Shown: piece after piece, positions 1-64,000 of the stretch
Layout of the letters: every line of letters begins with the position of its first letter
How positions within the stretch are numbered: position 1 is the stretch's first letter
Source of the DNA: [Synechococcus] sp. NIES-970
Lineage (GTDB): Bacteria > Cyanobacteriota > Cyanobacteriia > Cyanobacteriales > MRBY01
Length of the DNA stretch: 64,000 nt
Assembly: GCA_002356215.1 (NCBI GenBank)
Contig: AP017959.1
Span: 372,001 to 436,000, forward strand
Reading direction: 5' to 3'
Made by a program: the position numbers and the translations under genes
Notes under the pieces: generated by a model
What the model saw: the letters and a program-made list of their open reading frames with translations, nothing else
The model's database searches: none
What the model was told of the DNA's origin: nothing

Positions 1-217
1 TCAATTCCAGCAGGTCATCGACATCCATATTGAGTAACTTGGCATAGAAGCCCACTTCCCCCATCACCCGGCTTTCTCCCTGGCGCAGGTACATCGACAG
101 GCAGTGGTGGGCTTGGGTTTCTACGGCGCGGCCCGTCCGAAAAAAAGCGAGGGCATGGAGCAAACGATCTTCGTAGGGAGCCAGGGGAGGCAAAGCAAAA
201 GGTTCAGGGCGTTTCAT
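1..217 (-). CDS. Conserved cyanobacterial hypothetical protein, C-terminus cut by window edge
   Basis: An open frame begins at an ATG at 217 and runs leftwards off the window without a stop, so only the first 72 residues are visible (MKRPEPFALPPLAPYEDRLL onward). It has no signal peptide or membrane segment and looks like a soluble helical protein. I recall similar short cyanobacterial proteins of unknown function, but assign none here. It is followed on the same strand by the MFS gene upstream at 1498-245, 27 bases away, so the two may share a transcript. The ATG is the first in frame, and the reading frame uses ordinary codons for this genome. Confidence 0.6.
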   Translation of the reverse strand, partial: MKRPEPFALPPLAPYEDRLLHALAFFRTGRAVETQAHHCLSMYLRQGESRVMGEVGFYAKLLNMDVDDLLEL

Positions 218-244
218 CTTAAACTGTGAGCAATATTGCTGATT

Positions 245-1498
245 TTAGAATTTTTGGGCGTAGCGATCGCCCGTGCGACCCAGGGCAAATTTGAGAGAAG
301 TCTCGATCTGGGCATTGCCAAGGGTCAGGAAAATAAAGAACGAAAAGAAGGCCAAACCAGAGGCGATCGCAAAAATCCCCTGATAGCCGACCAACTGGGT
401 GACTGTACCGAGAAATAAACCCGCCAGGGCAATGCCCACATCAAAACCACCGATGCAAATCGAATACACTTTACCCCGTTCTGCGCTAGAGGAGCGATCC
501 GACATCAAGGCAATCATCATCGGGACGAGCGTGCCTGCCCCCAAACCTTCCATCACCCCCGCCATCATGAACCACGAAGTACTAAGGGCATTATTGAGAA
601 TTAACATCGTCACCGTATAGCAGAGGAGACTACCGCTGATAAATAGCCCCCTGCCGATCGTATCGGAGGCTCTCCCCACCAAGAGACGGCTGGTAAAGCT
701 AGAAATCGCCGCCGCCCCATAGAAAAGCCCGACATTAAAATCTAAACCCAGATCGCGGATATACAGTGGTAAAAAAGTTACCAAAACACCAAACACTAAG
801 CCGATACAGAGCATAATGAGCGACGGAATATAAAGCCCTTTATGGCGAAATAGCTCCCAATAATCTCGATTTGTCTCCGTCTGGAGGGCTGTCAATGGCT
901 GTTTTGCGGACGCAGGGTCTATTGGCATCGCTTCTTTGGTTTGACTGGCTAACAGCAAGGCCACAACCCCACAAACCCCAGACACCATGAAAATCACTGA
1001 ATAGGGGACATTGCCCAGAAGGTAACCACCCACCACTGGCCCGATGGACATCCCCAGGGGAATCGCCAAACTCATGTAACTAATCACTTCCCCTCGGTTC
1101 CGCTCTGGGGCTAAATCGACGACTAACGCGCTATAGCCCGTCGTAAAAGCCGCAATACTAATGCCATGGAATGCCCGCCAGACCATCATCTGGGGAATCG
1201 AGTTCAAGAAAATATATCCCCAGGGGGCGATCGCCACCACCGCAGCACCGATTAAGATCACCCGTTTGCGACCCTGTTCATCCACCATCCGACCGAGGCG
1301 AGTCCGGGCCAAAATCAGACCAATGGCAAAGCAGCCCATCACAAAACCCACCTGCTGATCTGTTGCTCCCAAATCCTGAATATAGGCAGGAAGTACCGGC
1401 AGAAGACTGGTCATACTCAACCAAAAACCTAGGCCTGCAATAAAGAGAAAAATGAGATTACGCCGGGTATCCGCTTCTAATTGCCCAAAAACTTTCAC
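245..1498 (-). CDS. MFS transporter (DHA1-like drug:H+ antiporter family)
   Basis: A 417-residue membrane protein with about 12 hydrophobic segments split by a central hydrophilic loop near residues 185-215, the usual major facilitator layout. Motif A is visible after the second segment (GRMVDEQGRKRV, roughly residues 69-80), and its weaker counterpart follows the eighth segment (GRASDTIGRG). These motifs are typical of the DHA1 group of proton-coupled exporters, so export of a small molecule or drug across the plasma membrane is likely; the substrate cannot be read from sequence. It is divergent from msrP, with 128 bases between the two starts, which should hold both promoters. Confidence 0.85.
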   Translation of the reverse strand: MKVFGQLEADTRRNLIFLFIAGLGFWLSMTSLLPVLPAYIQDLGATDQQVGFVMGCFAIGLILARTRLGRMVDEQGRKRVILIGAAVVAIAPWGYIFLNSIPQMMVWRAFHGISIAAFTTGYSALVVDLAPERNRGEVISYMSLAIPLGMSIGPVVGGYLLGNVPYSVIFMVSGVCGVVALLLASQTKEAMPIDPASAKQPLTALQTETNRDYWELFRHKGLYIPSLIMLCIGLVFGVLVTFLPLYIRDLGLDFNVGLFYGAAAISSFTSRLLVGRASDTIGRGLFISGSLLCYTVTMLILNNALSTSWFMMAGVMEGLGAGTLVPMMIALMSDRSSSAERGKVYSICIGGFDVGIALAGLFLGTVTQLVGYQGIFAIASGLAFFSFFIFLTLGNAQIETSLKFALGRTGDRYAQKF

Positions 1499-1626
1499 CG
1501 AAATTTACCCTTTCTAATGAGCCCACCTTAATTGTAAAGGAATGTAAATAAAGCCGCCTAAAAGCCCGCCCAGCGAAATGCGCTAGAGTTTTAGACGGTA
1601 TTTATCGTTGTTGATCCTGAGCCGCT

Positions 1627-2604
1627 ATGGTGCTGTTTAAAGTTCCGCCTGCCTACGCCCTTGCCGAAAATTTGGTCACCACAGAAAGTGTGTATTGGAA
1701 CCGCCGCAAATTTATCAAGACCCTCCTCGGGGCCGGTGTCGGCATTGGTCTAGCCAGTTGCCAGTCCCAAGATCAGCAGTACAATGCCCTGCGCCAAACC
1801 CTCGATTTACCAAAACTGAAGGTCACCACAAACCCCGCCTTTCAGACCATCGGCGATCGCCCAATCACCAAAGAACTTTTTGCGGGTCAATACAATAATT
1901 TCTATGAATTTGGTGGCACTAAAGGCATCTGGCAAAACGCCCAGAGTCTCCCCACAAAGCCCTGGCAAGTGGAAGTGGGCGGCCTCGTGAACAACCCGAA
2001 AACCTACGATATCGACGACCTGAAAACGCAATTCCCCCTCGAAGAACGCATTTATCGCTTCCGTTGCGTGGAGGCTTGGTCGATGGTGTTACCCTGGATT
2101 GGCTTTCCGATGCGCGAATTGATTAAGGCCGTTGAACCCACCGCCCAGGCAAAATTTGTTCGCTTTACCAGCTATTACGACGAAGCGATTACCACCGGTC
2201 CCACCTTCCATTTGGGCGGCCTGCCCTGGCCCTACACCGAGGGACTGCGGATCGAAGAAATGAATAATGAACTGGCCTTTTTCGCCCTGGGGATTTACGG
2301 CCATGATCTGCCGAAACAGCATGGAGCGCCCCTGCGGATGGTGCTGCCCTGGAAATATGGCTTTAAAGGGGCAAAGTCCATCGTCAAAATTGAATTTCTC
2401 GCCGAGCAACCGGCCACCTATTGGAATACGATTGATGGCCATGAGTACAAATTTGAGGCCAATGTGGAGCCGGACGTGCCCCATCCCCGCTGGTCCCAAG
2501 CCACCGAAAAATTTATCGGTAATACCCCTGATTTCAGCTGGGAACTGAAGGAAACATTGCCCTACAACGGTTATGGGGAATATGTCGCCAGCCTCTACAG
2601 TTAG
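1627..2604 (+). CDS. msrP: Protein-methionine-sulfoxide reductase catalytic subunit MsrP (YedY family molybdoenzyme)
   Basis: A 325-residue sulfite-oxidase-fold molybdoenzyme that, in characterised relatives, reduces methionine sulfoxide in periplasmic proteins. The N-terminus carries a twin-arginine signal (NRRKFIK near residues 25-31) followed by a hydrophobic stretch ending in LASC, which also fits a lipobox. The Cys in RFRCVEAWSMVLPW is the expected molybdopterin ligand. The sequence before the twin arginines (TTESVYWNRRKF) resembles that of E. coli MsrP, which supports the start chosen. The usual partner, the haem membrane protein MsrQ, is not in this window. The gene converges on the SDR gene with a 12-base gap. 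Confidence 0.85.
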   Translation: MVLFKVPPAYALAENLVTTESVYWNRRKFIKTLLGAGVGIGLASCQSQDQQYNALRQTLDLPKLKVTTNPAFQTIGDRPITKELFAGQYNNFYEFGGTKGIWQNAQSLPTKPWQVEVGGLVNNPKTYDIDDLKTQFPLEERIYRFRCVEAWSMVLPWIGFPMRELIKAVEPTAQAKFVRFTSYYDEAITTGPTFHLGGLPWPYTEGLRIEEMNNELAFFALGIYGHDLPKQHGAPLRMVLPWKYGFKGAKSIVKIEFLAEQPATYWNTIDGHEYKFEANVEPDVPHPRWSQATEKFIGNTPDFSWELKETLPYNGYGEYVASLYS

Positions 2605-2616
2605 GCCAAAACGCAC

Positions 2617-3282
2617 CTACCAGGGCAAAATCTCCCCATTGGCATGCCAAAAAGTGCCTGTATTTTCGAGATTGAGTGCCTGAATGCGGGCTAACAACCC
2701 TTGCACAGCGATCGCCGGGCTAATGGCATCTTCGCGAAAATTGATCATCCGCGTTTTTACAAGACCAGGATGGAGAATGCCCACGGCAATGCCCCGGGGC
2801 CTCAGGTCGATCGCCAGAGATTTTCCGGTCATGGACAGGGCGACTTTCGACATTCGGTAGCCGTAGGAACCGCCGGAGGTGTTGTCCTCAATGGAACCCA
2901 TGCGACTGGTCATCAAGATCACCTTAGAGCCGGCTTGCAGATTTGGTAAAAGGGATTGGGTAAAACGCAATGGGGCGATCGCATTCACTTCAAATTGACG
3001 ACGGATGCTATCGCAATCTAAGTTTTCTAAATCAACTCGCTCTAAAATGCCGGCATTGTTAATCAGCACATCAATCATTTCCCCCTGAAGCGCTTGGGTC
3101 AGGCGTTGTACTGCATCAGGATTTGTCAGATCCACATCGCTTTTAACCGTGATGCCCAGTTGCAACAGTTCCTCGGAAGGGGTGCGACAAACGGCAATGA
3201 CCCGATCGCCTTGGGCTTGAAGTTGGCGGCAATATTCCAAGCCGATCCCTCGATTGGCCCCAGTGATCAGATAGGTTTTCAT
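2617..3282 (-). CDS. SDR family NAD(P)-dependent oxidoreductase
   Basis: A 221-residue classical short-chain dehydrogenase. The Rossmann nucleotide-binding motif TGANRGIG is at residues 7-14, the NNAG motif lies near residue 75, and the catalytic Ser and YGYRMSK (Tyr-x-x-x-Lys) lie near residues 139-146. The C-terminal substrate loop is short, as in the small C-factor-like group. The substrate cannot be told from sequence. It starts at the ATG at 3282 and ends 12 bases from the convergent msrP gene; no strong terminator separates them. Confidence 0.85.
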   Translation of the reverse strand: MKTYLITGANRGIGLEYCRQLQAQGDRVIAVCRTPSEELLQLGITVKSDVDLTNPDAVQRLTQALQGEMIDVLINNAGILERVDLENLDCDSIRRQFEVNAIAPLRFTQSLLPNLQAGSKVILMTSRMGSIEDNTSGGSYGYRMSKVALSMTGKSLAIDLRPRGIAVGILHPGLVKTRMINFREDAISPAIAVQGLLARIQALNLENTGTFWHANGEILPW

Positions 3283-3358
3283 CTTGCTTTATGCTTGTTT
3301 TGAGACAACGATTTGCAGTGTGGCAAGCTTCACCAAGAAAGTCAAATTTAGAGCTGCA

Positions 3359-4132
3359 TTATTCATAGCCGAGGGAAATCTGCCCAGGGGGAATTTTGAT
3401 AATGCTGCTGGCCCCGGGCGCAACAAGTTTCAGTAAAAGTTCTCCTTTCTCGTTCACCCCAGTAATGACCCCTTGATGGTCTTCGTAGGTTATGGTTTCG
3501 CCCAAATTTTTGAAATGTTTGAGATAGTCTGGCAAGATTTCTGCCATGGAACCTTGGGCTAATGTTTGGCTACCGTGCAAAATCCCAGCAATCACCAAAG
3601 CCGCCAGGTGATCGCCTGAAATTTTCATATCTCCTTGCCAAAATTGTGCGAGGTTAATTCCCGGAGGTGGTACAGGATTTTGATAGTTAATCCCGATCCC
3701 AACCACCGCCGCACTCATTTTTCCCTGGGAAATTTTTGTTTCGGTTTTAATGCCGCCGAGTTTTTTGCCACACAACAAAAGATCGTTAGGCCATTTGATT
3801 TGTACGGGAATTCCTGATTGTTGCAACCTTGCCACAATCCCCCAAACGCTGGCGAGGGTGAGGCTATAGACTACTTGGGGATCTAGTTTGACCGGCAGCA
3901 AAATTGATAAGTACAGCCCGCCTCGTTCCGAAGTCCAGGTGCGTCCCCATTGGCCCCGGCCTGCCGTTTGGGATAAGGCGATCGCCACCCGAGGCATTGG
4001 TTGTTGTGCCCCATAGCGCCGCCAAAGCAGCGCATTGGTGGAATCAAGATCTTGAAAAATTTCGATGGGAATCGTTTCTTTAGTAGGAAACAAAGTCCCT
4101 AGGGCAACTTCAATCGCGTCAGGCTGAAACAC
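3359..4132 (-). CDS. birA: Biotin--[acetyl-CoA-carboxylase] ligase
   Basis: A 257-residue biotin protein ligase that attaches biotin through biotinyl-AMP to the carrier protein of acetyl-CoA carboxylase, the first step of fatty acid synthesis. The biotin-binding loop GRGQWGRTW is near residues 58-66 and the WPNDLL motif follows near residue 113; the C-terminal SH3-like domain is present. The protein lacks the N-terminal helix-turn-helix of bifunctional E. coli BirA, so it should be a plain enzyme and not a repressor. It is divergent from the M16 gene, with about 117 bases between starts. Confidence 0.88.
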   Translation of the reverse strand: MFQPDAIEVALGTLFPTKETIPIEIFQDLDSTNALLWRRYGAQQPMPRVAIALSQTAGRGQWGRTWTSERGGLYLSILLPVKLDPQVVYSLTLASVWGIVARLQQSGIPVQIKWPNDLLLCGKKLGGIKTETKISQGKMSAAVVGIGINYQNPVPPPGINLAQFWQGDMKISGDHLAALVIAGILHGSQTLAQGSMAEILPDYLKHFKNLGETITYEDHQGVITGVNEKGELLLKLVAPGASSIIKIPPGQISLGYE

Positions 4133-4249
4133 AGTTGGTAAATATTTCTATCGCTTTTTTCACAATAGCTTGCTTTGCACCGCCCCCCACACCGGGAATT
4201 TGTTAAAGTAAAGCGCCAACTTTCACCTCTGCAAACATCCTATCTGCCC

Positions 4250-5539
4250 ATGGTTGCCAGCTCTGCTTCTACCCAAATGACCCACCGTACTGTCCTTAGC
4301 AATGGCATTACCCTAATTGTGACCGAAAATCCCATAGCGGATTTGGTCGCAGGCCGTTTGTTCTTTCCCCAGGCGGGAGGATGCTGGGAAACCCTAGCCC
4401 AAGCAGGACTGTTTCATCTGATGGCAGCGGTGATCACCAAGGGGACCCGCCGTTACAGTGCGGTGGAGATTGCTGAGCAGGTAGAATCGATCGGAGCCAG
4501 TCTCGGGGCCAGCGCTTCCAGTGACTATGTAGCCCTTAGTCTAAAAACGGTGACGAAAGATTTTCAGACGATTTTTAAGCTGATGGCCGAAATTCTCCGG
4601 GAACCTACTTTTCCGCCAGAGGAAGTGGAGCTAGAGCGCAAAATCACCCTACAGAGTATTCGTTCCCAACAGGAGCAGCCTTTTAATGTGGCCTATGACC
4701 TGCTCCGGGGCCAAATGTATCCCCAACATCCCTATGGTCAGTCGATCCTCGGCACAGAAACAACGGTACAAAGTTTAACGCCAGAAGATCTACGTCAGGT
4801 CCATCAACGACATTTTCGCCCGGATAATTTAGTCATTAGTCTTTCGGGTCGCATCACCTTAGAGCAGGCGGAGGCGATCGCCGAACAGACCCTAGGAGAT
4901 TGGCAAAATCCTCCAGAGCCCTTACCACCCTTAGAAATTCCGGCTTTGGTTCCCCAGGGAGGCTTCTGGCGACAAGAAAAAGACAGTCAACAGGCGATTA
5001 TTATTCTGGGTTATCTCACAGGGACGGTGGCTGATGATGATTTTTTTGCTCTGAAACTGTTGAGCACCTATCTGGGGAATGGTCTTTCGAGTCGCTTATT
5101 TGTGGAACTGCGAGAAAAGCAGGGTTTAGCCTACGATGTGTCGGCTTTTTTCCCGACTCGGCTGGCTCAATCACAATTCATCACCTACATCGGCACAGCG
5201 CCCAAAAATACGGCGATCGCCCTCCAAGGTCTTTATGACGAAATGCAACGGCTGGTAGCGGCACCCCTGGCTGAAGTAGATTTGCAGGTGGCAAAAAATA
5301 AACTCCTGGGTCAATACGCCCTCGGCAAGCAAACGAATGCCGAGTTAGCCCAGATTTTCGGCTGGTATGAGAGTATCGGCCTTGGCATTGACTTTGACCA
5401 AGCCTTTAGGTCCCATGTAGAAAAAATCACTACCGCTGAAACTCACCAAGCGGCCCAGCGTCATTTCCAACAGCCTTACATCGTCGTTGTTGGCCCCCAG
5501 GAAGCTCTTTCCCTCGTCCAAGACATTCAACTATCGTAG
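4250..5539 (+). CDS. M16 family peptidase-like protein, non-catalytic type
   Basis: A 429-residue protein with two M16 (pitrilysin/processing peptidase) halves. I place the start at the ATG at 4250 (MVASSASTQM); the frame is open upstream, but the extra residues are unlike the family. The zinc motif HxxEH is degenerate: the equivalent segment reads GLFHLMAAVITKGT, with Ala at the catalytic Glu and second His positions (about residues 59-60). The C-terminal substrate-holding segment SRLFVELREKQGLAYDV is conserved. In this family such proteins act as the non-catalytic partner of an active subunit; no active partner is adjacent. Confidence 0.85.
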   Translation: MVASSASTQMTHRTVLSNGITLIVTENPIADLVAGRLFFPQAGGCWETLAQAGLFHLMAAVITKGTRRYSAVEIAEQVESIGASLGASASSDYVALSLKTVTKDFQTIFKLMAEILREPTFPPEEVELERKITLQSIRSQQEQPFNVAYDLLRGQMYPQHPYGQSILGTETTVQSLTPEDLRQVHQRHFRPDNLVISLSGRITLEQAEAIAEQTLGDWQNPPEPLPPLEIPALVPQGGFWRQEKDSQQAIIILGYLTGTVADDDFFALKLLSTYLGNGLSSRLFVELREKQGLAYDVSAFFPTRLAQSQFITYIGTAPKNTAIALQGLYDEMQRLVAAPLAEVDLQVAKNKLLGQYALGKQTNAELAQIFGWYESIGLGIDFDQAFRSHVEKITTAETHQAAQRHFQQPYIVVVGPQEALSLVQDIQLS

Positions 5540-5587
5540 AAAACGATATAAGGCGATCGCCCCAATCTATCGAAATCAAAAATAGCT

Positions 5588-6277
5588 ATGTTTATTCGTC
5601 AAATCCTTTTAAGTCTTAGTTTATCCACACTCTTCTTCGGTGGTGGTCTAGTGTTGGCCCAAACGCCCCGACCCGAACTCCGCATTGGCAGCACGGGTGC
5701 AGCCGTTGGCGAATTACAGACAACCCTACGCCTGTTGGGTTATTACAGTGGTGAAGCAACAGGAACCTACGACGAAGCCACCGTAATTGCCGTTTATCAG
5801 TTCCAACGGGCTGCGGATATCCCCCAAACAGGTGTAATGGATCGCGCCACCTGGGAGGCCCTACTGCCTGCGACCAATGCCAATCCCCCTAGTGCTGCGG
5901 CAAACCCAGCTACAGCACCTGAACCCGAGGAGGCCACCCCTGAACCTCAAAGCAGGCCGACCACCACCACGAGTACTGCTGACACAACAGCGCCTGCCAC
6001 CACCACAACGCCTGCGAATCAAACACCCGTCGCCGCCACAACCACGACGGATAATCCAGATCCCAGTAGCTTACCCCTCCTCAAAGAGGGCATGGATGGA
6101 GACGCAGTCAAACTATTGCAGACCCGCCTGCAAGCTTTAGGACACTATCGGGGGGCGATCGATGGTATTTTTGGCCCCAATACCCGTATTGCGGTGATCG
6201 CTGCCCAAACAGCTTTGAAGATTGATGGGGATGGCATTGTTGGGGCTCAAACTTGGGCTAAACTTTTAGCCCAATAA
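5588..6277 (+). CDS. Exported peptidoglycan-binding protein with two PG_binding_1 domains
   Basis: A 229-residue protein with an N-terminal signal peptide (residues 1-24, cleavage probably after the LAQ region). Two PG_binding_1 domains follow: the first about residues 33-90 (SGEATGTYDEATVIAVYQFQ), the second about 165-228 (GAIDGIFGPNTRIAV). They are joined by a low-complexity linker of about 70 residues, rich in Pro, Ala and Thr. No catalytic domain is seen, so it probably only binds the cell wall in the periplasm. It lies 48 bases after the M16 gene on the same strand, possibly on one transcript. Confidence 0.85.
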   Translation: MFIRQILLSLSLSTLFFGGGLVLAQTPRPELRIGSTGAAVGELQTTLRLLGYYSGEATGTYDEATVIAVYQFQRAADIPQTGVMDRATWEALLPATNANPPSAAANPATAPEPEEATPEPQSRPTTTTSTADTTAPATTTTPANQTPVAATTTTDNPDPSSLPLLKEGMDGDAVKLLQTRLQALGHYRGAIDGIFGPNTRIAVIAAQTALKIDGDGIVGAQTWAKLLAQ

Positions 6278-6350
6278 CAGTCAAGCTTAGACTGACCTGG
6301 GTTATCAGTATTACCCACCCCAACTCCCTAGGGGGAAAAATAAACAAGAA

Positions 6351-6401
6351 TGCTGTTTTACATTTTTAGAAGTATCAACTTTTTTATAATGTAAAACAGC
6401 A
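6351..6401. repeat. 14-bp perfect inverted repeat upstream of the copper chaperone gene
   Basis: TGCTGTTTTACATT at 6351-6364 is repeated as its exact reverse complement at 6388-6401, with a 23-base AT-rich spacer. It lies 89 bases before the Atx1-like gene and 74 bases after the PG-binding gene. No T-run follows on either strand, so it is not a typical intrinsic terminator. It may be an operator, an mRNA hairpin or the trace of a small mobile element. Confidence 0.55.
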
Positions 6402-6489
6402 ATGACCTTATCATCAGCAGAAAATAATAAATGCAGACTTTTAAGATGCTGCTAACATGTACAAAAATAAGCTTTAAGTAAAATAATCT

Positions 6490-6684
6490 ATGAGTTTTAA
6501 GATTGCTGTATCGAGTATCGCCTGTGAAGTCTGTGGCCAGACCATCACTAAAGCGATTCAAAATCAAGATGCTCAAGCCCAAGTTACGGTCGATGTTGCA
6601 GCGAAAACCGTCGCAGTAGAAACGGTACTTTCCGAGGCAGAAGTCAAAGAGCTTATCGTCCAAGCTGGTCACAATCCTAACTAA
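6490..6684 (+). CDS. Atx1-like copper chaperone (HMA domain)
   Basis: A 64-residue single heavy-metal-associated domain. The Cu(I)-binding CxxC is at Cys12 and Cys15 (IACEVCGQ), and a His sits at position 61 in the loop QAGHNPN. Length, CxxC position and His61 all match cyanobacterial ScAtx1, which passes Cu(I) to the P-type ATPases CtaA and PacS for thylakoid plastocyanin and cytochrome oxidase. That role is inferred from the family. It is followed 15 bases later by the ion channel gene on the same strand, so the two are probably co-transcribed. Confidence 0.85.
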   Translation: MSFKIAVSSIACEVCGQTITKAIQNQDAQAQVTVDVAAKTVAVETVLSEAEVKELIVQAGHNPN

Positions 6685-6699
6685 AAAATTCTAATATTC

Positions 6700-7500
6700 A
6701 TGGAACAGGAATTTCCCTGGTGGTTGAGACTGGGTCATGCCCTTGATGATTTTGACAGCGGCTTAGGGCGGTTTCTGAATATCAGTCTTTGCAGTCTTAT
6801 TTTCATTTCATCGGGGATTTTTGTGGCCCAAACCTATCCACTGCCCCAGCCTTACTCCCAGTATCTAGATTATTTAGACAAGCTGATCTTAATTATTTTT
6901 GTTCTAGAATATCTTTGCCGTTGTTTAGGATCGGCAGACCCGCGCAAGTTCGTTTTTAGTCTTTTTTCATTGATCGATCTTCTGGCGATCGCCCCCCTAT
7001 TTTTAGGGTTTCTAGATATTCGCTTTATTCGATTATTCCGTTGGTTTCGACTGCTCCGGCTAATTCGTTTTTTTCGTCTAGAGATTTCTATTCTCAACAT
7101 CCAAGCAGAAGATAGTATTATTCTCAGCCGAATTCTTCTCACTTTATTTACGATTGTTTTTGTTTACTCTGGTCTTATTTACCAAGTAGAACATGATGTA
7201 AATTCGGCAGTGTTTGGCAATTTTTTAGATGCTTTGTATTTTGCAGTGGTGACTATGACTACTGTGGGCTTTGGAGACAAAACGCCCATTTCCGATCTCG
7301 GGAAGATTGTGACTTTAGTGATGATCTTAACTGGGATTATCGTGATTCCTTGGCAACTGGGAGATCTGGTTCGACAATTTATCAAAAGTACTGGTCAGCA
7401 AGAGGTTAGCTGTCAGAAATGTGGCCTTGCTTTCCATGACCGAGATGCACAATTTTGTAAGCGATGTGGTACGGCGCTTAAAGGAGAAACTTTAAGTTAG
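6700..7500 (+). CDS. Voltage-gated-like potassium channel with C-terminal zinc ribbon
   Basis: A 266-residue ion-transport protein with a six-segment channel core. The Arg-rich fourth segment (FIRLFRWFRLLRLIRFF, about residues 107-123) is a voltage-sensor-like helix, and the pore filter TMTTVGFGD lies near residues 186-194, the K+ selectivity signature. After the last helix there is a short cytosolic tail with two CxxC knuckles (CQKCG and CKRCG, about residues 238-257), forming a zinc ribbon. The ribbon is not part of standard channels. The gene follows the copper chaperone by 15 bases. Transport of K+ across the plasma membrane is inferred from the filter. Confidence 0.8.
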   Translation: MEQEFPWWLRLGHALDDFDSGLGRFLNISLCSLIFISSGIFVAQTYPLPQPYSQYLDYLDKLILIIFVLEYLCRCLGSADPRKFVFSLFSLIDLLAIAPLFLGFLDIRFIRLFRWFRLLRLIRFFRLEISILNIQAEDSIILSRILLTLFTIVFVYSGLIYQVEHDVNSAVFGNFLDALYFAVVTMTTVGFGDKTPISDLGKIVTLVMILTGIIVIPWQLGDLVRQFIKSTGQQEVSCQKCGLAFHDRDAQFCKRCGTALKGETLS

Positions 7501-7598
7501 CATTTAGGAACATTACTCAATAAAAAAACACTAAAAAGTTGGCGGATTAAAAAGAAATTCTTATGATGAAAATATCATTCAAATCCAAACATTAAATC

Positions 7599-7952
7599 AT
7601 GCTTTTTGTGCTCAATTTATTACAAGGTTCTGTTAGTTTTCAATTTCCTTCCACTGCTGCCCAAGAACTCAAAGGAGAGATCTCACAACTTATGGATAGC
7701 ATGAAGGCGATCGCCAATGGTGGAGATCTAAAAAAGCGCCCCCAGCCCCAAAAACCGATGGAATATCAATATACAGGGGATCTTTTCTTAGAGATTTTTT
7801 GTAACCCAAATATTTACCCTAGTCCCTTCGCCGCCAAAGTGTTGATTACCCTACGCGATGAAAAAATTCGCTTGACCAGCGAAGCTGAACTTCCTCGTCT
7901 TGTCGAAGACTTAGATAATTACCTGGCCGAGGCAGAATCGTTCTCAAGGTAA
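7599..7952 (+). CDS. Hypothetical protein
   Basis: A 117-residue soluble protein not recognised with certainty. The first 60 residues are helical with a Lys/Pro/Gln-rich stretch (KKRPQPQKPMEYQ); the C-terminal half is mixed, ending in a Leu/Glu-rich helix (LPRLVEDLDNYLAEAESF). No signal peptide or Cys motif is seen; the hydrophobic start (MLFVLNLLQG) is too short for a clear signal. It starts at an ATG at 7599 and stands alone between the ion channel and the coiled-coil protein. Confidence 0.55.
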   Translation: MLFVLNLLQGSVSFQFPSTAAQELKGEISQLMDSMKAIANGGDLKKRPQPQKPMEYQYTGDLFLEIFCNPNIYPSPFAAKVLITLRDEKIRLTSEAELPRLVEDLDNYLAEAESFSR

Positions 7953-8041
7953 CAGCCGTTTTGGTGTCAGTGCGCTAGTCTAGGTCTAAACCATGCAATC
8001 TCTAATTTCTAATTTATCCTTCCCTAGAGAGGACCGTTGCC

Positions 8042-8425
8042 ATGAGTACATCCACAAACTTTCTTGAACTGATCCAAAAAGGGTTCCACGTCACTGTGGG
8101 AGCAGCCGCAACCCTCGTTGAAACCATCCAGGATCCAATGAAGCGGGAAGTCACGATCACCGGATTTCGGACAGAGCTACAAAGTCGTGCCGAGGAGTGG
8201 TCTGAAAAGGGTGAAATGACAGAGCAGGAAGCCCGGAAATTTCTTGAAAAGATCTTCCAACAGGGTAAAACGGCGGGGGCACCTGGTGATCAAGAAATCG
8301 TAACCACTGCCACCGAAGTAAAAGATGGCGAACTGCAAACGGAATTAAAAAATCTGACAGAGCAAATCATCACTTTGAAAAGTGAGCTTGCGGCTCTACG
8401 CCAAGATAACCAAGGGGAGAATTAA
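8042..8425 (+). CDS. Phasin-like / coiled-coil cyanobacterial protein
   Basis: A 127-residue, highly charged helical protein. The N-terminal 50 residues (FLELIQKGFHVTVGAAATLV) form an amphipathic helix of the kind found in short phasin-like or poly(hydroxyalkanoate)-granule-associated proteins, and the C-terminal 35 residues form a Leu/Lys/Glu heptad-like coiled coil. No catalytic motif is seen. An AGAGAGGA ribosome site precedes the ATG at 8042. A terminator hairpin follows at 8487-8505, so the gene is probably transcribed singly. The phasin assignment is a resemblance only. Confidence 0.55.
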   Translation: MSTSTNFLELIQKGFHVTVGAAATLVETIQDPMKREVTITGFRTELQSRAEEWSEKGEMTEQEARKFLEKIFQQGKTAGAPGDQEIVTTATEVKDGELQTELKNLTEQIITLKSELAALRQDNQGEN

Positions 8426-8486
8426 TTCTTTTTTAGCTTAAGTCTTTTTATCGCTCAAAAACAAACCGCGATGACGATAATGCTCT

Positions 8487-8519
8487 GGGCAGGTCTGTTC
8501 TGCCCTATTTTTATGCTTT
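8487..8519 (+). terminator. Intrinsic terminator after the phasin-like gene
   Basis: GGGCAG at 8487-8492 pairs with CTGCCC at 8500-8505 across a 7-base loop, followed by T-rich sequence (TATTTTTATGCTTTTT). It lies 62 bases past the stop of the gene at 8042-8425. Confidence 0.65.
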
Positions 8520-8567
8520 TTAGTGGAGAAAATTTTTTAAGTGAGATATGGACGAAATAAATCAACG

Positions 8568-8810
8568 CTAATCATTGTCCCAGCGTTCGCCCCCAAGGAG
8601 ATCTCCCACACAATCTCGTAGGAGAAAACCACAACGTTCTAATTCTACTTCGACACAGCTCCACTCCCGGGGGGGAATGTATTCACAAAGACTGTAGAGG
8701 GGCTGCCGCCGACTAACGCGATTTTGGTCAACGAGTTGTCGTGCTTCATCACGGATCTGCCCTAGGGAAAAGAAGAAGGGCGATGGCAACATGAAAGTTG
8801 ATTGGGTCAT
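8568..8810 (-). CDS. DUF4327-like small protein, copy A
   Basis: An 80-residue protein whose central segment (IRDEARQLVDQ, then PLYSLCEYIPPREW and ELERCGFLLRD) matches the cyanobacterial DUF4327 family as I remember it. It is soluble, with no known function. It shares about half its residues with its neighbour at 8899-9147, pointing to tandem duplication. It ends in an acidic tail (ERWDND). Copy A is the more diverged of the two: it carries extra Cys residues and an altered N-terminus (MLPSPFFFSLGQ). Confidence 0.75.
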   Translation of the reverse strand: MTQSTFMLPSPFFFSLGQIRDEARQLVDQNRVSRRQPLYSLCEYIPPREWSCVEVELERCGFLLRDCVGDLLGGERWDND

Positions 8811-8898
8811 GGGGCTTCATCCAAAGATTACGGTAAGGCCAGAAATCATGGTCTGAAATGATGTCGTTAAATGCTGAGCGACATTTGGTTGGGGTTGC

Positions 8899-9147
8899 TT
8901 AGTCATCGGACCAGCATTGGGCTGGATTGAGATCGGCGATTTGATCCCGGAGCAGGAAACCATTGCGTTCTAGTTCGCACTCGACCCAAACCCATTCTCG
9001 GGCCGGAATAAATTGACAAAGAACGTAGATGGGCTGGCTGCAATCGATTGTGCCCAATTCAACAAGCTGGCGAGCTTCGTCTCTAAGCATGTCAATGGAA
9101 AAGTGTTTCGGGGTAGGAAACGCCGGAGGCATCGCTGTGGTGGACAT
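8899..9147 (-). CDS. DUF4327-like small protein, copy B
   Basis: An 82-residue paralogue of the gene at 8568-8810. The shared core reads LRDEARQLVEL, QPIYVLCQFIPAREWVWVE, ELERNGFLLRD, closer to the family consensus I recall than copy A. It is transcribed first if the pair forms an operon; 88 bases separate the two genes. There is no signal peptide or membrane segment. Function unknown. Upstream of 9147 lies about 185 bases of AT-rich sequence that should contain the promoter. Confidence 0.75.
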   Translation of the reverse strand: MSTTAMPPAFPTPKHFSIDMLRDEARQLVELGTIDCSQPIYVLCQFIPAREWVWVECELERNGFLLRDQIADLNPAQCWSDD

Positions 9148-9332
9148 AAGAGTTACCTCTTGGTGGCTAATGGTTGTTCCATGCTTATTTTATTGGATTC
9201 TGCAAGGCATTGCTATACAAAAAACACTGTATATTTCAATACTTATCAATAATACTTTTAGCGAAACTTTAAGTAATGTAAGAAGGAATTATTAGGGTTT
9301 GATTATAGTTTGCTTTTAATGATCGGGGCATT

Positions 9333-10931
9333 TTAAATGAATTCTGTGGCGTTGGTGATTGGCTGGAGGGGGCTTTCCCAAAGGGACTGACAGATCTGCG
9401 CTTGGGCGATCGCCATTTGGCCATAGCTAAACCACCAGGGAATGTCTCCCAGGGCTTTTTGTAAAGCAGGGAGAAAGTATGGACTGCCATAGAAGACGAC
9501 GCCTTGTAACGGAATTTGGGCCGCGATTTGGGCGATCGCCTGGACGGGATCGATTAATTTTCCGGTAAAAGGATTGCCCCGGAGAAAGCATTGCACCAGC
9601 GTCGGTTCTGACGTGAGCTGCAGTTTAGGTAAGGTTTTTAATTCAATAATTTCTGGTTCATAACCATGGTGTTGGGGGATGGTGATCGCCGGACAGTTGG
9701 GCCGCAGGAAAGAGCTTTTTAATGTCGAATCAACAATGATTAGGTTGCGGGCTGATTTGTCAGGAAAAGCCGACAATTTTGTGGGTGTTGTTGACTGTTT
9801 CTGGGCATTTTGAAGGATGTCACCCAGGGTTTTCTGGATATTTTTTTGATCTCGATTGATCCCCAGGGGAAATATTGGTTTATTTTGGCAAAGAATTTTT
9901 TGTTTGGCTTGCCAAATGCGGCCCACAGATTCGTAAATACGATGTTGGGAGAGGTGACCACCCTTGATGGCTTTTTCTATAGCAGCGATCGCCCCATCCA
10001 CATCAGATGGCATCAAAAGAATGTCGGCTCCGGCGGCGATCGCCTGCACCGCCACTGTATCAGGATCTGCAAATTGAGCCACGCCTCCCATAATCAGGGC
10101 ATCGGTGACAATCAAGCCAGAAAATTTGAGGTTGTGGCGCAGTTGGCCCGTGAGAATGGATTTCGACAGGGTTGCTGGATAGGTGTCATCCCAGGCTGGA
10201 ATCTGTAAATGGGCGGTCATCACCGCATCAACCCCGGCGTGAATCGCCGCGGCGAAGGGGGGCAATTCTATGGTTTTTAAACGCTCTGCTGGGTGGGGAA
10301 TGGTAGGGAGGGTGAGATGGGAGTCGGTGGCAGTGTCACCATGGCCAGGGAAATGTTTGGCGGTGGTTAGTACGGCATGGCGATGGGCGCCTCGGATAAA
10401 GGCGGTTCCCAGGTCGCTCACTTGATCCGGCGTTTCTCCGAAGGCGCGGATATTAATAACGGGATTATCGGGGTTGTTATTCACGTCTAGCACTGGCGCT
10501 AAAACCCAATTAATCCCGATGCTTAAAGCTTCTTGGGCAGTGATTTCTCCCATAGCTTCGGCGAAGGCGATCGCCCGTTGGGGATTTTTGGCCCAAATTT
10601 CGCCTAGGGCCATGGGGGGCGGCAATTCTGTGGCCCCAGAAAACCGTTGACCAACCCCTTCTTCAATATCGGCAGCGATCAGCAACGGAACCGCCGCCCA
10701 ACTTTGTAGTCGTTGGGTTTTGTAAGCCACTTCTGCGGCACTCCCGCCCAACAAAATAACACCACCAACCCCTGCCTGGAGCCAGCGCTGGAGGGTAGCT
10801 TGATCCGTTTCCCACTGGGGATAGGGCCGCTCGTCATCAAACCAATGGCCGGACGCACGCACGACGATCATCTGGGCGATCGCCTGGCGTAGAGACAGAG
10901 AGTCAACTGGAGGTAATTGTGGGGTGACCAA
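9333..10931 (-). CDS. nagZ: Beta-N-acetylhexosaminidase-like glycoside hydrolase family 3 protein
   Basis: A 532-residue GH3 protein. The signature KHFPGHGDTATDSH (about residues 194-207), containing the Lys-His and His/Asp residues of NagZ-type enzymes, is present, and the nucleophile Asp lies in the LIVTDALIMGGV segment near residue 276. NagZ enzymes remove N-acetylglucosamine from muropeptides in cell-wall recycling. Beyond the roughly 350-residue catalytic barrel there is a C-terminal domain of about 170 residues of the GH3 C type, longer than in E. coli NagZ. No signal peptide is seen, fitting a cytosolic enzyme. It follows rbfA by 5 bases, so the two are one operon. Confidence 0.85.
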   Translation of the reverse strand: MVTPQLPPVDSLSLRQAIAQMIVVRASGHWFDDERPYPQWETDQATLQRWLQAGVGGVILLGGSAAEVAYKTQRLQSWAAVPLLIAADIEEGVGQRFSGATELPPPMALGEIWAKNPQRAIAFAEAMGEITAQEALSIGINWVLAPVLDVNNNPDNPVINIRAFGETPDQVSDLGTAFIRGAHRHAVLTTAKHFPGHGDTATDSHLTLPTIPHPAERLKTIELPPFAAAIHAGVDAVMTAHLQIPAWDDTYPATLSKSILTGQLRHNLKFSGLIVTDALIMGGVAQFADPDTVAVQAIAAGADILLMPSDVDGAIAAIEKAIKGGHLSQHRIYESVGRIWQAKQKILCQNKPIFPLGINRDQKNIQKTLGDILQNAQKQSTTPTKLSAFPDKSARNLIIVDSTLKSSFLRPNCPAITIPQHHGYEPEIIELKTLPKLQLTSEPTLVQCFLRGNPFTGKLIDPVQAIAQIAAQIPLQGVVFYGSPYFLPALQKALGDIPWWFSYGQMAIAQAQICQSLWESPLQPITNATEFI

Positions 10932-10936
10932 GGACC

Positions 10937-11398
10937 TTACACCATCTCCTCAGAAGCGAAGGCCTCCCCATCGTCGTCCCCATCAAAGCCATCGTTCAAA
11001 TCAGCGGTTTCTGCGTAGCCCTCCAAATTTTCGAAAGCTTCTGGCGGCTTAATCTCCAACTGGTTGATAAATTGAATCATGCGATCGCCCTTTTCGAGTG
11101 CCCGGTCTTCCACAAAAGAGATTTCAGGCGATCGTCTGAGGCGAACCCGTTGCCCTAAAGTGCGTCGCACAAAACTCCGACTCGCTTGGAGACCTTCCAT
11201 GGTTTCTGCCCGTGCCGCCTCAGAGCCATAAATGCTCACAAAAATTTTGACATGTTGCAAGTCCCCAGACACTTCCACATCGGTGATGCTGACCATCCCC
11301 GCACCCACCCGGTCATCTTTGATATCTTGCAAAAGCATCAAGCTCACTTCCCGCTTAATCAGAGAAGACACCTTAGACACCCGTCGATCATTTGCCAT
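10937..11398 (-). CDS. rbfA: 30S ribosome-binding factor RbfA
   Basis: A 153-residue protein of the RbfA family, needed for late 30S subunit maturation and cold adaptation. The family start [18 protein letters not shown] is at residues 5-22, followed by the KH-like fold ([20 protein letters not shown]) and [20 protein letters not shown]. An acidic tail of about 30 residues extends past the usual RbfA core, as in other cyanobacteria. The downstream gene nagZ starts 5 bases after its stop. Confidence 0.93.
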
Positions 11399-13065
<1,667 letters not shown>

Positions 13066-13102
13066 GGCTTCGCCCCTGCGTAAAAAAAAGTTTTGTTTTT
13101 TT

Positions 13103-13136
13103 AAGATCACAGTGCAAAATTCTGTGGTCTTTTTTT
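13103..13136 (+). terminator. Intrinsic terminator of eno
   Basis: AAGATCACAG at 13103-13112 pairs with CTGTGGTCTT at 13122-13131, with one G-U pair and a 9-base loop, and runs into seven T residues. It lies 38 bases past the eno stop. Confidence 0.85.
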
Positions 13137-13223
13137 ATGAAAAATTGCTGGGGCGATCGCCTAGGAAGATTTTTGGTTGAACCCAAGGCGTTATGATAAG
13201 AAGCGCTCTATCGACCCCTGCCC

Positions 13224-14060
13224 ATGCCCCAACCGATCCAATGGTATCCCGGCCATATTGCCAAAGCCGAACGCCAACTCAAAGAACAACTGAACCGCGT
13301 CGATGTGGTGCTGGAAGTATTGGATGCCCGTATCCCCTTTGCTTCCCATCACCCCCAAGTTGATGAATGGATCGGCGAAAAACCAAGGGTTGTGGTAATT
13401 AACCGGCGAGATATGATCCCCAGCGAAGTCCTCAGTCAATGGCGGGACTGGTATCAAGCCCAAAAAATTCAGCCTGTTTTCACCGACGCCAAAAAGGGCA
13501 CAGGCATCAAAGGTGTGATCAAAGCAGCCCAAATTGCAGGGAAAGCGATGAATGATCGCCGGATTTCTCGGGGGATGCGGCCCCGGCCCGTGCGTGCTGT
13601 GGTGATGGGCTTACCAAATGTGGGTAAATCGGCTCTCATTAATCGTTTAGTCGGGAAAAAAGTCGTCGAAAGTGCCCGAAAAGCTGGCGTCACCAAACAA
13701 CTACGCTGGGTAAGAATTTCGGATCAAATCGAAATGCTGGACGCCCCTGGGGTTATTCCTTGGAAGTTAGATGACCAAGAAAATGCCGTAAAACTAGCCA
13801 TTTGTGAAGATATTGGCGCTGCTTCCTATGATAATCAATTGGTGGCCGCAGCGATGGTGGATTTGCTGGTCGAACTAAACCTTGAACACCACCTCACTCA
13901 GCGCTATGACTTGGATCCGTTGGATATGTCTGGAGAAGATTATGTCATTGCCCTGGGCCAGCATCGCTTCCAGGGTGATATCGAACGCAGTGCGGTGACC
14001 CTGCTCAATGAATTTCGCAGGGGGATGCTTGGTCAAATTCCCCTAGAGTTACCCACCTAG
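13224..14060 (+). CDS. rbgA: Ribosome biogenesis GTPase RbgA/YlqF
   Basis: A 278-residue circularly permuted GTPase that helps assemble the 50S subunit. The G motifs come in permuted order: G4 NRRD (about residues 54-57), G5 near DAKKGTG, then G1 GLPNVGKSAL (about residues 129-138), G2 and G3 DAPG. The family start QWYPGHIAKAERQL is at residues 6-19. The C-terminal domain of about 90 residues is present. A 20-bp perfect palindrome overlaps the end of the gene. Confidence 0.93.
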   Translation: MPQPIQWYPGHIAKAERQLKEQLNRVDVVLEVLDARIPFASHHPQVDEWIGEKPRVVVINRRDMIPSEVLSQWRDWYQAQKIQPVFTDAKKGTGIKGVIKAAQIAGKAMNDRRISRGMRPRPVRAVVMGLPNVGKSALINRLVGKKVVESARKAGVTKQLRWVRISDQIEMLDAPGVIPWKLDDQENAVKLAICEDIGAASYDNQLVAAAMVDLLVELNLEHHLTQRYDLDPLDMSGEDYVIALGQHRFQGDIERSAVTLLNEFRRGMLGQIPLELPT

Positions 14061-14068
14061 GTGGGTAA
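14049..14068. repeat. 20-bp perfect palindrome over the rbgA stop codon
   Basis: TTACCCACCTAGGTGGGTAA is its own reverse complement, with no loop, and contains the rbgA stop codon TAG. No T-run follows. It could end the transcript, protect its 3' end, or bind a dimeric protein. Confidence 0.55.
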
Positions 14069-14381
14069 ACAATGTATCCATCACCATGACAGAGAAAAAG
14101 CTTGTGTTCTGGAGGCTCCTTGCTGGAGGCTTCCCCGCTAGTCGCAAGCGTAAATTTTTCAACTCTACGCCGGAAAATTTTGTCCCATTAAAACAATTTT
14201 GGCCTTAGATGTAGCTGTCCATCAGGATTTCTCGGACCCTGGGTGAGCTTAATTCCAATGCAGCTTCTTTATTTTTGCAGTTTGCCAAACTCAGGTTTTA
14301 AAAATTGCGATATCATAAGTACGGTTGCACTTAGAATCAAAAAAATTCTTTGCCCATTATGCCCTGTCCATTGAGGTAGTC
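14061..14381 (+). other. rbgA-recA intergenic region
   Basis: About 320 bases between rbgA and the recA ATG. It holds the right half of the palindrome, a partial direct repeat (CTGGAGGCT twice near 14108-14132) and a LexA-like box at 14318-14331. No ORF or RNA gene is apparent. The recA promoter should lie here. Confidence 0.5.
14318..14331 (+). promoter_or_regulatory. Candidate LexA-type box upstream of recA
   Basis: AGTACGGTTGCACT matches the cyanobacterial LexA consensus RGTACNNNDGTWCB, as I recall it, with one mismatch (C for T at position 11). It lies 50 bases before the recA start codon. One-mismatch matches can arise by chance, and LexA does not control recA in every cyanobacterium. 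Confidence 0.35.
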
Positions 14382-15443
14382 ATGTCAGCCATCACCAATA
14401 ATCCCGACAAAGAAAAAGCCCTAAATCTCGTCCTGAGTCAAATCGAACGTAACTTCGGTAAAGGGGCGATTATGCGGTTGGGAGATGCCGCCCAGATGCG
14501 GGTAGAAACCATTCCCAGTGGTGCTCTCACCCTAGACCAAGCGATGGGAGGTGGGTTTCCCCGGGGGAGAATTATTGAAATCTATGGCCCTGAAAGTTCT
14601 GGTAAAACCACCGTCGCCCTCCATGCGATCGCCGAAATCCAAAAAGCCGGGGGTGTCGCTGCTTTTATCGATGCAGAACATGCCCTCGATCCCACCTATT
14701 CAGCCGCTTTGGGAGTCGATATCGAAAACCTTTTAGTCGCCCAACCCGATAACGGTGAATCTGCCCTTGAAATTGCCGATCAACTGGTGCGCTCCTCGGC
14801 AGTGGACCTTATTGTTATTGACTCCGTAGCCGCCCTCGTGCCCCGGGCAGAAATCGAAGGGGAAATGGGCGATGTTCAGGTAGGCCTCCAAGCGCGCCTA
14901 ATGAGTAAAGCCCTACGGAAAATTGCCGGGAATATGGGCCGTTCTGGTTGTACGGTGATTTTCCTGAACCAGTTGCGGCAAAAAATCGGCATCAGCTACG
15001 GTAATCCTGAGGTGACCACCGGGGGAACCGCCCTCAAATTCTATGCTTCGGTACGCCTTGATATCCGGCGGGTCCAGACGCTGAAAAAAGGCAGTGAAGG
15101 AGAATTTGGCATCCGCTCTAAAGTCAAAGTGGCCAAAAATAAAGTAGCGCCTCCGTTCCGGATTGCAGAATTTGACATCATCTTTGGCAAGGGAATTTCT
15201 AGCGTTGGCTGTATGCTCGATCTGGCAGAACAGACGGGTATTGTGAACCGTAAGGGGGCTTGGTATAGCTACGAAGGTGAAAATATTGCCCAGGGCCGAG
15301 ATAATGCGGTGAAATATTTCGAAGATAATCCGGATTTGGCCGCAATTGTCACCCAAAAAGTGCGGGAAAACCTCGATATTAGTGCCATGAGCTTTGGAGA
15401 TGATCAAAACAACGCGACCGAAGAAGAATTGGGCGAAGAATAA
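14382..15443 (+). CDS. recA: Recombinase RecA
   Basis: A 353-residue RecA, which forms filaments on single-stranded DNA and drives strand exchange and SOS-type repair. I start at the ATG at 14382 ([20 protein letters not shown]); the upstream TTG extension of 19 residues is unlike the family. Walker [10 protein letters not shown] is near residues 68-76, Walker [13 protein letters not shown] near 142-153, and the DNA-binding loops include [15 protein letters not shown] and [10 protein letters not shown]. The C-terminus is acidic, as usual. A terminator follows at 15503-15525. Confidence 0.97.
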
Positions 15444-15502
15444 TTTTTCTAGTTGTGGTCATTGTGGGTGAATGTGACGATTGATAGTAACTCATGAGAT
15501 TC

Positions 15503-15532
15503 AAGGATGCTTTCAGGGCATCCTTATTTTGT
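15503..15532 (+). terminator. Intrinsic terminator of recA
   Basis: AAGGATGC at 15503-15510 pairs perfectly with GCATCCTT at 15518-15525 over a 7-base loop, then ATTTTGTTG. The T tract is interrupted, but the placement, 60 bases past the stop, is right. Confidence 0.75.
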
Positions 15533-15634
15533 TGTGTTTTTCTGTCTGCTCTGGGTTTTGGCAAGAAAGACAGCATATTTTTGTGACGTGCTAGAATCGG
15601 ATGCGTCATTTTGAAAAAAAACGTTACGTTTACT

Positions 15635-16705
15635 ATGGGTATTCCTTTCTCTCGTTGGTTAGTCGGCTGTGGTATGGCGATCGCCCTCGGTGTTTTCACC
15701 CCCCAAGTCACCTGGGCCAATGCGCAGCAGCTCAATGCTTTCCTCGAACAGGGAAATGAACAGCTCAAAAATCAGAATTTTGCCCAAGCCGTCCAAAGCT
15801 ATCGCCAAGCTTTGAACCTCAAGCAGGATGATGCACGGATTTATGGGGCCCTCGGCTATGCCCTTGCTCAACTGGAAAACTATCAAGAAGCGGCGATCGC
15901 CTACCAACGGGCAACGGAACTCGAGGGTAACAACGCAGAATTTTTTAATGCCCTTGGGTTTAGCCTCGGTCAAAGTGGTGACTACCGCCGTGCCATCTCT
16001 GCTTACCAACGGGCGAACCAACTGGAGCCGAACAATCTTTCCCACAGCCTCGGTTTAGCGACGGTGCAGTTTCGCTTAGGAGATTTTGCAGAAGCGCTCG
16101 TGGCCTACCGGAAAGTGCTCGAAAAAGATGCAAGCAATGCGATCGCCCTCCAAAATAGTCTCCATAGTCTCTTGCAATTGGGGCGCAACCAAGAAGCGGC
16201 GGCCCTCTTCCCGGATCTTTTGCGCCAACGGCCCAATGATGCTGAACTACGGATTCAAGCGGCAGTGACCTGGTTTGGTCTAAATGATTCTAGCCAGGCG
16301 ATCGCCCTCCTCGAAGAAGCACGGCAACTGCGGATGCGGGATGCAGAATTCCAGATCCGGATTGGCAAAATGTATGAATTGCAAAATTTGCTGCCCCAGG
16401 CGATCACCGCCTATGAGCAAGCCAGCTTTGTCGATACCCAATCCATTGAAGCCCTAAAACTGCTCGGTTCAGCGGCCATGAAAGCCCAGGACTACATCAA
16501 TGCGATCATGGCCTACCGTGCCCTGACGGAATTAGTCCCCACGGATCCCGGTGCATTTTATAATTTCGCCGTTGCTCTCCAGCGTCGTAACCGTTCCCGC
16601 GAAGCCCTCACTGCTCTCGAAACCGCCCTTAACCTCTACCAAACCCGGGGCGATCGCCAAGGTGTCAGCAGTGCTGAAGCCCTAATCGCCGAAATTAATA
16701 GTTAG
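15635..16705 (+). CDS. Exported tetratricopeptide-repeat protein
   Basis: A protein of about 356 residues with an N-terminal signal peptide (cleavage likely after TWANA), then roughly eight TPR units of 34 residues. They are recognisable by repeated Y-x-x-A-x-x-x-Y-x-x-A and P-x-x-A patterns (for example AIYGALGYALAQLENYQEA variants). TPR arrays are scaffolds for protein binding; the partner is unknown and the site would be periplasm or thylakoid lumen. I use the ATG at 15635; an in-frame TTG at 15611 would add 8 residues (MKKNVTFT) and is also possible. It is followed 26 bases later by the aldo/keto reductase. Confidence 0.8.
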   Translation: MGIPFSRWLVGCGMAIALGVFTPQVTWANAQQLNAFLEQGNEQLKNQNFAQAVQSYRQALNLKQDDARIYGALGYALAQLENYQEAAIAYQRATELEGNNAEFFNALGFSLGQSGDYRRAISAYQRANQLEPNNLSHSLGLATVQFRLGDFAEALVAYRKVLEKDASNAIALQNSLHSLLQLGRNQEAAALFPDLLRQRPNDAELRIQAAVTWFGLNDSSQAIALLEEARQLRMRDAEFQIRIGKMYELQNLLPQAITAYEQASFVDTQSIEALKLLGSAAMKAQDYINAIMAYRALTELVPTDPGAFYNFAVALQRRNRSREALTALETALNLYQTRGDRQGVSSAEALIAEINS

Positions 16706-16731
16706 GTTTTAGACCGGAGATTAACTAGGGT

Positions 16732-17856
16732 ATGCGCTATCGACGGTTCGGGAAAACAGGGCGGCAACTCTCCATTTTTTCCCTAGGGACAATGCGCGCC
16801 CTTGACAGTCCCGAAACGATGGCAGCAACCTTGGAGCAGGCTGTTTCCTTAGGGATTAACCACATTGAAACAGCCCCTAGCTATGGCGCGAGCGAACAAT
16901 TTTTGGGCCAGAGTTTACAGGTTTTGAACCGGCCCCGGTCTGACTTGTTTCTCACCAGCAAGCTCCTCCCTAAGGGAAATGCCGCCGATATTCAACGCAC
17001 CCTAGAGGCATCTCTAACCCAACTCAAAACTGACTATTTAGATGGCTTGGCGATCCATGGCATTAATACCCCAGCCCATCTCCAGTGGTTCTTAGACATT
17101 GGCCTTCCTGCCCTGAAACCATTACAAGAGCAGGGCTATTTCCGTCATCTAGGCTTTTCCACCCATGGCCCCCTTGATCTCATTTTACAAACGATCAATA
17201 CGGGTCATTTTGAATTTATCAACCTCCATTACTACTATTTTTTTCAACGTAATGCTGAGGCGATCGCCCAAGCTTTTGCCCAGGATCTGGGGATTTTTAT
17301 TATTTCACCGGGGGACAAAGGGGGTCAGCTGTTTACCCCCCCTGAAACTTTAAAAAAACTGTGCGCTCCCTTTAGCCCTCTGGAACTGACCTACCGTTTT
17401 CTCTTAGGCGATCGCCGGATTACAACCCTCAGCTTTGGGGCGGCCAATCCGGCGGAATTGGCCCCCCTGCTGGCCCTAGCTGATCAAGACTATCCTCTGA
17501 CGTCGGCAGAACAGAAAAAATTCACTGCCTTGGCCCAACACCAAAGCCAGCAACTCCAGACCACGGAATGCCACCAATGTTATGACTGTTTGCCCTGCCC
17601 CGAGGCGATCGCAATCCCTGAAATTCTGCGTCTGAGAAATTTGGCGATCGCCTACGATATGCAAAGCTATGGGGAATATCGCTACCAAATGCTCGAAAAT
17701 GCAGGCCATTGGTTCCCCGGTAAAAAAGGGAATGCCTGCACGGAATGCGGCGATTGTCTGCCCCGTTGTCCCAATCAACTCAACATCCCTCAACTGCTCC
17801 AAGACACCCATCAGCGCTTAAACGGCAAGCCCCGCCGCCGCCTCTGGGAAAATTAA
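16732..17856 (+). CDS. Aldo/keto reductase with C-terminal [4Fe-4S] ferredoxin-type domain
   Basis: A 374-residue protein. Residues 1-270 form an aldo/keto reductase barrel (MRYRRFGKTGRQLSIFSLG start; DYLDGLAIHG; NLHYYYFF). The C-terminal 90 residues hold two Cys clusters, CHQCYDCLPCP near 282-292 and CTECGDCLPRCP near 343-354, which can bind an iron-sulfur cluster. This architecture is common for cyanobacterial oxidoreductases annotated as ferredoxin-linked AKRs; the substrate is unknown. The classic AKR Tyr is not obvious at the usual position (the segment around SYGASEQF may provide it). It follows the TPR gene in the same direction. Confidence 0.82.
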   Translation: MRYRRFGKTGRQLSIFSLGTMRALDSPETMAATLEQAVSLGINHIETAPSYGASEQFLGQSLQVLNRPRSDLFLTSKLLPKGNAADIQRTLEASLTQLKTDYLDGLAIHGINTPAHLQWFLDIGLPALKPLQEQGYFRHLGFSTHGPLDLILQTINTGHFEFINLHYYYFFQRNAEAIAQAFAQDLGIFIISPGDKGGQLFTPPETLKKLCAPFSPLELTYRFLLGDRRITTLSFGAANPAELAPLLALADQDYPLTSAEQKKFTALAQHQSQQLQTTECHQCYDCLPCPEAIAIPEILRLRNLAIAYDMQSYGEYRYQMLENAGHWFPGKKGNACTECGDCLPRCPNQLNIPQLLQDTHQRLNGKPRRRLWEN

Positions 17857-17879
17857 TCTGTTAGGCGATCGTCCTCTTG

Positions 17880-18302
17880 TTATGGTGAATCATAGTCTAT
17901 ATTTTGTAAAAACTGCTCAACAGATTGTATTTGTATTGACCAAAATGGGTTAAGTATCAATAGATATTTATCTCCACTAATAATAAAATTCGCTCTGCCA
18001 CTGATGGCTAGTTCTAAAATTTTGTCATCTTTGGGATCGCGGCACTCTTGGATAATATCGACTATTTTAATTAGTATTCCTTGGCCTATAAAATTATCTG
18101 AAAATTTTTCTCTTTCTTTTCTAAAGATATATTTTGTGAATTTTTGATGACTGAGAACTTCATTGATTTCTTCGATTAGTTCTAATAATAATATTATCAT
18201 TCTGGAGAGAATGTCTCGTTATTAGGTCTGATCTACTGCTTCCAAATAGCTAAATAACGAACAACTACTATTTGTATCGAAAATATATTGCACTTTACTC
18301 AT
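17880..18302 (-). pseudogene. PIN-domain toxin gene inactivated by two consecutive in-frame stops
   Basis: Reading from the ATG at 18302, the frame gives MSKVQYIFDTNSSCSLFSY, which has the first acidic residue of a PIN nuclease (FDTN), then stops at codons 27 and 28 (TAA TAA, 18224-18219). The same frame continues without another stop to 17880 and shows the rest of a PIN-family toxin: LIEEINEVLSHQKF, ECRDPKDDKILELA and ANFIISGDKYLLIL. Counting the stops, the total is 140 codons, the normal size for this toxin family, so the only lesion seen is nonsense change, not deletion. An internal ATG at 18200 could give a 106-residue fragment lacking the FDTN acid. PIN toxins cut RNA; this copy should be inactive. 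Confidence 0.75.
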
Positions 18303-18697
18303 TTAATGAATTATTCAAAGTTTCTGATATTAAAACTCTAGTTTTAGCATCTAATATCACTCATGAAGGCTTCTAGGGGACAACGTTTTCGAACAAATTC
18401 TTTGAGTCTCAAACTCAGAATCATACTGAGTTTTCAACGATCAGCAAGTATCGCAGATTCGTACATTTTTATCTACCAAGGAAGGTTTATATATTGTCTA
18501 AAATCCATTGTGAGAGGTTAAGTAGATCTAGAATTATTTGGCAGTTCGTGATAGCTAAAGCTTATTATAATAAGCTTTAGCTACATTAATTAACGGCATA
18601 TGAAAAGAGTGCGTTACATCATATTAAGATGTTGTACAAGGTTGATGATCGTTTATTTGATGATTGAATAAGTAATTTTCTGATGATTTTAATTATA
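18303..18697. other. AT-rich region with degraded sequence and a long palindrome
   Basis: About 395 bases without a convincing gene. A 21-codon open stretch at 18360-18295 on the minus strand (starting GTG, ending SETLNNSLNE) overlaps the PIN start codon in the ATGAGTAA manner typical of antitoxin-toxin pairs, and may be the tail of a decayed antitoxin. The remainder is AT-rich and HIP1-free, and contains the 32-bp palindrome at 18552-18583. Confidence 0.4.
18552..18583. repeat. 32-bp perfect palindrome
   Basis: The 32 bases starting TAGCTAAAGCTTATT are exactly self-complementary, with no loop and the symmetry centre between 18567 and 18568. It lies 115 bases past the stop of the methyltransferase gene (transcribed leftwards). 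It may act as a terminator-like cruciform or be the remnant of a mobile element end. Confidence 0.7.
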
Positions 18698-19330
18698 TCA
18701 GGCTACTTTTTTCCCGATAAGTATCATACTTTTCCACAAGTACGGTAACCGTCCAACCCCTGAAAATCCTACCACTGTAAAACCATTTTTAATTAAAAGC
18801 TGGGAGAGTGTATATTTGCTCCAAAACTTAATATGTCCGCCATGCCAGAGAGGTGTGTGATGCTTGTCCCATGCATTTAAGAGCGAAAGAGCAAAATTTT
18901 TCAAGTAGCCATGATAAGGAGTTGAAAGAATGATATGACCTCCCTCCTTTAATACGTCAGCAGCAAACCTTGGTAGAAGATGAGGAGAAAATAGATGCTC
19001 AATCACTTCCGTAGATACAACTACGTCGAATGGTTCTTCATATTTTAATAAATCTGCTGGATTGTCTTGTACCCCAAATTTATAAAATGGAATTGATGGA
19101 TATGTCTTCTTTGCTATTTCAACGCCTTGCATATCATACTCAACACCTACTACATCATAACCTGAAGAAGCAAGCAGGGAGCACAATGCACCATTACCAG
19201 CACCAAGGTCTAGTATCCGTTTTCCTTTAAGATTTTCTAGAATTTTTAATACTTCTGGAGCAATGTAATCACATGAGTGTGGCCCTTGAGCTGTAGACCA
19301 TCCATATTCTTGAACAACATTTTCAGTCAT
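18698..19330 (-). CDS. Class I SAM-dependent methyltransferase
   Basis: A 210-residue methyltransferase of the UbiE/UbiG-like fold. Motif I ILDLGAGNGALCSLLA is near residues 39-54, the acidic end of strand 2 VVGVEYD near 60-66, and the post-motif VVSTEVIEHL near 103-112, then LKEGGHIILSTPYHG. The substrate is unknown; the C-terminal half resembles methyltransferases found in polysaccharide or natural product clusters. Codons are AT-rich and no HIP1 site occurs in or near it, unlike most neighbours, which suggests recent acquisition. No partner genes lie beside it. Confidence 0.8.
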   Translation of the reverse strand: MTENVVQEYGWSTAQGPHSCDYIAPEVLKILENLKGKRILDLGAGNGALCSLLASSGYDVVGVEYDMQGVEIAKKTYPSIPFYKFGVQDNPADLLKYEEPFDVVVSTEVIEHLFSPHLLPRFAADVLKEGGHIILSTPYHGYLKNFALSLLNAWDKHHTPLWHGGHIKFWSKYTLSQLLIKNGFTVVGFSGVGRLPYLWKSMILIGKKVA

Positions 19331-19434
19331 ATAAGCGACTCCAAATTCTTTTAATTACATATTATATGAGTTTTATCCATACATCTTTTTCTTTTTAAAT
19401 ATAGTGATTGCCAAACCCCAAATCTCTTAAACCG

Positions 19435-19722
19435 TTAAATGGGAGTTGCTCGCAGACGAAGACCGAGAGCTTGAACAACTTTTAAAACAGTCATAAATTC
19501 TGGGTTTCCGTCAAAAGATAACGCTTTATAGAGACTTTCACGCCCTAAGCCTGTTTCCCGCGCAATACTAGTCATCCCTTTGGATCTTGCAATGTCTCCT
19601 AATGCTGCGATGATAAGATTTGGATCCCCATCTTCAAGGGCTGCCTCCAGATATGCCGCCATATCTTCCTTAGTTTCTAAATGGTCTGCCGCGTCCCAGA
19701 GAGACGTTAAAACTTTGTCCAT
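19435..19722 (-). CDS. HigA-type addiction module antitoxin
   Basis: A 95-residue protein of the putative addiction-module antidote family. The N-terminal LWDAADHLETKEDMAAYLEAAL is followed by a helix-turn-helix (DIARSKGMTSIARETGLGRESLYKALS, about residues 44-70) and a short C-terminal segment (FMTVLKVVQALGLRLRATP). It should neutralise the toxin encoded just upstream and repress the operon. It begins 8 bases after the toxin stop; the toxin-first order is typical for HigBA. Confidence 0.85.
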   Translation of the reverse strand: MDKVLTSLWDAADHLETKEDMAAYLEAALEDGDPNLIIAALGDIARSKGMTSIARETGLGRESLYKALSFDGNPEFMTVLKVVQALGLRLRATPI

Positions 19723-19730
19723 GATATTTC

Positions 19731-20021
19731 CTATAGGTTTTGTGATAACTCTAAGGCTGTTTTGATATCCTGAGCTTGAGTTCGTTTATCTCCACCCGCA
19801 AGCAGTACGACCAACATATCTCCTCGTTGCACAAAATACACTCGATATCCTGGGCCGTAATCAATGCGAAGTTCTGACACTCCTTTGCCCACTGGCTTTA
19901 CATCACCAGGATTCCCCATGGACAATCGCCGAATACGAATATTTATGCGGGCTTTAGCCTGCCGATCACGCAGTGATTTAAACCATCGAGAATAATTTGC
20001 GGTCTCGCGAATTTCGATCAT
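19731..20021 (-). CDS. HigB/RelE-superfamily toxin (Gp49-like)
   Basis: A 96-residue toxin of the RelE/ParE superfamily, phage-derived Gp49-like group. The N-terminus MIEIRETANYSRWFKSLRD and the core LRIDYGPGYRVYFVQRGD plus LLAGGDKRTQAQDIKTA fit the family signature closely. Related toxins cleave mRNA on the ribosome. The start ATG at 20021 lies 9 bases after a 16-bp palindrome that is probably the operator. It is the first gene of the pair. Confidence 0.88.
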   Translation of the reverse strand: MIEIRETANYSRWFKSLRDRQAKARINIRIRRLSMGNPGDVKPVGKGVSELRIDYGPGYRVYFVQRGDMLVVLLAGGDKRTQAQDIKTALELSQNL

Positions 20022-20030
20022 GCCTCAACT

Positions 20031-20046
20031 GTATCCCATGGGATAC
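20031..20046 (-). promoter_or_regulatory. Palindromic operator candidate for the toxin-antitoxin operon
   Basis: GTATCCCATGGGATAC is a perfect 16-bp palindrome 9 bases upstream of the toxin start codon. Type II antitoxins with helix-turn-helix folds bind such sites to autoregulate. The sequence and placement support this; binding is inferred. Confidence 0.6.
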
Positions 20047-20141
20047 TAAAAGAACAAACAAGCCAAAAATTGAACTACTTTTCTTGAGGCGATCGCCTGG
20101 AATAATGATGAGCTTTGGCTTATGGAAAGGTGCATTAACCC

Positions 20142-20175
20142 AAAAAAGAACCCCACCAAATCACTGGTAGGGTTC
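20142..20175 (-). terminator. Intrinsic terminator of aspS
   Basis: On the minus strand GAACCCTACCA (20175-20165) pairs with TGGTGGGGTTC (20158-20148), with one wobble pair and a 6-base loop, followed by six T residues (20147-20142). It lies 25 bases past the aspS stop. Confidence 0.85.
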
Positions 20176-20200
20176 AAGACTTTATTTATGCGATCGCCCT

Positions 20201-21991
20201 CTAATCTTTTTCTGGGGCAGTGGAAGCAACATAAAGTTCTTTCAGTTGTTTCGCATCAACCGAAGACGGCGCATCAGTCAGCACACAACTGGCTTGTTGA
20301 GTTTTGGGGAAGGCAATCACATCACGGATCGATTCTTCTTTGGCCATCAGCATCACCAGACGATCTAAACCGTAGGCAATCCCACCGTGGGGCGGCGTGC
20401 CATATTCAAAGGCTTCGAGTAGGAACCCGAATTTTTCCTTGGCTTCTTCGTCGGACAGACCAATAGTGCTAAATACTTTTTCTTGCACGTCGCGCTGGTA
20501 AATCCGTAGACTACCGCCACCGATCTCGATGCCATTTAAGATAATGTCGTAGGCGAGGGCGCGGGCGGTGGCGAGATCCTCAATGTCTTCGGGGTTGGGG
20601 GCAGTGAAAGGGTGATGCAGGGCTTCGAGACGTTTTTCGTCGGCATTGTACTCGAACATCGGGAAGTCGGTTACCCAGACGAAATTCAGTTGATTGTCAT
20701 CGATTAAGCCCATCTCTGCGCCGACCATCTGCCGCACGCGATCAAGGGATTTGTTCACAATATCTGTGGCCCCTGCGCCAAAGAGGAGCAGCGTACCGGA
20801 TTCTGCGCCTGTGCGTTGGAGGAGTTCCGCTTTTTGGGCTTCGCTGAGGTTGTCTTTGATCGCGCCGATGGTATCGATTTCGCCATTGTCCCGCACGCGG
20901 ATAAAAGCCAGACCTTTTGCGCCCATTTCCACCGCGGCATTGAAGAGATCGCCACCGGGTTTGATGCGCACATTGGAGATGGCATCGTTACCGTTGGGGA
21001 TGGGCAGCACTTTCACCTGTCCGCCGCTCTGGACTGCACCGGAGAAGACTTTGAAGCCCATATCCTTGACGATATCGGAGACATTCACGAGTTCTAGGCC
21101 GAAACGGGTATCGGGGCGATCGCAGCCGTATTTTTCCATGGAGTCGGCGTAGGTGATGCGGGGGAAGGGCCGGGGCAGGTCAATGCCTTGGGCATCCTTG
21201 AAAATGCGACAGATCAGCCGTTCGTTGAGGTCGATAATTTCATCAAAGGACATGAAGCTCATCTCCATATCCAATTGGGTAAATTCTGGTTGGCGATCGG
21301 CGCGGAGATCTTCATCGCGGAAACAACGGGCGATCTGGTAGTAGCGATCGCACCCCGCCACCATCAGCAATTGCTTAAAGAGCTGGGGTGATTGGGGCAG
21401 AGCATACCAGTCCCCAGCATTGACCCGGGAGGGAACGAGATAATCCCGCGCTCCTTCGGGGGTGGAACGGGTGAGGATCGGGGTTTCCACTTCCATGAAA
21501 TTTTCGTCATCTTCCAGGAAGCGACGCATGGCTTTGACGACGTTGTGGCGTAGTTTCAGGTTGTTCGCCATCGCTTCCCGCCGCAAATCGAGGTAACGGT
21601 ATTTCAGGCGCAGATCTTCTTTGACCTGATCACCATCGGCGCTGCTGGAGACGAGGATCGGCAATTGTTTATGAACGCTGTTGAGAATTTCGATAGAATC
21701 AGCGTAAATTTCGACTTCGCCTGTACCTAAACGGGGATTTTTGGCCCCTTCCTGGCGGGCGCTGACCTTGCCGACAATTTTTACGACATACTCACTGCGG
21801 CTGGCATCGGCATCTTTGTAGGAGTCGGGCGTCCGCTGGGGGTCACTGACGATCTGGATAATGCCAGTGCGATCGCGTAGATCGATGAAGATAACGCCCC
21901 CATGATCCCGACGGCGATCGACCCAACCATACAGGGTCACGGTCTGGTCAATGTGCTCGGAGCGCAAATCCCCGCAGTAATGAGTACGCAT
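20201..21991 (-). CDS. aspS: Aspartate--tRNA ligase
   Basis: A 596-residue bacterial-type class II aminoacyl-tRNA synthetase. The N-terminal OB-fold anticodon domain (residues 1-105) begins [18 protein letters not shown]. Motif 2 ([19 protein letters not shown], about residues 216-234) and motif 3 ([12 protein letters not shown], about 541-552) are present, with the GAD insertion domain between them. Length fits bacterial AspRS. Whether it also charges tRNA-Asn (non-discriminating type) cannot be told by eye. A good terminator follows at 20175-20142. Confidence 0.96.
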
Positions 21992-22196
21992 AGTTAGAAA
22001 AAATATATAAATTTAAGGCATAGAGTTTTAGAGCGATACTAAGCCTACCAAAAATCAAGGGTCTTGCCCATAGAAGAAAATCGACAGGCATAGGTCTGCC
22101 CAAAGCCGATCAGAACGGGCCTTTTCTGCCACTGATACCGTTGCTTCCCCAGGAAATTTTTGGCTATGAGGTGCGCTAATTTCAAAATCAGACAAA

Positions 22197-22224
22197 ATGG
22201 CGATCGCCCCTGGGCGATCGCCAT
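22197..22224 (-). terminator. Terminator built from two facing HIP1 sites
   Basis: The stem ATGGCGATCGCCC (22197-22209) faces its exact reverse complement (22212-22224) across a 2-base spacer. Each arm is a HIP1 octamer with flanks. On the minus strand, downstream of the peroxiredoxin gene (stop at 22255), the hairpin runs into TTTTG. It probably terminates that gene. Confidence 0.7.
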
Positions 22225-22254
22225 CAGCTTAAAAGCAAGATTCTTCCCTAGAAC

Positions 22255-22890
22255 CTACTTATTGGGCTGGGGCGTCATGCGTAGATAGGGCTTGATTTCC
22301 TTAACACCTTTGGGAAACTTCACCTGTGCATCCTCAGTGGAAATCGCCGGCGAAACGACCACATCCTCGCCATCTTGCCAATTCACAGGAGTGGCCACAC
22401 TGTAGTTATCGGTCAGTTGCAACGAATCTAACACCCGGATGATTTCCTGGAAGTTGCGACCTGTGCTGGGGGGATAGGTAATGGTTAAACGCACTTTCCG
22501 CGCCGGGTCGATCACGAATACCGTCCGCACCGTCACCTTGGGGTTGGCATTGGGATGGATCATGTCATAGAGCTGGGCCACCTTTTGGTCCGCATCGGAC
22601 AAAATGGGGTAATTCACCGCGCAACCTTGGGTTTCGTCGATATCCCCTACCCAGCTATTGTGGGATTCAGTATCGTCCACACTGAGGGCAATTACTTTTG
22701 CATTGCGCTTTTCAAATTCTCCCTTGAGCCGGGCGACTTCCCCGAGTTCTGTGGTGCAAACGGGGGTAAAGTCAGCGGGGTGAGAAAACAACACTACCCA
22801 GCTATCTCCCGCCCAATCATAGAAATCAATTTCGCCGATGGTGGAATCTTGGGTAAAGTTGGGGGCCACATCACCTAATCTAAGAGACAT
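22255..22890 (-). CDS. 1-Cys peroxiredoxin (Prx6 family)
   Basis: A 211-residue peroxidase that reduces hydrogen and alkyl peroxides. The peroxidatic motif PADFTPVCTTE places the active Cys at residue 45, and the Prx6-type segment YPPSTGRNFQEIIRVLDSLQ occurs near residues 139-158. The Thr and Arg partners of the active site are present. A second Cys (DETQGCAVNY) is not at the 2-Cys resolving position. It is probably monocistronic, with its own terminator at 22224-22197. Confidence 0.92.
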   Translation of the reverse strand: MSLRLGDVAPNFTQDSTIGEIDFYDWAGDSWVVLFSHPADFTPVCTTELGEVARLKGEFEKRNAKVIALSVDDTESHNSWVGDIDETQGCAVNYPILSDADQKVAQLYDMIHPNANPKVTVRTVFVIDPARKVRLTITYPPSTGRNFQEIIRVLDSLQLTDNYSVATPVNWQDGEDVVVSPAISTEDAQVKFPKGVKEIKPYLRMTPQPNK

Positions 22891-23191
22891 TCAAGATACT
22901 CCTTTGTTATTTTGGCTACCGAGTATCTATTATCCTTCATCTTCCCAGGGAGATGCCAAGGCGGGCGATCGCCGCCAAAGGGAAAATAATTCCCTGCCAG
23001 AGGTCGCAACATTTATTAACTTTTGTTGCCATTCCTCAGGATCAAAAAAAGCAAGGGTGACAATAAAGCGGGAAAAATGAAATAATAAGCCAGAATTTTG
23101 ACGTCTAGAGTTTCAGGCCGCCTGAAGCTTGGTATTTTATATCAATTAAGATTATAAGAAGCTGGGAAAAGCCTAGGAGGAATCAATCATA
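22891..23191. other. Divergent promoter region of the peroxiredoxin gene and psbU
   Basis: About 300 bases without a gene. It contains a HIP1 site, a small inverted repeat TTCAGG-CCG-CCTGAA at 23112-23126 in the likely psbU leader, and an AGGAGG ribosome site at 23175-23180 for psbU. Promoter boxes are not clear enough to call. Confidence 0.5.
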
Positions 23192-23608
23192 ATGAGTAGA
23201 GTTGTGCGTGCATTAATGGGGCTCGTCCTCATAATCAGTTGTGCGTTCTTCAGCGTCCAACCCCAAGCCCAAGCCCTCGATCTAAGTCGTGGCTTCGTTT
23301 CTGCAGCCGTACTCGGCGAGCGGGTCAACCCGGCAGACCAGGTACTGGAAACGGAATACGGGAAAAAAATCGACCTCAACAATGCCAACGTTCGCCTCTT
23401 CCGTGAGGTGCGCGGTTTTTACCCCACTTTGGCAAAGCTGATCGTTAATAACGGTCCCTACGAATCTGTGGAAGATGTGCTGAACATCCCCGATTTGTCT
23501 GAAAGCCAAGTGGCGAAGTTGCAGGCAAACCTAGACCGATTCACCGTAACACCTCCCTCTGATGTGTTCTTGGATGGGGACGAGCGTCTTAACAACGGTA
23601 ATTATTAG
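23192..23608 (+). CDS. psbU: Photosystem II 12 kDa extrinsic protein PsbU
   Basis: A 138-residue precursor of the lumenal PsbU subunit, which stabilises the oxygen-evolving complex and its Cl-/Ca2+ retention. The signal peptide covers about residues 1-29 (cleaved after AQA), and the mature part has the family helix-hairpin-helix-like core: KKIDLNNANVRLFREVRGFYP and GPYESVEDVLNIPDLSE. A strong AGGAGG precedes the ATG by 11 bases. A textbook terminator follows at 23659-23688. Confidence 0.96.
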   Translation: MSRVVRALMGLVLIISCAFFSVQPQAQALDLSRGFVSAAVLGERVNPADQVLETEYGKKIDLNNANVRLFREVRGFYPTLAKLIVNNGPYESVEDVLNIPDLSESQVAKLQANLDRFTVTPPSDVFLDGDERLNNGNY

Positions 23609-23658
23609 AAGGTTATTTTTGACGATCTTTAAAGTTAAAAGCAATATTCGAAGTAGTG

Positions 23659-23688
23659 AAGCCTACCCAGAGGGGTAGGCTTTTTTTT
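23659..23688 (+). terminator. Intrinsic terminator of psbU
   Basis: GCCTACCC (23661-23668) and GGGTAGGC (23673-23680) form a perfect 8-bp stem with an AGAG loop, extended by two A-T pairs and followed by eight T residues. Confidence 0.9.
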
Positions 23689-23701
23689 GCTAGTTTTCAG
23701 C

Positions 23702-25105
23702 CTAGGGCAATGGCTGGCAGAGGCGATAAAAAGCCTGAATCCAGCGCGATTCCCAACGGAAAGTCAGAAAGGCTAACACGGGGGCGAAGAGGCTCAATAG
23801 GAAAAAACAACCGGCGAGGGTAGGGAGACTGAGAGGGAGAAGGTTTTGGCTCAATTGGACAAGGTCATGGTCGATGAGGCCCCCTTTGCCAACACGATAA
23901 GCGATACGGAAAGTTTCACTGGTGACAAGCTGCCCGAAAAAGGCGGAATTTTGTAAGAAGCTGAAGCTAGCCAACATGCTGTACAGGGTTTGTTCCCCGG
24001 GGCCACGGCAAAAGTACCGGCCCAAGGCGAAATAGAGGCAAATGAAAACTGCGCCAATTTCAAAGAGGTGACCCATGGCGATAATGAGCGCTTGATCCCA
24101 ACCGATCAGCAACAACAGGATTTGGCTGCTGGTTAACCCCCCCAAAAAGATCAGGGTGCTCTGATTATGGCGGTAGTACCAAGCGAGGTAGGCGAGGCCG
24201 CCATAGAGAAGTAAAAGGATAATGGTGGCGCGACCAAGGGCAAGGGTGATGCCGCCCCCGAAGATAAAGTCAAAACTGGGCACGGCGGGATAGCCAAAAC
24301 TCCAGTAGGCGATCGCATGGCCGATTTCATGGAGAAACGTCAGAAAAGTATCGAGAATAAAGCGACTGGGGGGTAGCAAAAACAAGACTAAGCCCAGCAG
24401 GCCACCAATGGCGAGAGCTCTAGCTGTGCCCGGTTGGAGAGAGCGATATTTGGCAGATTTTTCGATGGCAGGGGGGTCTTGGCTGTGGAGGGGGAAGCAG
24501 GTTTTCAGCAGGTAGCACCGTTGGGCACGGTGGTAGACGTTGAGATAAATCTTATCGACAGCTTCTAAGGGCAGATTTTGGAGGGCTTGCCAAACAATTT
24601 GTGCATATTCTTGGCGATCGCGCTCATCGATCACCGTCAGCTTGATCACCAGGGCCCGGTCAGAGGGGGTAACCTTAATGCTCCACAGATAGGGAGAAAG
24701 GATTCGCCGCAGTTTGAGGGTCAGATCGTCATCCCTGAGGGCCGCTTTTTGGGGTGGCGCCTGAACCACAAAGGCGTCTGAGGATAGTTCCCGTTCAGCG
24801 GGAGAAAGCAAGCCTTTGATCATCGTCCATTCCCAATCGGGGGCGACTTCCCCAAAGCGAATGCCTTCGACGGTAAAGGTTTCGGTGATTGTCTTTTCCC
24901 AAAGCTGTTGCCAGGGGGAAAGAAGCTGCTTGGCGATCGCCTCATCGGGGGTCGAAAAACCTTCTAGTTGAATTTTTAGATGTTTATCCGCCACCCGTTT
25001 GACGATGACGCGGATCTGGTACGGCGCAAATAATGACTTTAAAATTTGGGCGATCGCCTGGGGATTTCCTTGTTCTGCCAACCGACGCAAATCCGACTCT
25101 TTCAC
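23702..25105 (-). CDS. M50-like (site-2 protease-type) membrane protein with cyanobacterial N-terminal domain
   Basis: A 467-residue protein starting at a GTG. Residues 1-200 are soluble and hold two similar modules; the first starts LRRLAEQGNPQAIAQIL, a start found at the front of many cyanobacterial proteins. The C-terminal half has about six or seven hydrophobic segments. Within it, FLTFLHEIGHAIAYWSFG (about residues 256-273) contains HEIGH, the zinc-binding HExxH of membrane metalloproteases. A second metal ligand is not clear by eye. Function unknown; membrane proteolysis is inferred. It converges on psbU across the terminator. Confidence 0.65.
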   Translation of the reverse strand: MKESDLRRLAEQGNPQAIAQILKSLFAPYQIRVIVKRVADKHLKIQLEGFSTPDEAIAKQLLSPWQQLWEKTITETFTVEGIRFGEVAPDWEWTMIKGLLSPAERELSSDAFVVQAPPQKAALRDDDLTLKLRRILSPYLWSIKVTPSDRALVIKLTVIDERDRQEYAQIVWQALQNLPLEAVDKIYLNVYHRAQRCYLLKTCFPLHSQDPPAIEKSAKYRSLQPGTARALAIGGLLGLVLFLLPPSRFILDTFLTFLHEIGHAIAYWSFGYPAVPSFDFIFGGGITLALGRATIILLLLYGGLAYLAWYYRHNQSTLIFLGGLTSSQILLLLIGWDQALIIAMGHLFEIGAVFICLYFALGRYFCRGPGEQTLYSMLASFSFLQNSAFFGQLVTSETFRIAYRVGKGGLIDHDLVQLSQNLLPLSLPTLAGCFFLLSLFAPVLAFLTFRWESRWIQAFYRLCQPLP

Positions 25106-25280
25106 AACAGCATTTCCCGGAAGATAATTTGATTATGGCACCGGATCTTCCCGAGCCGAAAGTTGCCCACAAAATCCCCATAAAAATTGAGGAGAAGCAA
25201 CACCGCCTCTCCTCAACAATTCACTTATTTACTTTTCCCAAGTCTCCCTTCGTAATCGGAGATTTCGGAAAATATGCTCC

Positions 25281-25970
25281 CTAAGCCGCTACCGCTGCCG
25301 GCTTTTTGCTGTTACGAATCCCTTCGATCGCCTCAGCATAATCAGGCGCACCGAAGACCGCAGAACCGGCCACGATCGCATTAGCGCCCGCATCGATGAC
25401 CTGCCAAGCATTAGAAGGCTTGATGCCGCCATCGACTTCGATCCAAGGATCTAAGCCGCGCTCATCACACATGGCCCGGAGCTTTTCGATTTTTTGCACC
25501 ATGGAAGGAATAAAGCTTTGGCCACCGAAGCCGGGGTTCACACTCATGATCAGAATCAGGTCACACACATCCAGCACGTGCTCAATGATGTCGAGGGGGG
25601 TAGAAGGATTGAGTACAACCCCAGACTTTTTGCCCAGCTCGCGAATTTGGCAGAGGGTGCGGTGGAGGTGGGGAGAAGCATTGTGCTCGGCATGGACAGA
25701 GATAATATCGGCGCCAGCTTTCGCAAAATTTGCGACATATTTCTCAGGCTCAACAATCATCAAGTGCACATCCAAAGGCTTTTTGGTGTAGGGACGAATC
25801 GCTTCAACAATTAACGGCCCGATGGTGATGTTCGGCACAAAACGACCATCCATGACATCGACATGAATCCAGTCCGCCCCAGCTTCATCAACGGCTTTAA
25901 TATCTTCACCAAGGCGGCTAAAATCCGCTGAAAGGATAGACGGAGAAACAACAATTTTTTTGTCAGTCAT
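25281..25970 (-). CDS. rpe: Ribulose-phosphate 3-epimerase
   Basis: A 229-residue TIM-barrel enzyme interconverting ribulose 5-phosphate and xylulose 5-phosphate in the Calvin cycle and pentose phosphate pathway. The start [18 protein letters not shown], the metal-site [17 protein letters not shown] (about residues 36-52), VHLMIVEPE, and the phosphate-binding [29 protein letters not shown] all match the family. The ATG at 25970 is well placed. It stands alone between the M50-like gene and the K+ channel. Confidence 0.97.
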
Positions 25971-26082
25971 GGTGGGGAAATGCCTCTTATCTCAAGAATT
26001 TGAAGTTGGTATCAATATTAACAAAAGTTTGTATCAAGATCGTTTGACCCTGGGCTGAATCAAGAACTTGTTTCAAGAAACG

Positions 26083-27144
26083 CTAACGATTGGGGGGCCG
26101 CAGGGAGCCATCGGTTTGAACGGGCAGCAGAATGCTGTTGAGTTTGCGCAGCTGCTCAGCCGTGCCCATACAAATTAAGACATCGCCCAACAAAAGTAAT
26201 GTATCCCCCGTGGGGCCAGGGATTAGTTCCCCATCTTGCCGACGAATTGCAAGCACCAAAGCTCCGGATTTGACCCGGAGGCGAGCTTGACTCAGGCTAC
26301 GGCCAACATAACCGCTGTAATTACTATCGACACGGACTTCTTCGAGGTAATAGGAATGCTCTGTGCCAGTGAGAATGCCATCAACAAAGTCCATGACCTG
26401 GGGTCTGAGGGCGGCAGCAGCTAAGCGACGCCCCCCGGTAATGTATGGTGAAACAACGGCATCGGCCCCGGCCCGACGTAATTTTTCGATGGCTTCTTCA
26501 GTGCTGGCCCTGGCGATCGCCCGGATCTTTGGATTCAATGTTTTGGCCGAGAGCACGGTGTAGAGATTTTCTGCATCGGAGGTGAGGGCGGCCACCAAGC
26601 CAATGGCTTGCTCAATTCTTGCCGCCTGGAGATATTGATCTAAGGTCGCATCTCCCTGAATGCAGATATAATTTTCGGCCTCGGCGATCTCGATCCGTTC
26701 GGGGTCAAGATCAATGACCACAAACGCAATTTTTTCTGCGACGAATTCTTTGGCCACCTGCTGCCCAGTACGCCCCAGACCACAGACAATGTAATGGTTA
26801 TTGAGTTCATTAATTTGCTGTTGATATTCTTTCAACCGTCTGATCTCCTGAAAATAACCGCTGGCCATCGCTTCCACAAAGCGATTTACTATGTATCCCC
26901 CGGCAATGAGGCCCAGCAGGATTAGAATACTGGTAAAGATCCGGGAGCGATCGCCGAGGGGATGAATTTCCCCAAAGCCCACCGTTGCTAGGGTGATAAT
27001 GGTCATATAGGCAGCATCGACCCAAGACCAATGCTCAACGGCAACAAACCACCCCATGCCGAGGAGAAATAGCCCCATAAGCATGAGCAAACCCAGCAGA
27101 AGTTGCTCCTTGAGACGTCCATATTTTTGTTCGATACTCTGCAC
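26083..27144 (-). CDS. Two-TM potassium channel with RCK (TrkA-N/TrkA-C) domains
   Basis: A 353-residue K+ channel of the MthK type. Two membrane helices flank the pore loop TLATVGFGEIHPLG (about residues 51-64), whose filter reads TVGFGE instead of the common TVGYGD. The cytosolic part has a Rossmann RCK/TrkA-N domain (HYIVCGLGRTGQQVAKEF, about 117-134) and a TrkA-C domain (about residues 263-340). RCK domains gate by ligand or Ca2+ binding. It lies in the plasma or thylakoid membrane; SynK-like roles are possible but cannot be read here. Confidence 0.88.
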   Translation of the reverse strand: MQSIEQKYGRLKEQLLLGLLMLMGLFLLGMGWFVAVEHWSWVDAAYMTIITLATVGFGEIHPLGDRSRIFTSILILLGLIAGGYIVNRFVEAMASGYFQEIRRLKEYQQQINELNNHYIVCGLGRTGQQVAKEFVAEKIAFVVIDLDPERIEIAEAENYICIQGDATLDQYLQAARIEQAIGLVAALTSDAENLYTVLSAKTLNPKIRAIARASTEEAIEKLRRAGADAVVSPYITGGRRLAAAALRPQVMDFVDGILTGTEHSYYLEEVRVDSNYSGYVGRSLSQARLRVKSGALVLAIRRQDGELIPGPTGDTLLLLGDVLICMGTAEQLRKLNSILLPVQTDGSLRPPNR

Positions 27145-27331
27145 CGATGAACCTCAACGAAGCCTCATATTTGTAAGCAAAATGGCAGACAGTTTTTCCT
27201 CTCCCGTAGGAACCTTAAAAAAATTGCAGAATTTCTTTAGCCTGTGGCCACTCTGTCTTTAGCAAAAAAGATGACCCATTGGCTAAACTGAAATTTACAT
27301 TTGATTCTCGCCACCCCAGAGGAGTAACTTT

Positions 27332-28588
27332 GTGAGTCCCCAAACGCTACTTGATCATTCTCCAGTCGAAACCTTTGATCCGGCCCAGTTCAATCAGTAT
27401 GTCATGAATACCTATGGGCGCTTCCCGGTGGCGATCGCCAAAGGAAAAGGTTGTCGTCTGTGGGATACCAATGGCAAAAGTTATTTAGATTTTGTGGCGG
27501 GGATTGCCACCTGTACCCTGGGCCATGGCCATCCGGCGCTGATCGAAGCGGTCACCGCACAAATCCAAAAACTCCACCATATTTCTAACCTCTACTACAT
27601 CCCAGAGCAAGGGGAGCTGGCCCAGTGGATTGTAGAACACTCCTGCGCCGATAAGGTATTTTTCTGTAACTCTGGGGCTGAAGCTAACGAAGCGGCGATT
27701 AAATTAGTCCGCAAATATGCCCACACCGTTTCTGACTTCCTCGAAGAACCCGTCATTTTGTCGGCAATCTCCAGCTTCCATGGCCGCACCCTCGCGACCA
27801 TTACCGCCACCGGGCAGCCAAAATATCAAAAGCATTTCCATCCTCTCCCCGATGGCTTTGCCTATGTGCCCTACAACGATATCCGCGCCCTAGAAGAGGC
27901 GATCGTCGACATTGACGAAGGTAACCGCCGCGTAGCCGCCGTGATGCTCGAAGCCCTCCAGGGGGAAGGGGGAGTACGCCCGGGGGATGTGGAATATTTC
28001 AAGGCAGTGCGGCGGATTTGTGACGAGAATAATATTTTGCTCGTCCTCGATGAAGTCCAGGTGGGTGTAGGCCGCACGGGTAAATATTGGGGCTATGAAA
28101 ACCTGGGCATTGAACCCGATATTTTCACCAGTGCGAAAGGTTTAGCCGGAGGCATTCCCATCGGCGCAATGATGTGTAAGGATGCTTGCGCGGTATTTAA
28201 CCCAGGGGAACATGCCAGCACCTTTGGCGGTAATCCTTTTTCCTGTGCTGCTGGTTTAGCCGTCGTCAAAACCCTGGAAACAGAAAATCTTTTAGAGAAC
28301 GCCACCGCCAGAGGAGCACAGTTACGAGCTGGCCTAAAAACCCTCGCGCAAAAATATCCCTACTTTAGTGATGTGCGGGGTTGGGGCTTGATTTGTGGTA
28401 TGGAAATCAAGACTGATTTAGAACTTACATCGATTGAAGTGGTCAAGGCTGCCATGGAAAATGGTCTCCTCCTCGCCCCTGCTGGCCCGAAGGTGATCCG
28501 TTTTGTGCCGCCGCTGATTGTCTCAGAAGCAGAGATTAATGAGGCGATCGCCCTATTGGATCAAACCCTCTCCGCCTTTACGGTCTAA
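27332..28588 (+). CDS. argD: Acetylornithine aminotransferase
   Basis: A 418-residue class III PLP aminotransferase that makes N-acetylornithine in arginine synthesis. The PLP Lys is in IFTSAKGLAGGIPIGAM (about residue 271), and CNSGAEANEAAIKLVRKY, SSFHGRTLATITATGQPKYQ and LLVLDEVQVGVGRTGKYW are characteristic. The start is a GTG with GGAG 7 bases upstream; the next ATG in frame (MNTYGRF) would cut into the conserved N-terminus. A bidirectional terminator follows at 28621-28671. Confidence 0.93.
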   Translation: MSPQTLLDHSPVETFDPAQFNQYVMNTYGRFPVAIAKGKGCRLWDTNGKSYLDFVAGIATCTLGHGHPALIEAVTAQIQKLHHISNLYYIPEQGELAQWIVEHSCADKVFFCNSGAEANEAAIKLVRKYAHTVSDFLEEPVILSAISSFHGRTLATITATGQPKYQKHFHPLPDGFAYVPYNDIRALEEAIVDIDEGNRRVAAVMLEALQGEGGVRPGDVEYFKAVRRICDENNILLVLDEVQVGVGRTGKYWGYENLGIEPDIFTSAKGLAGGIPIGAMMCKDACAVFNPGEHASTFGGNPFSCAAGLAVVKTLETENLLENATARGAQLRAGLKTLAQKYPYFSDVRGWGLICGMEIKTDLELTSIEVVKAAMENGLLLAPAGPKVIRFVPPLIVSEAEINEAIALLDQTLSAFTV

Positions 28589-28620
28589 ATAGCTCCAAAC
28601 TGTCATCGGCGATCAACAGC

Positions 28621-28671
28621 AAAAATGGGTAAGGTTTATTCTCTGGGAGAACAGACTTTACCCATTTTTTT
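28621..28671 (+). terminator. Bidirectional terminator between argD and the radical SAM gene
   Basis: AAAAATGGGTAA (28621-28632) is the reverse complement of TTACCCATTTTT (28658-28669), with an inner TTCTC/GAGAA stem in the loop. T-runs exist on both strands, so it can end both convergent genes. Confidence 0.8.
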
Positions 28672-28692
28672 AAACTTGCAAAGGGGTTAGGT

Positions 28693-30327
28693 TTAGCTGG
28701 CGATCGCCTCTGCTTCCGACTGAGCGCGGGCCCCATCGCTCGCTTCAGCCTTCGCTGCATCAAGCTTTTTCATCTGGGCTTGGTAATTAACCAGTTGGGT
28801 TTCAATTTGCTCTTTGACGATTTGACGATATTCAAGGAAATGCTCAATCTGGGCACAAACTGTTAAATAACTGGGTACGCCCCGACGATTATGAATAAAC
28901 ATTTGGGCGAGATAATACCAGAAACTAAAGCGGGTTTTCCGCACAATTCCCTGGCGCCAACAAATGACGGCGAGGGCATATAAGGCCCGCCATTCCAGAT
29001 GTTTTTTCACTGGATTTTTGCGGGGTTTCGGATTTTTGTGACAGGGCGCTTCTCCGAGGATGCGGTAATGCTGATAGGTGCGGTCTAAATATTTTTGAGG
29101 ATCATAAAGCTCCCAGAAACCTTGTACAAATTCCTCTGCAATTTCTTCTACCGGTCGGGTTGGAATGAAATTCATCAAGGTGCTTTGGTTAATGCCCACT
29201 GAATCATTATGTTCTAATAGGCGGCCTTCCTTTTTCAAGCGATGGTACAGTCCTGTATCAGGTAGAACCTGTAACATGCTAAAGATCGCCGTAGGAATAG
29301 TACTTTTCTGGACAAAATCCACCACCCGCTGGGCAGCCCCTGTGGTTTCACCATCAAACCCGACAATGAACCCAGCCATCACCCGTAGGCCAGAACTGAT
29401 GATTTTATGGACAGATTCGCTGAGAGGATCACGGGTATTTTGGAATTTTTTCGTCACTGCCAAACTGTTTTCGTCTGGGGTCTCAATGCCGAGGAAGACT
29501 GTGCCAAAGTTGCAGGCAGTCATCATATCCATCAGCTCTTGATCCTGGGCCAAATCCACTGAAGCTTCGGTGGCAAAACTGAAGGGGTAACCCTTCTCTT
29601 CCATCCAGGGTTCAAGGGCTTTGAGTAATAATTTCACGTTGCGCTTGTTCCCAATGAAATTATCATCCACCATAAAAATGGTGCGTCGCCAGCCGAGGTT
29701 GTAGAGGGTTTCAAGTTCAGCGATCAGTTGCTCTGGGGTTTTGGTTCTAGGCTTGCGTCCATAGAGGACGATGATGTCACAAAACTCACATTGGAATGGG
29801 CAACCCCGGGAGAATTGCACCGACATTTCTGAGTAGGCGTCTAGCTCTAACAGGTCATAGCGGGGAATGGGAGTCATCGATACATCGGGCTTTTCGGGGG
29901 AGCGATAGATCCCGGATGCTTCACCTTTTTCTAGGGCTTCAATAAACATGGGGATTGTTAATTCCCCCTCATCGAGCACGAGATAGTCTGCTTTACCTTC
30001 TAGGTCTTGGATAAAGGAAGTGGCATAGGGGCCGCCGATCGCCACTTTTAGGCCCCGTCGTTTTGCTTCTTCAATTTGATCTAAGATGTCGTATTTCTGG
30101 ACGATCATCCCCGACATAATCACGATCTCTGCCCATTCCCATTCTGCTTCGGTGACATCGCGGATGTTGCGGTCTACGAGTTTAAATTCCCACTCCTGGG
30201 GCAAAATCGCGGCAACGGTAATCAAGCCAAGGGGCGGCAATAATGCCTTGCGACCAATGAGCTCGATCGCCTTCTCAAAGGACCAGAAGCTCTTGGGGAA
30301 AACAGGGTAAATCAGTAATGCACGCAT
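28693..30327 (-). CDS. B12-binding domain radical SAM protein (DUF4070 type)
   Basis: A 544-residue protein. An N-terminal cobalamin-binding-like domain (MRALLIYPVFPKSFWSFEKA onward, about residues 1-150) precedes the radical SAM core with the cluster motif SRGCPFQCEFCDI (CxxxCxxC, about residues 169-181). A C-terminal domain of about 150 residues (DRTYQHYRILGEAPCHKN onward) fits DUF4070. The ATG at 30327 is chosen because the upstream frame has no family-like residues. Such enzymes often do methylation or ring-forming chemistry in cofactor or lipid pathways; the substrate is not known. Confidence 0.85.
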   Translation of the reverse strand: MRALLIYPVFPKSFWSFEKAIELIGRKALLPPLGLITVAAILPQEWEFKLVDRNIRDVTEAEWEWAEIVIMSGMIVQKYDILDQIEEAKRRGLKVAIGGPYATSFIQDLEGKADYLVLDEGELTIPMFIEALEKGEASGIYRSPEKPDVSMTPIPRYDLLELDAYSEMSVQFSRGCPFQCEFCDIIVLYGRKPRTKTPEQLIAELETLYNLGWRRTIFMVDDNFIGNKRNVKLLLKALEPWMEEKGYPFSFATEASVDLAQDQELMDMMTACNFGTVFLGIETPDENSLAVTKKFQNTRDPLSESVHKIISSGLRVMAGFIVGFDGETTGAAQRVVDFVQKSTIPTAIFSMLQVLPDTGLYHRLKKEGRLLEHNDSVGINQSTLMNFIPTRPVEEIAEEFVQGFWELYDPQKYLDRTYQHYRILGEAPCHKNPKPRKNPVKKHLEWRALYALAVICWRQGIVRKTRFSFWYYLAQMFIHNRRGVPSYLTVCAQIEHFLEYRQIVKEQIETQLVNYQAQMKKLDAAKAEASDGARAQSEAEAIAS

Positions 30328-30542
30328 GGTTTTATGATTGGGAATTTTATCGAGATCGGGGAATCTTACAAATTGAAAGATCTTCCGGTGGCGATCGCCT
30401 ATCACTTCCCATGGGGACGATCAAGCGAATAATTGCCTTCAAGTGTAGCGCTAAAGTTTTCGAGCGGTATCCCCCCGAAGAATTGTTCCCAGCGAGATTA
30501 GATGGTAACCGGGCGATCGCTCCCATCTCCCATCTAAAGAAT

Positions 30543-31625
<1,083 letters not shown>

Positions 31626-31816
31626 TTAGGATCCGTTGGGAATAAAGGATTACTTAACGCTGGAGCGTTGAAATGTGGCGGATTTTGGGGACGATGGGGG
31701 GAGGATATGGGCAAACCTTGACCTGGGTCTGTCAAAAATCGTCACAATCGTCGGTGGGCTGGGTAACGGTTGCTAGGATGACCTGTAGCAAAAACTTGTG
31801 AGCTTGTGAGCGATAT

Positions 31817-33334
31817 ATGTTTCAACGTCGTGCGAGTGGGGTTCTGTTACATCCTACGTCTTTGCCGGGTCGCTTCGGAATCGGTGATTTAGGGGCAGAA
31901 GCCTATCGATTTATTGATTTTCTAGCCGATAGTGGCCAGCAGGTCTGGCAGGTGCTTCCCCTAGGGCCAACGGGCTTTGGCAATTCGCCTTACCTCTGCT
32001 ATTCGGCCTTTGCGGGAAATCCGATGCTCCTCAATTTAGAGTGGCTCGCGGCAGAAGGGTTATTGGATGAGGCAGATTTGGCGGATTGCCCGGATTTTCC
32101 AGCGGATCAGGTGGACTATGACCAGGCGATCGCCTTCAAGATGCCCCTATTGCGGAAAGCATGCAAACGTTTCCAAGAAGTGGCGACCCCAGAACGTCTG
32201 GCCGAATTTCAGACATTTTGTGAGGAGCAGATCTATTGGCTCAAGGACTACGCTCTGTTTATGGCGATTAAGGAAGCCCATGGCGGCAAGAGCTGGTATG
32301 ACTGGGCGCCGGAGTTGGCTTGGCGTGACCCAGAGGCGATCGCCAAACAAACAGAATTGCTGGCTGACCAGATTTTTTTCCATCAATATGTACAATCAGA
32401 GTTTTTCCGGCAGTGGTCTACCCTAAAAAGCTATGCCAACGAAAAGGGCATCCAGATTTTTGGGGATCTGCCCATCTATGTGGCCCATGACAGTGCCGAT
32501 GTATGGGGCCACCCGAAAATTTTCCGCCTCGACCGGGAAACGGGGGCAGCGAAGTGGATGGCGGGCGTGCCACCGGATTATTTCAGCGAAACGGGTCAAC
32601 TCTGGGGAAATCCCGTCTATAACTGGCGTAATTTGTCCCGTAGCCGTTATGCCTGGTGGATTGAGCGGGTAAAAACGATGCTCGCCTATGTGGACATTGT
32701 GCGGATCGACCACTTCCGGGGTTTTGAAGCCTTTTGGGCGGTACCTCAGGGGGAAGAAACGGCGATGTATGGCCGCTGGGTGAAAGGGCGGGGGGATGAA
32801 TTTTTTGCCCTACTTAAGGAACAACTGGGGGTGCTGCCCATCGTCGCAGAAGATTTGGGTGTAATTACCCCAGAAGTAGAAGCGCTGCGGGATAAATACG
32901 CGTTACCGGGGATGAAAATTTTGCACTTTGCCTTCGATAGCGATCGCGCCAACCCATTTCTGCCGTTCAACTACACCAATCGCAATTGCATTGTTTACAC
33001 CGGCACCCATGATAATGACACCACCCTCGGCTGGTTTGACAAGCGCAGTGACGAGGAAAAAGCTCGGGTTGTGGACTATCTCGGCTGCCTCTGTGAGGAG
33101 GGGGTCCACTGGGGTTTAATGCGTTTAGCTCTGGGTTCTGTGGCAAATCTAGCGGTTTTCCCGCTGCAAGATCTGCTGGGTCTGGGGAGTGAAGCAAAAA
33201 TGAATACTCCTGGGGTGGCGGCGGGTAATTGGACCTGGCGCTATCAACCGGAGCTGTTAACAGAAGATCTAATTGGCAAGCTGCGCTACCTCGTTTATCT
33301 TTACGGACGGGAACCGGAATATCGAGGCGAATAA
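31817..33334 (+). CDS. malQ: 4-alpha-glucanotransferase (amylomaltase)
   Basis: A 505-residue GH77 enzyme that shuffles alpha-1,4-glucan chains in glycogen metabolism. The start RRASGVLLHPTSLPGRFGIG is typical. Catalytic residues lie in IVRIDHFRGFEAFW (nucleophile Asp near 297), IVAEDLGVITPEVEAL (general acid Glu near 343) and YTGTHDNDTTLGW (Asp near 395). Length fits the family. The DUF1818 gene starts at the very next base after its stop, so they are co-transcribed. Confidence 0.95.
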   Translation: MFQRRASGVLLHPTSLPGRFGIGDLGAEAYRFIDFLADSGQQVWQVLPLGPTGFGNSPYLCYSAFAGNPMLLNLEWLAAEGLLDEADLADCPDFPADQVDYDQAIAFKMPLLRKACKRFQEVATPERLAEFQTFCEEQIYWLKDYALFMAIKEAHGGKSWYDWAPELAWRDPEAIAKQTELLADQIFFHQYVQSEFFRQWSTLKSYANEKGIQIFGDLPIYVAHDSADVWGHPKIFRLDRETGAAKWMAGVPPDYFSETGQLWGNPVYNWRNLSRSRYAWWIERVKTMLAYVDIVRIDHFRGFEAFWAVPQGEETAMYGRWVKGRGDEFFALLKEQLGVLPIVAEDLGVITPEVEALRDKYALPGMKILHFAFDSDRANPFLPFNYTNRNCIVYTGTHDNDTTLGWFDKRSDEEKARVVDYLGCLCEEGVHWGLMRLALGSVANLAVFPLQDLLGLGSEAKMNTPGVAAGNWTWRYQPELLTEDLIGKLRYLVYLYGREPEYRGE

Positions 33335-33718
33335 ATGGGGCGATCGCTTAAAAAAGGAGCGGGTTGGCGGTTGGGCTGGGATCCTGACCCGACCCGTGCT
33401 TTCCAGGGACTGGTGGGGACTGATGATTGGGCAGTGGAGCTGACGGCGGCAGAATTTATCGATTTTTGTCGCCTGTTGGTGCAACTCGCTGAGACTGTTA
33501 CAAGTATTGCCCCAGAATTGATGGCAGAAGAGCGCATCAGTATTGAAGCAGAAAGTGATTTAGTTTGGCTGGAAATTGAAGGATTTGCAGATTGTTATAG
33601 CCTACGAATGCTCCTTTTAACTCAGCGCAATATCGAAGGCAATTGGCCAGCAGAAGTTGTGAGCAAATTAGTGATGATCGCACGAATTTTTCACCAAACC
33701 AAAGAATTACCGATATGA
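33335..33718 (+). CDS. DUF1818 family protein
   Basis: A 127-residue protein found, as I recall, in nearly all cyanobacteria. Features of the family are GAGWRLGWDPDP near residues 8-19, FQGLVGTDDWAVELTAAEFIDFC and LAETVTSIAPELMAEERI. It is soluble, with no known enzyme motif. The ATG abuts the malQ stop (TAAATG), which suggests translational coupling. Function unknown; linkage to malQ hints at carbon metabolism but may be chance. Confidence 0.85.
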   Translation: MGRSLKKGAGWRLGWDPDPTRAFQGLVGTDDWAVELTAAEFIDFCRLLVQLAETVTSIAPELMAEERISIEAESDLVWLEIEGFADCYSLRMLLLTQRNIEGNWPAEVVSKLVMIARIFHQTKELPI

Positions 33719-33809
33719 TTTTTATGACTTTTAACTTTAAATTTATTTATATTGATATTCATTTTTGTCGCTTATACTGACCAAGAGCGATAAGTTTTTT
33801 GTATCAATT

Positions 33810-35171
33810 ATGATCGATTCGGATCTCAAAAAAGCATGGCTGTCTCTTTCTCCTGATGCCAATGAACCTGAGATAGCATTTAAGTTAGTTATCCCGGAAA
33901 TTCTAAAAATATTTGGATTTAATCAGCAAGAGGTTTGTCAGCAGTATTTAACAGGACGGGGAGCTAAGGCTGTTGATATTGCAGCGCGGAAAAATACTGG
34001 AGAAGAGGACTTTTCTCATACTAAACAAGATGCCACCTTGATTGTCGAATTAAAAAAAAGACAATTAGACCTTTCTTCTTCTAGTAATCCCTATAAAAAT
34101 GCAGTCAAACAACTCAAGGGATACCTGCATCCGACTTCAGTAAATTGCCGACAAGTAAACTGGGGAATTCTCACTAACGCAAATCGAATTCAACTTTTTC
34201 GTCGTCATGGTCGAGTTGTATATCCTTACACCACAAACATTGAGTTGACTGCTGAAAATATTGATGAAAAGATTTCAATCATCAAAACAATTATTGATAA
34301 TCAACAACAAGCTTTAACAGTTGCTCTCTACAACAATAAAGGAGGTGTAGGAAAAACAACGACAGCAATTAATCTTGCAGGAATTTTATCCTTGCCTAAA
34401 CCACTGGGGTTTGGGAAAAAAGTTTTAGTCGTAGATTTTGATCCTAATCAAAAGGATCTTTCAGATTTACTCAATATTCAGACTGAAAAACTTAGCTTAT
34501 TTGATTTCTATAAAGATAGGAAAAGTCTGAATATTAATGACGTTATTGCACAATACCGTTTTAAAGAAAAATTTGGCTTTGATATTATCCCAGCAGATGA
34601 AAAATTTTTAAATGCAACAGGGACAGACTTGGCATCAATTCCCAAAGGAACTTTAAAAAAAGCTTTATCTCCCCTTGCTGATTTTTATGATTACATTTTA
34701 ATTGATTCACCTCCGGGAGATAGTTATTTCACCCATGAAGCTCTAACTGCTGCTGACGTAATTTTAATGCCATCTAAGCACAATGGTGTAGCCTCCTTTA
34801 AAAATGCAGCAATGGCAATGAAGAGTATTTTTCCAGCTCTTGGAAAAGATCGACGTGCTTATTTTCCAGAACTCGCAGACCCCACTCCATTACCGATATT
34901 TTTTAATGGTGAATCGATCACTCCTACTGCTAAAGCACAAGCACAAAACGCAATTAAGGCAATTGTTCGACAAGCTAAGCAAGAAGATCAAATTGATTTA
35001 ATGCATTTTTTCTTTCCCAAATGGACTCCCGCTCAAGAGAATCTTGAAATTTTCGAGATGCCTAGCTATGCTCATATTGCCTCCGCTGCATTTGCCAATC
35101 GCCCGGCTGTCTTTACCAGTAAAGTAGCCTGTGAATATTACCGCAATCTAGTTCAGGAGTATTTCATCTAA
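33810..35171 (+). CDS. Fusion of HsdR-N-like PD-(D/E)XK nuclease domain and ParA-type ATPase
   Basis: A 453-residue protein with two parts. Residues 1-165 resemble the N-terminal domain of type I restriction HsdR subunits: D56 in KAVDIAAR and E80-x-K82 in TLIVELKK form a PD-(D/E)XK-type site, followed by KQLKGYLHP and VNWGILTNANRIQLF. Residues 168-453 are a ParA/MinD ATPase with Walker A NNKGGVGKTTTAINLA (175-190), VLVVDFDPNQ, and Walker B YILIDSPPGD (295-304). I start at the ATG at 33810. The next gene begins inside its stop codon. AT-rich codons and no HIP1 site suggest foreign origin. The role is unknown; partition or defence are both possible. Confidence 0.75.
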   Translation: MIDSDLKKAWLSLSPDANEPEIAFKLVIPEILKIFGFNQQEVCQQYLTGRGAKAVDIAARKNTGEEDFSHTKQDATLIVELKKRQLDLSSSSNPYKNAVKQLKGYLHPTSVNCRQVNWGILTNANRIQLFRRHGRVVYPYTTNIELTAENIDEKISIIKTIIDNQQQALTVALYNNKGGVGKTTTAINLAGILSLPKPLGFGKKVLVVDFDPNQKDLSDLLNIQTEKLSLFDFYKDRKSLNINDVIAQYRFKEKFGFDIIPADEKFLNATGTDLASIPKGTLKKALSPLADFYDYILIDSPPGDSYFTHEALTAADVILMPSKHNGVASFKNAAMAMKSIFPALGKDRRAYFPELADPTPLPIFFNGESITPTAKAQAQNAIKAIVRQAKQEDQIDLMHFFFPKWTPAQENLEIFEMPSYAHIASAAFANRPAVFTSKVACEYYRNLVQEYFI

Positions 35172-35869
35172 TGAAACAAGAAATTGGCGCATTACTACAT
35201 CTCTATCTTGAAGAGATCCAAGCAGGTGAACCGACGGAAGTTCATGAATTCTTAATCCAAAGTGCAGCAAAAGCAATCAATGAAGCAAATGATAGAAACT
35301 GGATTCCACTCATTGTTAAACAAACAGGGGCAGAAGAATATCAAGTGATTGCAAATAACTTTATTTTTGCTGCCGCGCAGGAAGCTGGACTGAATAAAGT
35401 TTGGTGCATTGTGGCGGACGATTCTACTGTTGTTCAATCATCATCACAAATTCTTGCTCAGGAAAAAATCTCAAAAGTCAATTTAGCGAAAGCATCCAGG
35501 GATGAAATTAAAGTGGCCCTTGATTATTTAATCAAGCGACCTGTTAAACCTCTAAGTGGTGTAAAAATTGCAACAGCTACGGAAAGAATTGATGCCGCAC
35601 CTCGTAAATATTGGAAAGAGAGCTTAACAGACGTCACTAACTTGAAATGTGGTATTACAAGGGGTAATAAACTCAATATTTTTAAAGAAGTCTTTTATAC
35701 AACGCCTGAACCATTGCCAGACGTAATCACTGATCCGCAACTTTTGGCGACTTTCAACCAAACAGAACTGAAAAAAATGGCTAAAAAGCGGGGACTTACA
35801 GGGTATAGCAGTCTAAAAAAGGCTGCTTTAATAAAGCTGTTGTCTGAAGATGGCACGCCTCAAGGGTAA
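35171..35869 (+). CDS. Degenerate ParB-like protein with C-terminal Rho-N/SAP-like domain
   Basis: A 232-residue protein starting at an ATG that overlaps the ParA stop (TAATG), so the pair is translationally coupled. Residues 43-85 (NWIPLIVKQTGAEEYQVIAN and KVWCIVADD) look like the ParB/sulfiredoxin-like N-terminal fold, but the usual GERRxR motif of CTP-binding ParB is replaced by ANNFIFA. No helix-turn-helix is seen. The last 45 residues (LLATFNQTELKKMAKKRGLT onward) resemble Rho N-terminal or SAP helical domains that bind nucleic acid. It is probably the partner of the upstream ATPase. Confidence 0.65.
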   Translation: MKQEIGALLHLYLEEIQAGEPTEVHEFLIQSAAKAINEANDRNWIPLIVKQTGAEEYQVIANNFIFAAAQEAGLNKVWCIVADDSTVVQSSSQILAQEKISKVNLAKASRDEIKVALDYLIKRPVKPLSGVKIATATERIDAAPRKYWKESLTDVTNLKCGITRGNKLNIFKEVFYTTPEPLPDVITDPQLLATFNQTELKKMAKKRGLTGYSSLKKAALIKLLSEDGTPQG

Positions 35870-35929
35870 TTACAACTGAGGTCGGAGAAGACTATAATCC
35901 TGGGGAAAATTGTCACGTTACAAAAGTTC

Positions 35930-36592
35930 ATGAACGCTCCAACGATTGTATTTTGCGACTTCGATGGCACAATCACGACCGTCGATACCTTTGGTGATGC
36001 CCTCGGCAAATATGCCCCGGCGGTGGCCGCCGACATTCTCCCAGGACTTTACGATCGCCAAATTACGCTGCGGGAAGGAGTGCGAAAAATCCTAGAGGCA
36101 ATTCCTTCTGAGCAGTTTGGGGCTTTTGTCGGCGAGGTAGATGATAAACCCGTGCGCCAGGGCTTTAGTGAATTTTTACAATTTTTAGGCGATCGCCAAG
36201 TGCCGATCGTGGTTGTTTCTGGCGGCCTCGTACCGATGGTGGAGCGAGTGTTGGCCCGCTTGGGCAGCGACGGCAAACCCCTGCGCACCCATATTGAAAC
36301 CGTGGCCGCGATGGATATTGACACCCTAGACCCCTACTTCAAGATCATTGCGCCCTTTGAAGGGGGGACAGAAATGGTCGAGAAAGTGCAGGTGATGGGA
36401 AAATACCAATACCAGAAGGCGATCGCTATTGGTGACTCTCTCACAGATATCAACATGGCCCTAAAAGCGGATTTGGTTTTTGCGCGCGATCGCCTCCAGG
36501 AATATCTCGGCGAAGAAGGGAAAACCTACGTCCCCTGGGAAACCTTTGATGATATCCGCCACTATCTGGAAACCAACGGCTTTCCGGCCTAA
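35930..36592 (+). CDS. MtnX-like HAD-IB phosphatase
   Basis: A 220-residue HAD phosphatase. Motif I FCDFDGTITTVDTF has both Asp residues (D10, D12), the Thr/Ser motif is VVVSGGLVP (about residues 95-103), and motif III/IV is AIAIGDSLTDINMALKADLVFARD (about 166-189). The sequence is close to MtnX, the 2-hydroxy-3-keto-5-methylthiopentenyl-1-phosphate phosphatase of methionine salvage, but whether it does this step is not certain. It overlaps the end of the convergent sugar transferase gene by 4 bases. Confidence 0.82.
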   Translation: MNAPTIVFCDFDGTITTVDTFGDALGKYAPAVAADILPGLYDRQITLREGVRKILEAIPSEQFGAFVGEVDDKPVRQGFSEFLQFLGDRQVPIVVVSGGLVPMVERVLARLGSDGKPLRTHIETVAAMDIDTLDPYFKIIAPFEGGTEMVEKVQVMGKYQYQKAIAIGDSLTDINMALKADLVFARDRLQEYLGEEGKTYVPWETFDDIRHYLETNGFPA

Positions 36593-38061
36593 TAAGCCCC
36601 TTTACCGAAAACGACAATTCGCACAGTTTCCAGCAAAATATCAAGGTCGAGGTTCAAAGACCAATTATCGATGTAGTACAGATCCAGCCGCGCCGCATCA
36701 TTAAAATCATCCAGATCCGAGCGGCCCGAAATTTGCCAGAGCCCCGTGATCCCCGGTAATACTTGGTGACGGATATGATGCCAGTCATCAAACCGTTCCA
36801 CATCCCGCAGCGGTAATGGACGCGGCCCCACCAAGCTCATTTGGCCCAACATGACATTAATCAATTGGGGCAGTTCATCGATACTCGTCCGGCGGAGAAA
36901 TCGGCCCAATTTTGTGATGCGCGGATCCTCTTTTATTTTAAATAAAACCCCATCTTTCATCTGGTTTTGGGCTTCCAGTTGCGCTTGCAGTTGGGGCGCA
37001 TTGACAATCATCGTCCGAAATTTCCACATCCTGAAGGGCTGACCATTTAAACCGGCCCTCGGTTGCCGGAAAAAAATTGGCCCAGGAGAATCGAGACGGA
37101 TGGCGATCGCCACCCCCAGCAACAGCGGCGAAATTAGCAGCAAACCAAATCCCGCCCCCAGAAAATCAAACCACCGTTTCAGGCGGTAATCCCAGCACAA
37201 TAGCAAGGGCGTTTCGATGCGGAGGGTGGGAATCCCTGCGAACATCTCTGGTAAACCCCGCCGATAGAGCATCTCCCGACTCGACGGCAGTAGACGAATG
37301 GCGATCCCTGCACTGCGCAAATGCCAAAACAAATGAGAAGCCAAATCCGTTTCTGGTAAATCTTTAACCAGTACCTCCTGGGCGCCCGACTGGCGAATTT
37401 GGGCCAGGGTTGCCTGGGTGCCGGCCATGGAAGCGAGGGCCGCACCAACGACTTTGTAATGGGGCCGCTTTTTGATCATGTGGGTCAAGCGATCTAACTG
37501 CCTTGCTGGGGCAACAAGAAAAACATTAATGGGGGGCGCTTGGCGGTCAAATTGGCGCAGAATCAGGGTCAAGACAAAACGGAAACCCACAACAAAGACA
37601 ATACTGAGAAACCACGCCGTAATAAACAGAGAACGGGGCGGGTCCACCATCGGGTCATAGAAATAACTGCCGACCAAAAACAGGCCATAGACCAGGGTGA
37701 TGATCCAGGCAGCACGGGTATAGTTTTGGGGTGCGGGGGGCAGGCGGTAGAGGTGATTACCAAAGAAAAAACAGAGGGTAACAAAGGCGAAAATCCAGAA
37801 CAAACTGGGAATATCAAGCCATACCCACCAAATTAAATCGGCTGGAATAGGGGAAAAAAAGTTGTTGACATAGTCCGCCAGTTGCCAGGCGATCGCCAAC
37901 CCTAGTAAATCGCTCCCCACCAGTAGTAAACCCCGTTGCCAGCGCCCCTGGGCGGTTTTGAGCCAATGGAGAGGATTGATGGCGCGGATATCTTGGCCGG
38001 GCAATGGGATGGGAGATTTTCGCATTGGGAGCACGCAAACATTAGGTGAAATAACAGTCAA
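36589..38061 (-). CDS. Polyprenyl glycosylphosphotransferase (WbaP/WcaJ-like sugar transferase)
   Basis: A 490-residue membrane enzyme that starts exopolysaccharide or O-antigen repeat units by moving a sugar phosphate to undecaprenyl phosphate. The N-terminal 150 residues hold four or five hydrophobic segments, a CoA-binding-like domain follows (INVFLVAPARQLDRL), and the C-terminal bacterial transferase domain shows RLDSPGPIFFRQPRAG, MWKFRTM and RTSIDELPQLINVMLGQMSL. The gene WecG/TagA lies just upstream (38098-38877) in the same direction, so they probably form a polysaccharide operon. Confidence 0.9.
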   Translation of the reverse strand: MTVISPNVCVLPMRKSPIPLPGQDIRAINPLHWLKTAQGRWQRGLLLVGSDLLGLAIAWQLADYVNNFFSPIPADLIWWVWLDIPSLFWIFAFVTLCFFFGNHLYRLPPAPQNYTRAAWIITLVYGLFLVGSYFYDPMVDPPRSLFITAWFLSIVFVVGFRFVLTLILRQFDRQAPPINVFLVAPARQLDRLTHMIKKRPHYKVVGAALASMAGTQATLAQIRQSGAQEVLVKDLPETDLASHLFWHLRSAGIAIRLLPSSREMLYRRGLPEMFAGIPTLRIETPLLLCWDYRLKRWFDFLGAGFGLLLISPLLLGVAIAIRLDSPGPIFFRQPRAGLNGQPFRMWKFRTMIVNAPQLQAQLEAQNQMKDGVLFKIKEDPRITKLGRFLRRTSIDELPQLINVMLGQMSLVGPRPLPLRDVERFDDWHHIRHQVLPGITGLWQISGRSDLDDFNDAARLDLYYIDNWSLNLDLDILLETVRIVVFGKGAY

Positions 38062-38097
38062 AACAAAGAGGCTAAACGAGCAATAGATTTTCAGGGG

Positions 38098-38877
38098 CTA
38101 ATGGGGCGGTCGGAGGAATTTTTGCCGGAACAGTTGCCAGCCAAACAGCACAATAAACGCCCCATTGTGAATGAGGTAACGCTTCCAGAGGCGGTGGGGT
38201 TCTTGGATCAACCGATAAAGCCATTCCAACCCCAGAGGCATCAACCAGCGGGGGGCTTGGGAGACAGTTCCGGCATGGAAATCAAAGGCAGCCCCGACAC
38301 CCAATAACACCGCTGTTAAATGGGGAGAATTTTCAGCCATCCATTTTTCCTGCTTCGGGCAGCCCAAACCAACAAACACTAATTTTGCGCCAGACTGTTG
38401 GATCCGTTCTTGGGTAGCGATCGCCTCGGCGACAGTGGGTGATCGAAAGGGGGGGGCTTCAGCGCCGACAATGGGCAGATCAGGGAATTTTTTTAGAAGG
38501 TTTTGCTGTAATTTTTCGAGGGTTTCCGGGCGGCTACCATAGAGATAGATAGGGAAATTCACTTGAGCCGCCATGGCGCAACAGTGGAGCATCAGATCCG
38601 GCCCATAGACCCTAGTCGCCTGAGGACAGCCCAACCAACGTAGCCCCCAGACCAAGGGCATCCCGTCAGGGGTCGTAAACAGAGCCTGGTTGATAATGCC
38701 CTGGAACCGGAGATCCCAGTACCCCGTCATCACCATATGCACATTAGCGATCGCCCCATAGCCAAAGGTTTTTTCTTGGATGGCCGCCGCAATTCTCGCC
38801 CAGACCTGCTCATAATCGAGGCAATACACCCTTGTTTTCAGAATTTGTCGCTGGGGAATCTCTGTCGTCAAAACCAT
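38098..38877 (-). CDS. WecG/TagA/CpsF family glycosyltransferase
   Basis: A 259-residue GT26 enzyme. Signature segments are NVHMVMTGYWDLRFQGIINQ (about residues 46-65), TTPDGMPLVWGLRWLG (about 71-86), and KLVFVGLGCPKQEKWM (about 165-180). GT26 enzymes add N-acetylmannosaminuronic acid or a related sugar to lipid-linked intermediates. No membrane segment except a hydrophobic C-terminal part (IVLFGWQLF). The gap to the sugar transferase is 36 bases, so they share an operon. Confidence 0.9.
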   Translation of the reverse strand: MVLTTEIPQRQILKTRVYCLDYEQVWARIAAAIQEKTFGYGAIANVHMVMTGYWDLRFQGIINQALFTTPDGMPLVWGLRWLGCPQATRVYGPDLMLHCCAMAAQVNFPIYLYGSRPETLEKLQQNLLKKFPDLPIVGAEAPPFRSPTVAEAIATQERIQQSGAKLVFVGLGCPKQEKWMAENSPHLTAVLLGVGAAFDFHAGTVSQAPRWLMPLGLEWLYRLIQEPHRLWKRYLIHNGAFIVLFGWQLFRQKFLRPPH

Positions 38878-38982
38878 GGCGATCGCCCGAAAATGCTACC
38901 GATTATTCTAAGATGAGGATCGAGGCCTAGAAACCTAACGTCCGGTCAAAAAACGTAAACTTTTACCGCCCCTTGCCCTGCC

Positions 38983-39702
38983 ATGCCCAGTCTCAAAGCC
39001 GTTTTATTTGAAATAAACGGAGTATTTATCAATGATGCTGATCTGCAATTTGCGCTCATTGATGAAATTCTACTGGCAGAAAATCTCCAACCCACCGACC
39101 GTTTTTATCGTGATAGCAGCCTCGGTAAAAGCGATCGCTGCTGCCTCAAGGAAAACTTGGCCACCAGGGGACGCATTCTTTCAGAAGAACAACTGGATAA
39201 GTTGATCCAACGCAAATCCCAGATTTATCAACAAAAAATGGCAGAGATTAGCCCCTTTCCCCTGTGGGAAGATGTTTTGCCCTGCATTTCTGCCATGAAG
39301 CTCAAAAATATTCCCCTCGGCATTGTCACGGGCTACTGCCGCAGTGATGCCGAATTTATCCTCCGCCAAGCCCAACTCGATCAAACTTTCGATGTGATCG
39401 TCACCGCCGATGAGGTGAAAGCTTTTAAGCCCAGTGGGGACAGCTACCGTTTGGCGATCGCCCAACTGAATCAAAAATTTCCTGGGCAAAATATTCAGTC
39501 AGAAAATTGTCTCGCCATTGAAGATAACTTCCACGGGATCCAGGCGGCGAAATCCGCCGGCATCCCCGTCGTCGGCGTCGCCCATACCTATCCTTTCCAT
39601 ATGCTGCAACGCTGTAGCAACTGGTGCGTTGACTACCTCACAGATTTAGAACTCGAACGCATCGATCCGAGTCTTGCACCCCCCGCAGAGGTGCTAAAAT
39701 AA
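38983..39702 (+). CDS. HAD-superfamily protein lacking the catalytic aspartate
   Basis: A 239-residue HAD-IA (beta-phosphoglucomutase-like) protein. Motif I reads AVLFEINGVFIND, so the nucleophilic Asp is Glu at residue 10 and the second Asp is Asn at residue 12. Motif II (GIVTGYCR, about 113-120), motif III (VKAFKPSGDSY, about 145-155) and motif IV (CLAIEDNFHGIQAAKSAG, about 174-191) remain. A Glu there normally abolishes phosphatase activity, so the protein may be inactive or act as a binding protein. It lies 11 bases before a tRNA gene. Confidence 0.78.
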   Translation: MPSLKAVLFEINGVFINDADLQFALIDEILLAENLQPTDRFYRDSSLGKSDRCCLKENLATRGRILSEEQLDKLIQRKSQIYQQKMAEISPFPLWEDVLPCISAMKLKNIPLGIVTGYCRSDAEFILRQAQLDQTFDVIVTADEVKAFKPSGDSYRLAIAQLNQKFPGQNIQSENCLAIEDNFHGIQAAKSAGIPVVGVAHTYPFHMLQRCSNWCVDYLTDLELERIDPSLAPPAEVLK

Positions 39703-39713
39703 TTTTCCGTTCT

Positions 39714-39786
39714 GGGGAATTAGCTCAGTTGGTAGAGTGCTGCGATCGCACCGCAGAGGTCAGGGGTTCGAATCCCCTATTCTCCA
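39714..39786 (+). tRNA. tRNA-Ala (anticodon CGC)
   Basis: A complete 73-base cloverleaf. The acceptor stem GGGGAAT pairs with ATTCTCC and has the G3-U70 wobble that marks alanine tRNAs, followed by discriminator A. The anticodon stem is CTGCG/CGCAG and the loop ATCGCAC gives anticodon CGC (reads GCG). The T-arm is AGGGG-TTCGAAT-CCCCT. CCA is not encoded. A HIP1 octamer (GCGATCGC, 39743-39750) covers the anticodon. Confidence 0.95.
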
Positions 39787-39839
39787 TCCCCCCAAAAACT
39801 TGCCTACAATGGGATCATTCTTCCGTGGGAGTCGCGCTA

Positions 39840-40424
39840 ATGGCTACCGTTACCCTTGATTTCCAGCCTGTTTTGGCCCTGACCCAAGACCAAGTTGCCC
39901 AGCTCTGCCAGGCAAATCCTGATGCCAAACTTGAACGCACCGCCAAAGGAGAATTGGAGATTATGGCCCCCACCGGTGGCGAAACTGGCAGAGTGAATTT
40001 TAAACTAAATGTCCAGCTCGGAATTTGGAATAGCCGATACCAATTGGGCGAATGTTTTGACTCCTCGACAGGCTTCATTTTGCCCAATGGTGCCACGCGA
40101 TCGCCTGATATGTGTTGGGTCGAAAAATCCCGCTGGGACAGTTTAACCCCAGATCAAAAGCAAAAATTTGTCCCCCTCTGTCCTGATTTTGTTGCTGAGC
40201 TCCCCTCACTCAGTGATGTGGTGCAACAAACTCGTCAAAAAATGCAGGAATATTTAGACAATGGTTGTCGCTTGGGCTGGTTGATCAATAGAGGCGATCG
40301 CCAAGTGGAAATTTATCGCCCCGGCCAAGTCGTTGAAATCGTAAACGCCCCCATGCAGCTTTTAGGGGAAGATATTTTGAGTGATTTTGTTTTAGATTTA
40401 AGTGAGCTTTGGTCATTACTTTAA
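39840..40424 (+). CDS. Uma2 family endonuclease-like protein (DUF820)
   Basis: A 194-residue protein of a family abundant in cyanobacteria, with a PD-(D/E)XK nuclease fold. The start is the ATG at 39840 (MATVTLDFQPVLALTQ); the longer frame upstream would read through the tRNA and is rejected. Visible features are GELEIMAPTGGETGRVNF, the RSPDMCWVEKSRWD segment with the acidic residue, and CPDFVAELPSLSD followed by YLDNGCRLGWLINRGDRQVEIYRPG, all typical. The function of Uma2 proteins is mostly unknown; some are linked to mobile elements. Confidence 0.88.
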   Translation: MATVTLDFQPVLALTQDQVAQLCQANPDAKLERTAKGELEIMAPTGGETGRVNFKLNVQLGIWNSRYQLGECFDSSTGFILPNGATRSPDMCWVEKSRWDSLTPDQKQKFVPLCPDFVAELPSLSDVVQQTRQKMQEYLDNGCRLGWLINRGDRQVEIYRPGQVVEIVNAPMQLLGEDILSDFVLDLSELWSLL

Positions 40425-40521
40425 CCAAATAAACTTGATTTTTGTGTGAATCTTAACCAGCATCCCCCGAAAAGTATGCCACTATGAGGGAACTCACTAG
40501 AAATCACAAAAAATTCTAACC

Positions 40522-40851
40522 ATGCCCACTATTACCTACGGCAATCAAACGATTACTTGTAATCAGGGGGATAATCTTCGTAAAGTTCTCCTTGCCAATA
40601 AAGTCGCTCTCTACAATGGCAATGCAAAGACCATCAATTGTCATGGATTTGGTTCCTGTGGTACCTGTGCCGTGGAAATCGACGGCTCTATTTCTAGCCA
40701 GAGCTGGAAAGAAAAAGCACGCCTCTCATTACCGCCTCACAATCCAGATAAAAAAAGGCGCTTAGCTTGTCAAGTAAGCGTTGAAGGGGATATTACTGTG
40801 AAAAAATATGACGGTTTTTGGGGCCAAGGTGACACCATTGTCAATGGTTGA
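40522..40851 (+). CDS. [2Fe-2S] ferredoxin
   Basis: A 109-residue plant-type ferredoxin-like protein. The cluster ligands are Cys40, Cys46, Cys49 (CHGFGSCGTC) and Cys83 (LACQVS). The 5+2 residue spacing differs from photosynthetic PetF, where the first gap is four residues, so it is an accessory ferredoxin, not the main one. It is soluble, and the reductase partner is unknown. A strong terminator follows at 40896-40925. Confidence 0.88.
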   Translation: MPTITYGNQTITCNQGDNLRKVLLANKVALYNGNAKTINCHGFGSCGTCAVEIDGSISSQSWKEKARLSLPPHNPDKKRRLACQVSVEGDITVKKYDGFWGQGDTIVNG

Positions 40852-40895
40852 ATTGCCAAAAATCAACAATAAATAAAATTATCTTGACTTATTTT

Positions 40896-40925
40896 AAAGG
40901 ACTAGAAATTTCTAGTCCTTTTTTT
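40896..40925 (+). terminator. Terminator after the ferredoxin gene
   Basis: A 26-bp perfect palindrome (40896-40921; half-site AAAGGACTAGAAA) is followed by further T residues to 40925. It lies 44 bases past the ferredoxin stop. Confidence 0.85.
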
Positions 40926-41137
40926 GTTTAAAAATCAATAAAAAAATCTTGAATGGCAAGAACTGATTAGATGTTAAATGATGAAATCATTTGCTGATTA
41001 GACAACATTGACCTTGTTTTTCTTGATAATCATTTACTGAAAGGTAAGGATATATTTCATTCCTGTAAAAAGACTATTTCATTTCTCCTAGGATCTAAAG
41101 TGTATGAGATCAGAACTACCTAAGGAGCTTCTCAATT

Positions 41138-43639
41138 ATGGTCAGCACTTTTGATGACGCGGCCACCACCGATTTGCGCACCAAGGCGTTAGTTTTGTGG
41201 TTTGAGGAAGTCGGTTCTAAGGATGTTGGTTTAGTGGGGGGGAAAAACTCTTCCCTCGGTGAAATGATCCAACAGCTCCAGCCACAGGGGGTTAATGTGC
41301 CGGGGGGCTTTGCGACTACGGCCTATGCCTATCGTTACTTTATTAAGTCGGCAGGTTTGGAGGATCAATTAAGGGCTTTATTTGCGGATTTGGATACAGA
41401 TGACGTGGCGAATCTTCAGGCCCGGGGTCGGCAGGCGCGGGCTTTGATTTTAAATACGCCTTTCCCTGAGGATCTGAATGCGGCGATCGCCACGGCTTAT
41501 ACAAAAATGTGTGAACGGTATAGCGTGGGTGGGGATCTGTGCAATCGTTTTGAAGGGAAGGAAAGAGAGCTTTGTGAAGCGCGCGAAAATAATGTCGATG
41601 TTGCGGTGCGGTCGAGTGCTACGGCGGAGGATTTACCGGAAGCGAGTTTTGCGGGTCAACAGGAAACTTACCTCAATGTCCACGGGGTTAAGGGCGTTTT
41701 AGAAGCTTGTCATAAATGTTTTGCGTCCCTCTTCACGGATCGGGCGATCGCCTATCGTCAACACAACGGCTTTGATCACTTTGAAGTGGCACTGTCCGTC
41801 GGTGTGCAAAAAATGGTGCGCTCTGACCTTGCGACCTCCGGCGTGATGTTCTCCATCGACACCGAAAGCGGCTTTAAGGATGCAGCGTTCATTACCGGAG
41901 CCTATGGCTTGGGTGAAAACGTCGTGCAAGGGGCAGTCAACCCCGATGAATTTGTGGTTTTCAAACCCACTTTGAAAGACGGCTACAAACCCATTCTCGA
42001 ACGTCGTTTGGGCAGTAAAAAGATCAAAATGATCTACGCTGGCGGCGCAAAATTAACCGAAAACGTCCCTGTGCCTGAAGAATTACAAAACAAATTCTGC
42101 ATGAGCGATGAGGATGTTCTGACCCTTGCGCGCTGGGCGACCACCATTGAGGAACACTATTCCGCCGTCCGTGGGCAATACACGCCGATGGATATTGAAT
42201 GGGCGAAGGATGGTCAAACGGGTCAACTCTTCATTGTTCAAGCCCGTCCCGAAACGGTGCAATCGCAAAAATCCGGCAACGTGATCCGCAGCTACAAACT
42301 CCAAGAAACAGGGAAGGCGATCGCCCACGGTCGGAGCGTTGGGGAAATGGTCGGTCAAGGGGAAGCCAATGTGATCCTTGATGCCAACGAAATCAAACTC
42401 TTCAAAGCAGGTCAAGTGCTGGTTACTCGCCGTACCGATCCCGATTGGGAACCGATTATGAAAAAAGCATCGGCGATCGTCACCGATCAAGGGGGACGCA
42501 CCTGTCATGCGGCAATTATTGCCCGTGAAATGGGAATCCCTGCGGTCGTCGGTTGCGGTGATGCTACGACGTTGGTGAAATCCGGTCAAGACGTAACGGT
42601 TTCCTGTTGTGAAGGGGAAGACGGCAAGATCTATGAAGGTCTGCTCAAATTCGAGGTTGAAGAAACTTCATTAGATGATATCCCGACTACCAAGACGAAA
42701 ATCTTGATGAACGTGGGTGATCCTGAACAGGCTTTCTCACTCTGTCAATTCCCGTCCGATGGTGTGGGTTTAGCTCGCCTTGAATTCATCATTGCGAACC
42801 ACATTAAAGCGCACCCGAAAGCCCTCATTCACTACAACGAACTTGAAGATTTATTGGTGAAAAAAGAGATTGGTGAATTGACCCATCTCTATGAAAACAA
42901 AGCCGATTTCTTCGTGGATAAATTAGCAAGTGGGATCGCGATGATTGCCGCTGCTTTCTATCCGAATCCTGTTGTGGTCAGAATGTCTGATTTCAAATCA
43001 AACGAGTATGCCAACTTGCTCGGTGGTCGTCAATTTGAGCCGACAGAAGAAAACCCGATGATTGGCTGGCGTGGTGCTTCTCGCTACTACGATCCCAATT
43101 ATTCGGATGCGTTTGGTTTGGAATGTAAAGCCTTCAAGATTGCGAGAAATGACATGGGCTTGACGAATATTATTCCGATGGTTCCATTCTGTCGTACTCC
43201 GGAAGAAGGTCGTCGTGTATTAGCTGAAATGGCAAAACATGACCTCCGCCGTGGAGAAAATGGTCTGCAAGTTTACGTGATGTGTGAATTACCTTCCAAC
43301 GTCATTCTTGTAGATGAATACAGCGAAGTATTTGATGGTTTCTCGATTGGTTCTAATGATTTAACACAATTAACATTAGGTTTGGATCGGGATTCTGCCC
43401 TCGTTGCCCATATTTTCGATGAACGGAATGAAGGGGTAAAACGCATGGTACAGATGGCGATCGAAGGGGCGAAAAAATATAATCGCAAGATCGGTATTTG
43501 TGGTCAGGCTCCCTCTGATTATCCTGAATTTGCTGAATTCCTCGTTGAATTGGGCATTGATTCGATCAGTTTGAACCCTGATTCTTTACTGAAAACGAAG
43601 TTGGCGATCGCCGCCCTAGAACAAAAACTTGGTCGCTAA
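41138..43639 (+). CDS. ppsA: Phosphoenolpyruvate synthase
   Basis: An 833-residue enzyme converting pyruvate, ATP and water to PEP, AMP and phosphate. The N-terminal ATP-grasp domain starts with LWFEEVGSKDVGLVGGKNSSLGEM (conserved segment near residues 21-44). The swivelling phospho-His domain has GGRTCHAAIIAREMGIPAV, with the catalytic His near residue 454, and the C-terminal PEP/pyruvate barrel includes FCRTPEEGRRVL and GSNDLTQLTLGLDRDS. Length is typical. AAGGAG precedes the ATG. It is probably monocistronic. Confidence 0.95.
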   Translation: MVSTFDDAATTDLRTKALVLWFEEVGSKDVGLVGGKNSSLGEMIQQLQPQGVNVPGGFATTAYAYRYFIKSAGLEDQLRALFADLDTDDVANLQARGRQARALILNTPFPEDLNAAIATAYTKMCERYSVGGDLCNRFEGKERELCEARENNVDVAVRSSATAEDLPEASFAGQQETYLNVHGVKGVLEACHKCFASLFTDRAIAYRQHNGFDHFEVALSVGVQKMVRSDLATSGVMFSIDTESGFKDAAFITGAYGLGENVVQGAVNPDEFVVFKPTLKDGYKPILERRLGSKKIKMIYAGGAKLTENVPVPEELQNKFCMSDEDVLTLARWATTIEEHYSAVRGQYTPMDIEWAKDGQTGQLFIVQARPETVQSQKSGNVIRSYKLQETGKAIAHGRSVGEMVGQGEANVILDANEIKLFKAGQVLVTRRTDPDWEPIMKKASAIVTDQGGRTCHAAIIAREMGIPAVVGCGDATTLVKSGQDVTVSCCEGEDGKIYEGLLKFEVEETSLDDIPTTKTKILMNVGDPEQAFSLCQFPSDGVGLARLEFIIANHIKAHPKALIHYNELEDLLVKKEIGELTHLYENKADFFVDKLASGIAMIAAAFYPNPVVVRMSDFKSNEYANLLGGRQFEPTEENPMIGWRGASRYYDPNYSDAFGLECKAFKIARNDMGLTNIIPMVPFCRTPEEGRRVLAEMAKHDLRRGENGLQVYVMCELPSNVILVDEYSEVFDGFSIGSNDLTQLTLGLDRDSALVAHIFDERNEGVKRMVQMAIEGAKKYNRKIGICGQAPSDYPEFAEFLVELGIDSISLNPDSLLKTKLAIAALEQKLGR

Positions 43640-43650
43640 TTAAATCAATA

Positions 43651-43680
43651 AAAATCCCCCTGAAATAGCTTCAAGGGGAT
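43651..43680 (-). terminator. Intrinsic terminator of groESL
   Basis: On the minus strand an 11-bp stem with one mismatch (43680-43670 with 43664-43654) and a 5-base loop runs into TTTTTATTG. It lies 41 bases past the groEL stop and also separates it from convergent ppsA. Confidence 0.7.
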
Positions 43681-43720
43681 CGCTTCTAAATTAATTCTGT
43701 TTTAGGGACAAAATTCAACC

Positions 43721-45373
<1,653 letters not shown>

Positions 45374-45431
45374 TTATGAGGAAAAAATAGAAAAGATCTG
45401 AAACGACGGTTTAGGTCGAACCTAAAAATAC

Positions 45432-45743
45432 TTACGCAACGGTTGCGAGGATATCTTTCTCAGAGAGGAGCACATAGTCGTCGCCACTGAGCTTGATATC
45501 AGTACCAGCGTACTTAGAATAGAGAACTTTATCACCAACTTTGACATCAATGGCAGAGCGGCTACCATCATCGTTGCGTTTGCCTTCACCAACGGCAACA
45601 ACTTCACCGATTTGGGGCTTTTCTTTCGCGCTATCGGGCAGGAGGATGCCACCAGCAGTTTTTTCTTCAGATTCGCTGACCTTTACGAAAACGCGATCGC
45701 CAAGGGGCTTGAGGGTAGAAACATTGATGCTAATTGCGGCCAT
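45432..45743 (-). CDS. groS: Co-chaperonin GroES
   Basis: A 103-residue GroES with the conserved [34 protein letters not shown] (split across residues 12-45), the mobile loop around residues 25-38, and the C-terminal segment [19 protein letters not shown]. It caps the GroEL ring. It is the first gene of the operon; the CIRCE operator lies 50 bases upstream of its ATG. Confidence 0.97.
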
Positions 45744-45792
45744 GGATAATTTCTCCAGATCAATAAACGACTAAAGTTAGTTGGATTGAAGT

Positions 45793-45819
45793 TTAGCACT
45801 CTCAATCTCTGAGTGCTAA
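45793..45819 (-). promoter_or_regulatory. CIRCE operator (HrcA-binding) of groESL
   Basis: TTAGCACTC (45793-45801), a 9-base spacer and GAGTGCTAA (45811-45819) match the CIRCE consensus perfectly. HrcA binds CIRCE to repress groESL until heat shock. Confidence 0.97.
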
Positions 45820-45858
45820 TTTAACGGAGAGATTTAAAAACAGACAACTACTGCTAAT

Positions 45859-45874
45859 GTACGGGTTCCCGAAC
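45859..45874 (-). promoter_or_regulatory. K-box regulatory element upstream of groESL
   Basis: On the minus strand GTTCGGGAACCCGTAC fits the cyanobacterial K-box consensus GTTCGG-NNAN-CCNNAC, as I recall it, at every defined position. It lies 40 bases upstream of CIRCE. K-boxes have been linked to light and heat induction of groESL1 independent of HrcA. Confidence 0.75.
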
Positions 45875-45971
45875 TGTGGCTTATGGGAGAGTAGAGCCCA
45901 ACTTTTGGCGACAATATCCCTGGGAAGGATGCACCCTCCCCGTTTTAGATTCAGTCCCATAGCTAAGGAAT

Positions 45972-48113
45972 TTATTGCTTCACGATCGCCCCAAAATCTG
46001 CGAGGACCCGGGCGTGGTTCCGTAGGAGGCCCAAAAGATTGAGGCGATTTTCCTGCACGGCGGGGTCTTCTGCCATGACGAGGACGCTATCTTCTCCATC
46101 GAAAAACCGTTCCACCGTGGGCGCTAGGGCGGCCAAGCCATCAATAAGCTTTTGGTAATCTCGTTCTGTACGGGCCACTTCGGTGGTGGGGACAAGGTCG
46201 ACTAAACCCGCATAGAGATCCCGCTCAGAATTTTGTTCAAATTTATCGGCGTTAATTACCCCAGTCGGATCGAGAATGGCTGTGCTAAGGGCGCCTTTCA
46301 TCGCCAATTTTGCAGAACGATTGACGGTGGGATAGATTTTTTCCAGTTGTCCATCGTCACGGATGCTCTGTAAAAATGCCGCGCGATCGCCCACATCGAG
46401 GAGATCCGTTAAAGCCCGTTCGGTGTATTCTGCATCGTCGCTTCCTAGGACTGCATTTACTAGGTCATAGTCAATGCCTTTTTCCTGGAGTAGGGTTTGG
46501 ATCCGCTGAATAAAGAAGCTTTGCAACGCTACCAAGGGAGAGGGTTTATCGGGGTGGGCCGTGACAAAATCCTTCGCGCCCTGGGCCAGCAGTTCCGCGA
46601 GGTTAATCTCGAGGCCCGCCTCCCAAGCCACGGTGACGATCGCATTGGCCGCCCGTCTGAGGGCAAAGGGATCCGAAGACCCCGTCGGGATCATCCCCAG
46701 GCCAAAAATACTCACCAATGTATCCAGGCGATCGCCCATACCCACCACCTGGCCGGCGAGGGTTTGGGGCAGCATGTCATCGGCGTTGCGGGGCAAATAA
46801 TGCTCGAAAATCCCCTCAGCAACGGCAGGGGCTTCCCCACTGACCAGGGCATATTTTTGACCCATGATCCCCTGCAATTCCGGGAATTCATAGACCATCT
46901 GCGTCACCAAATCCGCCTTACAGAGCATCGCTGTGCTGGCAATAATTTCTTTATCTTCGTCAGAAACCCCAAGCTGTTCGGCGATCTGCTGGGACATTTC
47001 CATAATCCGATCCACCTTGTGGCGCATCGTCCCTAATTCCTCCTGGAAGGTGACGGCTTCCAGCTGGGGCAGATAGGTTTCTAAATGATCATCACAATCG
47101 GCCCGGTAGAAAAACTGACCATCCGCCAACCGCGCTCGGATCACCCGGCCATTCCCAGCGGCAATAATCTCTGACTTCTGGGGGTCACCATTGGAGATGG
47201 TGATAAATTTCGGCAATAGTTTGGTTTTATCTTGGCGATCGCGCACTGCAAAGTAGCGTTGGTGGGTGACCATCACCGTCGTAATTACTTCCGGGGGAAG
47301 CTCTAAAAATTCCGTTTCAATGTCCCCGACCACCGCCGTGGGATATTCCACCAAATTCACCACCTCAGCAAGGAGATCAGTCGGCATCTCGGCTTCGCCG
47401 CCAATCTCTGCCGCCGCCGCTTTTACTCCAGCAACAATTTTTTCTTCCCTCACCTGGGGATCTACTTCCACAAAGGCTTGTTGCAAGGTAGCTACATAAT
47501 CAGTGGCCCTATTTAAGGTCACATCCCCTTGAGATAAAATCCGGTGTCCACGAGAAATACGACCCGCTTCTAACCTACCGGAGCCATTCACCAGTTCCAG
47601 GGGCAAAACAGTTTCATTCCAGAGGGAAACTAACCAACGGATCGGCCGGGGAAAGCGCAGATCCCCATCAGCCCAGCGCATAAAGCGTCTGCCTTCGAGG
47701 GCCGTAAACCAGCCCAAAGTCAATTCTTGTAAAATTTCTGGCGTCGGCCGACCGAGGGTTTTCTTCTGCACAAACACAAAATCACCCTTTTCTGTGGGGC
47801 GCACTTCCAAAGCCGACAGCTCAACCCCTTGTTTTCTAGCAAAACCTTCGGCGGCCTTGGTGGGCTGACCATCTTTAAATGCTGCTGAGGCGGGGGGGCC
47901 TTTAATTTCTTCTTCGCGATCGCCTTGCTGGTCTGGCAACCCTGCAATTAAAACCGCCAGACGACGAGGGGTACCATAGACTTTGATTTCGTCCGGGGCG
48001 AGAAAATGCTCCGCCAAGCTTTCTGTGACGCGGGTCTGCAATTGGGCGATCGCCGCCGCGACAAAATCAGCAGGGAGTTCTTCTGTACCAACTTCAATGA
48101 GGTAGGTTGCCAT
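45972..48113 (-). CDS. glyS: Glycine--tRNA ligase beta subunit
   Basis: A 713-residue beta chain of the tetrameric bacterial GlyRS. The family start [16 protein letters not shown] is at residues 3-18; [38 protein letters not shown], and the HD-like segment near [20 protein letters not shown] follow. The C-terminal anticodon-binding part is intact. The alpha subunit glyQ is not nearby. It is divergent from nth. Confidence 0.96.
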
Positions 48114-48182
48114 GGGAAACGAAATCAGGTCAATAATGAATCTTGATTAGTTTACCGTGAAGCCACAGGAAAAATAGTCTCC

Positions 48183-48836
48183 ATGGCAATTCAATATCCC
48201 CGCAGCAAGAAAAAGCGAGCCTTAGCTGTTCTCGAAAAACTCTATGAACTCTACCCTGATGCCACCTGTAGTTTGGACTATGAAACGCCAGTGCAACTGA
48301 TGGTGGCGACGATCCTTTCAGCCCAATGTACTGACGAGCGCGTCAATAAAGTGACACCTGCGCTGTTTGCCCGATTCCCTGATGCGGCGGCCTTCGCGGG
48401 GGGAGACCTCGAAGAAATTGAACAGTTAGTGCGGTCAACGGGGTTCTATCGCAACAAAGCGAAAAATATCCAGGGAGCTTGCCAACGCATTATGGCGGTT
48501 TTCCAAGGGGAAGTGCCCCAAACCATGGAGGAGCTGTTCACGTTACCTGGGGTAGCCCGGAAAACCGCTAATGTTGTTCTCGCCCATGCCTTTGGAATTT
48601 GTGCGGGAGTGACGGTGGATACCCATGTGAAACGCTTGAGTAACCGACTGCGCCTGACAAAATCTGACAATCCAGTGCAAATCGAACGGGATTTGATGCA
48701 GCTGATCCCCCAACCGGAATGGGAAAACTGGTCCATTCGTCTGATTTACCATGGGCGCGCGGTTTGTAACGCCCGGAAGCCCCGATGTGGTGATTGTGCG
48801 ATCGCCCATCTTTGCCCTTCTGCACCAAAGGCTTAA
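48183..48836 (+). CDS. nth: Endonuclease III
   Basis: A 217-residue DNA glycosylase/AP lyase removing oxidised pyrimidines. The helix-hairpin-helix LFTLPGVARKTANVVLAHAF (about residues 118-137) carries the catalytic Lys, the catalytic Asp is in VTVDTHVKRLSNRL, and the [4Fe-4S] cluster ligands are the four Cys of CNARKPRCGDCAIAHLC near the C-terminus. It is divergent from glyS with 69 bases between. Confidence 0.96.
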   Translation: MAIQYPRSKKKRALAVLEKLYELYPDATCSLDYETPVQLMVATILSAQCTDERVNKVTPALFARFPDAAAFAGGDLEEIEQLVRSTGFYRNKAKNIQGACQRIMAVFQGEVPQTMEELFTLPGVARKTANVVLAHAFGICAGVTVDTHVKRLSNRLRLTKSDNPVQIERDLMQLIPQPEWENWSIRLIYHGRAVCNARKPRCGDCAIAHLCPSAPKA

Positions 48837-48849
48837 ATTTAGACAAAAT

Positions 48850-49053
48850 CTATGACAGGCAACGGCTAGGCACTAGCTGGATTCGTCCAGCATCCATCTC
48901 TGCCATCAGCAGTTCTAGGGCTTCATAGTCCTCGGCAGAAACATGGCCTAGTCGGGTTAATTCAGAGTTGATGCCCTGTTCAATTTCGGGGGTCATTTGT
49001 TTAATGAAAAGGGCTTTTTCTACTAAACGACGGATCACAAATGGCGTATTCAT
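48850..49053 (-). CDS. Small hypothetical protein
   Basis: A 67-residue protein from the ATG at 49053 (MNTPFVIRRLVEKALFIKQM); an upstream TTG would add 4 residues. GAGGGAAG precedes it at good distance. It is helical and acidic in the middle (SAEDYEALELLMAEMDAGRI), with no Cys motif of known kind. I recall short cyanobacterial proteins with the same LTRLGHVSAEDYEALELLM pattern, but no function is known. It converges on nth with a 13-base gap. Confidence 0.65.
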   Translation of the reverse strand: MNTPFVIRRLVEKALFIKQMTPEIEQGINSELTRLGHVSAEDYEALELLMAEMDAGRIQLVPSRCLS

Positions 49054-49504
49054 AATGGCAATCAACTTCCCTCAAAAGAAATGAATTTCACCACAATATA
49101 AGTGTGTTTTTATTGTCGCTTATTTCAGCCCAAGAATAAACGATGAAATGGCTTAGATATAGAATATCTATTTGAAAACTTTTGCACTTCTAAGAAAATT
49201 TACGCAACTCTTCCCTGTTCTTAAATATTTTTTAAACTTTGGGGCTCTCTTTTAGGGAGAAATGTAAAAAATCATACATTTTCAAGGAAATAAAAGATCT
49301 TTTAAGTAAAACACAAACCAGTTCAGGATAAGTTATCATCTCTACCTATTCTCAATCATTACCCTTATTATCATCTTTATTGATTACTCTGATGAAACCT
49401 TTGTGGATTTTCCTGGGTCTATGGGGTGATTCAATCGTCTATTCGATAAAAGCTTTGATTGAGACAATCAATTCACTGGGGAAGTTCCCCTAGGGAGAAT
49501 CTAC
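49054..49504. other. AT-rich intergenic region before the STAS gene
   Basis: About 450 bases without an ORF or RNA gene that I can support. It contains a small repeat AGATAT-AGA-ATATCT near 49155-49169 and, just before the STAS gene, a hairpin GGGGAA-G-TTCCCC at 49478-49490 adjoining the ribosome site GGGAG (49493-49497). The promoters of both divergent genes should be here. It has no HIP1 site. Confidence 0.5.
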
Positions 49505-49849
49505 ATGATGGAAATGAGTCGACGGACTGTAGTTTTGCGCCCAAGTCATGCCCTAACCGCCGAAAACTTCGAGGATTTTTGGCGATCGCTCCATGGGGCT
49601 ATTCATGGTGAAGAAACCACAGAAATCCTGGTTGATTTGCATCAAGTCGAGTTCATTGACAGTGCGGTAGCAGTGGTATTGGGCCAAGGGGCCAAGTTAG
49701 CAGAGGCCCATGGAAAGCGCTTGGGATGCTCCGGCGGCAATTACCAGGTGCGCATGGTGCTAGAGGTCACAGGCATGGAGCAATTCGTCACAATTTTTGG
49801 GGATGAAAGTGAATTTTTCGGAGACATTGCCCCTTTGATGGCAGCCTAA
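49505..49849 (+). CDS. STAS-domain protein (anti-sigma factor antagonist-like)
   Basis: A 114-residue single STAS domain. The core VDLHQVEFIDSAVAVVLGQG contains the DS pair at the place where SpoIIAA-type proteins carry the phosphorylated Ser (residue 58), followed by a Cys-containing loop. Such proteins act in partner switching with anti-sigma kinases. No kinase gene is adjacent. Start at the ATG at 49505, 7 bases after GGGAG; a hairpin abuts this site. Confidence 0.8.
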   Translation: MMEMSRRTVVLRPSHALTAENFEDFWRSLHGAIHGEETTEILVDLHQVEFIDSAVAVVLGQGAKLAEAHGKRLGCSGGNYQVRMVLEVTGMEQFVTIFGDESEFFGDIAPLMAA

Positions 49850-49920
49850 GATCCCACGAACTCTCCGGTATAATGGGGGACTGAATTGCTTTCCTTAACT
49901 CCCTTGGAGGTTCATCACCT

Positions 49921-52545
49921 GTGGCAATGGCTCCCTGTCTTCCCCAACCTGCTGATTATGAAGCGCTAATTACGACGGATATTTTCAAGCCAGCCCGTTA
50001 TCTCGGTAATGAATTAGGGGCAGTTCATAAGCCTTGGGACGAAGCGCTCATCCGCTGGGTACTGACTTATCCAGAGGTCTATGAAGTGGGGTCCTCTAAT
50101 CTGGGTCATATCTTGCTCTACAACGTGATCAATGCCCAACCCCGCCAATTGTGCGATCGCACCTATCTGCCTGCCGCTGACCTGAGCGAAAAATTAAAAG
50201 AAAAAAATCTGCCCTTGTTTGCCCTCGAATCCAGGCGATCGCTCCAAGAGTTTGACATCCTCGGCTTTAGTTTGAGCTATGAACTGGGAGCAACCAATAT
50301 TCTCGAAATGCTCTCCCTGGCCCAAATTCCCCTCACCTGGCAGGAACGGGAAGCGGAAGATTATCCCTTCATTTTTGCTGGGGGACAAACGGCCACTTCC
50401 AACCCCGAACCCTACGCCGACTTTTTTGATTTCATCGTTCTGGGTGATGGAGAAGAGCTCCTACCGGAAGTGGGTTTTGTTTTAGAAGAAGCCAAGATTA
50501 ATGGTTTAACGAAGGAAGCAACCCTATTGGATCTGGCCCAAGTGCCTGGGGTTTATGTGCCCCGCTTTTATGAAATGGCGGCGGATGGCTCTGTGCATCC
50601 AACCCGCCCGGAAGTGCCCAAACGAATTTTGCGCCGCGTTGCCACGCCAATTCCGGCCTACTCCATCGGCCTCGTCCCCTATATCGAAACAATCCACGAT
50701 CGCCTGACGGTGGAAATTCGCCGCGGTTGTACCCGGGGTTGCCGGTTTTGCCAACCGGGAATGCTCACACGGCCCGCGACAGATGTGGAACCAGAAAAGG
50801 TGGTTGATGCCATTGAGCAAGGCATGCGGGCGACGGGTTACAACGAATTTTCTCTCCTTTCTCTCAGTTGCTCCGATTACTTGTCCTTACCTGCGGTGGG
50901 GGTCGAGATCAAAAATCGCCTCAAGGACGAAAATATTTCCCTGTCGCTACCCAGTCAGCGGGTTGATCGCTTTGATGAAAATATCGCCAACATTATCGGT
51001 GGCACACGCAAATCAGGTTTAACCTTTGCGCCCGAGGCTGGCACCCAACGGATGCGGGATGTGATTAATAAAGGTTTGACCAACGAAGAACTGCTCAGGG
51101 GCATCCAAACGGCGGTGAAAGAGGGCTGGGATAAGGTCAAGCTTTATTTCATGATTGGTCTGCCTGGGGAAACGGATCTGGATGTGCTGGGCATTGCGGA
51201 AACGGTGCAGTGGCTACGCCGGGAATGCGCCAATCTCAGTAACCGTCGCCTGAATTTCAACATCACCATTTCTAATTTCACGCCTAAACCCCATACGCCT
51301 TTCCAGTGGCATTCCGTTTCTACGGCGGAATTTAAACGCAAACAGGAGCTGTTACGGGAAGCTTTCCGACCGATCCGGGGTGTGAAGGTGAACTACACCG
51401 ATGTGCGAATTTCGGCCATGGAGGACTTTGTTGGTCGGGGCGATCGCCGACTGGGAAAAGTCGTCCGCCGCGCCTGGGAGCTGGGGGCGGGGATGGATTC
51501 CTGGTGGGAAAATTTAGCCAAAGCCTATGGCGCTTGGGAGCAGGCGATCGCCGAATCAGACCTTACTTGGAAATATCGCAAAGTCGAAAGTGGCGAGTGG
51601 AATGTCTTTGAGACCATCGACAATGATCCCCTCGATGCGCCTTTACCCTGGGACCACCTGAATACAGGCATTGACAAGCAATGGTTGAAAGATGATCTCC
51701 AGCGGGCCCTCGAAGCGGCGATCGTCCCTGACTGCGCCTTTGATGGCTGTTCCCACTGCGGCGTTTGTAGTACTGATTTTGGTCACAATATCGTTTACCA
51801 ACCGCCCGAAATCCCGGAATTTGTCGGTCAATTTCAAAAGGATCAAGAGCGTCTGCAACGGCTCCGGGTCCGGTTTGGCAAACAGGGGGACATGCGCTTG
51901 GTGAGCCACCTGGATTTAGTCCGCCTCTTTGACCGGGCCGTGCGCCGTGCTTCGATTCCTGTGGCTTTTACCAACGGTTTTCACCCCAGTCCCCGCATTT
52001 CCATCGCCAATGCTCTTACTTTAGGGGCGACCAGTACTGGGGAAATTATCGATTTTGAGCTGCGCCAGATTCTGGGTTTAGAAGATTTCCGCCGACGCTT
52101 GGCGGAACAGCTGCCCGTGGATATGCCCATCTACCACATCGAAGAAGTGCCCGTCCACTCCAAGGCAGCAACGGCGCTGCTCACGGAAGCAGAATACCTC
52201 ATCGATCTAGCCACCGATGAACCGGTGACCGCTGAACAGTGGGAAGCCTGGCTGGAAACCATCCGCCAGACCCCGGAAATTTTCCTAGAAAAGAAAACTA
52301 AATCTGGCAAGACAAAGCAGCTCAATCTCCGGGAAATGCTGACGGCGATCGCCCTCGAAAAAGTGATTAGTCCCACCCAAGTTCAACTCCGTTATCGCGG
52401 CAGTTGTCGCAATGATGGCACTTTATTACAAGCAGATCACATTGTTCACATGTTGACCCAACTGACCGGGGTAACCTACGAACTCCGCCAGACCCACCGC
52501 GCCCAAATGTTCCTCCAGGAGGAGAGCGCCGCCTCTGCCAACTAG
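49921..52545 (+). CDS. Large radical SAM protein (TIGR03960 fused to TIGR03936/DUF2344)
   Basis: An 874-residue protein starting at a GTG with GGAGG 10 bases upstream. The N-terminal B12-binding-like part (about residues 60-190) is followed by a radical SAM core with CTRGCRFCQPGM (cluster CxxxCxxC, about residues 270-281) and PAEAGTQRMRDVINKGLT-like segments (about 371-389). The C-terminal domain of about 230 residues begins QRLRVRFGKQGDMRLVSHLD and fits DUF2344. Functions proposed for the family are uncertain. Two Cys pairs lie between the domains (CAFDGCSHCGVC). Confidence 0.87.
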   Translation: MAMAPCLPQPADYEALITTDIFKPARYLGNELGAVHKPWDEALIRWVLTYPEVYEVGSSNLGHILLYNVINAQPRQLCDRTYLPAADLSEKLKEKNLPLFALESRRSLQEFDILGFSLSYELGATNILEMLSLAQIPLTWQEREAEDYPFIFAGGQTATSNPEPYADFFDFIVLGDGEELLPEVGFVLEEAKINGLTKEATLLDLAQVPGVYVPRFYEMAADGSVHPTRPEVPKRILRRVATPIPAYSIGLVPYIETIHDRLTVEIRRGCTRGCRFCQPGMLTRPATDVEPEKVVDAIEQGMRATGYNEFSLLSLSCSDYLSLPAVGVEIKNRLKDENISLSLPSQRVDRFDENIANIIGGTRKSGLTFAPEAGTQRMRDVINKGLTNEELLRGIQTAVKEGWDKVKLYFMIGLPGETDLDVLGIAETVQWLRRECANLSNRRLNFNITISNFTPKPHTPFQWHSVSTAEFKRKQELLREAFRPIRGVKVNYTDVRISAMEDFVGRGDRRLGKVVRRAWELGAGMDSWWENLAKAYGAWEQAIAESDLTWKYRKVESGEWNVFETIDNDPLDAPLPWDHLNTGIDKQWLKDDLQRALEAAIVPDCAFDGCSHCGVCSTDFGHNIVYQPPEIPEFVGQFQKDQERLQRLRVRFGKQGDMRLVSHLDLVRLFDRAVRRASIPVAFTNGFHPSPRISIANALTLGATSTGEIIDFELRQILGLEDFRRRLAEQLPVDMPIYHIEEVPVHSKAATALLTEAEYLIDLATDEPVTAEQWEAWLETIRQTPEIFLEKKTKSGKTKQLNLREMLTAIALEKVISPTQVQLRYRGSCRNDGTLLQADHIVHMLTQLTGVTYELRQTHRAQMFLQEESAASAN

Positions 52546-52560
52546 TAATCACCCCACTCA

Positions 52561-53790
52561 CTATGGTGTCTCGGTTAAGGCGAGAAACTGTTCTGCGGCT
52601 TCACGCATGGCCGGGGCGATCGCCTGGAGATCTTCCCGGTTGGCGAGGTAGGTATCAAGGGCATTCATCGGGTCAAGGGATTCACCGAGGCCCAACTCTG
52701 GCAGGCGAGGGCGGGACAATTGGCTGACTAGTTCTGCCTGGAGGAAAACTTGGTGGGCAGAATTTAAACTTTTTCTTAGGGTGCGTAGGTTAATCTGGTC
52801 ACTTTGCTCCGGGCGGATTTTATAAATTAAGCGCACGACCCGATCTACTACAGGGAATTGCTGAATTTCTGCGAGAATATCCGCCTCTGGTTGCTCTGAT
52901 TCACTGACATCGATTTTGATGGTGAGAAACTCGCGGACAGGCAAAGGGAAAAATTTCCAGTCGGTTTGACCTTTACTGAGTTTGATTAATACATAGCCTT
53001 TATCTTCTTTTTCTTCGCTGAAATCCACCCGTTCGATGCTGCCGGGATAAACAATCGGCGGATTGTTGTTGGGGTTAAGATTTTGGTGGCGGTGCACATG
53101 GCCAAGGGCCACATAGTCTAGTTCGGGGCGGTTGAGAAAAGCAACGGGAATATTAAAGCCTTTGCCCACAGCCAGCAACCTTTCTGCCCCCAAGTTGGCC
53201 CGGTCTGCCATCAGGTGGCCGACGAGGATGGCAGGAATGTTGGGATCAAGACGCCGAATTTCGGCTTCGAGGATGGGTTCAAGTTTACTGAGGAGAATTT
53301 GGTGGATTTCGTTGAGGGGTTTGCCTTCGGTTTCTTGTTTCGTTAGCAGGGTGGCTTGGTTGAGCCAGGGCAGGGTGATAATTTGTAGCGGCCCTTTCGC
53401 CAGTTCTAAGGTGTGGGTCTTTAGGCGATCGCCCACGATAAAACCTGGCACAGCAAGGGTGCGATAGATATTTAAACTGGCGCCTCCACTCCCCTGGGAA
53501 TATTGATCGTGGTTGCCGACGACAAGGACAGCCGGAATATTGTGAGCCACAAGGCGGCGAAATTGCCCCGCAAAAGCCTCATGGATATAGGGGGCTGGGG
53601 TGGCATCGGGAAAGGCATCCCCGGCGAAAATCACCAGATCGACAGGTTCGGCGATCGCCCGGTCAATACAAAGACCAAGGGTCCGCTCAAAATCTTCGAG
53701 GCGCGAATTCAAGCCTGTTTCTGGATTCACTTGACCATGGGAGAAACCGCTTCCCATGTGAATATCTGCAAAGTGAAGAATTTTGAACAT
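52561..53790 (-). CDS. SbcD/Mre11-type DNA repair exonuclease
   Basis: A 409-residue metallophosphoesterase. Metal-binding motifs of Mre11 are present in order: HFADIHMGSG (about residues 6-15), IFAGDAFPD (about 54-62), VLVVGNHDQYS (about 93-103), ILVGHLMADRANLGAE, and VALGHVHRHQ (about 226-235). It should nick or resect DNA ends together with an SbcC-type ATPase, which is not next to it. It converges on the radical SAM gene with a 15-base gap. Confidence 0.88.
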   Translation of the reverse strand: MFKILHFADIHMGSGFSHGQVNPETGLNSRLEDFERTLGLCIDRAIAEPVDLVIFAGDAFPDATPAPYIHEAFAGQFRRLVAHNIPAVLVVGNHDQYSQGSGGASLNIYRTLAVPGFIVGDRLKTHTLELAKGPLQIITLPWLNQATLLTKQETEGKPLNEIHQILLSKLEPILEAEIRRLDPNIPAILVGHLMADRANLGAERLLAVGKGFNIPVAFLNRPELDYVALGHVHRHQNLNPNNNPPIVYPGSIERVDFSEEKEDKGYVLIKLSKGQTDWKFFPLPVREFLTIKIDVSESEQPEADILAEIQQFPVVDRVVRLIYKIRPEQSDQINLRTLRKSLNSAHQVFLQAELVSQLSRPRLPELGLGESLDPMNALDTYLANREDLQAIAPAMREAAEQFLALTETP

Positions 53791-53822
53791 CGCGGCGGTG
53801 GTTTAATTTTTTATTTCCTACA

Positions 53823-55367
53823 ATGGAAGGCGATCGCCCTCCCCATCATAGTATGTCTAACCGCTGTGAGTCTGAAGTTCCGGTCTGTGAGCGCCCTCGT
53901 CTGAAGCGGGCCCGTCTCCCCCAGCCCGAAGGCCCAGAACAAGAGGCGGTGTCTTATCTCCAAGCCTTCTTAAAAACAGCGGGATTTTTGCCCCGTTCAG
54001 CAGCGATTAACGGTATTTTCAATCGTCCGACAGAGGCGGCCTTACGGTCTTTCCAGCAGGCGAACAAGCTGGCAAAAACCGGTATCGTAGACCATCACAC
54101 TTGGCAAAGCATTGAGCGCTATCGGCAGCTTTTTTTGACCCCAGTGGGAACAGCCGAGCACCCACCGCAACATCCAGCATCCAAGGCGATCGCCCCGGCA
54201 GCTATTTCCCCCAAAGAGTCTTTCCCTTCAGTGGTTCAGCGCCATCAAGAAAAAGTCCTCCTGCGTCGGGGGGCTGGGTTTGAAATTTCGCCCCAACAGC
54301 AAGCGGTATATTACTTACAAAAATTGCTCCAACGGGGTTTATTTTTGCCAGAAAATGCCAAGCTAGATGGAAAATTCGGGCGTCAAACAGAAAATGGCGT
54401 GAAGTTTTTTCAGGTGCGCCAAAAGCTCGTTGCCGACGGTATTGTCGGGCCATCCACCTGGGAAGCTTTAGAAAATTTTGTCCATCACCAGGAGGCGATC
54501 GCCCATCGATATATAACCCTCCAGGACTCCCAGGACGGTGCATTTCAGCCCCAGCAGCACCGCTATCCGAGGTTGAGACGGGGAGACGGTATAACAACGC
54601 CCCAGCTCCAAGGGCCCGTGCGTCAGCTCCAAACCCATCTCCAAAAAATTGATCCCCCCTCTCCCCTCACCGTGGATGGTCAATTCGGATTATTGACGGA
54701 ACAGATGGTCAAACACTTCCAGGCTTTGCGGGGGCTCACCGTAGATGGGATTGTCGGGAGCCAGACTTGGATGACGCTACTAGACCATTGGGTGGAAGTC
54801 TATCCCCCCCTACGGCCCCTAGTGGCCCATGGCGATCGCTTACTACAATATCTTGCCCAAGACTCCCTCCAGGATGCTGCCCGCCAAACCGTTCCTATCC
54901 TTCTAGAAACCTGTCAGCACTGTGGCATTGATGAGCCGGCCCAGGTGGCCTATATACTCGCCACCGCCTACTATGAAGGGGCATTTGGCAAGGCTCTCTT
55001 TGAGCTGCATCCCAGTAGCCACCGGGAAGGGCGTCATGATCTGGGCAATATTCAACCAGGGGACGGCCTGCGTTACCAAGGCCGGGGCTTTGTAAAAATT
55101 GTTGGGCGGTTAAACTACACCCGTTGGGGCGATCGCCTGGGGGTGAATCTCTTAGATCATCCAGGCTTCGCGGCCGAACCGAAACTCGCTGCTATAATCT
55201 TGATTCTGGGGATGCGAGATGGTTCCTTTACGGGGCATAAATTAGACGATTATCTCAAAGGCGATCGCCAAGATTTTTACCAAGCCCGCCGCATTGTCGC
55301 TGATCTTGATTCCCAAGCCGAGGCGATCGCCCAATCTGCCGTTGATTTCCTAAAGGTGTTCCATTGA
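53823..55367 (+). CDS. Peptidoglycan hydrolase-like protein: three PG_binding_1 domains and a GH19-like domain
   Basis: A protein of about 504-514 residues (start at the ATG at 53823 or 53853). Three PG_binding_1 domains lie at about residues 33-98 ([13 protein letters not shown]), 155-220 ([14 protein letters not shown]) and 260-325 ([14 protein letters not shown]). The last 180 residues resemble the lysozyme-like GH19 chitinase fold, with [14 protein letters not shown] and [20 protein letters not shown]-type segments. No signal peptide is seen in frame, unusual for a wall enzyme. The map gene overlaps its stop by 4 bases, so they are coupled. Confidence 0.75.
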
Positions 55368-56206
55368 GACGAATTTTTAACCTCCTTACTCCCCCAGCGC
55401 CCAAAGAACAGATCGGCCTACCTAACCGTCGGAAAAAAAGCAAAATTAAGATCAAAACCGCCGCTGAAATTGAGATCATGCGCCAATCGTCGCGGATTGT
55501 GGCTACGGTCCTCAAGGAAATTAGTGAGCTGCTCAAACCCGGCATGACCACCCTCGAAGTAGACGCCTACGCCGAACAGCGAATCAGAGAGATGGGCGCA
55601 ACACCGAGTTTTAAGGGCTATTACGGCTTTACCGGCTCTATTTGTATTTCGATCAATGATGAAGTGGTCCATGGCATTCCCCGGGCCGACAAACGCATTC
55701 ACCAAGGGGACATCGTCAAAGTCGACACGGGTGCTTTTTTCAAGGGTTACCACGGCGATTCTTGCATTACGGTGGGGGTCGGTAAAAAAATCAAACCTGC
55801 GGCCCTGCGTCTGATGCAAGCGGCCGAGGAAGCCCTCTACAAAGGCATTGACCAGGTTAAAGCAGGGAATAGTCTCCTTGATATTGCTGGGGCCGTCGAA
55901 GATCACGTGCAGAGCTATGGCTACCATGTGGTGGAAGATTTCACCGGCCATGGGGTGGGCGCCGAACTTCATGAAGAACCATCAGTGTTTAACTTCCGCA
56001 CCCGCGATCTGCCCAATGTGGTCTTGGAAGCAGGCATGGTCTTGGCGATCGAGCCGATTGTCAATGCAAAAACCAAGGAAACAATCACCCTCGATGATAA
56101 ATGGACGGTGATCACCCCCGATAAGTCTCTGTCAGCTCAGTTTGAACATACGGTGCTGGTCACGGAAACGGGCTATGAGATCTTGACGGACCGCAATTTG
56201 GTGTAG
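55364..56206 (+). CDS. map: Methionine aminopeptidase type I
   Basis: A 280-residue enzyme removing N-terminal Met. The start is a TTG overlapping the previous stop (TTGA), giving a Lys/Arg-rich N-terminal extension of about 35 residues, as in other cyanobacterial copies. Metal ligands appear in [19 protein letters not shown] (two Asp), [14 protein letters not shown] (His), LAIEPI (Glu) and [11 protein letters not shown] (Glu). The first ATG in frame would cut into the conserved start [12 protein letters not shown], so TTG is preferred. Confidence 0.92.
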
Positions 56207-56251
56207 GGAATCCCAAAAACCCAAAAAACTCAATACAATGGGCTGCATCGT

Positions 56252-57598
56252 GTGTGGAATGTCGCTATGTTTTTCCTTCCTTTCTTTGTGGCCCAGGCCC
56301 AAGCGCCGGAACCTGTTGAAATCGTCCGTCCCCAGGAAGTGCGGGTATTACCAGGACAACTAGACTCAACCCCAGTCTTTAATAGCAACAGCCCAGAAAA
56401 GGTGCTAGGAGAAGGTATTCTGCTGTCGACCTTTCCACCTGCGGGGAAAACCAATCCTGAGGCCCATCTGGATTTCGCTTTTTCGGGCCGCTTTGATCTG
56501 TTTGCCCACCATGTGGCTGAAGGCTCCCCGGAAGATCTGCGGGATTTGCACATCGGGGCGATCGCCTACAATCCGGGGGATGAGCCAGTTACTTTGTATT
56601 TCCACCACGGTGCGAGCTACTTGAGCCAACCGGATGCCCCTTTTGTTACCCTTGAGGCCCAAGTCCCGAATCCGAGGGGAACAGTCTATGCGGGGCCTGG
56701 TAGCCGGGTGATGGATGACTTACTGCGTCGTCGTCTCCAGGATATTTTCCCCAAGCAACTGACGATCGCCCCCCAGAGCTATGAAATGATTTTTGATCTG
56801 CCGATTCCGGTGAAAGAGTTGACACCGCCCCTCAACGGCCGCTCCACATATCTGGAACTCACGAGCACCGGGCCACTCCACATCGCGAGTTTGGCGCTAT
56901 TTGAAAAGGATGATGCCGAAGGCAACCTGCGTCCCCCCACCTTCGAAGAATGGCAAGCCCTCGTGGAAACAGGTGACTTGTCTACCCCACGCGATCGCGT
57001 TCCTAGTGTGCCTGGAGAGCCCGGGGCCCTGATCTATGGTCGGGTAGCCGGGGTTTCTGAAGGTGGCACCTGGCGTACCCAGATTTACGATACTCCCACC
57101 TGGGATCTGACCATTCCCGCGTCAGGGGAAACGTTTTCCTATGGTATTAGTACCCTCGTTGGCGGTAGCCATGGTACGGGGCAAATCCAAACAGCAGAAA
57201 TGCTGCGACGCTACCCAGACACCGCCTATGCCGCCCATGGAAACTATGGGGTGTTTTATGATTTAACGTTGCCCCTCCATAATCCGACGGAGCAGAACCA
57301 GACCGTCACCATTGCCCTCGAAACCCCCATTAAGCAGGAAGCCACCAACGAAGCCCTCAGATTTTTTGATCCTTTGCCGACGGCGACCTTTTTCCGGGGG
57401 CCGGTGCGGGTCAACTACCGTGATGATCAAGGCCGTCTGCGCACTGACTATTTTCACCTGGTCCAGCGACGGGGTCAGATGGGAGATTCCCTCGTTACCC
57501 TAGAAATGCCCCCAGGCGATCGCCGCTTGATTAATGTCCAACTGCGCTATCCCCCCGATGCGACGCCGCCCCAGGTGCTGACGGTAAAAACTCAGTAA
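56252..57598 (+). CDS. DUF3370 domain-containing exported protein
   Basis: A 448-residue protein of a cyanobacterial family (DUF3370). It starts at a GTG (or the ATG at 56267) and has a short hydrophobic N-terminus (MFFLPFFVAQAQAPEP) with probable signal cleavage after AQA. The remainder is beta-rich and soluble; it includes VRPQEVRVLPGQLDSTPVF, LYFHHGASYLSQPDAP and NYGVFYDLTLPLHNPTEQ. No enzyme motif is seen. Probably periplasmic or cell-surface associated. It follows map by 45 bases. Confidence 0.8.
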   Translation: MWNVAMFFLPFFVAQAQAPEPVEIVRPQEVRVLPGQLDSTPVFNSNSPEKVLGEGILLSTFPPAGKTNPEAHLDFAFSGRFDLFAHHVAEGSPEDLRDLHIGAIAYNPGDEPVTLYFHHGASYLSQPDAPFVTLEAQVPNPRGTVYAGPGSRVMDDLLRRRLQDIFPKQLTIAPQSYEMIFDLPIPVKELTPPLNGRSTYLELTSTGPLHIASLALFEKDDAEGNLRPPTFEEWQALVETGDLSTPRDRVPSVPGEPGALIYGRVAGVSEGGTWRTQIYDTPTWDLTIPASGETFSYGISTLVGGSHGTGQIQTAEMLRRYPDTAYAAHGNYGVFYDLTLPLHNPTEQNQTVTIALETPIKQEATNEALRFFDPLPTATFFRGPVRVNYRDDQGRLRTDYFHLVQRRGQMGDSLVTLEMPPGDRRLINVQLRYPPDATPPQVLTVKTQ

Positions 57599-57599
57599 T

Positions 57600-58094
57600 T
57601 TATCTAGAAATAATCTCTGCCTGAATTTGAGCGATCGCCTCCGTAACTGTCTGGACGCTATGCCACTGACCAGGGGCAATTACTCCGAAAAAAGCGGCAG
57701 TTACTGGGGTAGGCTGCCAAAAAATCACGGGCTTGTGCTGCTTGAGGGCAAGAGCAATCTCTGAGGCTGTCCCCAACCCCATGCCCACTGCGATGACAAC
57801 AGTCGCACTGAGGATATTTACATTGTTTCGACCTTGGCCTAAATCCGTACAGATCGAAATATCGACCCCTGGAGCAATTTCTTTATCATCTGGCCCCGGC
57901 AAAATTCCTACCGTTAGCCCCCCTGCTCCCTGGGCACCTGCCGTGGCCGCGGCCATCACGCCGCTATTTCGGCCTCCTGTCAGCAGAACCCAGCCCTGCT
58001 GGGCGATCGCCTGACCAAGATCGTAGGCGGCGCCCAAATCTTCTGAAGTGGCCCCAGCCCCCGGTCCCATCACGCCAATCATAATTCTGGGCAT
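57600..58094 (-). CDS. TIGR00725 family (LOG-like Rossmann) protein
   Basis: A 164-residue protein from the ATG at 58094 ([15 protein letters not shown]). The pattern resembles the LOG/DprA Rossmann fold: GWVLLTGGRNSGVMAAATAGA (about residues 34-54), NNVNILSATVVIAVGMGLGTASEIALAL (about 91-118). A nucleotide or nucleoside-monophosphate binding role is inferred. Its start overlaps the recR stop by one base (TGATG), so it is translationally coupled to recR. Confidence 0.8.
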   Translation of the reverse strand: MPRIMIGVMGPGAGATSEDLGAAYDLGQAIAQQGWVLLTGGRNSGVMAAATAGAQGAGGLTVGILPGPDDKEIAPGVDISICTDLGQGRNNVNILSATVVIAVGMGLGTASEIALALKQHKPVIFWQPTPVTAAFFGVIAPGQWHSVQTVTEAIAQIQAEIISR

Positions 58095-58687
58095 CAATCT
58101 AATTCCCGCCGCCCTTCCAGAGCCCGCGCTAGGGTGACTTCATCGGCATATTCCAAATCGCCACCCATGGGTAGACCAAAGGCAATGCGGGTCACTTTTG
58201 TAAACGGTCGTAGCAATTGCGCCAGGTAAAGGGTTGTGGTTTCTCCTTCGACGCTGGGATTAATCGCCAAAATTACTTCCTTGGTTTTTTCGGCACTCAC
58301 CCGCTGCACTAGGGCTTGAATGGTTAACTGTTCTGGGCCAATGCCATCCATCGGCGAAATCACGCCCCCCAGAACATGGTACCTACCATGATATTCCCGA
58401 GTTTTCTCTAGGGCGATCACATCTTTCGAATCTGCCACCACACAGATCACTGCCTGCTCCCGCTGGGGGTTACGGCAGATATCACAGATAGAAGTGGCCG
58501 ACAGGTGAAAGCATTTTTGACAAACCCCCACCTGCTTTTTGGCATTTAAGAGGGCTTGGGCAAAAGCTTCCACGTCTTTTTCGGGTCGTTTGAGAATGTG
58601 TAACGCAAGGCGCTGGGCACTTTTGGGGCCGATACCCGGCAGACGCTGGAATTGTTCGATCAGGCGGGCGAGGGGGGGCGTATAAAT
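58094..58687 (-). CDS. recR: Recombination protein RecR, apparently starting at ATT
   Basis: RecR (about 197 residues) works with RecFO to load RecA. From an ATT codon at 58687-58685 the frame reads (I)[19 protein letters not shown], exactly the family N-terminus with its helix-hairpin-helix. It is followed by the Zn finger ([16 protein letters not shown], about residues 57-72) and Toprim domain ([17 protein letters not shown], and [12 protein letters not shown]). No ATG, GTG or TTG lies between that codon and the upstream stop (TGA, 58708-58706), and GGAGG lies 8 bases before the ATT. The first conventional start (GTG at 58573) would remove 38 residues. AUU starts are known for infC and pcnB; a sequencing error is possible. 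Confidence 0.85.
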
Positions 58688-58753
58688 GGCGAGTTCCTCC
58701 GGCAGTCAGGACGATTTTTCGAACCTTTATCTTAAAGGGCGATCGCCTCTGGG

Positions 58754-60484
58754 TTAATAGTGAGTCCCCGATTTCCGGTGATGGATCGCCGTCATGCCGT
58801 TGTTTTGTAGCACTTTACCCTTATCGGTAGTGGCATAGATCACCCAGTGGTCGCCGCATTCCAGCCGATTCGCGACGGTGCATTCGAGATAGGCCAAGGC
58901 ATCGGTCAAAATTGGGCAGCCATTGTCTGCGGTTTCGGTGGCCACCCCCACAAAGCGGTCTTCTCCAGGGGCAAAGGGCTTGAGAAAATGCTTCATCAGC
59001 CCCAGGTGATTCCCTTCCTGGAGGACATTGATCACAAAATTTGTCCCTTTATGGAGCAATGATTCGATCGCCCGTTCTTTTGCCACCGCAACCGTAAACC
59101 CAGGGGGGGTAAAGGTGGCCTGGGAAACCCAAGATGCCAGCATCGCCCCAGCGAGATTATCCTGTTGGGTCGTGACGATACAGAGGGAGCCCACCAGACG
59201 ACCCAGGGCCTGTTCGAGGTTGTCTGACTGGGAAGTAGAGGCAACATTTTGTTTGGGTTGCCGCCGTTTGGCTGCTTTTTTGATCGCCTGGGCAAAATCT
59301 GTGCCCGTTTCTTCGCAGGTTTTGAGGGTTACTTCGGTGGGTTTAAATTTAACGCGGATCGGCTCGAAGCCCATCTGATAGCCGGCATCGCGGAATTTTC
59401 CTTCCAGCAGATCGATCGCCTCGCCGCTCCAGCCAAAGGAACCAAACACCCCGGCCAATTTATTTTTATCGGCATTGTTGAGGACAATCCCAAGGGCCGT
59501 CTGGATTTGGGTTGGGGCATGGCCCCCAAGGGTGGGAGACCCCATAATAAAGCCACTACAGCGGCCGATCGCCTCTTTGATTTCTGTGGGTTCGGCATGT
59601 TCAGCATTAAAGGTTTCTACCATCACCCCAGCTTTGGAAATGCCGTGGGCGATCGCCTGGGCCACCGTTGCGGTGTTGCCATAGGCGGAGGCGTAGATCA
59701 GGGCCACGGAGAGGTCATTTTTCTGCTTTTCCACCCAAGCGCGGTAGTTATTAAAGAGTTCCTGACGGCTGTAGCGAATCAAGGGGCCGTGGCCAGGGGC
59801 ATAGATTTTTGCCGGAATTTCTTCAATTTTGCTGAGGCCTGCGAGGGTTTGGCGGATGGAACTGGCCATCACACAGTCGAAATAGTAGCGGCGGTCTTCG
59901 TCATAAAACTGCCAGCCTTCATCAAAAACTTGGTTGCCGCACACATGGGCCCCAAAAAATTTATCGGTAAACAAAATATTTTCTGCCGGGTCATAGGTGC
60001 AGAGGTGCCCGGGGAAACGGGGGGTCGGCGTCGGGATAAATTCCAGCACGTGACCTTTCCCCAAGTCGAGGCGATCGCCACTTTTGACGATTTCGATGTT
60101 GGGGGTTTCATCCTTAAGGAGATCCTTGAGGGCGATCGCCGCCGGATTTGAACAGACAAAAGTGACTTGGGGGGCAAGTTTCAGCAGCTCCTTGAGGGTA
60201 AAACAACGGTTTGGGTTAGTGTGCCCAAGGATAATGTAATCCAGTTGTTTCAGGTCCGTACGCGTCTGAATTTCTGTTAAGAAGAGTTCGCAGAAGGATT
60301 CTCCTGGGGGATCTAGGAGAGCTGTTTTTTCCCCAATGATCAGATAGCTATTTGCCGTGGTTCCCTTTTGTAGGCCGTATTCAATTTCGAATTTGAGGCG
60401 GTCCCAGGTGCGCGATCGCAGCAGCAGCAGATCGGGACTAATGAGATAGGGTTGGATATCTCTGGGGAGGGTTGCAGCGGCCAT
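58754..60484 (-). CDS. flv1: Class C flavodiiron protein, Flv1 type
   Basis: A 576-residue protein with three domains: metallo-beta-lactamase-like (residues 1-240), flavodoxin (about 260-400, SVALIYASAYGNTATVAQAIA) and flavin reductase (about 430-570). In cyanobacteria the Flv1-Flv3 pair transfers electrons from photosystem I to oxygen. The diiron site is altered: canonical HxExDH is LGHTNPNRC and another His ligand is replaced in PTPRFPGHLC, as expected for Flv1/Flv2 and not Flv3/Flv4. The RSRTWDRLKFEIEYGLQKGT start fits Flv1. It is probably monocistronic. Confidence 0.88.
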   Translation of the reverse strand: MAAATLPRDIQPYLISPDLLLLRSRTWDRLKFEIEYGLQKGTTANSYLIIGEKTALLDPPGESFCELFLTEIQTRTDLKQLDYIILGHTNPNRCFTLKELLKLAPQVTFVCSNPAAIALKDLLKDETPNIEIVKSGDRLDLGKGHVLEFIPTPTPRFPGHLCTYDPAENILFTDKFFGAHVCGNQVFDEGWQFYDEDRRYYFDCVMASSIRQTLAGLSKIEEIPAKIYAPGHGPLIRYSRQELFNNYRAWVEKQKNDLSVALIYASAYGNTATVAQAIAHGISKAGVMVETFNAEHAEPTEIKEAIGRCSGFIMGSPTLGGHAPTQIQTALGIVLNNADKNKLAGVFGSFGWSGEAIDLLEGKFRDAGYQMGFEPIRVKFKPTEVTLKTCEETGTDFAQAIKKAAKRRQPKQNVASTSQSDNLEQALGRLVGSLCIVTTQQDNLAGAMLASWVSQATFTPPGFTVAVAKERAIESLLHKGTNFVINVLQEGNHLGLMKHFLKPFAPGEDRFVGVATETADNGCPILTDALAYLECTVANRLECGDHWVIYATTDKGKVLQNNGMTAIHHRKSGTHY

Positions 60485-60591
60485 AGACTTCCGGGGATCA
60501 AAGTTTGCTTCAGATTTTCAGTATCGCAAACTTCGGCAGGCGATCGCCATTTGGAGACAATGCGTAAAATTTATCATCGCAATTGGTGAAA

Positions 60592-61713
60592 TCAATTCCC
60601 CATCTCTCTAACAGCCGCAAGATAGGGGGCAATGGTGTGTTCGATCATCGTTAACAATTCCACCTGGGTCGCACCATAGGCTAAATGGGCAGCGATCGCT
60701 AAACCCCCCGCCCCGACTCCCTCTTTAACATAGCCCTGTTCGTAGGACTGTAATTGCGAATATTGAGAATCTCGAAAACTCAGTTGCGTAGCCAGTAGGG
60801 GCACTTCCCCAATTGAATTAGCCAAACCCAGCGTATCACCCGTCGGATCTTCGGCGACCCAACGCGTCGTTCCTACTGCAATATTTGCAGGATTGAAATC
60901 AAGCTGATGAAACCCACAAATTCTTTGAATCAAAGCATAAACCGCTAACATTTGAGTCCCCCCCCCAAGCAAAACTCCCTGGGTATGACTTAAGGCGATC
61001 GCCATCCCAGCGATAAAAATTTGCATCGGGTCTCCCACTGCCGACACCACGGCAAAAGGATCAGGATTATCGGGCAAATTCGCTTTTCTCAAACCTTGTT
61101 GGACGATTTGCCACTTTAAATCATGGTTACATTCGATATGGCTACTATTTACTTTTTGGTGCGCGTCATAACCCAATCCAGTTAAAATTCCCAAGGCCGT
61201 CGTTGTCCCTGCCACGACACATTCTCCCAGGACAAATAGATGATTTGTGTATTGCGTCGCTAATTTTTTACCCCAGGCCAAACCCTGTTGAAAAAGATGC
61301 TGCACCCTGGAAAATTCGAGGGCCTTACCAGTAGAAACACAATTCGCTTTTTTGCCCCCTAGGTCAATACAATTCACCGCTTTTGGCTCGGGTGGAATCA
61401 ACAATCCCGTGTCGAATAAATAGTAAGGAATCTGGTATTTCTGCAAAATTGCCCGGGAGAGAATTGCCGGAGAAGCACCGACAATCAACGGTGGCAATGG
61501 GTACAGAGCATCTTCCTGAAAGCCATGGCAAACACATTCCCCGTCGGCGATCGCCGTATATTTTCGCGCTTTCGGGGTAGCCCCCGCTGCAGAAATATCA
61601 GGAATTAAAGCTGTATCCGTAAAGCCCAGGCCACAGGCGAATACCACTGACTTTCCTTGGTATTTTTCTAGCCAAGCCTGTCCCCGTGCTAACTGCGTAT
61701 AAACTCGAATCAC
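60592..61713 (-). CDS. UPF0284 (CobT-like phosphoribosyltransferase family) protein
   Basis: A 373-residue protein of the TIGR00303/UPF0284 group, distantly like nicotinate-nucleotide-dimethylbenzimidazole phosphoribosyltransferase. I start at the GTG at 61713 (MIRVYTQLARGQAWLEKYQG type N-terminus); a TTG at 61737 would add 8 residues. Segments include FACGLGFTDTALIPDISAAG, LGECVVAGTTTALGILTGLG and GVLLGGGTQMLAVYAL. A role in cobamide (vitamin B12-like) metabolism is suggested by the family, but pseudocobalamin-producing cyanobacteria do not need dimethylbenzimidazole, so the function is unsure. Confidence 0.85.
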   Translation of the reverse strand: MIRVYTQLARGQAWLEKYQGKSVVFACGLGFTDTALIPDISAAGATPKARKYTAIADGECVCHGFQEDALYPLPPLIVGASPAILSRAILQKYQIPYYLFDTGLLIPPEPKAVNCIDLGGKKANCVSTGKALEFSRVQHLFQQGLAWGKKLATQYTNHLFVLGECVVAGTTTALGILTGLGYDAHQKVNSSHIECNHDLKWQIVQQGLRKANLPDNPDPFAVVSAVGDPMQIFIAGMAIALSHTQGVLLGGGTQMLAVYALIQRICGFHQLDFNPANIAVGTTRWVAEDPTGDTLGLANSIGEVPLLATQLSFRDSQYSQLQSYEQGYVKEGVGAGGLAIAAHLAYGATQVELLTMIEHTIAPYLAAVREMGN

Positions 61714-61761
61714 GTCACCCTTATCCCCGTTATACAATTCATTTGACCTACCTTAACCCAT

Positions 61762-61799
61762 AAAAAAATCAGGAGAACCATATTGATTCTCCCGATTTT
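61762..61799 (-). terminator. Intrinsic terminator after rpsU
   Basis: On the minus strand AAAATCGGGAGAA (61799-61787) pairs with TTCTCCTGATTTT (61777-61765), with one wobble pair and a 9-base loop, and is followed by T residues. It lies 59 bases past the rpsU stop. Confidence 0.85.
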
Positions 61800-61857
61800 G
61801 TCTATTTATTTGTGCTGGTTTTGAGCATCAAGATTCCATAACCAAGCCAAAAATGCT

Positions 61858-62034
61858 TTAACGGAAACGCTTCTTCCGACGGGCAACAGCCTTACGCTTG
61901 CGCTTCTCGATGGGGGTTTCAAAGTGACGACGACGCTTGATATCAGCAAAAATACCAGCTTTAGAAACTTGGCGCTTAAACCGACGTAATGCGGATTCAA
62001 TATTTTCGTTTTGTCCAACAACCACTTGGGTCAT
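61858..62034 (-). CDS. rpsU: 30S ribosomal protein S21
   Basis: A 58-residue S21 ([20 protein letters not shown] start; Arg/Lys-rich tail ending KKRFR). I choose the ATG at 62034, preceded by AGGAGG, over the longer frame of 104 residues, whose extra part has no family resemblance. S21 is bound at the 30S platform and helps mRNA binding. A terminator follows at 61799-61762. Confidence 0.95.
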
Positions 62035-62378
62035 AGGGGATCCTCCTTTGGTGATGATGAATATAGGTGAAGTTGAAATGGCTGAGGTGAATGACACAAA
62101 ATCATTCAATCGAAAAACTTTTGGCAGCTTGCCAGACGTACGATCATAGGATCTTTTGGGCGGGGGATGCAAGGCTCATGGGTCTGAACCTTGACGGTGT
62201 TTGCCAAAATTAGCCCTGGAATTTTCACCAAAGCATGCCTGCTTAAAGTGCTGATCGTCATTTAGTTTTTCGCGATAAATCGGCAGTTTCCGCCAATTAT
62301 TTACTTGGGTCCCTCACACCACCTCCAAAGGGGGTATTCAAATGCTTGTAAATCTTGATGAAAGCGCAAGCTTTTTGC
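62035..62378. other. Intergenic region upstream of rpsU
   Basis: About 340 bases between the rpsU start and the end of the DUF4010 gene. It holds the ribosome site AGGAGG next to rpsU and presumably the rpsU promoter. No ORF, tRNA or clear terminator was found; a small RNA cannot be excluded by eye. Confidence 0.45.
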
Positions 62379-63635
62379 TCAGACTGCTAACAATACCAAA
62401 AAACCGGCCACTAAACCACTCAACATTACGCTCCCGCACCAGTAAGCCAGCTTGAGATTGCCGATCGCCCGGGTAAAACCAACTTTGACCAAGGTATTAA
62501 CGGTAATAGCCAGCCAAACGCCATACATGGCCACGGTGATCGAAAAATCATCCTGGACAGCATTGGCGAGGGACAGACTCACGGCATCCACATCGGCGAG
62601 GCCGGAAAGGGCCGAAAGGAGATAAATGCCCTGTTCGCCAAATTCTTCTTTGGCCCAGCGCACAAGCAATGACAGGATCACAAGGAGAGCTGTGTATTGG
62701 AGAGCAGAGCCAATTTCGACGGGGTTACTCACGGTGATGGTGGTCAGGTTTTTTGTCTGGGGATCAATTTTCCAGCGGGCGATCGCCACGGCGGCAATGA
62801 TCGGAATGGCGCCCAAAATAAGGAGGGGAGCAGCGAGTTTGTACGCCAGGGTTTGACTCACAACGGCGATCACCAACAGCAGACGGGGGGCCATGATGCC
62901 GTTCGCCAGCACGATGCCAGCGGCGAAGGACAGGGTTTCACTGGGCTGCTGTTTGGCCATGCGGGAAAAAGATACCGTAAGGGCCGTAGAGGAGGCAATT
63001 CCGCCAAAAAAGCCAGTCAAAAGGAGGCCCACTTTACTCCCGAGGAGACGGATCGCGAAGTAGCCAATGTAAGAAATCCCGGCAATCAGTAATACCAACC
63101 AACCGATCGCCTGGGGATTGAGAGCATTCCAGGGGCCCATGGCTTGGTTCGGCAACAGAGGTAATACCACCACTGCGATCAGCAGCAGTTGTAGGGTCGC
63201 AAGTAATTCTTGCCGTTGGAGCCAATTGAGGGTTTTGGTGAGTTCTGGTTTTGCACCGAGGATCCAGGCCACCACCACCGCCACGGCGATCGCCTCCTGG
63301 GTAAATCCACTCAGGGCCAACGCACCGAGGCAGAAAGTGGTCAGGAGGGCTAATTCGGTGGTCGTGCCGTAATCTCCAGATTTTTGCGCCGTGAGAACGT
63401 AGGCGGTGGCGGCCAGTCCCGCAAGGCCCAGGAAGATTCCGACTAAAACACCAAAACCCCAATTTTGCGCCAAGAGTGCAGAAATGCCTCCCAGAAGACC
63501 GCTGATAGCAAAATTTCGGAGGCCACTGTCCCCAAAGCCTTCGTCGTCGGCCCGGTTACGCCAGCCCCGTTCGAGACCAATGATTACCCCCAGGGCCAAG
63601 GCGATCGCCAGCTGTACGAGGACATTTAAATTCAT
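62379..63635 (-). CDS. MgtC/SapB-DUF4010 membrane protein
   Basis: A 418-residue integral membrane protein with about 12 hydrophobic segments. The N-terminus (VQLAIALALGVIIGLERGWRN, split about residues 5-25) fits the MgtC/SapB N-terminal part, and the rest matches the DUF4010 family. I use the ATG at 63635 (MNLNVLVQLAIAL) instead of one 9 residues earlier. Function unknown; an ion or osmotic role is only a guess from MgtC. Confidence 0.8.
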   Translation of the reverse strand: MNLNVLVQLAIALALGVIIGLERGWRNRADDEGFGDSGLRNFAISGLLGGISALLAQNWGFGVLVGIFLGLAGLAATAYVLTAQKSGDYGTTTELALLTTFCLGALALSGFTQEAIAVAVVVAWILGAKPELTKTLNWLQRQELLATLQLLLIAVVVLPLLPNQAMGPWNALNPQAIGWLVLLIAGISYIGYFAIRLLGSKVGLLLTGFFGGIASSTALTVSFSRMAKQQPSETLSFAAGIVLANGIMAPRLLLVIAVVSQTLAYKLAAPLLILGAIPIIAAVAIARWKIDPQTKNLTTITVSNPVEIGSALQYTALLVILSLLVRWAKEEFGEQGIYLLSALSGLADVDAVSLSLANAVQDDFSITVAMYGVWLAITVNTLVKVGFTRAIGNLKLAYWCGSVMLSGLVAGFLVLLAV

Positions 63636-63707
63636 TGCCAAATTTTTTTCTATTTTTCTCACTATACCGGGAGCTCTGCCCAGAAAAGTAAGGTCAATTC
63701 CGTTAGC

Positions 63708-64000
63708 ATGGCTAATGATGCCCCTTTGTTATGCGGCAGTCTTTCGGCCATGGCCACCATTGATCATTACCAAACCCTCGGTATTTCATCTAGGGCGACC
63801 CAACAAGAAATCAAACAGGCCTACCGCCGTTTAGCGAAGGAATTTCACCCAGATACCTGCGATAAAGGTCAGGTAGAAAATGGCGATCGCATCGTGGCCC
63901 TCAACCACGCCTATGAAGTATTGGGAGATGTCCAACAGCGGCAACAATATGACCGCAGCCGCGATGTGGCAAATTATCGGGGGATCCGATCAGCCCAGGG
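63708..64000 (+). CDS. DnaJ-domain protein, N-terminal part (window edge)
   Basis: An open frame from the ATG at 63708 (or 63750, MATIDHYQTLGISS) to the window end, with a J domain: YQTLGISSRATQQEIKQAYR, the HPD motif in KEFHPDTCDK, and NHAYEVLGDVQQRQQYD. J domains stimulate Hsp70 ATPases. The C-terminal part is outside the window, so the class cannot be stated. It is divergent from the DUF4010 gene. Confidence 0.85.
   Translation, partial: MANDAPLLCGSLSAMATIDHYQTLGISSRATQQEIKQAYRRLAKEFHPDTCDKGQVENGDRIVALNHAYEVLGDVQQRQQYDRSRDVANYRGIRSAQ

Follow-up and report, generated by a model that had tools for sequence, protein, structure and literature searches.

A candidate AUU start codon for recR in [Synechococcus] sp. 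NIES-970, and weak recR starts across the cyanobacteria

Introduction

Which codon starts translation of recR when its frame offers no canonical start in the appropriate place? The question is raised by the window, i.e. the whole stretch of 64,000 nucleotides of [Synechococcus] sp. NIES-970 DNA analysed here, in which no ATG, GTG or TTG lies between the in-frame TGA upstream of recR and the conserved RecR N-terminus. A preliminary description of this DNA proposed that recR starts at an ATT codon (58687) and likened it to the AUU starts that limit expression in other genes. ATT is rarely used by cells as a protein start, conserved starts outside ATG, GTG and TTG are rare curiosities (infC, sigR), and ACG and GTT, two codons that recur below, are absent from the start codons of NCBI table 11. 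Our literature search, which was thin on subscription papers and preprints and is weak evidence of absence, returned no recognised description of a weak recR start. A 2020 arXiv preprint by Gvozdjak and Samanta is said to deal with genes that prefer non-AUG starts, and may list related genes.

Loci, controls and definitions

By protein search, recR was detected in 56 of 60 relatives and, in a sample of the phylum, in 376 of 386 genomes. The 5' ends of 261 loci were examined, comprising 51 search returns, 100 regions picked from the listed matches, 80 named loci, being the best among 533 confirmed, and 30 further genomes. Dropping seven loci that were identical over the compared stretch left 254, i.e. 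239 in the window's class, which we term photosynthetic from kinship and names, and 15 outside it. We number as position 0 the codon that aligns with the ATT of the window, and a locus was called as having no canonical start if no ATG, GTG or TTG occurred from the upstream in-frame stop to codon +1. Four genes of the window's relatives, infC, recA, recF and rpsB, served as controls with 30 loci apiece, examined over a zone equivalent to that of recR but running slightly further into the gene. A Shine-Dalgarno motif was defined as GGAG, GAGG or AGGA upstream of the start and was scored in 168 representatives. The tree was built from RecR alone (195 sequences), with full-length genes newly fetched for 40 sampled genomes.

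The start region of recR in the window

The recR coding sequence occupies 58094-58687 on the minus strand, with 197 codons from the ATT and a TGA stop (58096-58094). Its product scored 279.4 bits against TIGR00615 (equivalog cut-off 162.55), which identifies it as RecR, and the helix-hairpin-helix, zinc finger, Toprim and C-terminal domains all exceeded their Pfam cut-offs, the zinc finger narrowly (23.6 against 22). The 5' frame on the minus strand reads TGA CTG CCG GAG GAA CTC GCC ATT TAT ACG CCC CCC CTC. The reading given in the preliminary description held in every part: the TGA (58708-58706) closes the frame 18 nt upstream of the ATT with no canonical codon between them, GGAGG (58700-58696) stands 8 nt before the ATT, and CTG (58705-58703) is the only other codon in the interval that is one base from ATG. 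The GGAG is kept within the genus. Downstream, the frame has no canonical codon before GTG 58573, at codon 39. The ATT (58687-58685) is the sole codon that fits both the conserved N-terminus and the GGAGG, and when the same codon was compared in related strains, as the preliminary description had proposed, it was ATT in all six genus genomes found (L001-L006). We consider the ATT to be the best reading of the recR initiator, and one well supported by its sequence context.

Two further analyses bore on the stretch that precedes the first canonical codon. In five of the window's 48 coding-like ORFs, the first canonical start stands 20 or more codons after the upstream stop; of these five stretches that of recR was by far the most coding-like (score 0.34), which we take to be more than chance, with a 100-codon ORF at 43706-44008 as the runner-up (score 0.15). 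When codons 2-38 of the window were compared with those of representatives of the ATT class, differences fell mainly at third positions (0.18/0.06/0.64 for the three codon positions), and this bias implies that codons 2-38 are translated. RNA folding of the 5' region revealed nothing unusual (z 0.49), and a scan of 58600-58900 found no promoter-like site.

The gene after recR (57600-58094, minus strand) belongs to the SLOG cluster 4 family (Pfam LDcluster4). Its ATG shares the A of the recR TGA stop, and its translation may therefore be coupled to that of recR and share the weak start. Upstream of recR (58754-60484, minus strand) lies a gene with ODP-type beta-lactamase, flavodoxin and flavin reductase domains, i.e. 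a flavodiiron protein.

Canonical starts in cyanobacterial recR

Within the window's class, 161 of the 239 de-duplicated recR loci had no canonical start in frame. A canonical codon was present within -3 to +1 in 45, where position 0 is often itself ATG, GTG or TTG, and only further upstream in the remaining 33 (17 within 20 codons, 16 beyond), which could in principle use it. Outside this class, 13 of the 15 loci had a canonical codon at -3 to +1 and two had one further upstream. None of the 120 control loci lacked a canonical start, although these were the best-scoring of 40 to 60 genomes and mostly from one order, and so cover less diversity than the recR set; the nearest canonical start was more than 15 codons upstream in 3 of the 30 recA loci. 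A weak start with changing codons is thus common to most of the cyanobacterial recR examined, a pattern that lay beyond the sight of the preliminary description.

Start-codon classes

The weak start varies by clade, being ATT, ACG before GTT, GTT after AGGAGG or, in the Prochlorococcus group, CTG. Assigned by rule, the 239 loci comprised 87 with ACG at -1, 51 with ATT at 0, 45 canonical, 30 with CTG at -2, 17 with GTT at 0 and no ACG, 2 with ACG at 0 and 7 others. The named genomes of the ATT class include Microcystis (L158, L159, L222) and a Pleurocapsales (L168); those of the ACG-GTT class include Nostoc (L156), Sphaerospermopsis (L152) and one Microcoleus (L185). CTG was found in two Prochlorococcus (L224, L226) and TTG in four others (L227-L229, L231); as the remaining CTG genomes are small and carry one family code, we infer that they are members of the same picocyanobacterial group. 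Canonical starts occurred in Moorena (L173), Microcoleus (L184), Pseudanabaena (L214, L219, L220), Acaryochloris (L199) and a Gloeobacterales (L225).

In 12 strict loci the upstream stop is no more than four codons from position 0, which leaves few candidate initiators. The ATT is confined in this way in L005 (TAG ACC ATT TAT), L120 (TAA ACC ATT TAT) and L122 (TAG CTT ATT TAT), with one other codon available and the conserved Tyr codon (TAT) directly after the ATT in each. Similarly, the sole alternative to ACG is ACA in L054 and L186, the sole alternative to ATC is CCC in L197, and CTG is preceded by TGA ACT in L226, L233 and L235. Of 12 strict GTT loci, 9 were free of ATT, ATC, ATA, CTG, ACG and AAG over the four codons before position 0 (-4 to -1), in a count of alternatives that disregarded any AGG codon within the Shine-Dalgarno motif. 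L088 has ATT at -1 and ATA at 0, and its congeners L090 and L093 have ATG at 0.

Since ACG occurs without GTT in eight loci, it is likely to be used where it is present; in the ACG-GTT class the initiator may be either ACG or GTT. In L031-L050 and elsewhere in that class, the GTT at codon 0 after ACG is nearly invariant, as though constraint acted on both codons, and there are possibly two starts. A separate regularity concerns the codon before the ATT (58688-58690 in the window), which is NCN (Thr, Ala or Pro) in 45 of the 51 ATT-class loci though it should be untranslated, with the middle C conserved in 88% of the 43 representatives.

Ribosome-binding sites

Shine-Dalgarno motifs were present in 84% of ATT representatives (n=43), 100% of ACG (n=53), 93% of GTT (n=14) and 86% of other loci (n=7), as well as in the single representative with ACG at 0, and were rare in the CTG class (5% of 20). 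The spacing is regular, with GGAG-8 nt-ACG in 45 of 53 and GGAG-7 nt-GTT in 12 of 14. Overall, 80% of 138 non-canonical representatives had a motif compared with 17% of 30 canonical ones, an association with p of about 1e-10 by Fisher's test when kinship is ignored. On six supported, phylogenetically independent pairs the link between motif and weak start had the expected direction and was not significant, with an average of 0 pairs against and 3.1 or 3.9 for it (median p 0.25 or 0.125). The motif was present in 10% of infC, 7% of recF, 73% of recA and 100% of rpsB control loci (n=30 each). Several canonical-start recR have short repeats directly upstream in place of the motif (L182, L196, L173, L410); it is as if a better start offset a lost Shine-Dalgarno motif in such genes (e.g. 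L182, L196, L410), which is suggestive only.

Constraint on the start codon

If position 0 held an ordinary Ile or Val codon, synonyms would be expected there. Of the non-canonical loci, however, 56 have an Ile codon at this position, ATT in 51 (codon usage of the same genes predicts 33.4), and 100 have a Val codon, GTT in 98 (28.8 predicted). With representatives clustered at 88% identity the figures were 43 of 48 (28.9 expected) and 61 of 63 (14.9 expected), and none of 20,000 simulations reached the observed ATT or GTT counts, although these simulations treat loci as independent, which even the clustered representatives are not quite. Unlike position 0, the adjacent Tyr, Thr, Arg, Pro and Ala codons are variable. 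Likewise, seven full-length loci that are AT-rich (gene GC 0.37-0.42) retain CTG at -2 yet use it for only 0-2 of 28-29 Leu.

Evolutionary history

The 195-sequence tree requires a minimum of 17 changes between canonical and non-canonical starts, whereas 200 shuffles of the labels never required fewer than 35. In the preferred reconstruction a non-canonical start was gained once at the base of a 176-member clade (with Gloeobacterales outside) and twice later, and canonical starts returned 14 times; a single origin is nevertheless beyond what can be proved by equal-cost parsimony applied to one short protein. Both later gains are single ones, and one of them (L205) is an ambiguous locus. Support for the node of the basal gain was 52, and for an alternative reconstruction, one leaf deeper, it was 91; an earlier tree of 154 sequences gave 8 changes, i.e. 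one basal gain and 7 returns. The regaining of a canonical start in about 14 lineages indicates that the weak start is not indispensable.

Discussion

Initiation at the ATT has to be weighed against other readings of the locus. If RecR were made from the upstream CTG (58705), directly after the in-frame TGA, it would be six residues longer, and CTG is a known weak start; this codon lies upstream of the GGAGG, however, and is not found at that place in L002-L006. Only in clades other than this one does CTG probably serve as the start, at codon -2, and we consider it a very improbable initiator here. The GTG at 58573 (Val39) has in its favour that it is the first canonical in-frame codon, but a short RecR begun there would lose the helix-hairpin-helix domain (residues 7-49, 58541-58669 on the minus strand), part of which would be cut away, so that PF21176 matches the full protein but not the Val39 version, and codons 2-38 evolve as coding sequence; this reading deserves even less credence. 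A sequencing or assembly error, or a decayed gene, would also leave a frame lacking its start, and is a negligible prospect given that the same ATT in all six genus genomes argues against sequencing error, the recR frame and domains are intact, and 161 of the 239 relatives' loci likewise lack a canonical start. C-to-U editing of the start was rejected by reasoning, as it could not make AUG from ATT.

It is also conceivable that the start is real and has simply been tolerated, a strong Shine-Dalgarno motif and a low need for RecR having let any near-cognate codon persist without selection for weak initiation. The use of several different codons, the returns to canonical starts and the non-significant Shine-Dalgarno link on independent pairs are what such tolerance would produce. 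Yet ATT, GTT and ATG are only one or two bases apart, so that canonical codons should be much commoner by now; position 0 is tightly constrained; and rpsB and recA often have Shine-Dalgarno motifs (100% and 73%) but no weak starts. We regard tolerance of this kind as unlikely.

We think it probable, instead, that recR relies on real near-cognate initiation, maintained because selection favours RecR synthesis that is low and possibly IF3-sensitive. The compared loci show an absence of canonical starts in a widely conserved pattern, constraint on the codon itself, and Shine-Dalgarno motifs as a common feature of the ATT, ACG and GTT classes. That ribosomes start at the weak recR codon, that output is low and that selection rather than drift keeps the weak start is what we infer from this pattern, and control of recR by IF3 is speculative. 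In the mechanism that we propose, the AUU at 58687 would be reached through the GGAGG, and the initiator tRNA would pair with two of its three bases. A near-cognate start (AUU, ACG, CUG, probably GUU and sometimes AUC), mostly behind a good Shine-Dalgarno motif, would then cause RecR to be made slowly. AUU, ACG and CUG initiate less strongly than AUG, and IF3 acts against such initiation (PMC5472188). As IF3 rejects near-cognate starts, IF3 and the condition of the initiation machinery probably also influence the rate of RecR synthesis.

The presence of weak recR starts in most relatives suggests that low output, or control at initiation, has long been important. We tentatively put forward a broader scenario, in which a weak-start throttle on RecR could have arisen once near the cyanobacterial base and been kept while the codon turned over (AUU, GUU, ACG, CUG), with the Shine-Dalgarno motif adjusted to hold output low; this would tie RecFOR to IF3 and the state of the ribosome, and would make GUU a true natural initiator in some lineages. 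In most of a phylum, one repair gene seems to have no canonical start, and its weak codon changes by clade, making recR a natural experiment on start-codon strength; whether initiation fidelity controls recombination repair is testable in laboratory cyanobacteria. Weak starts are also likely to lead to recR being mis-annotated or missed. A review lists three cyanobacteria as lacking recR (PMC5101192), and an overlooked weak start possibly lies behind those three absences.

The closest precedents for a weak recR start are infC (AUU) and Streptomyces sigR (GTC/GTT); in the window, recR similarly has a non-canonical start behind a strong Shine-Dalgarno motif, the mark of these IF3-controlled starts, and likening it to expression-limiting AUU starts, as the preliminary description did, seems reasonable. 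E. coli pcnB shares with recR an AUU start, thought to limit its expression, and we know of no report that this start is conserved across a phylum. In E. coli infC, according to PMC5472188, the AUU start serves autoregulation by IF3, and sharing this codon makes recR in the window a candidate for IF3 discrimination. Whereas E. coli infC is regulated by its own product, cyanobacterial infC has GTG as its nearest canonical start in 29 of 30 loci (L262-L291), often after CCT and mostly without a Shine-Dalgarno motif (present in 10%), and because infC uses GTG in these relatives it was rejected as a local parallel. The sigR start, as described by Feeney et al. 2017 (PMC5472188), is a GTC behind AGGAGGTG that keeps output low and is repressed by IF3; it is GTC in 32 of 34 species and GTT in 2 of 34, and its replacement by a canonical codon causes overproduction. 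Like recR, sigR has a non-canonical start behind a strong ribosome-binding site that is kept across species, but the sigR case concerns one genus and was shown by experiment, whereas that of cyanobacterial recR spans many families and several weak codons and comes from sequence comparison. By the precedent of sigR, with its low output, repression by IF3 and overproduction from a canonical start (PMC5472188), we think that recR is held low by its weak start.
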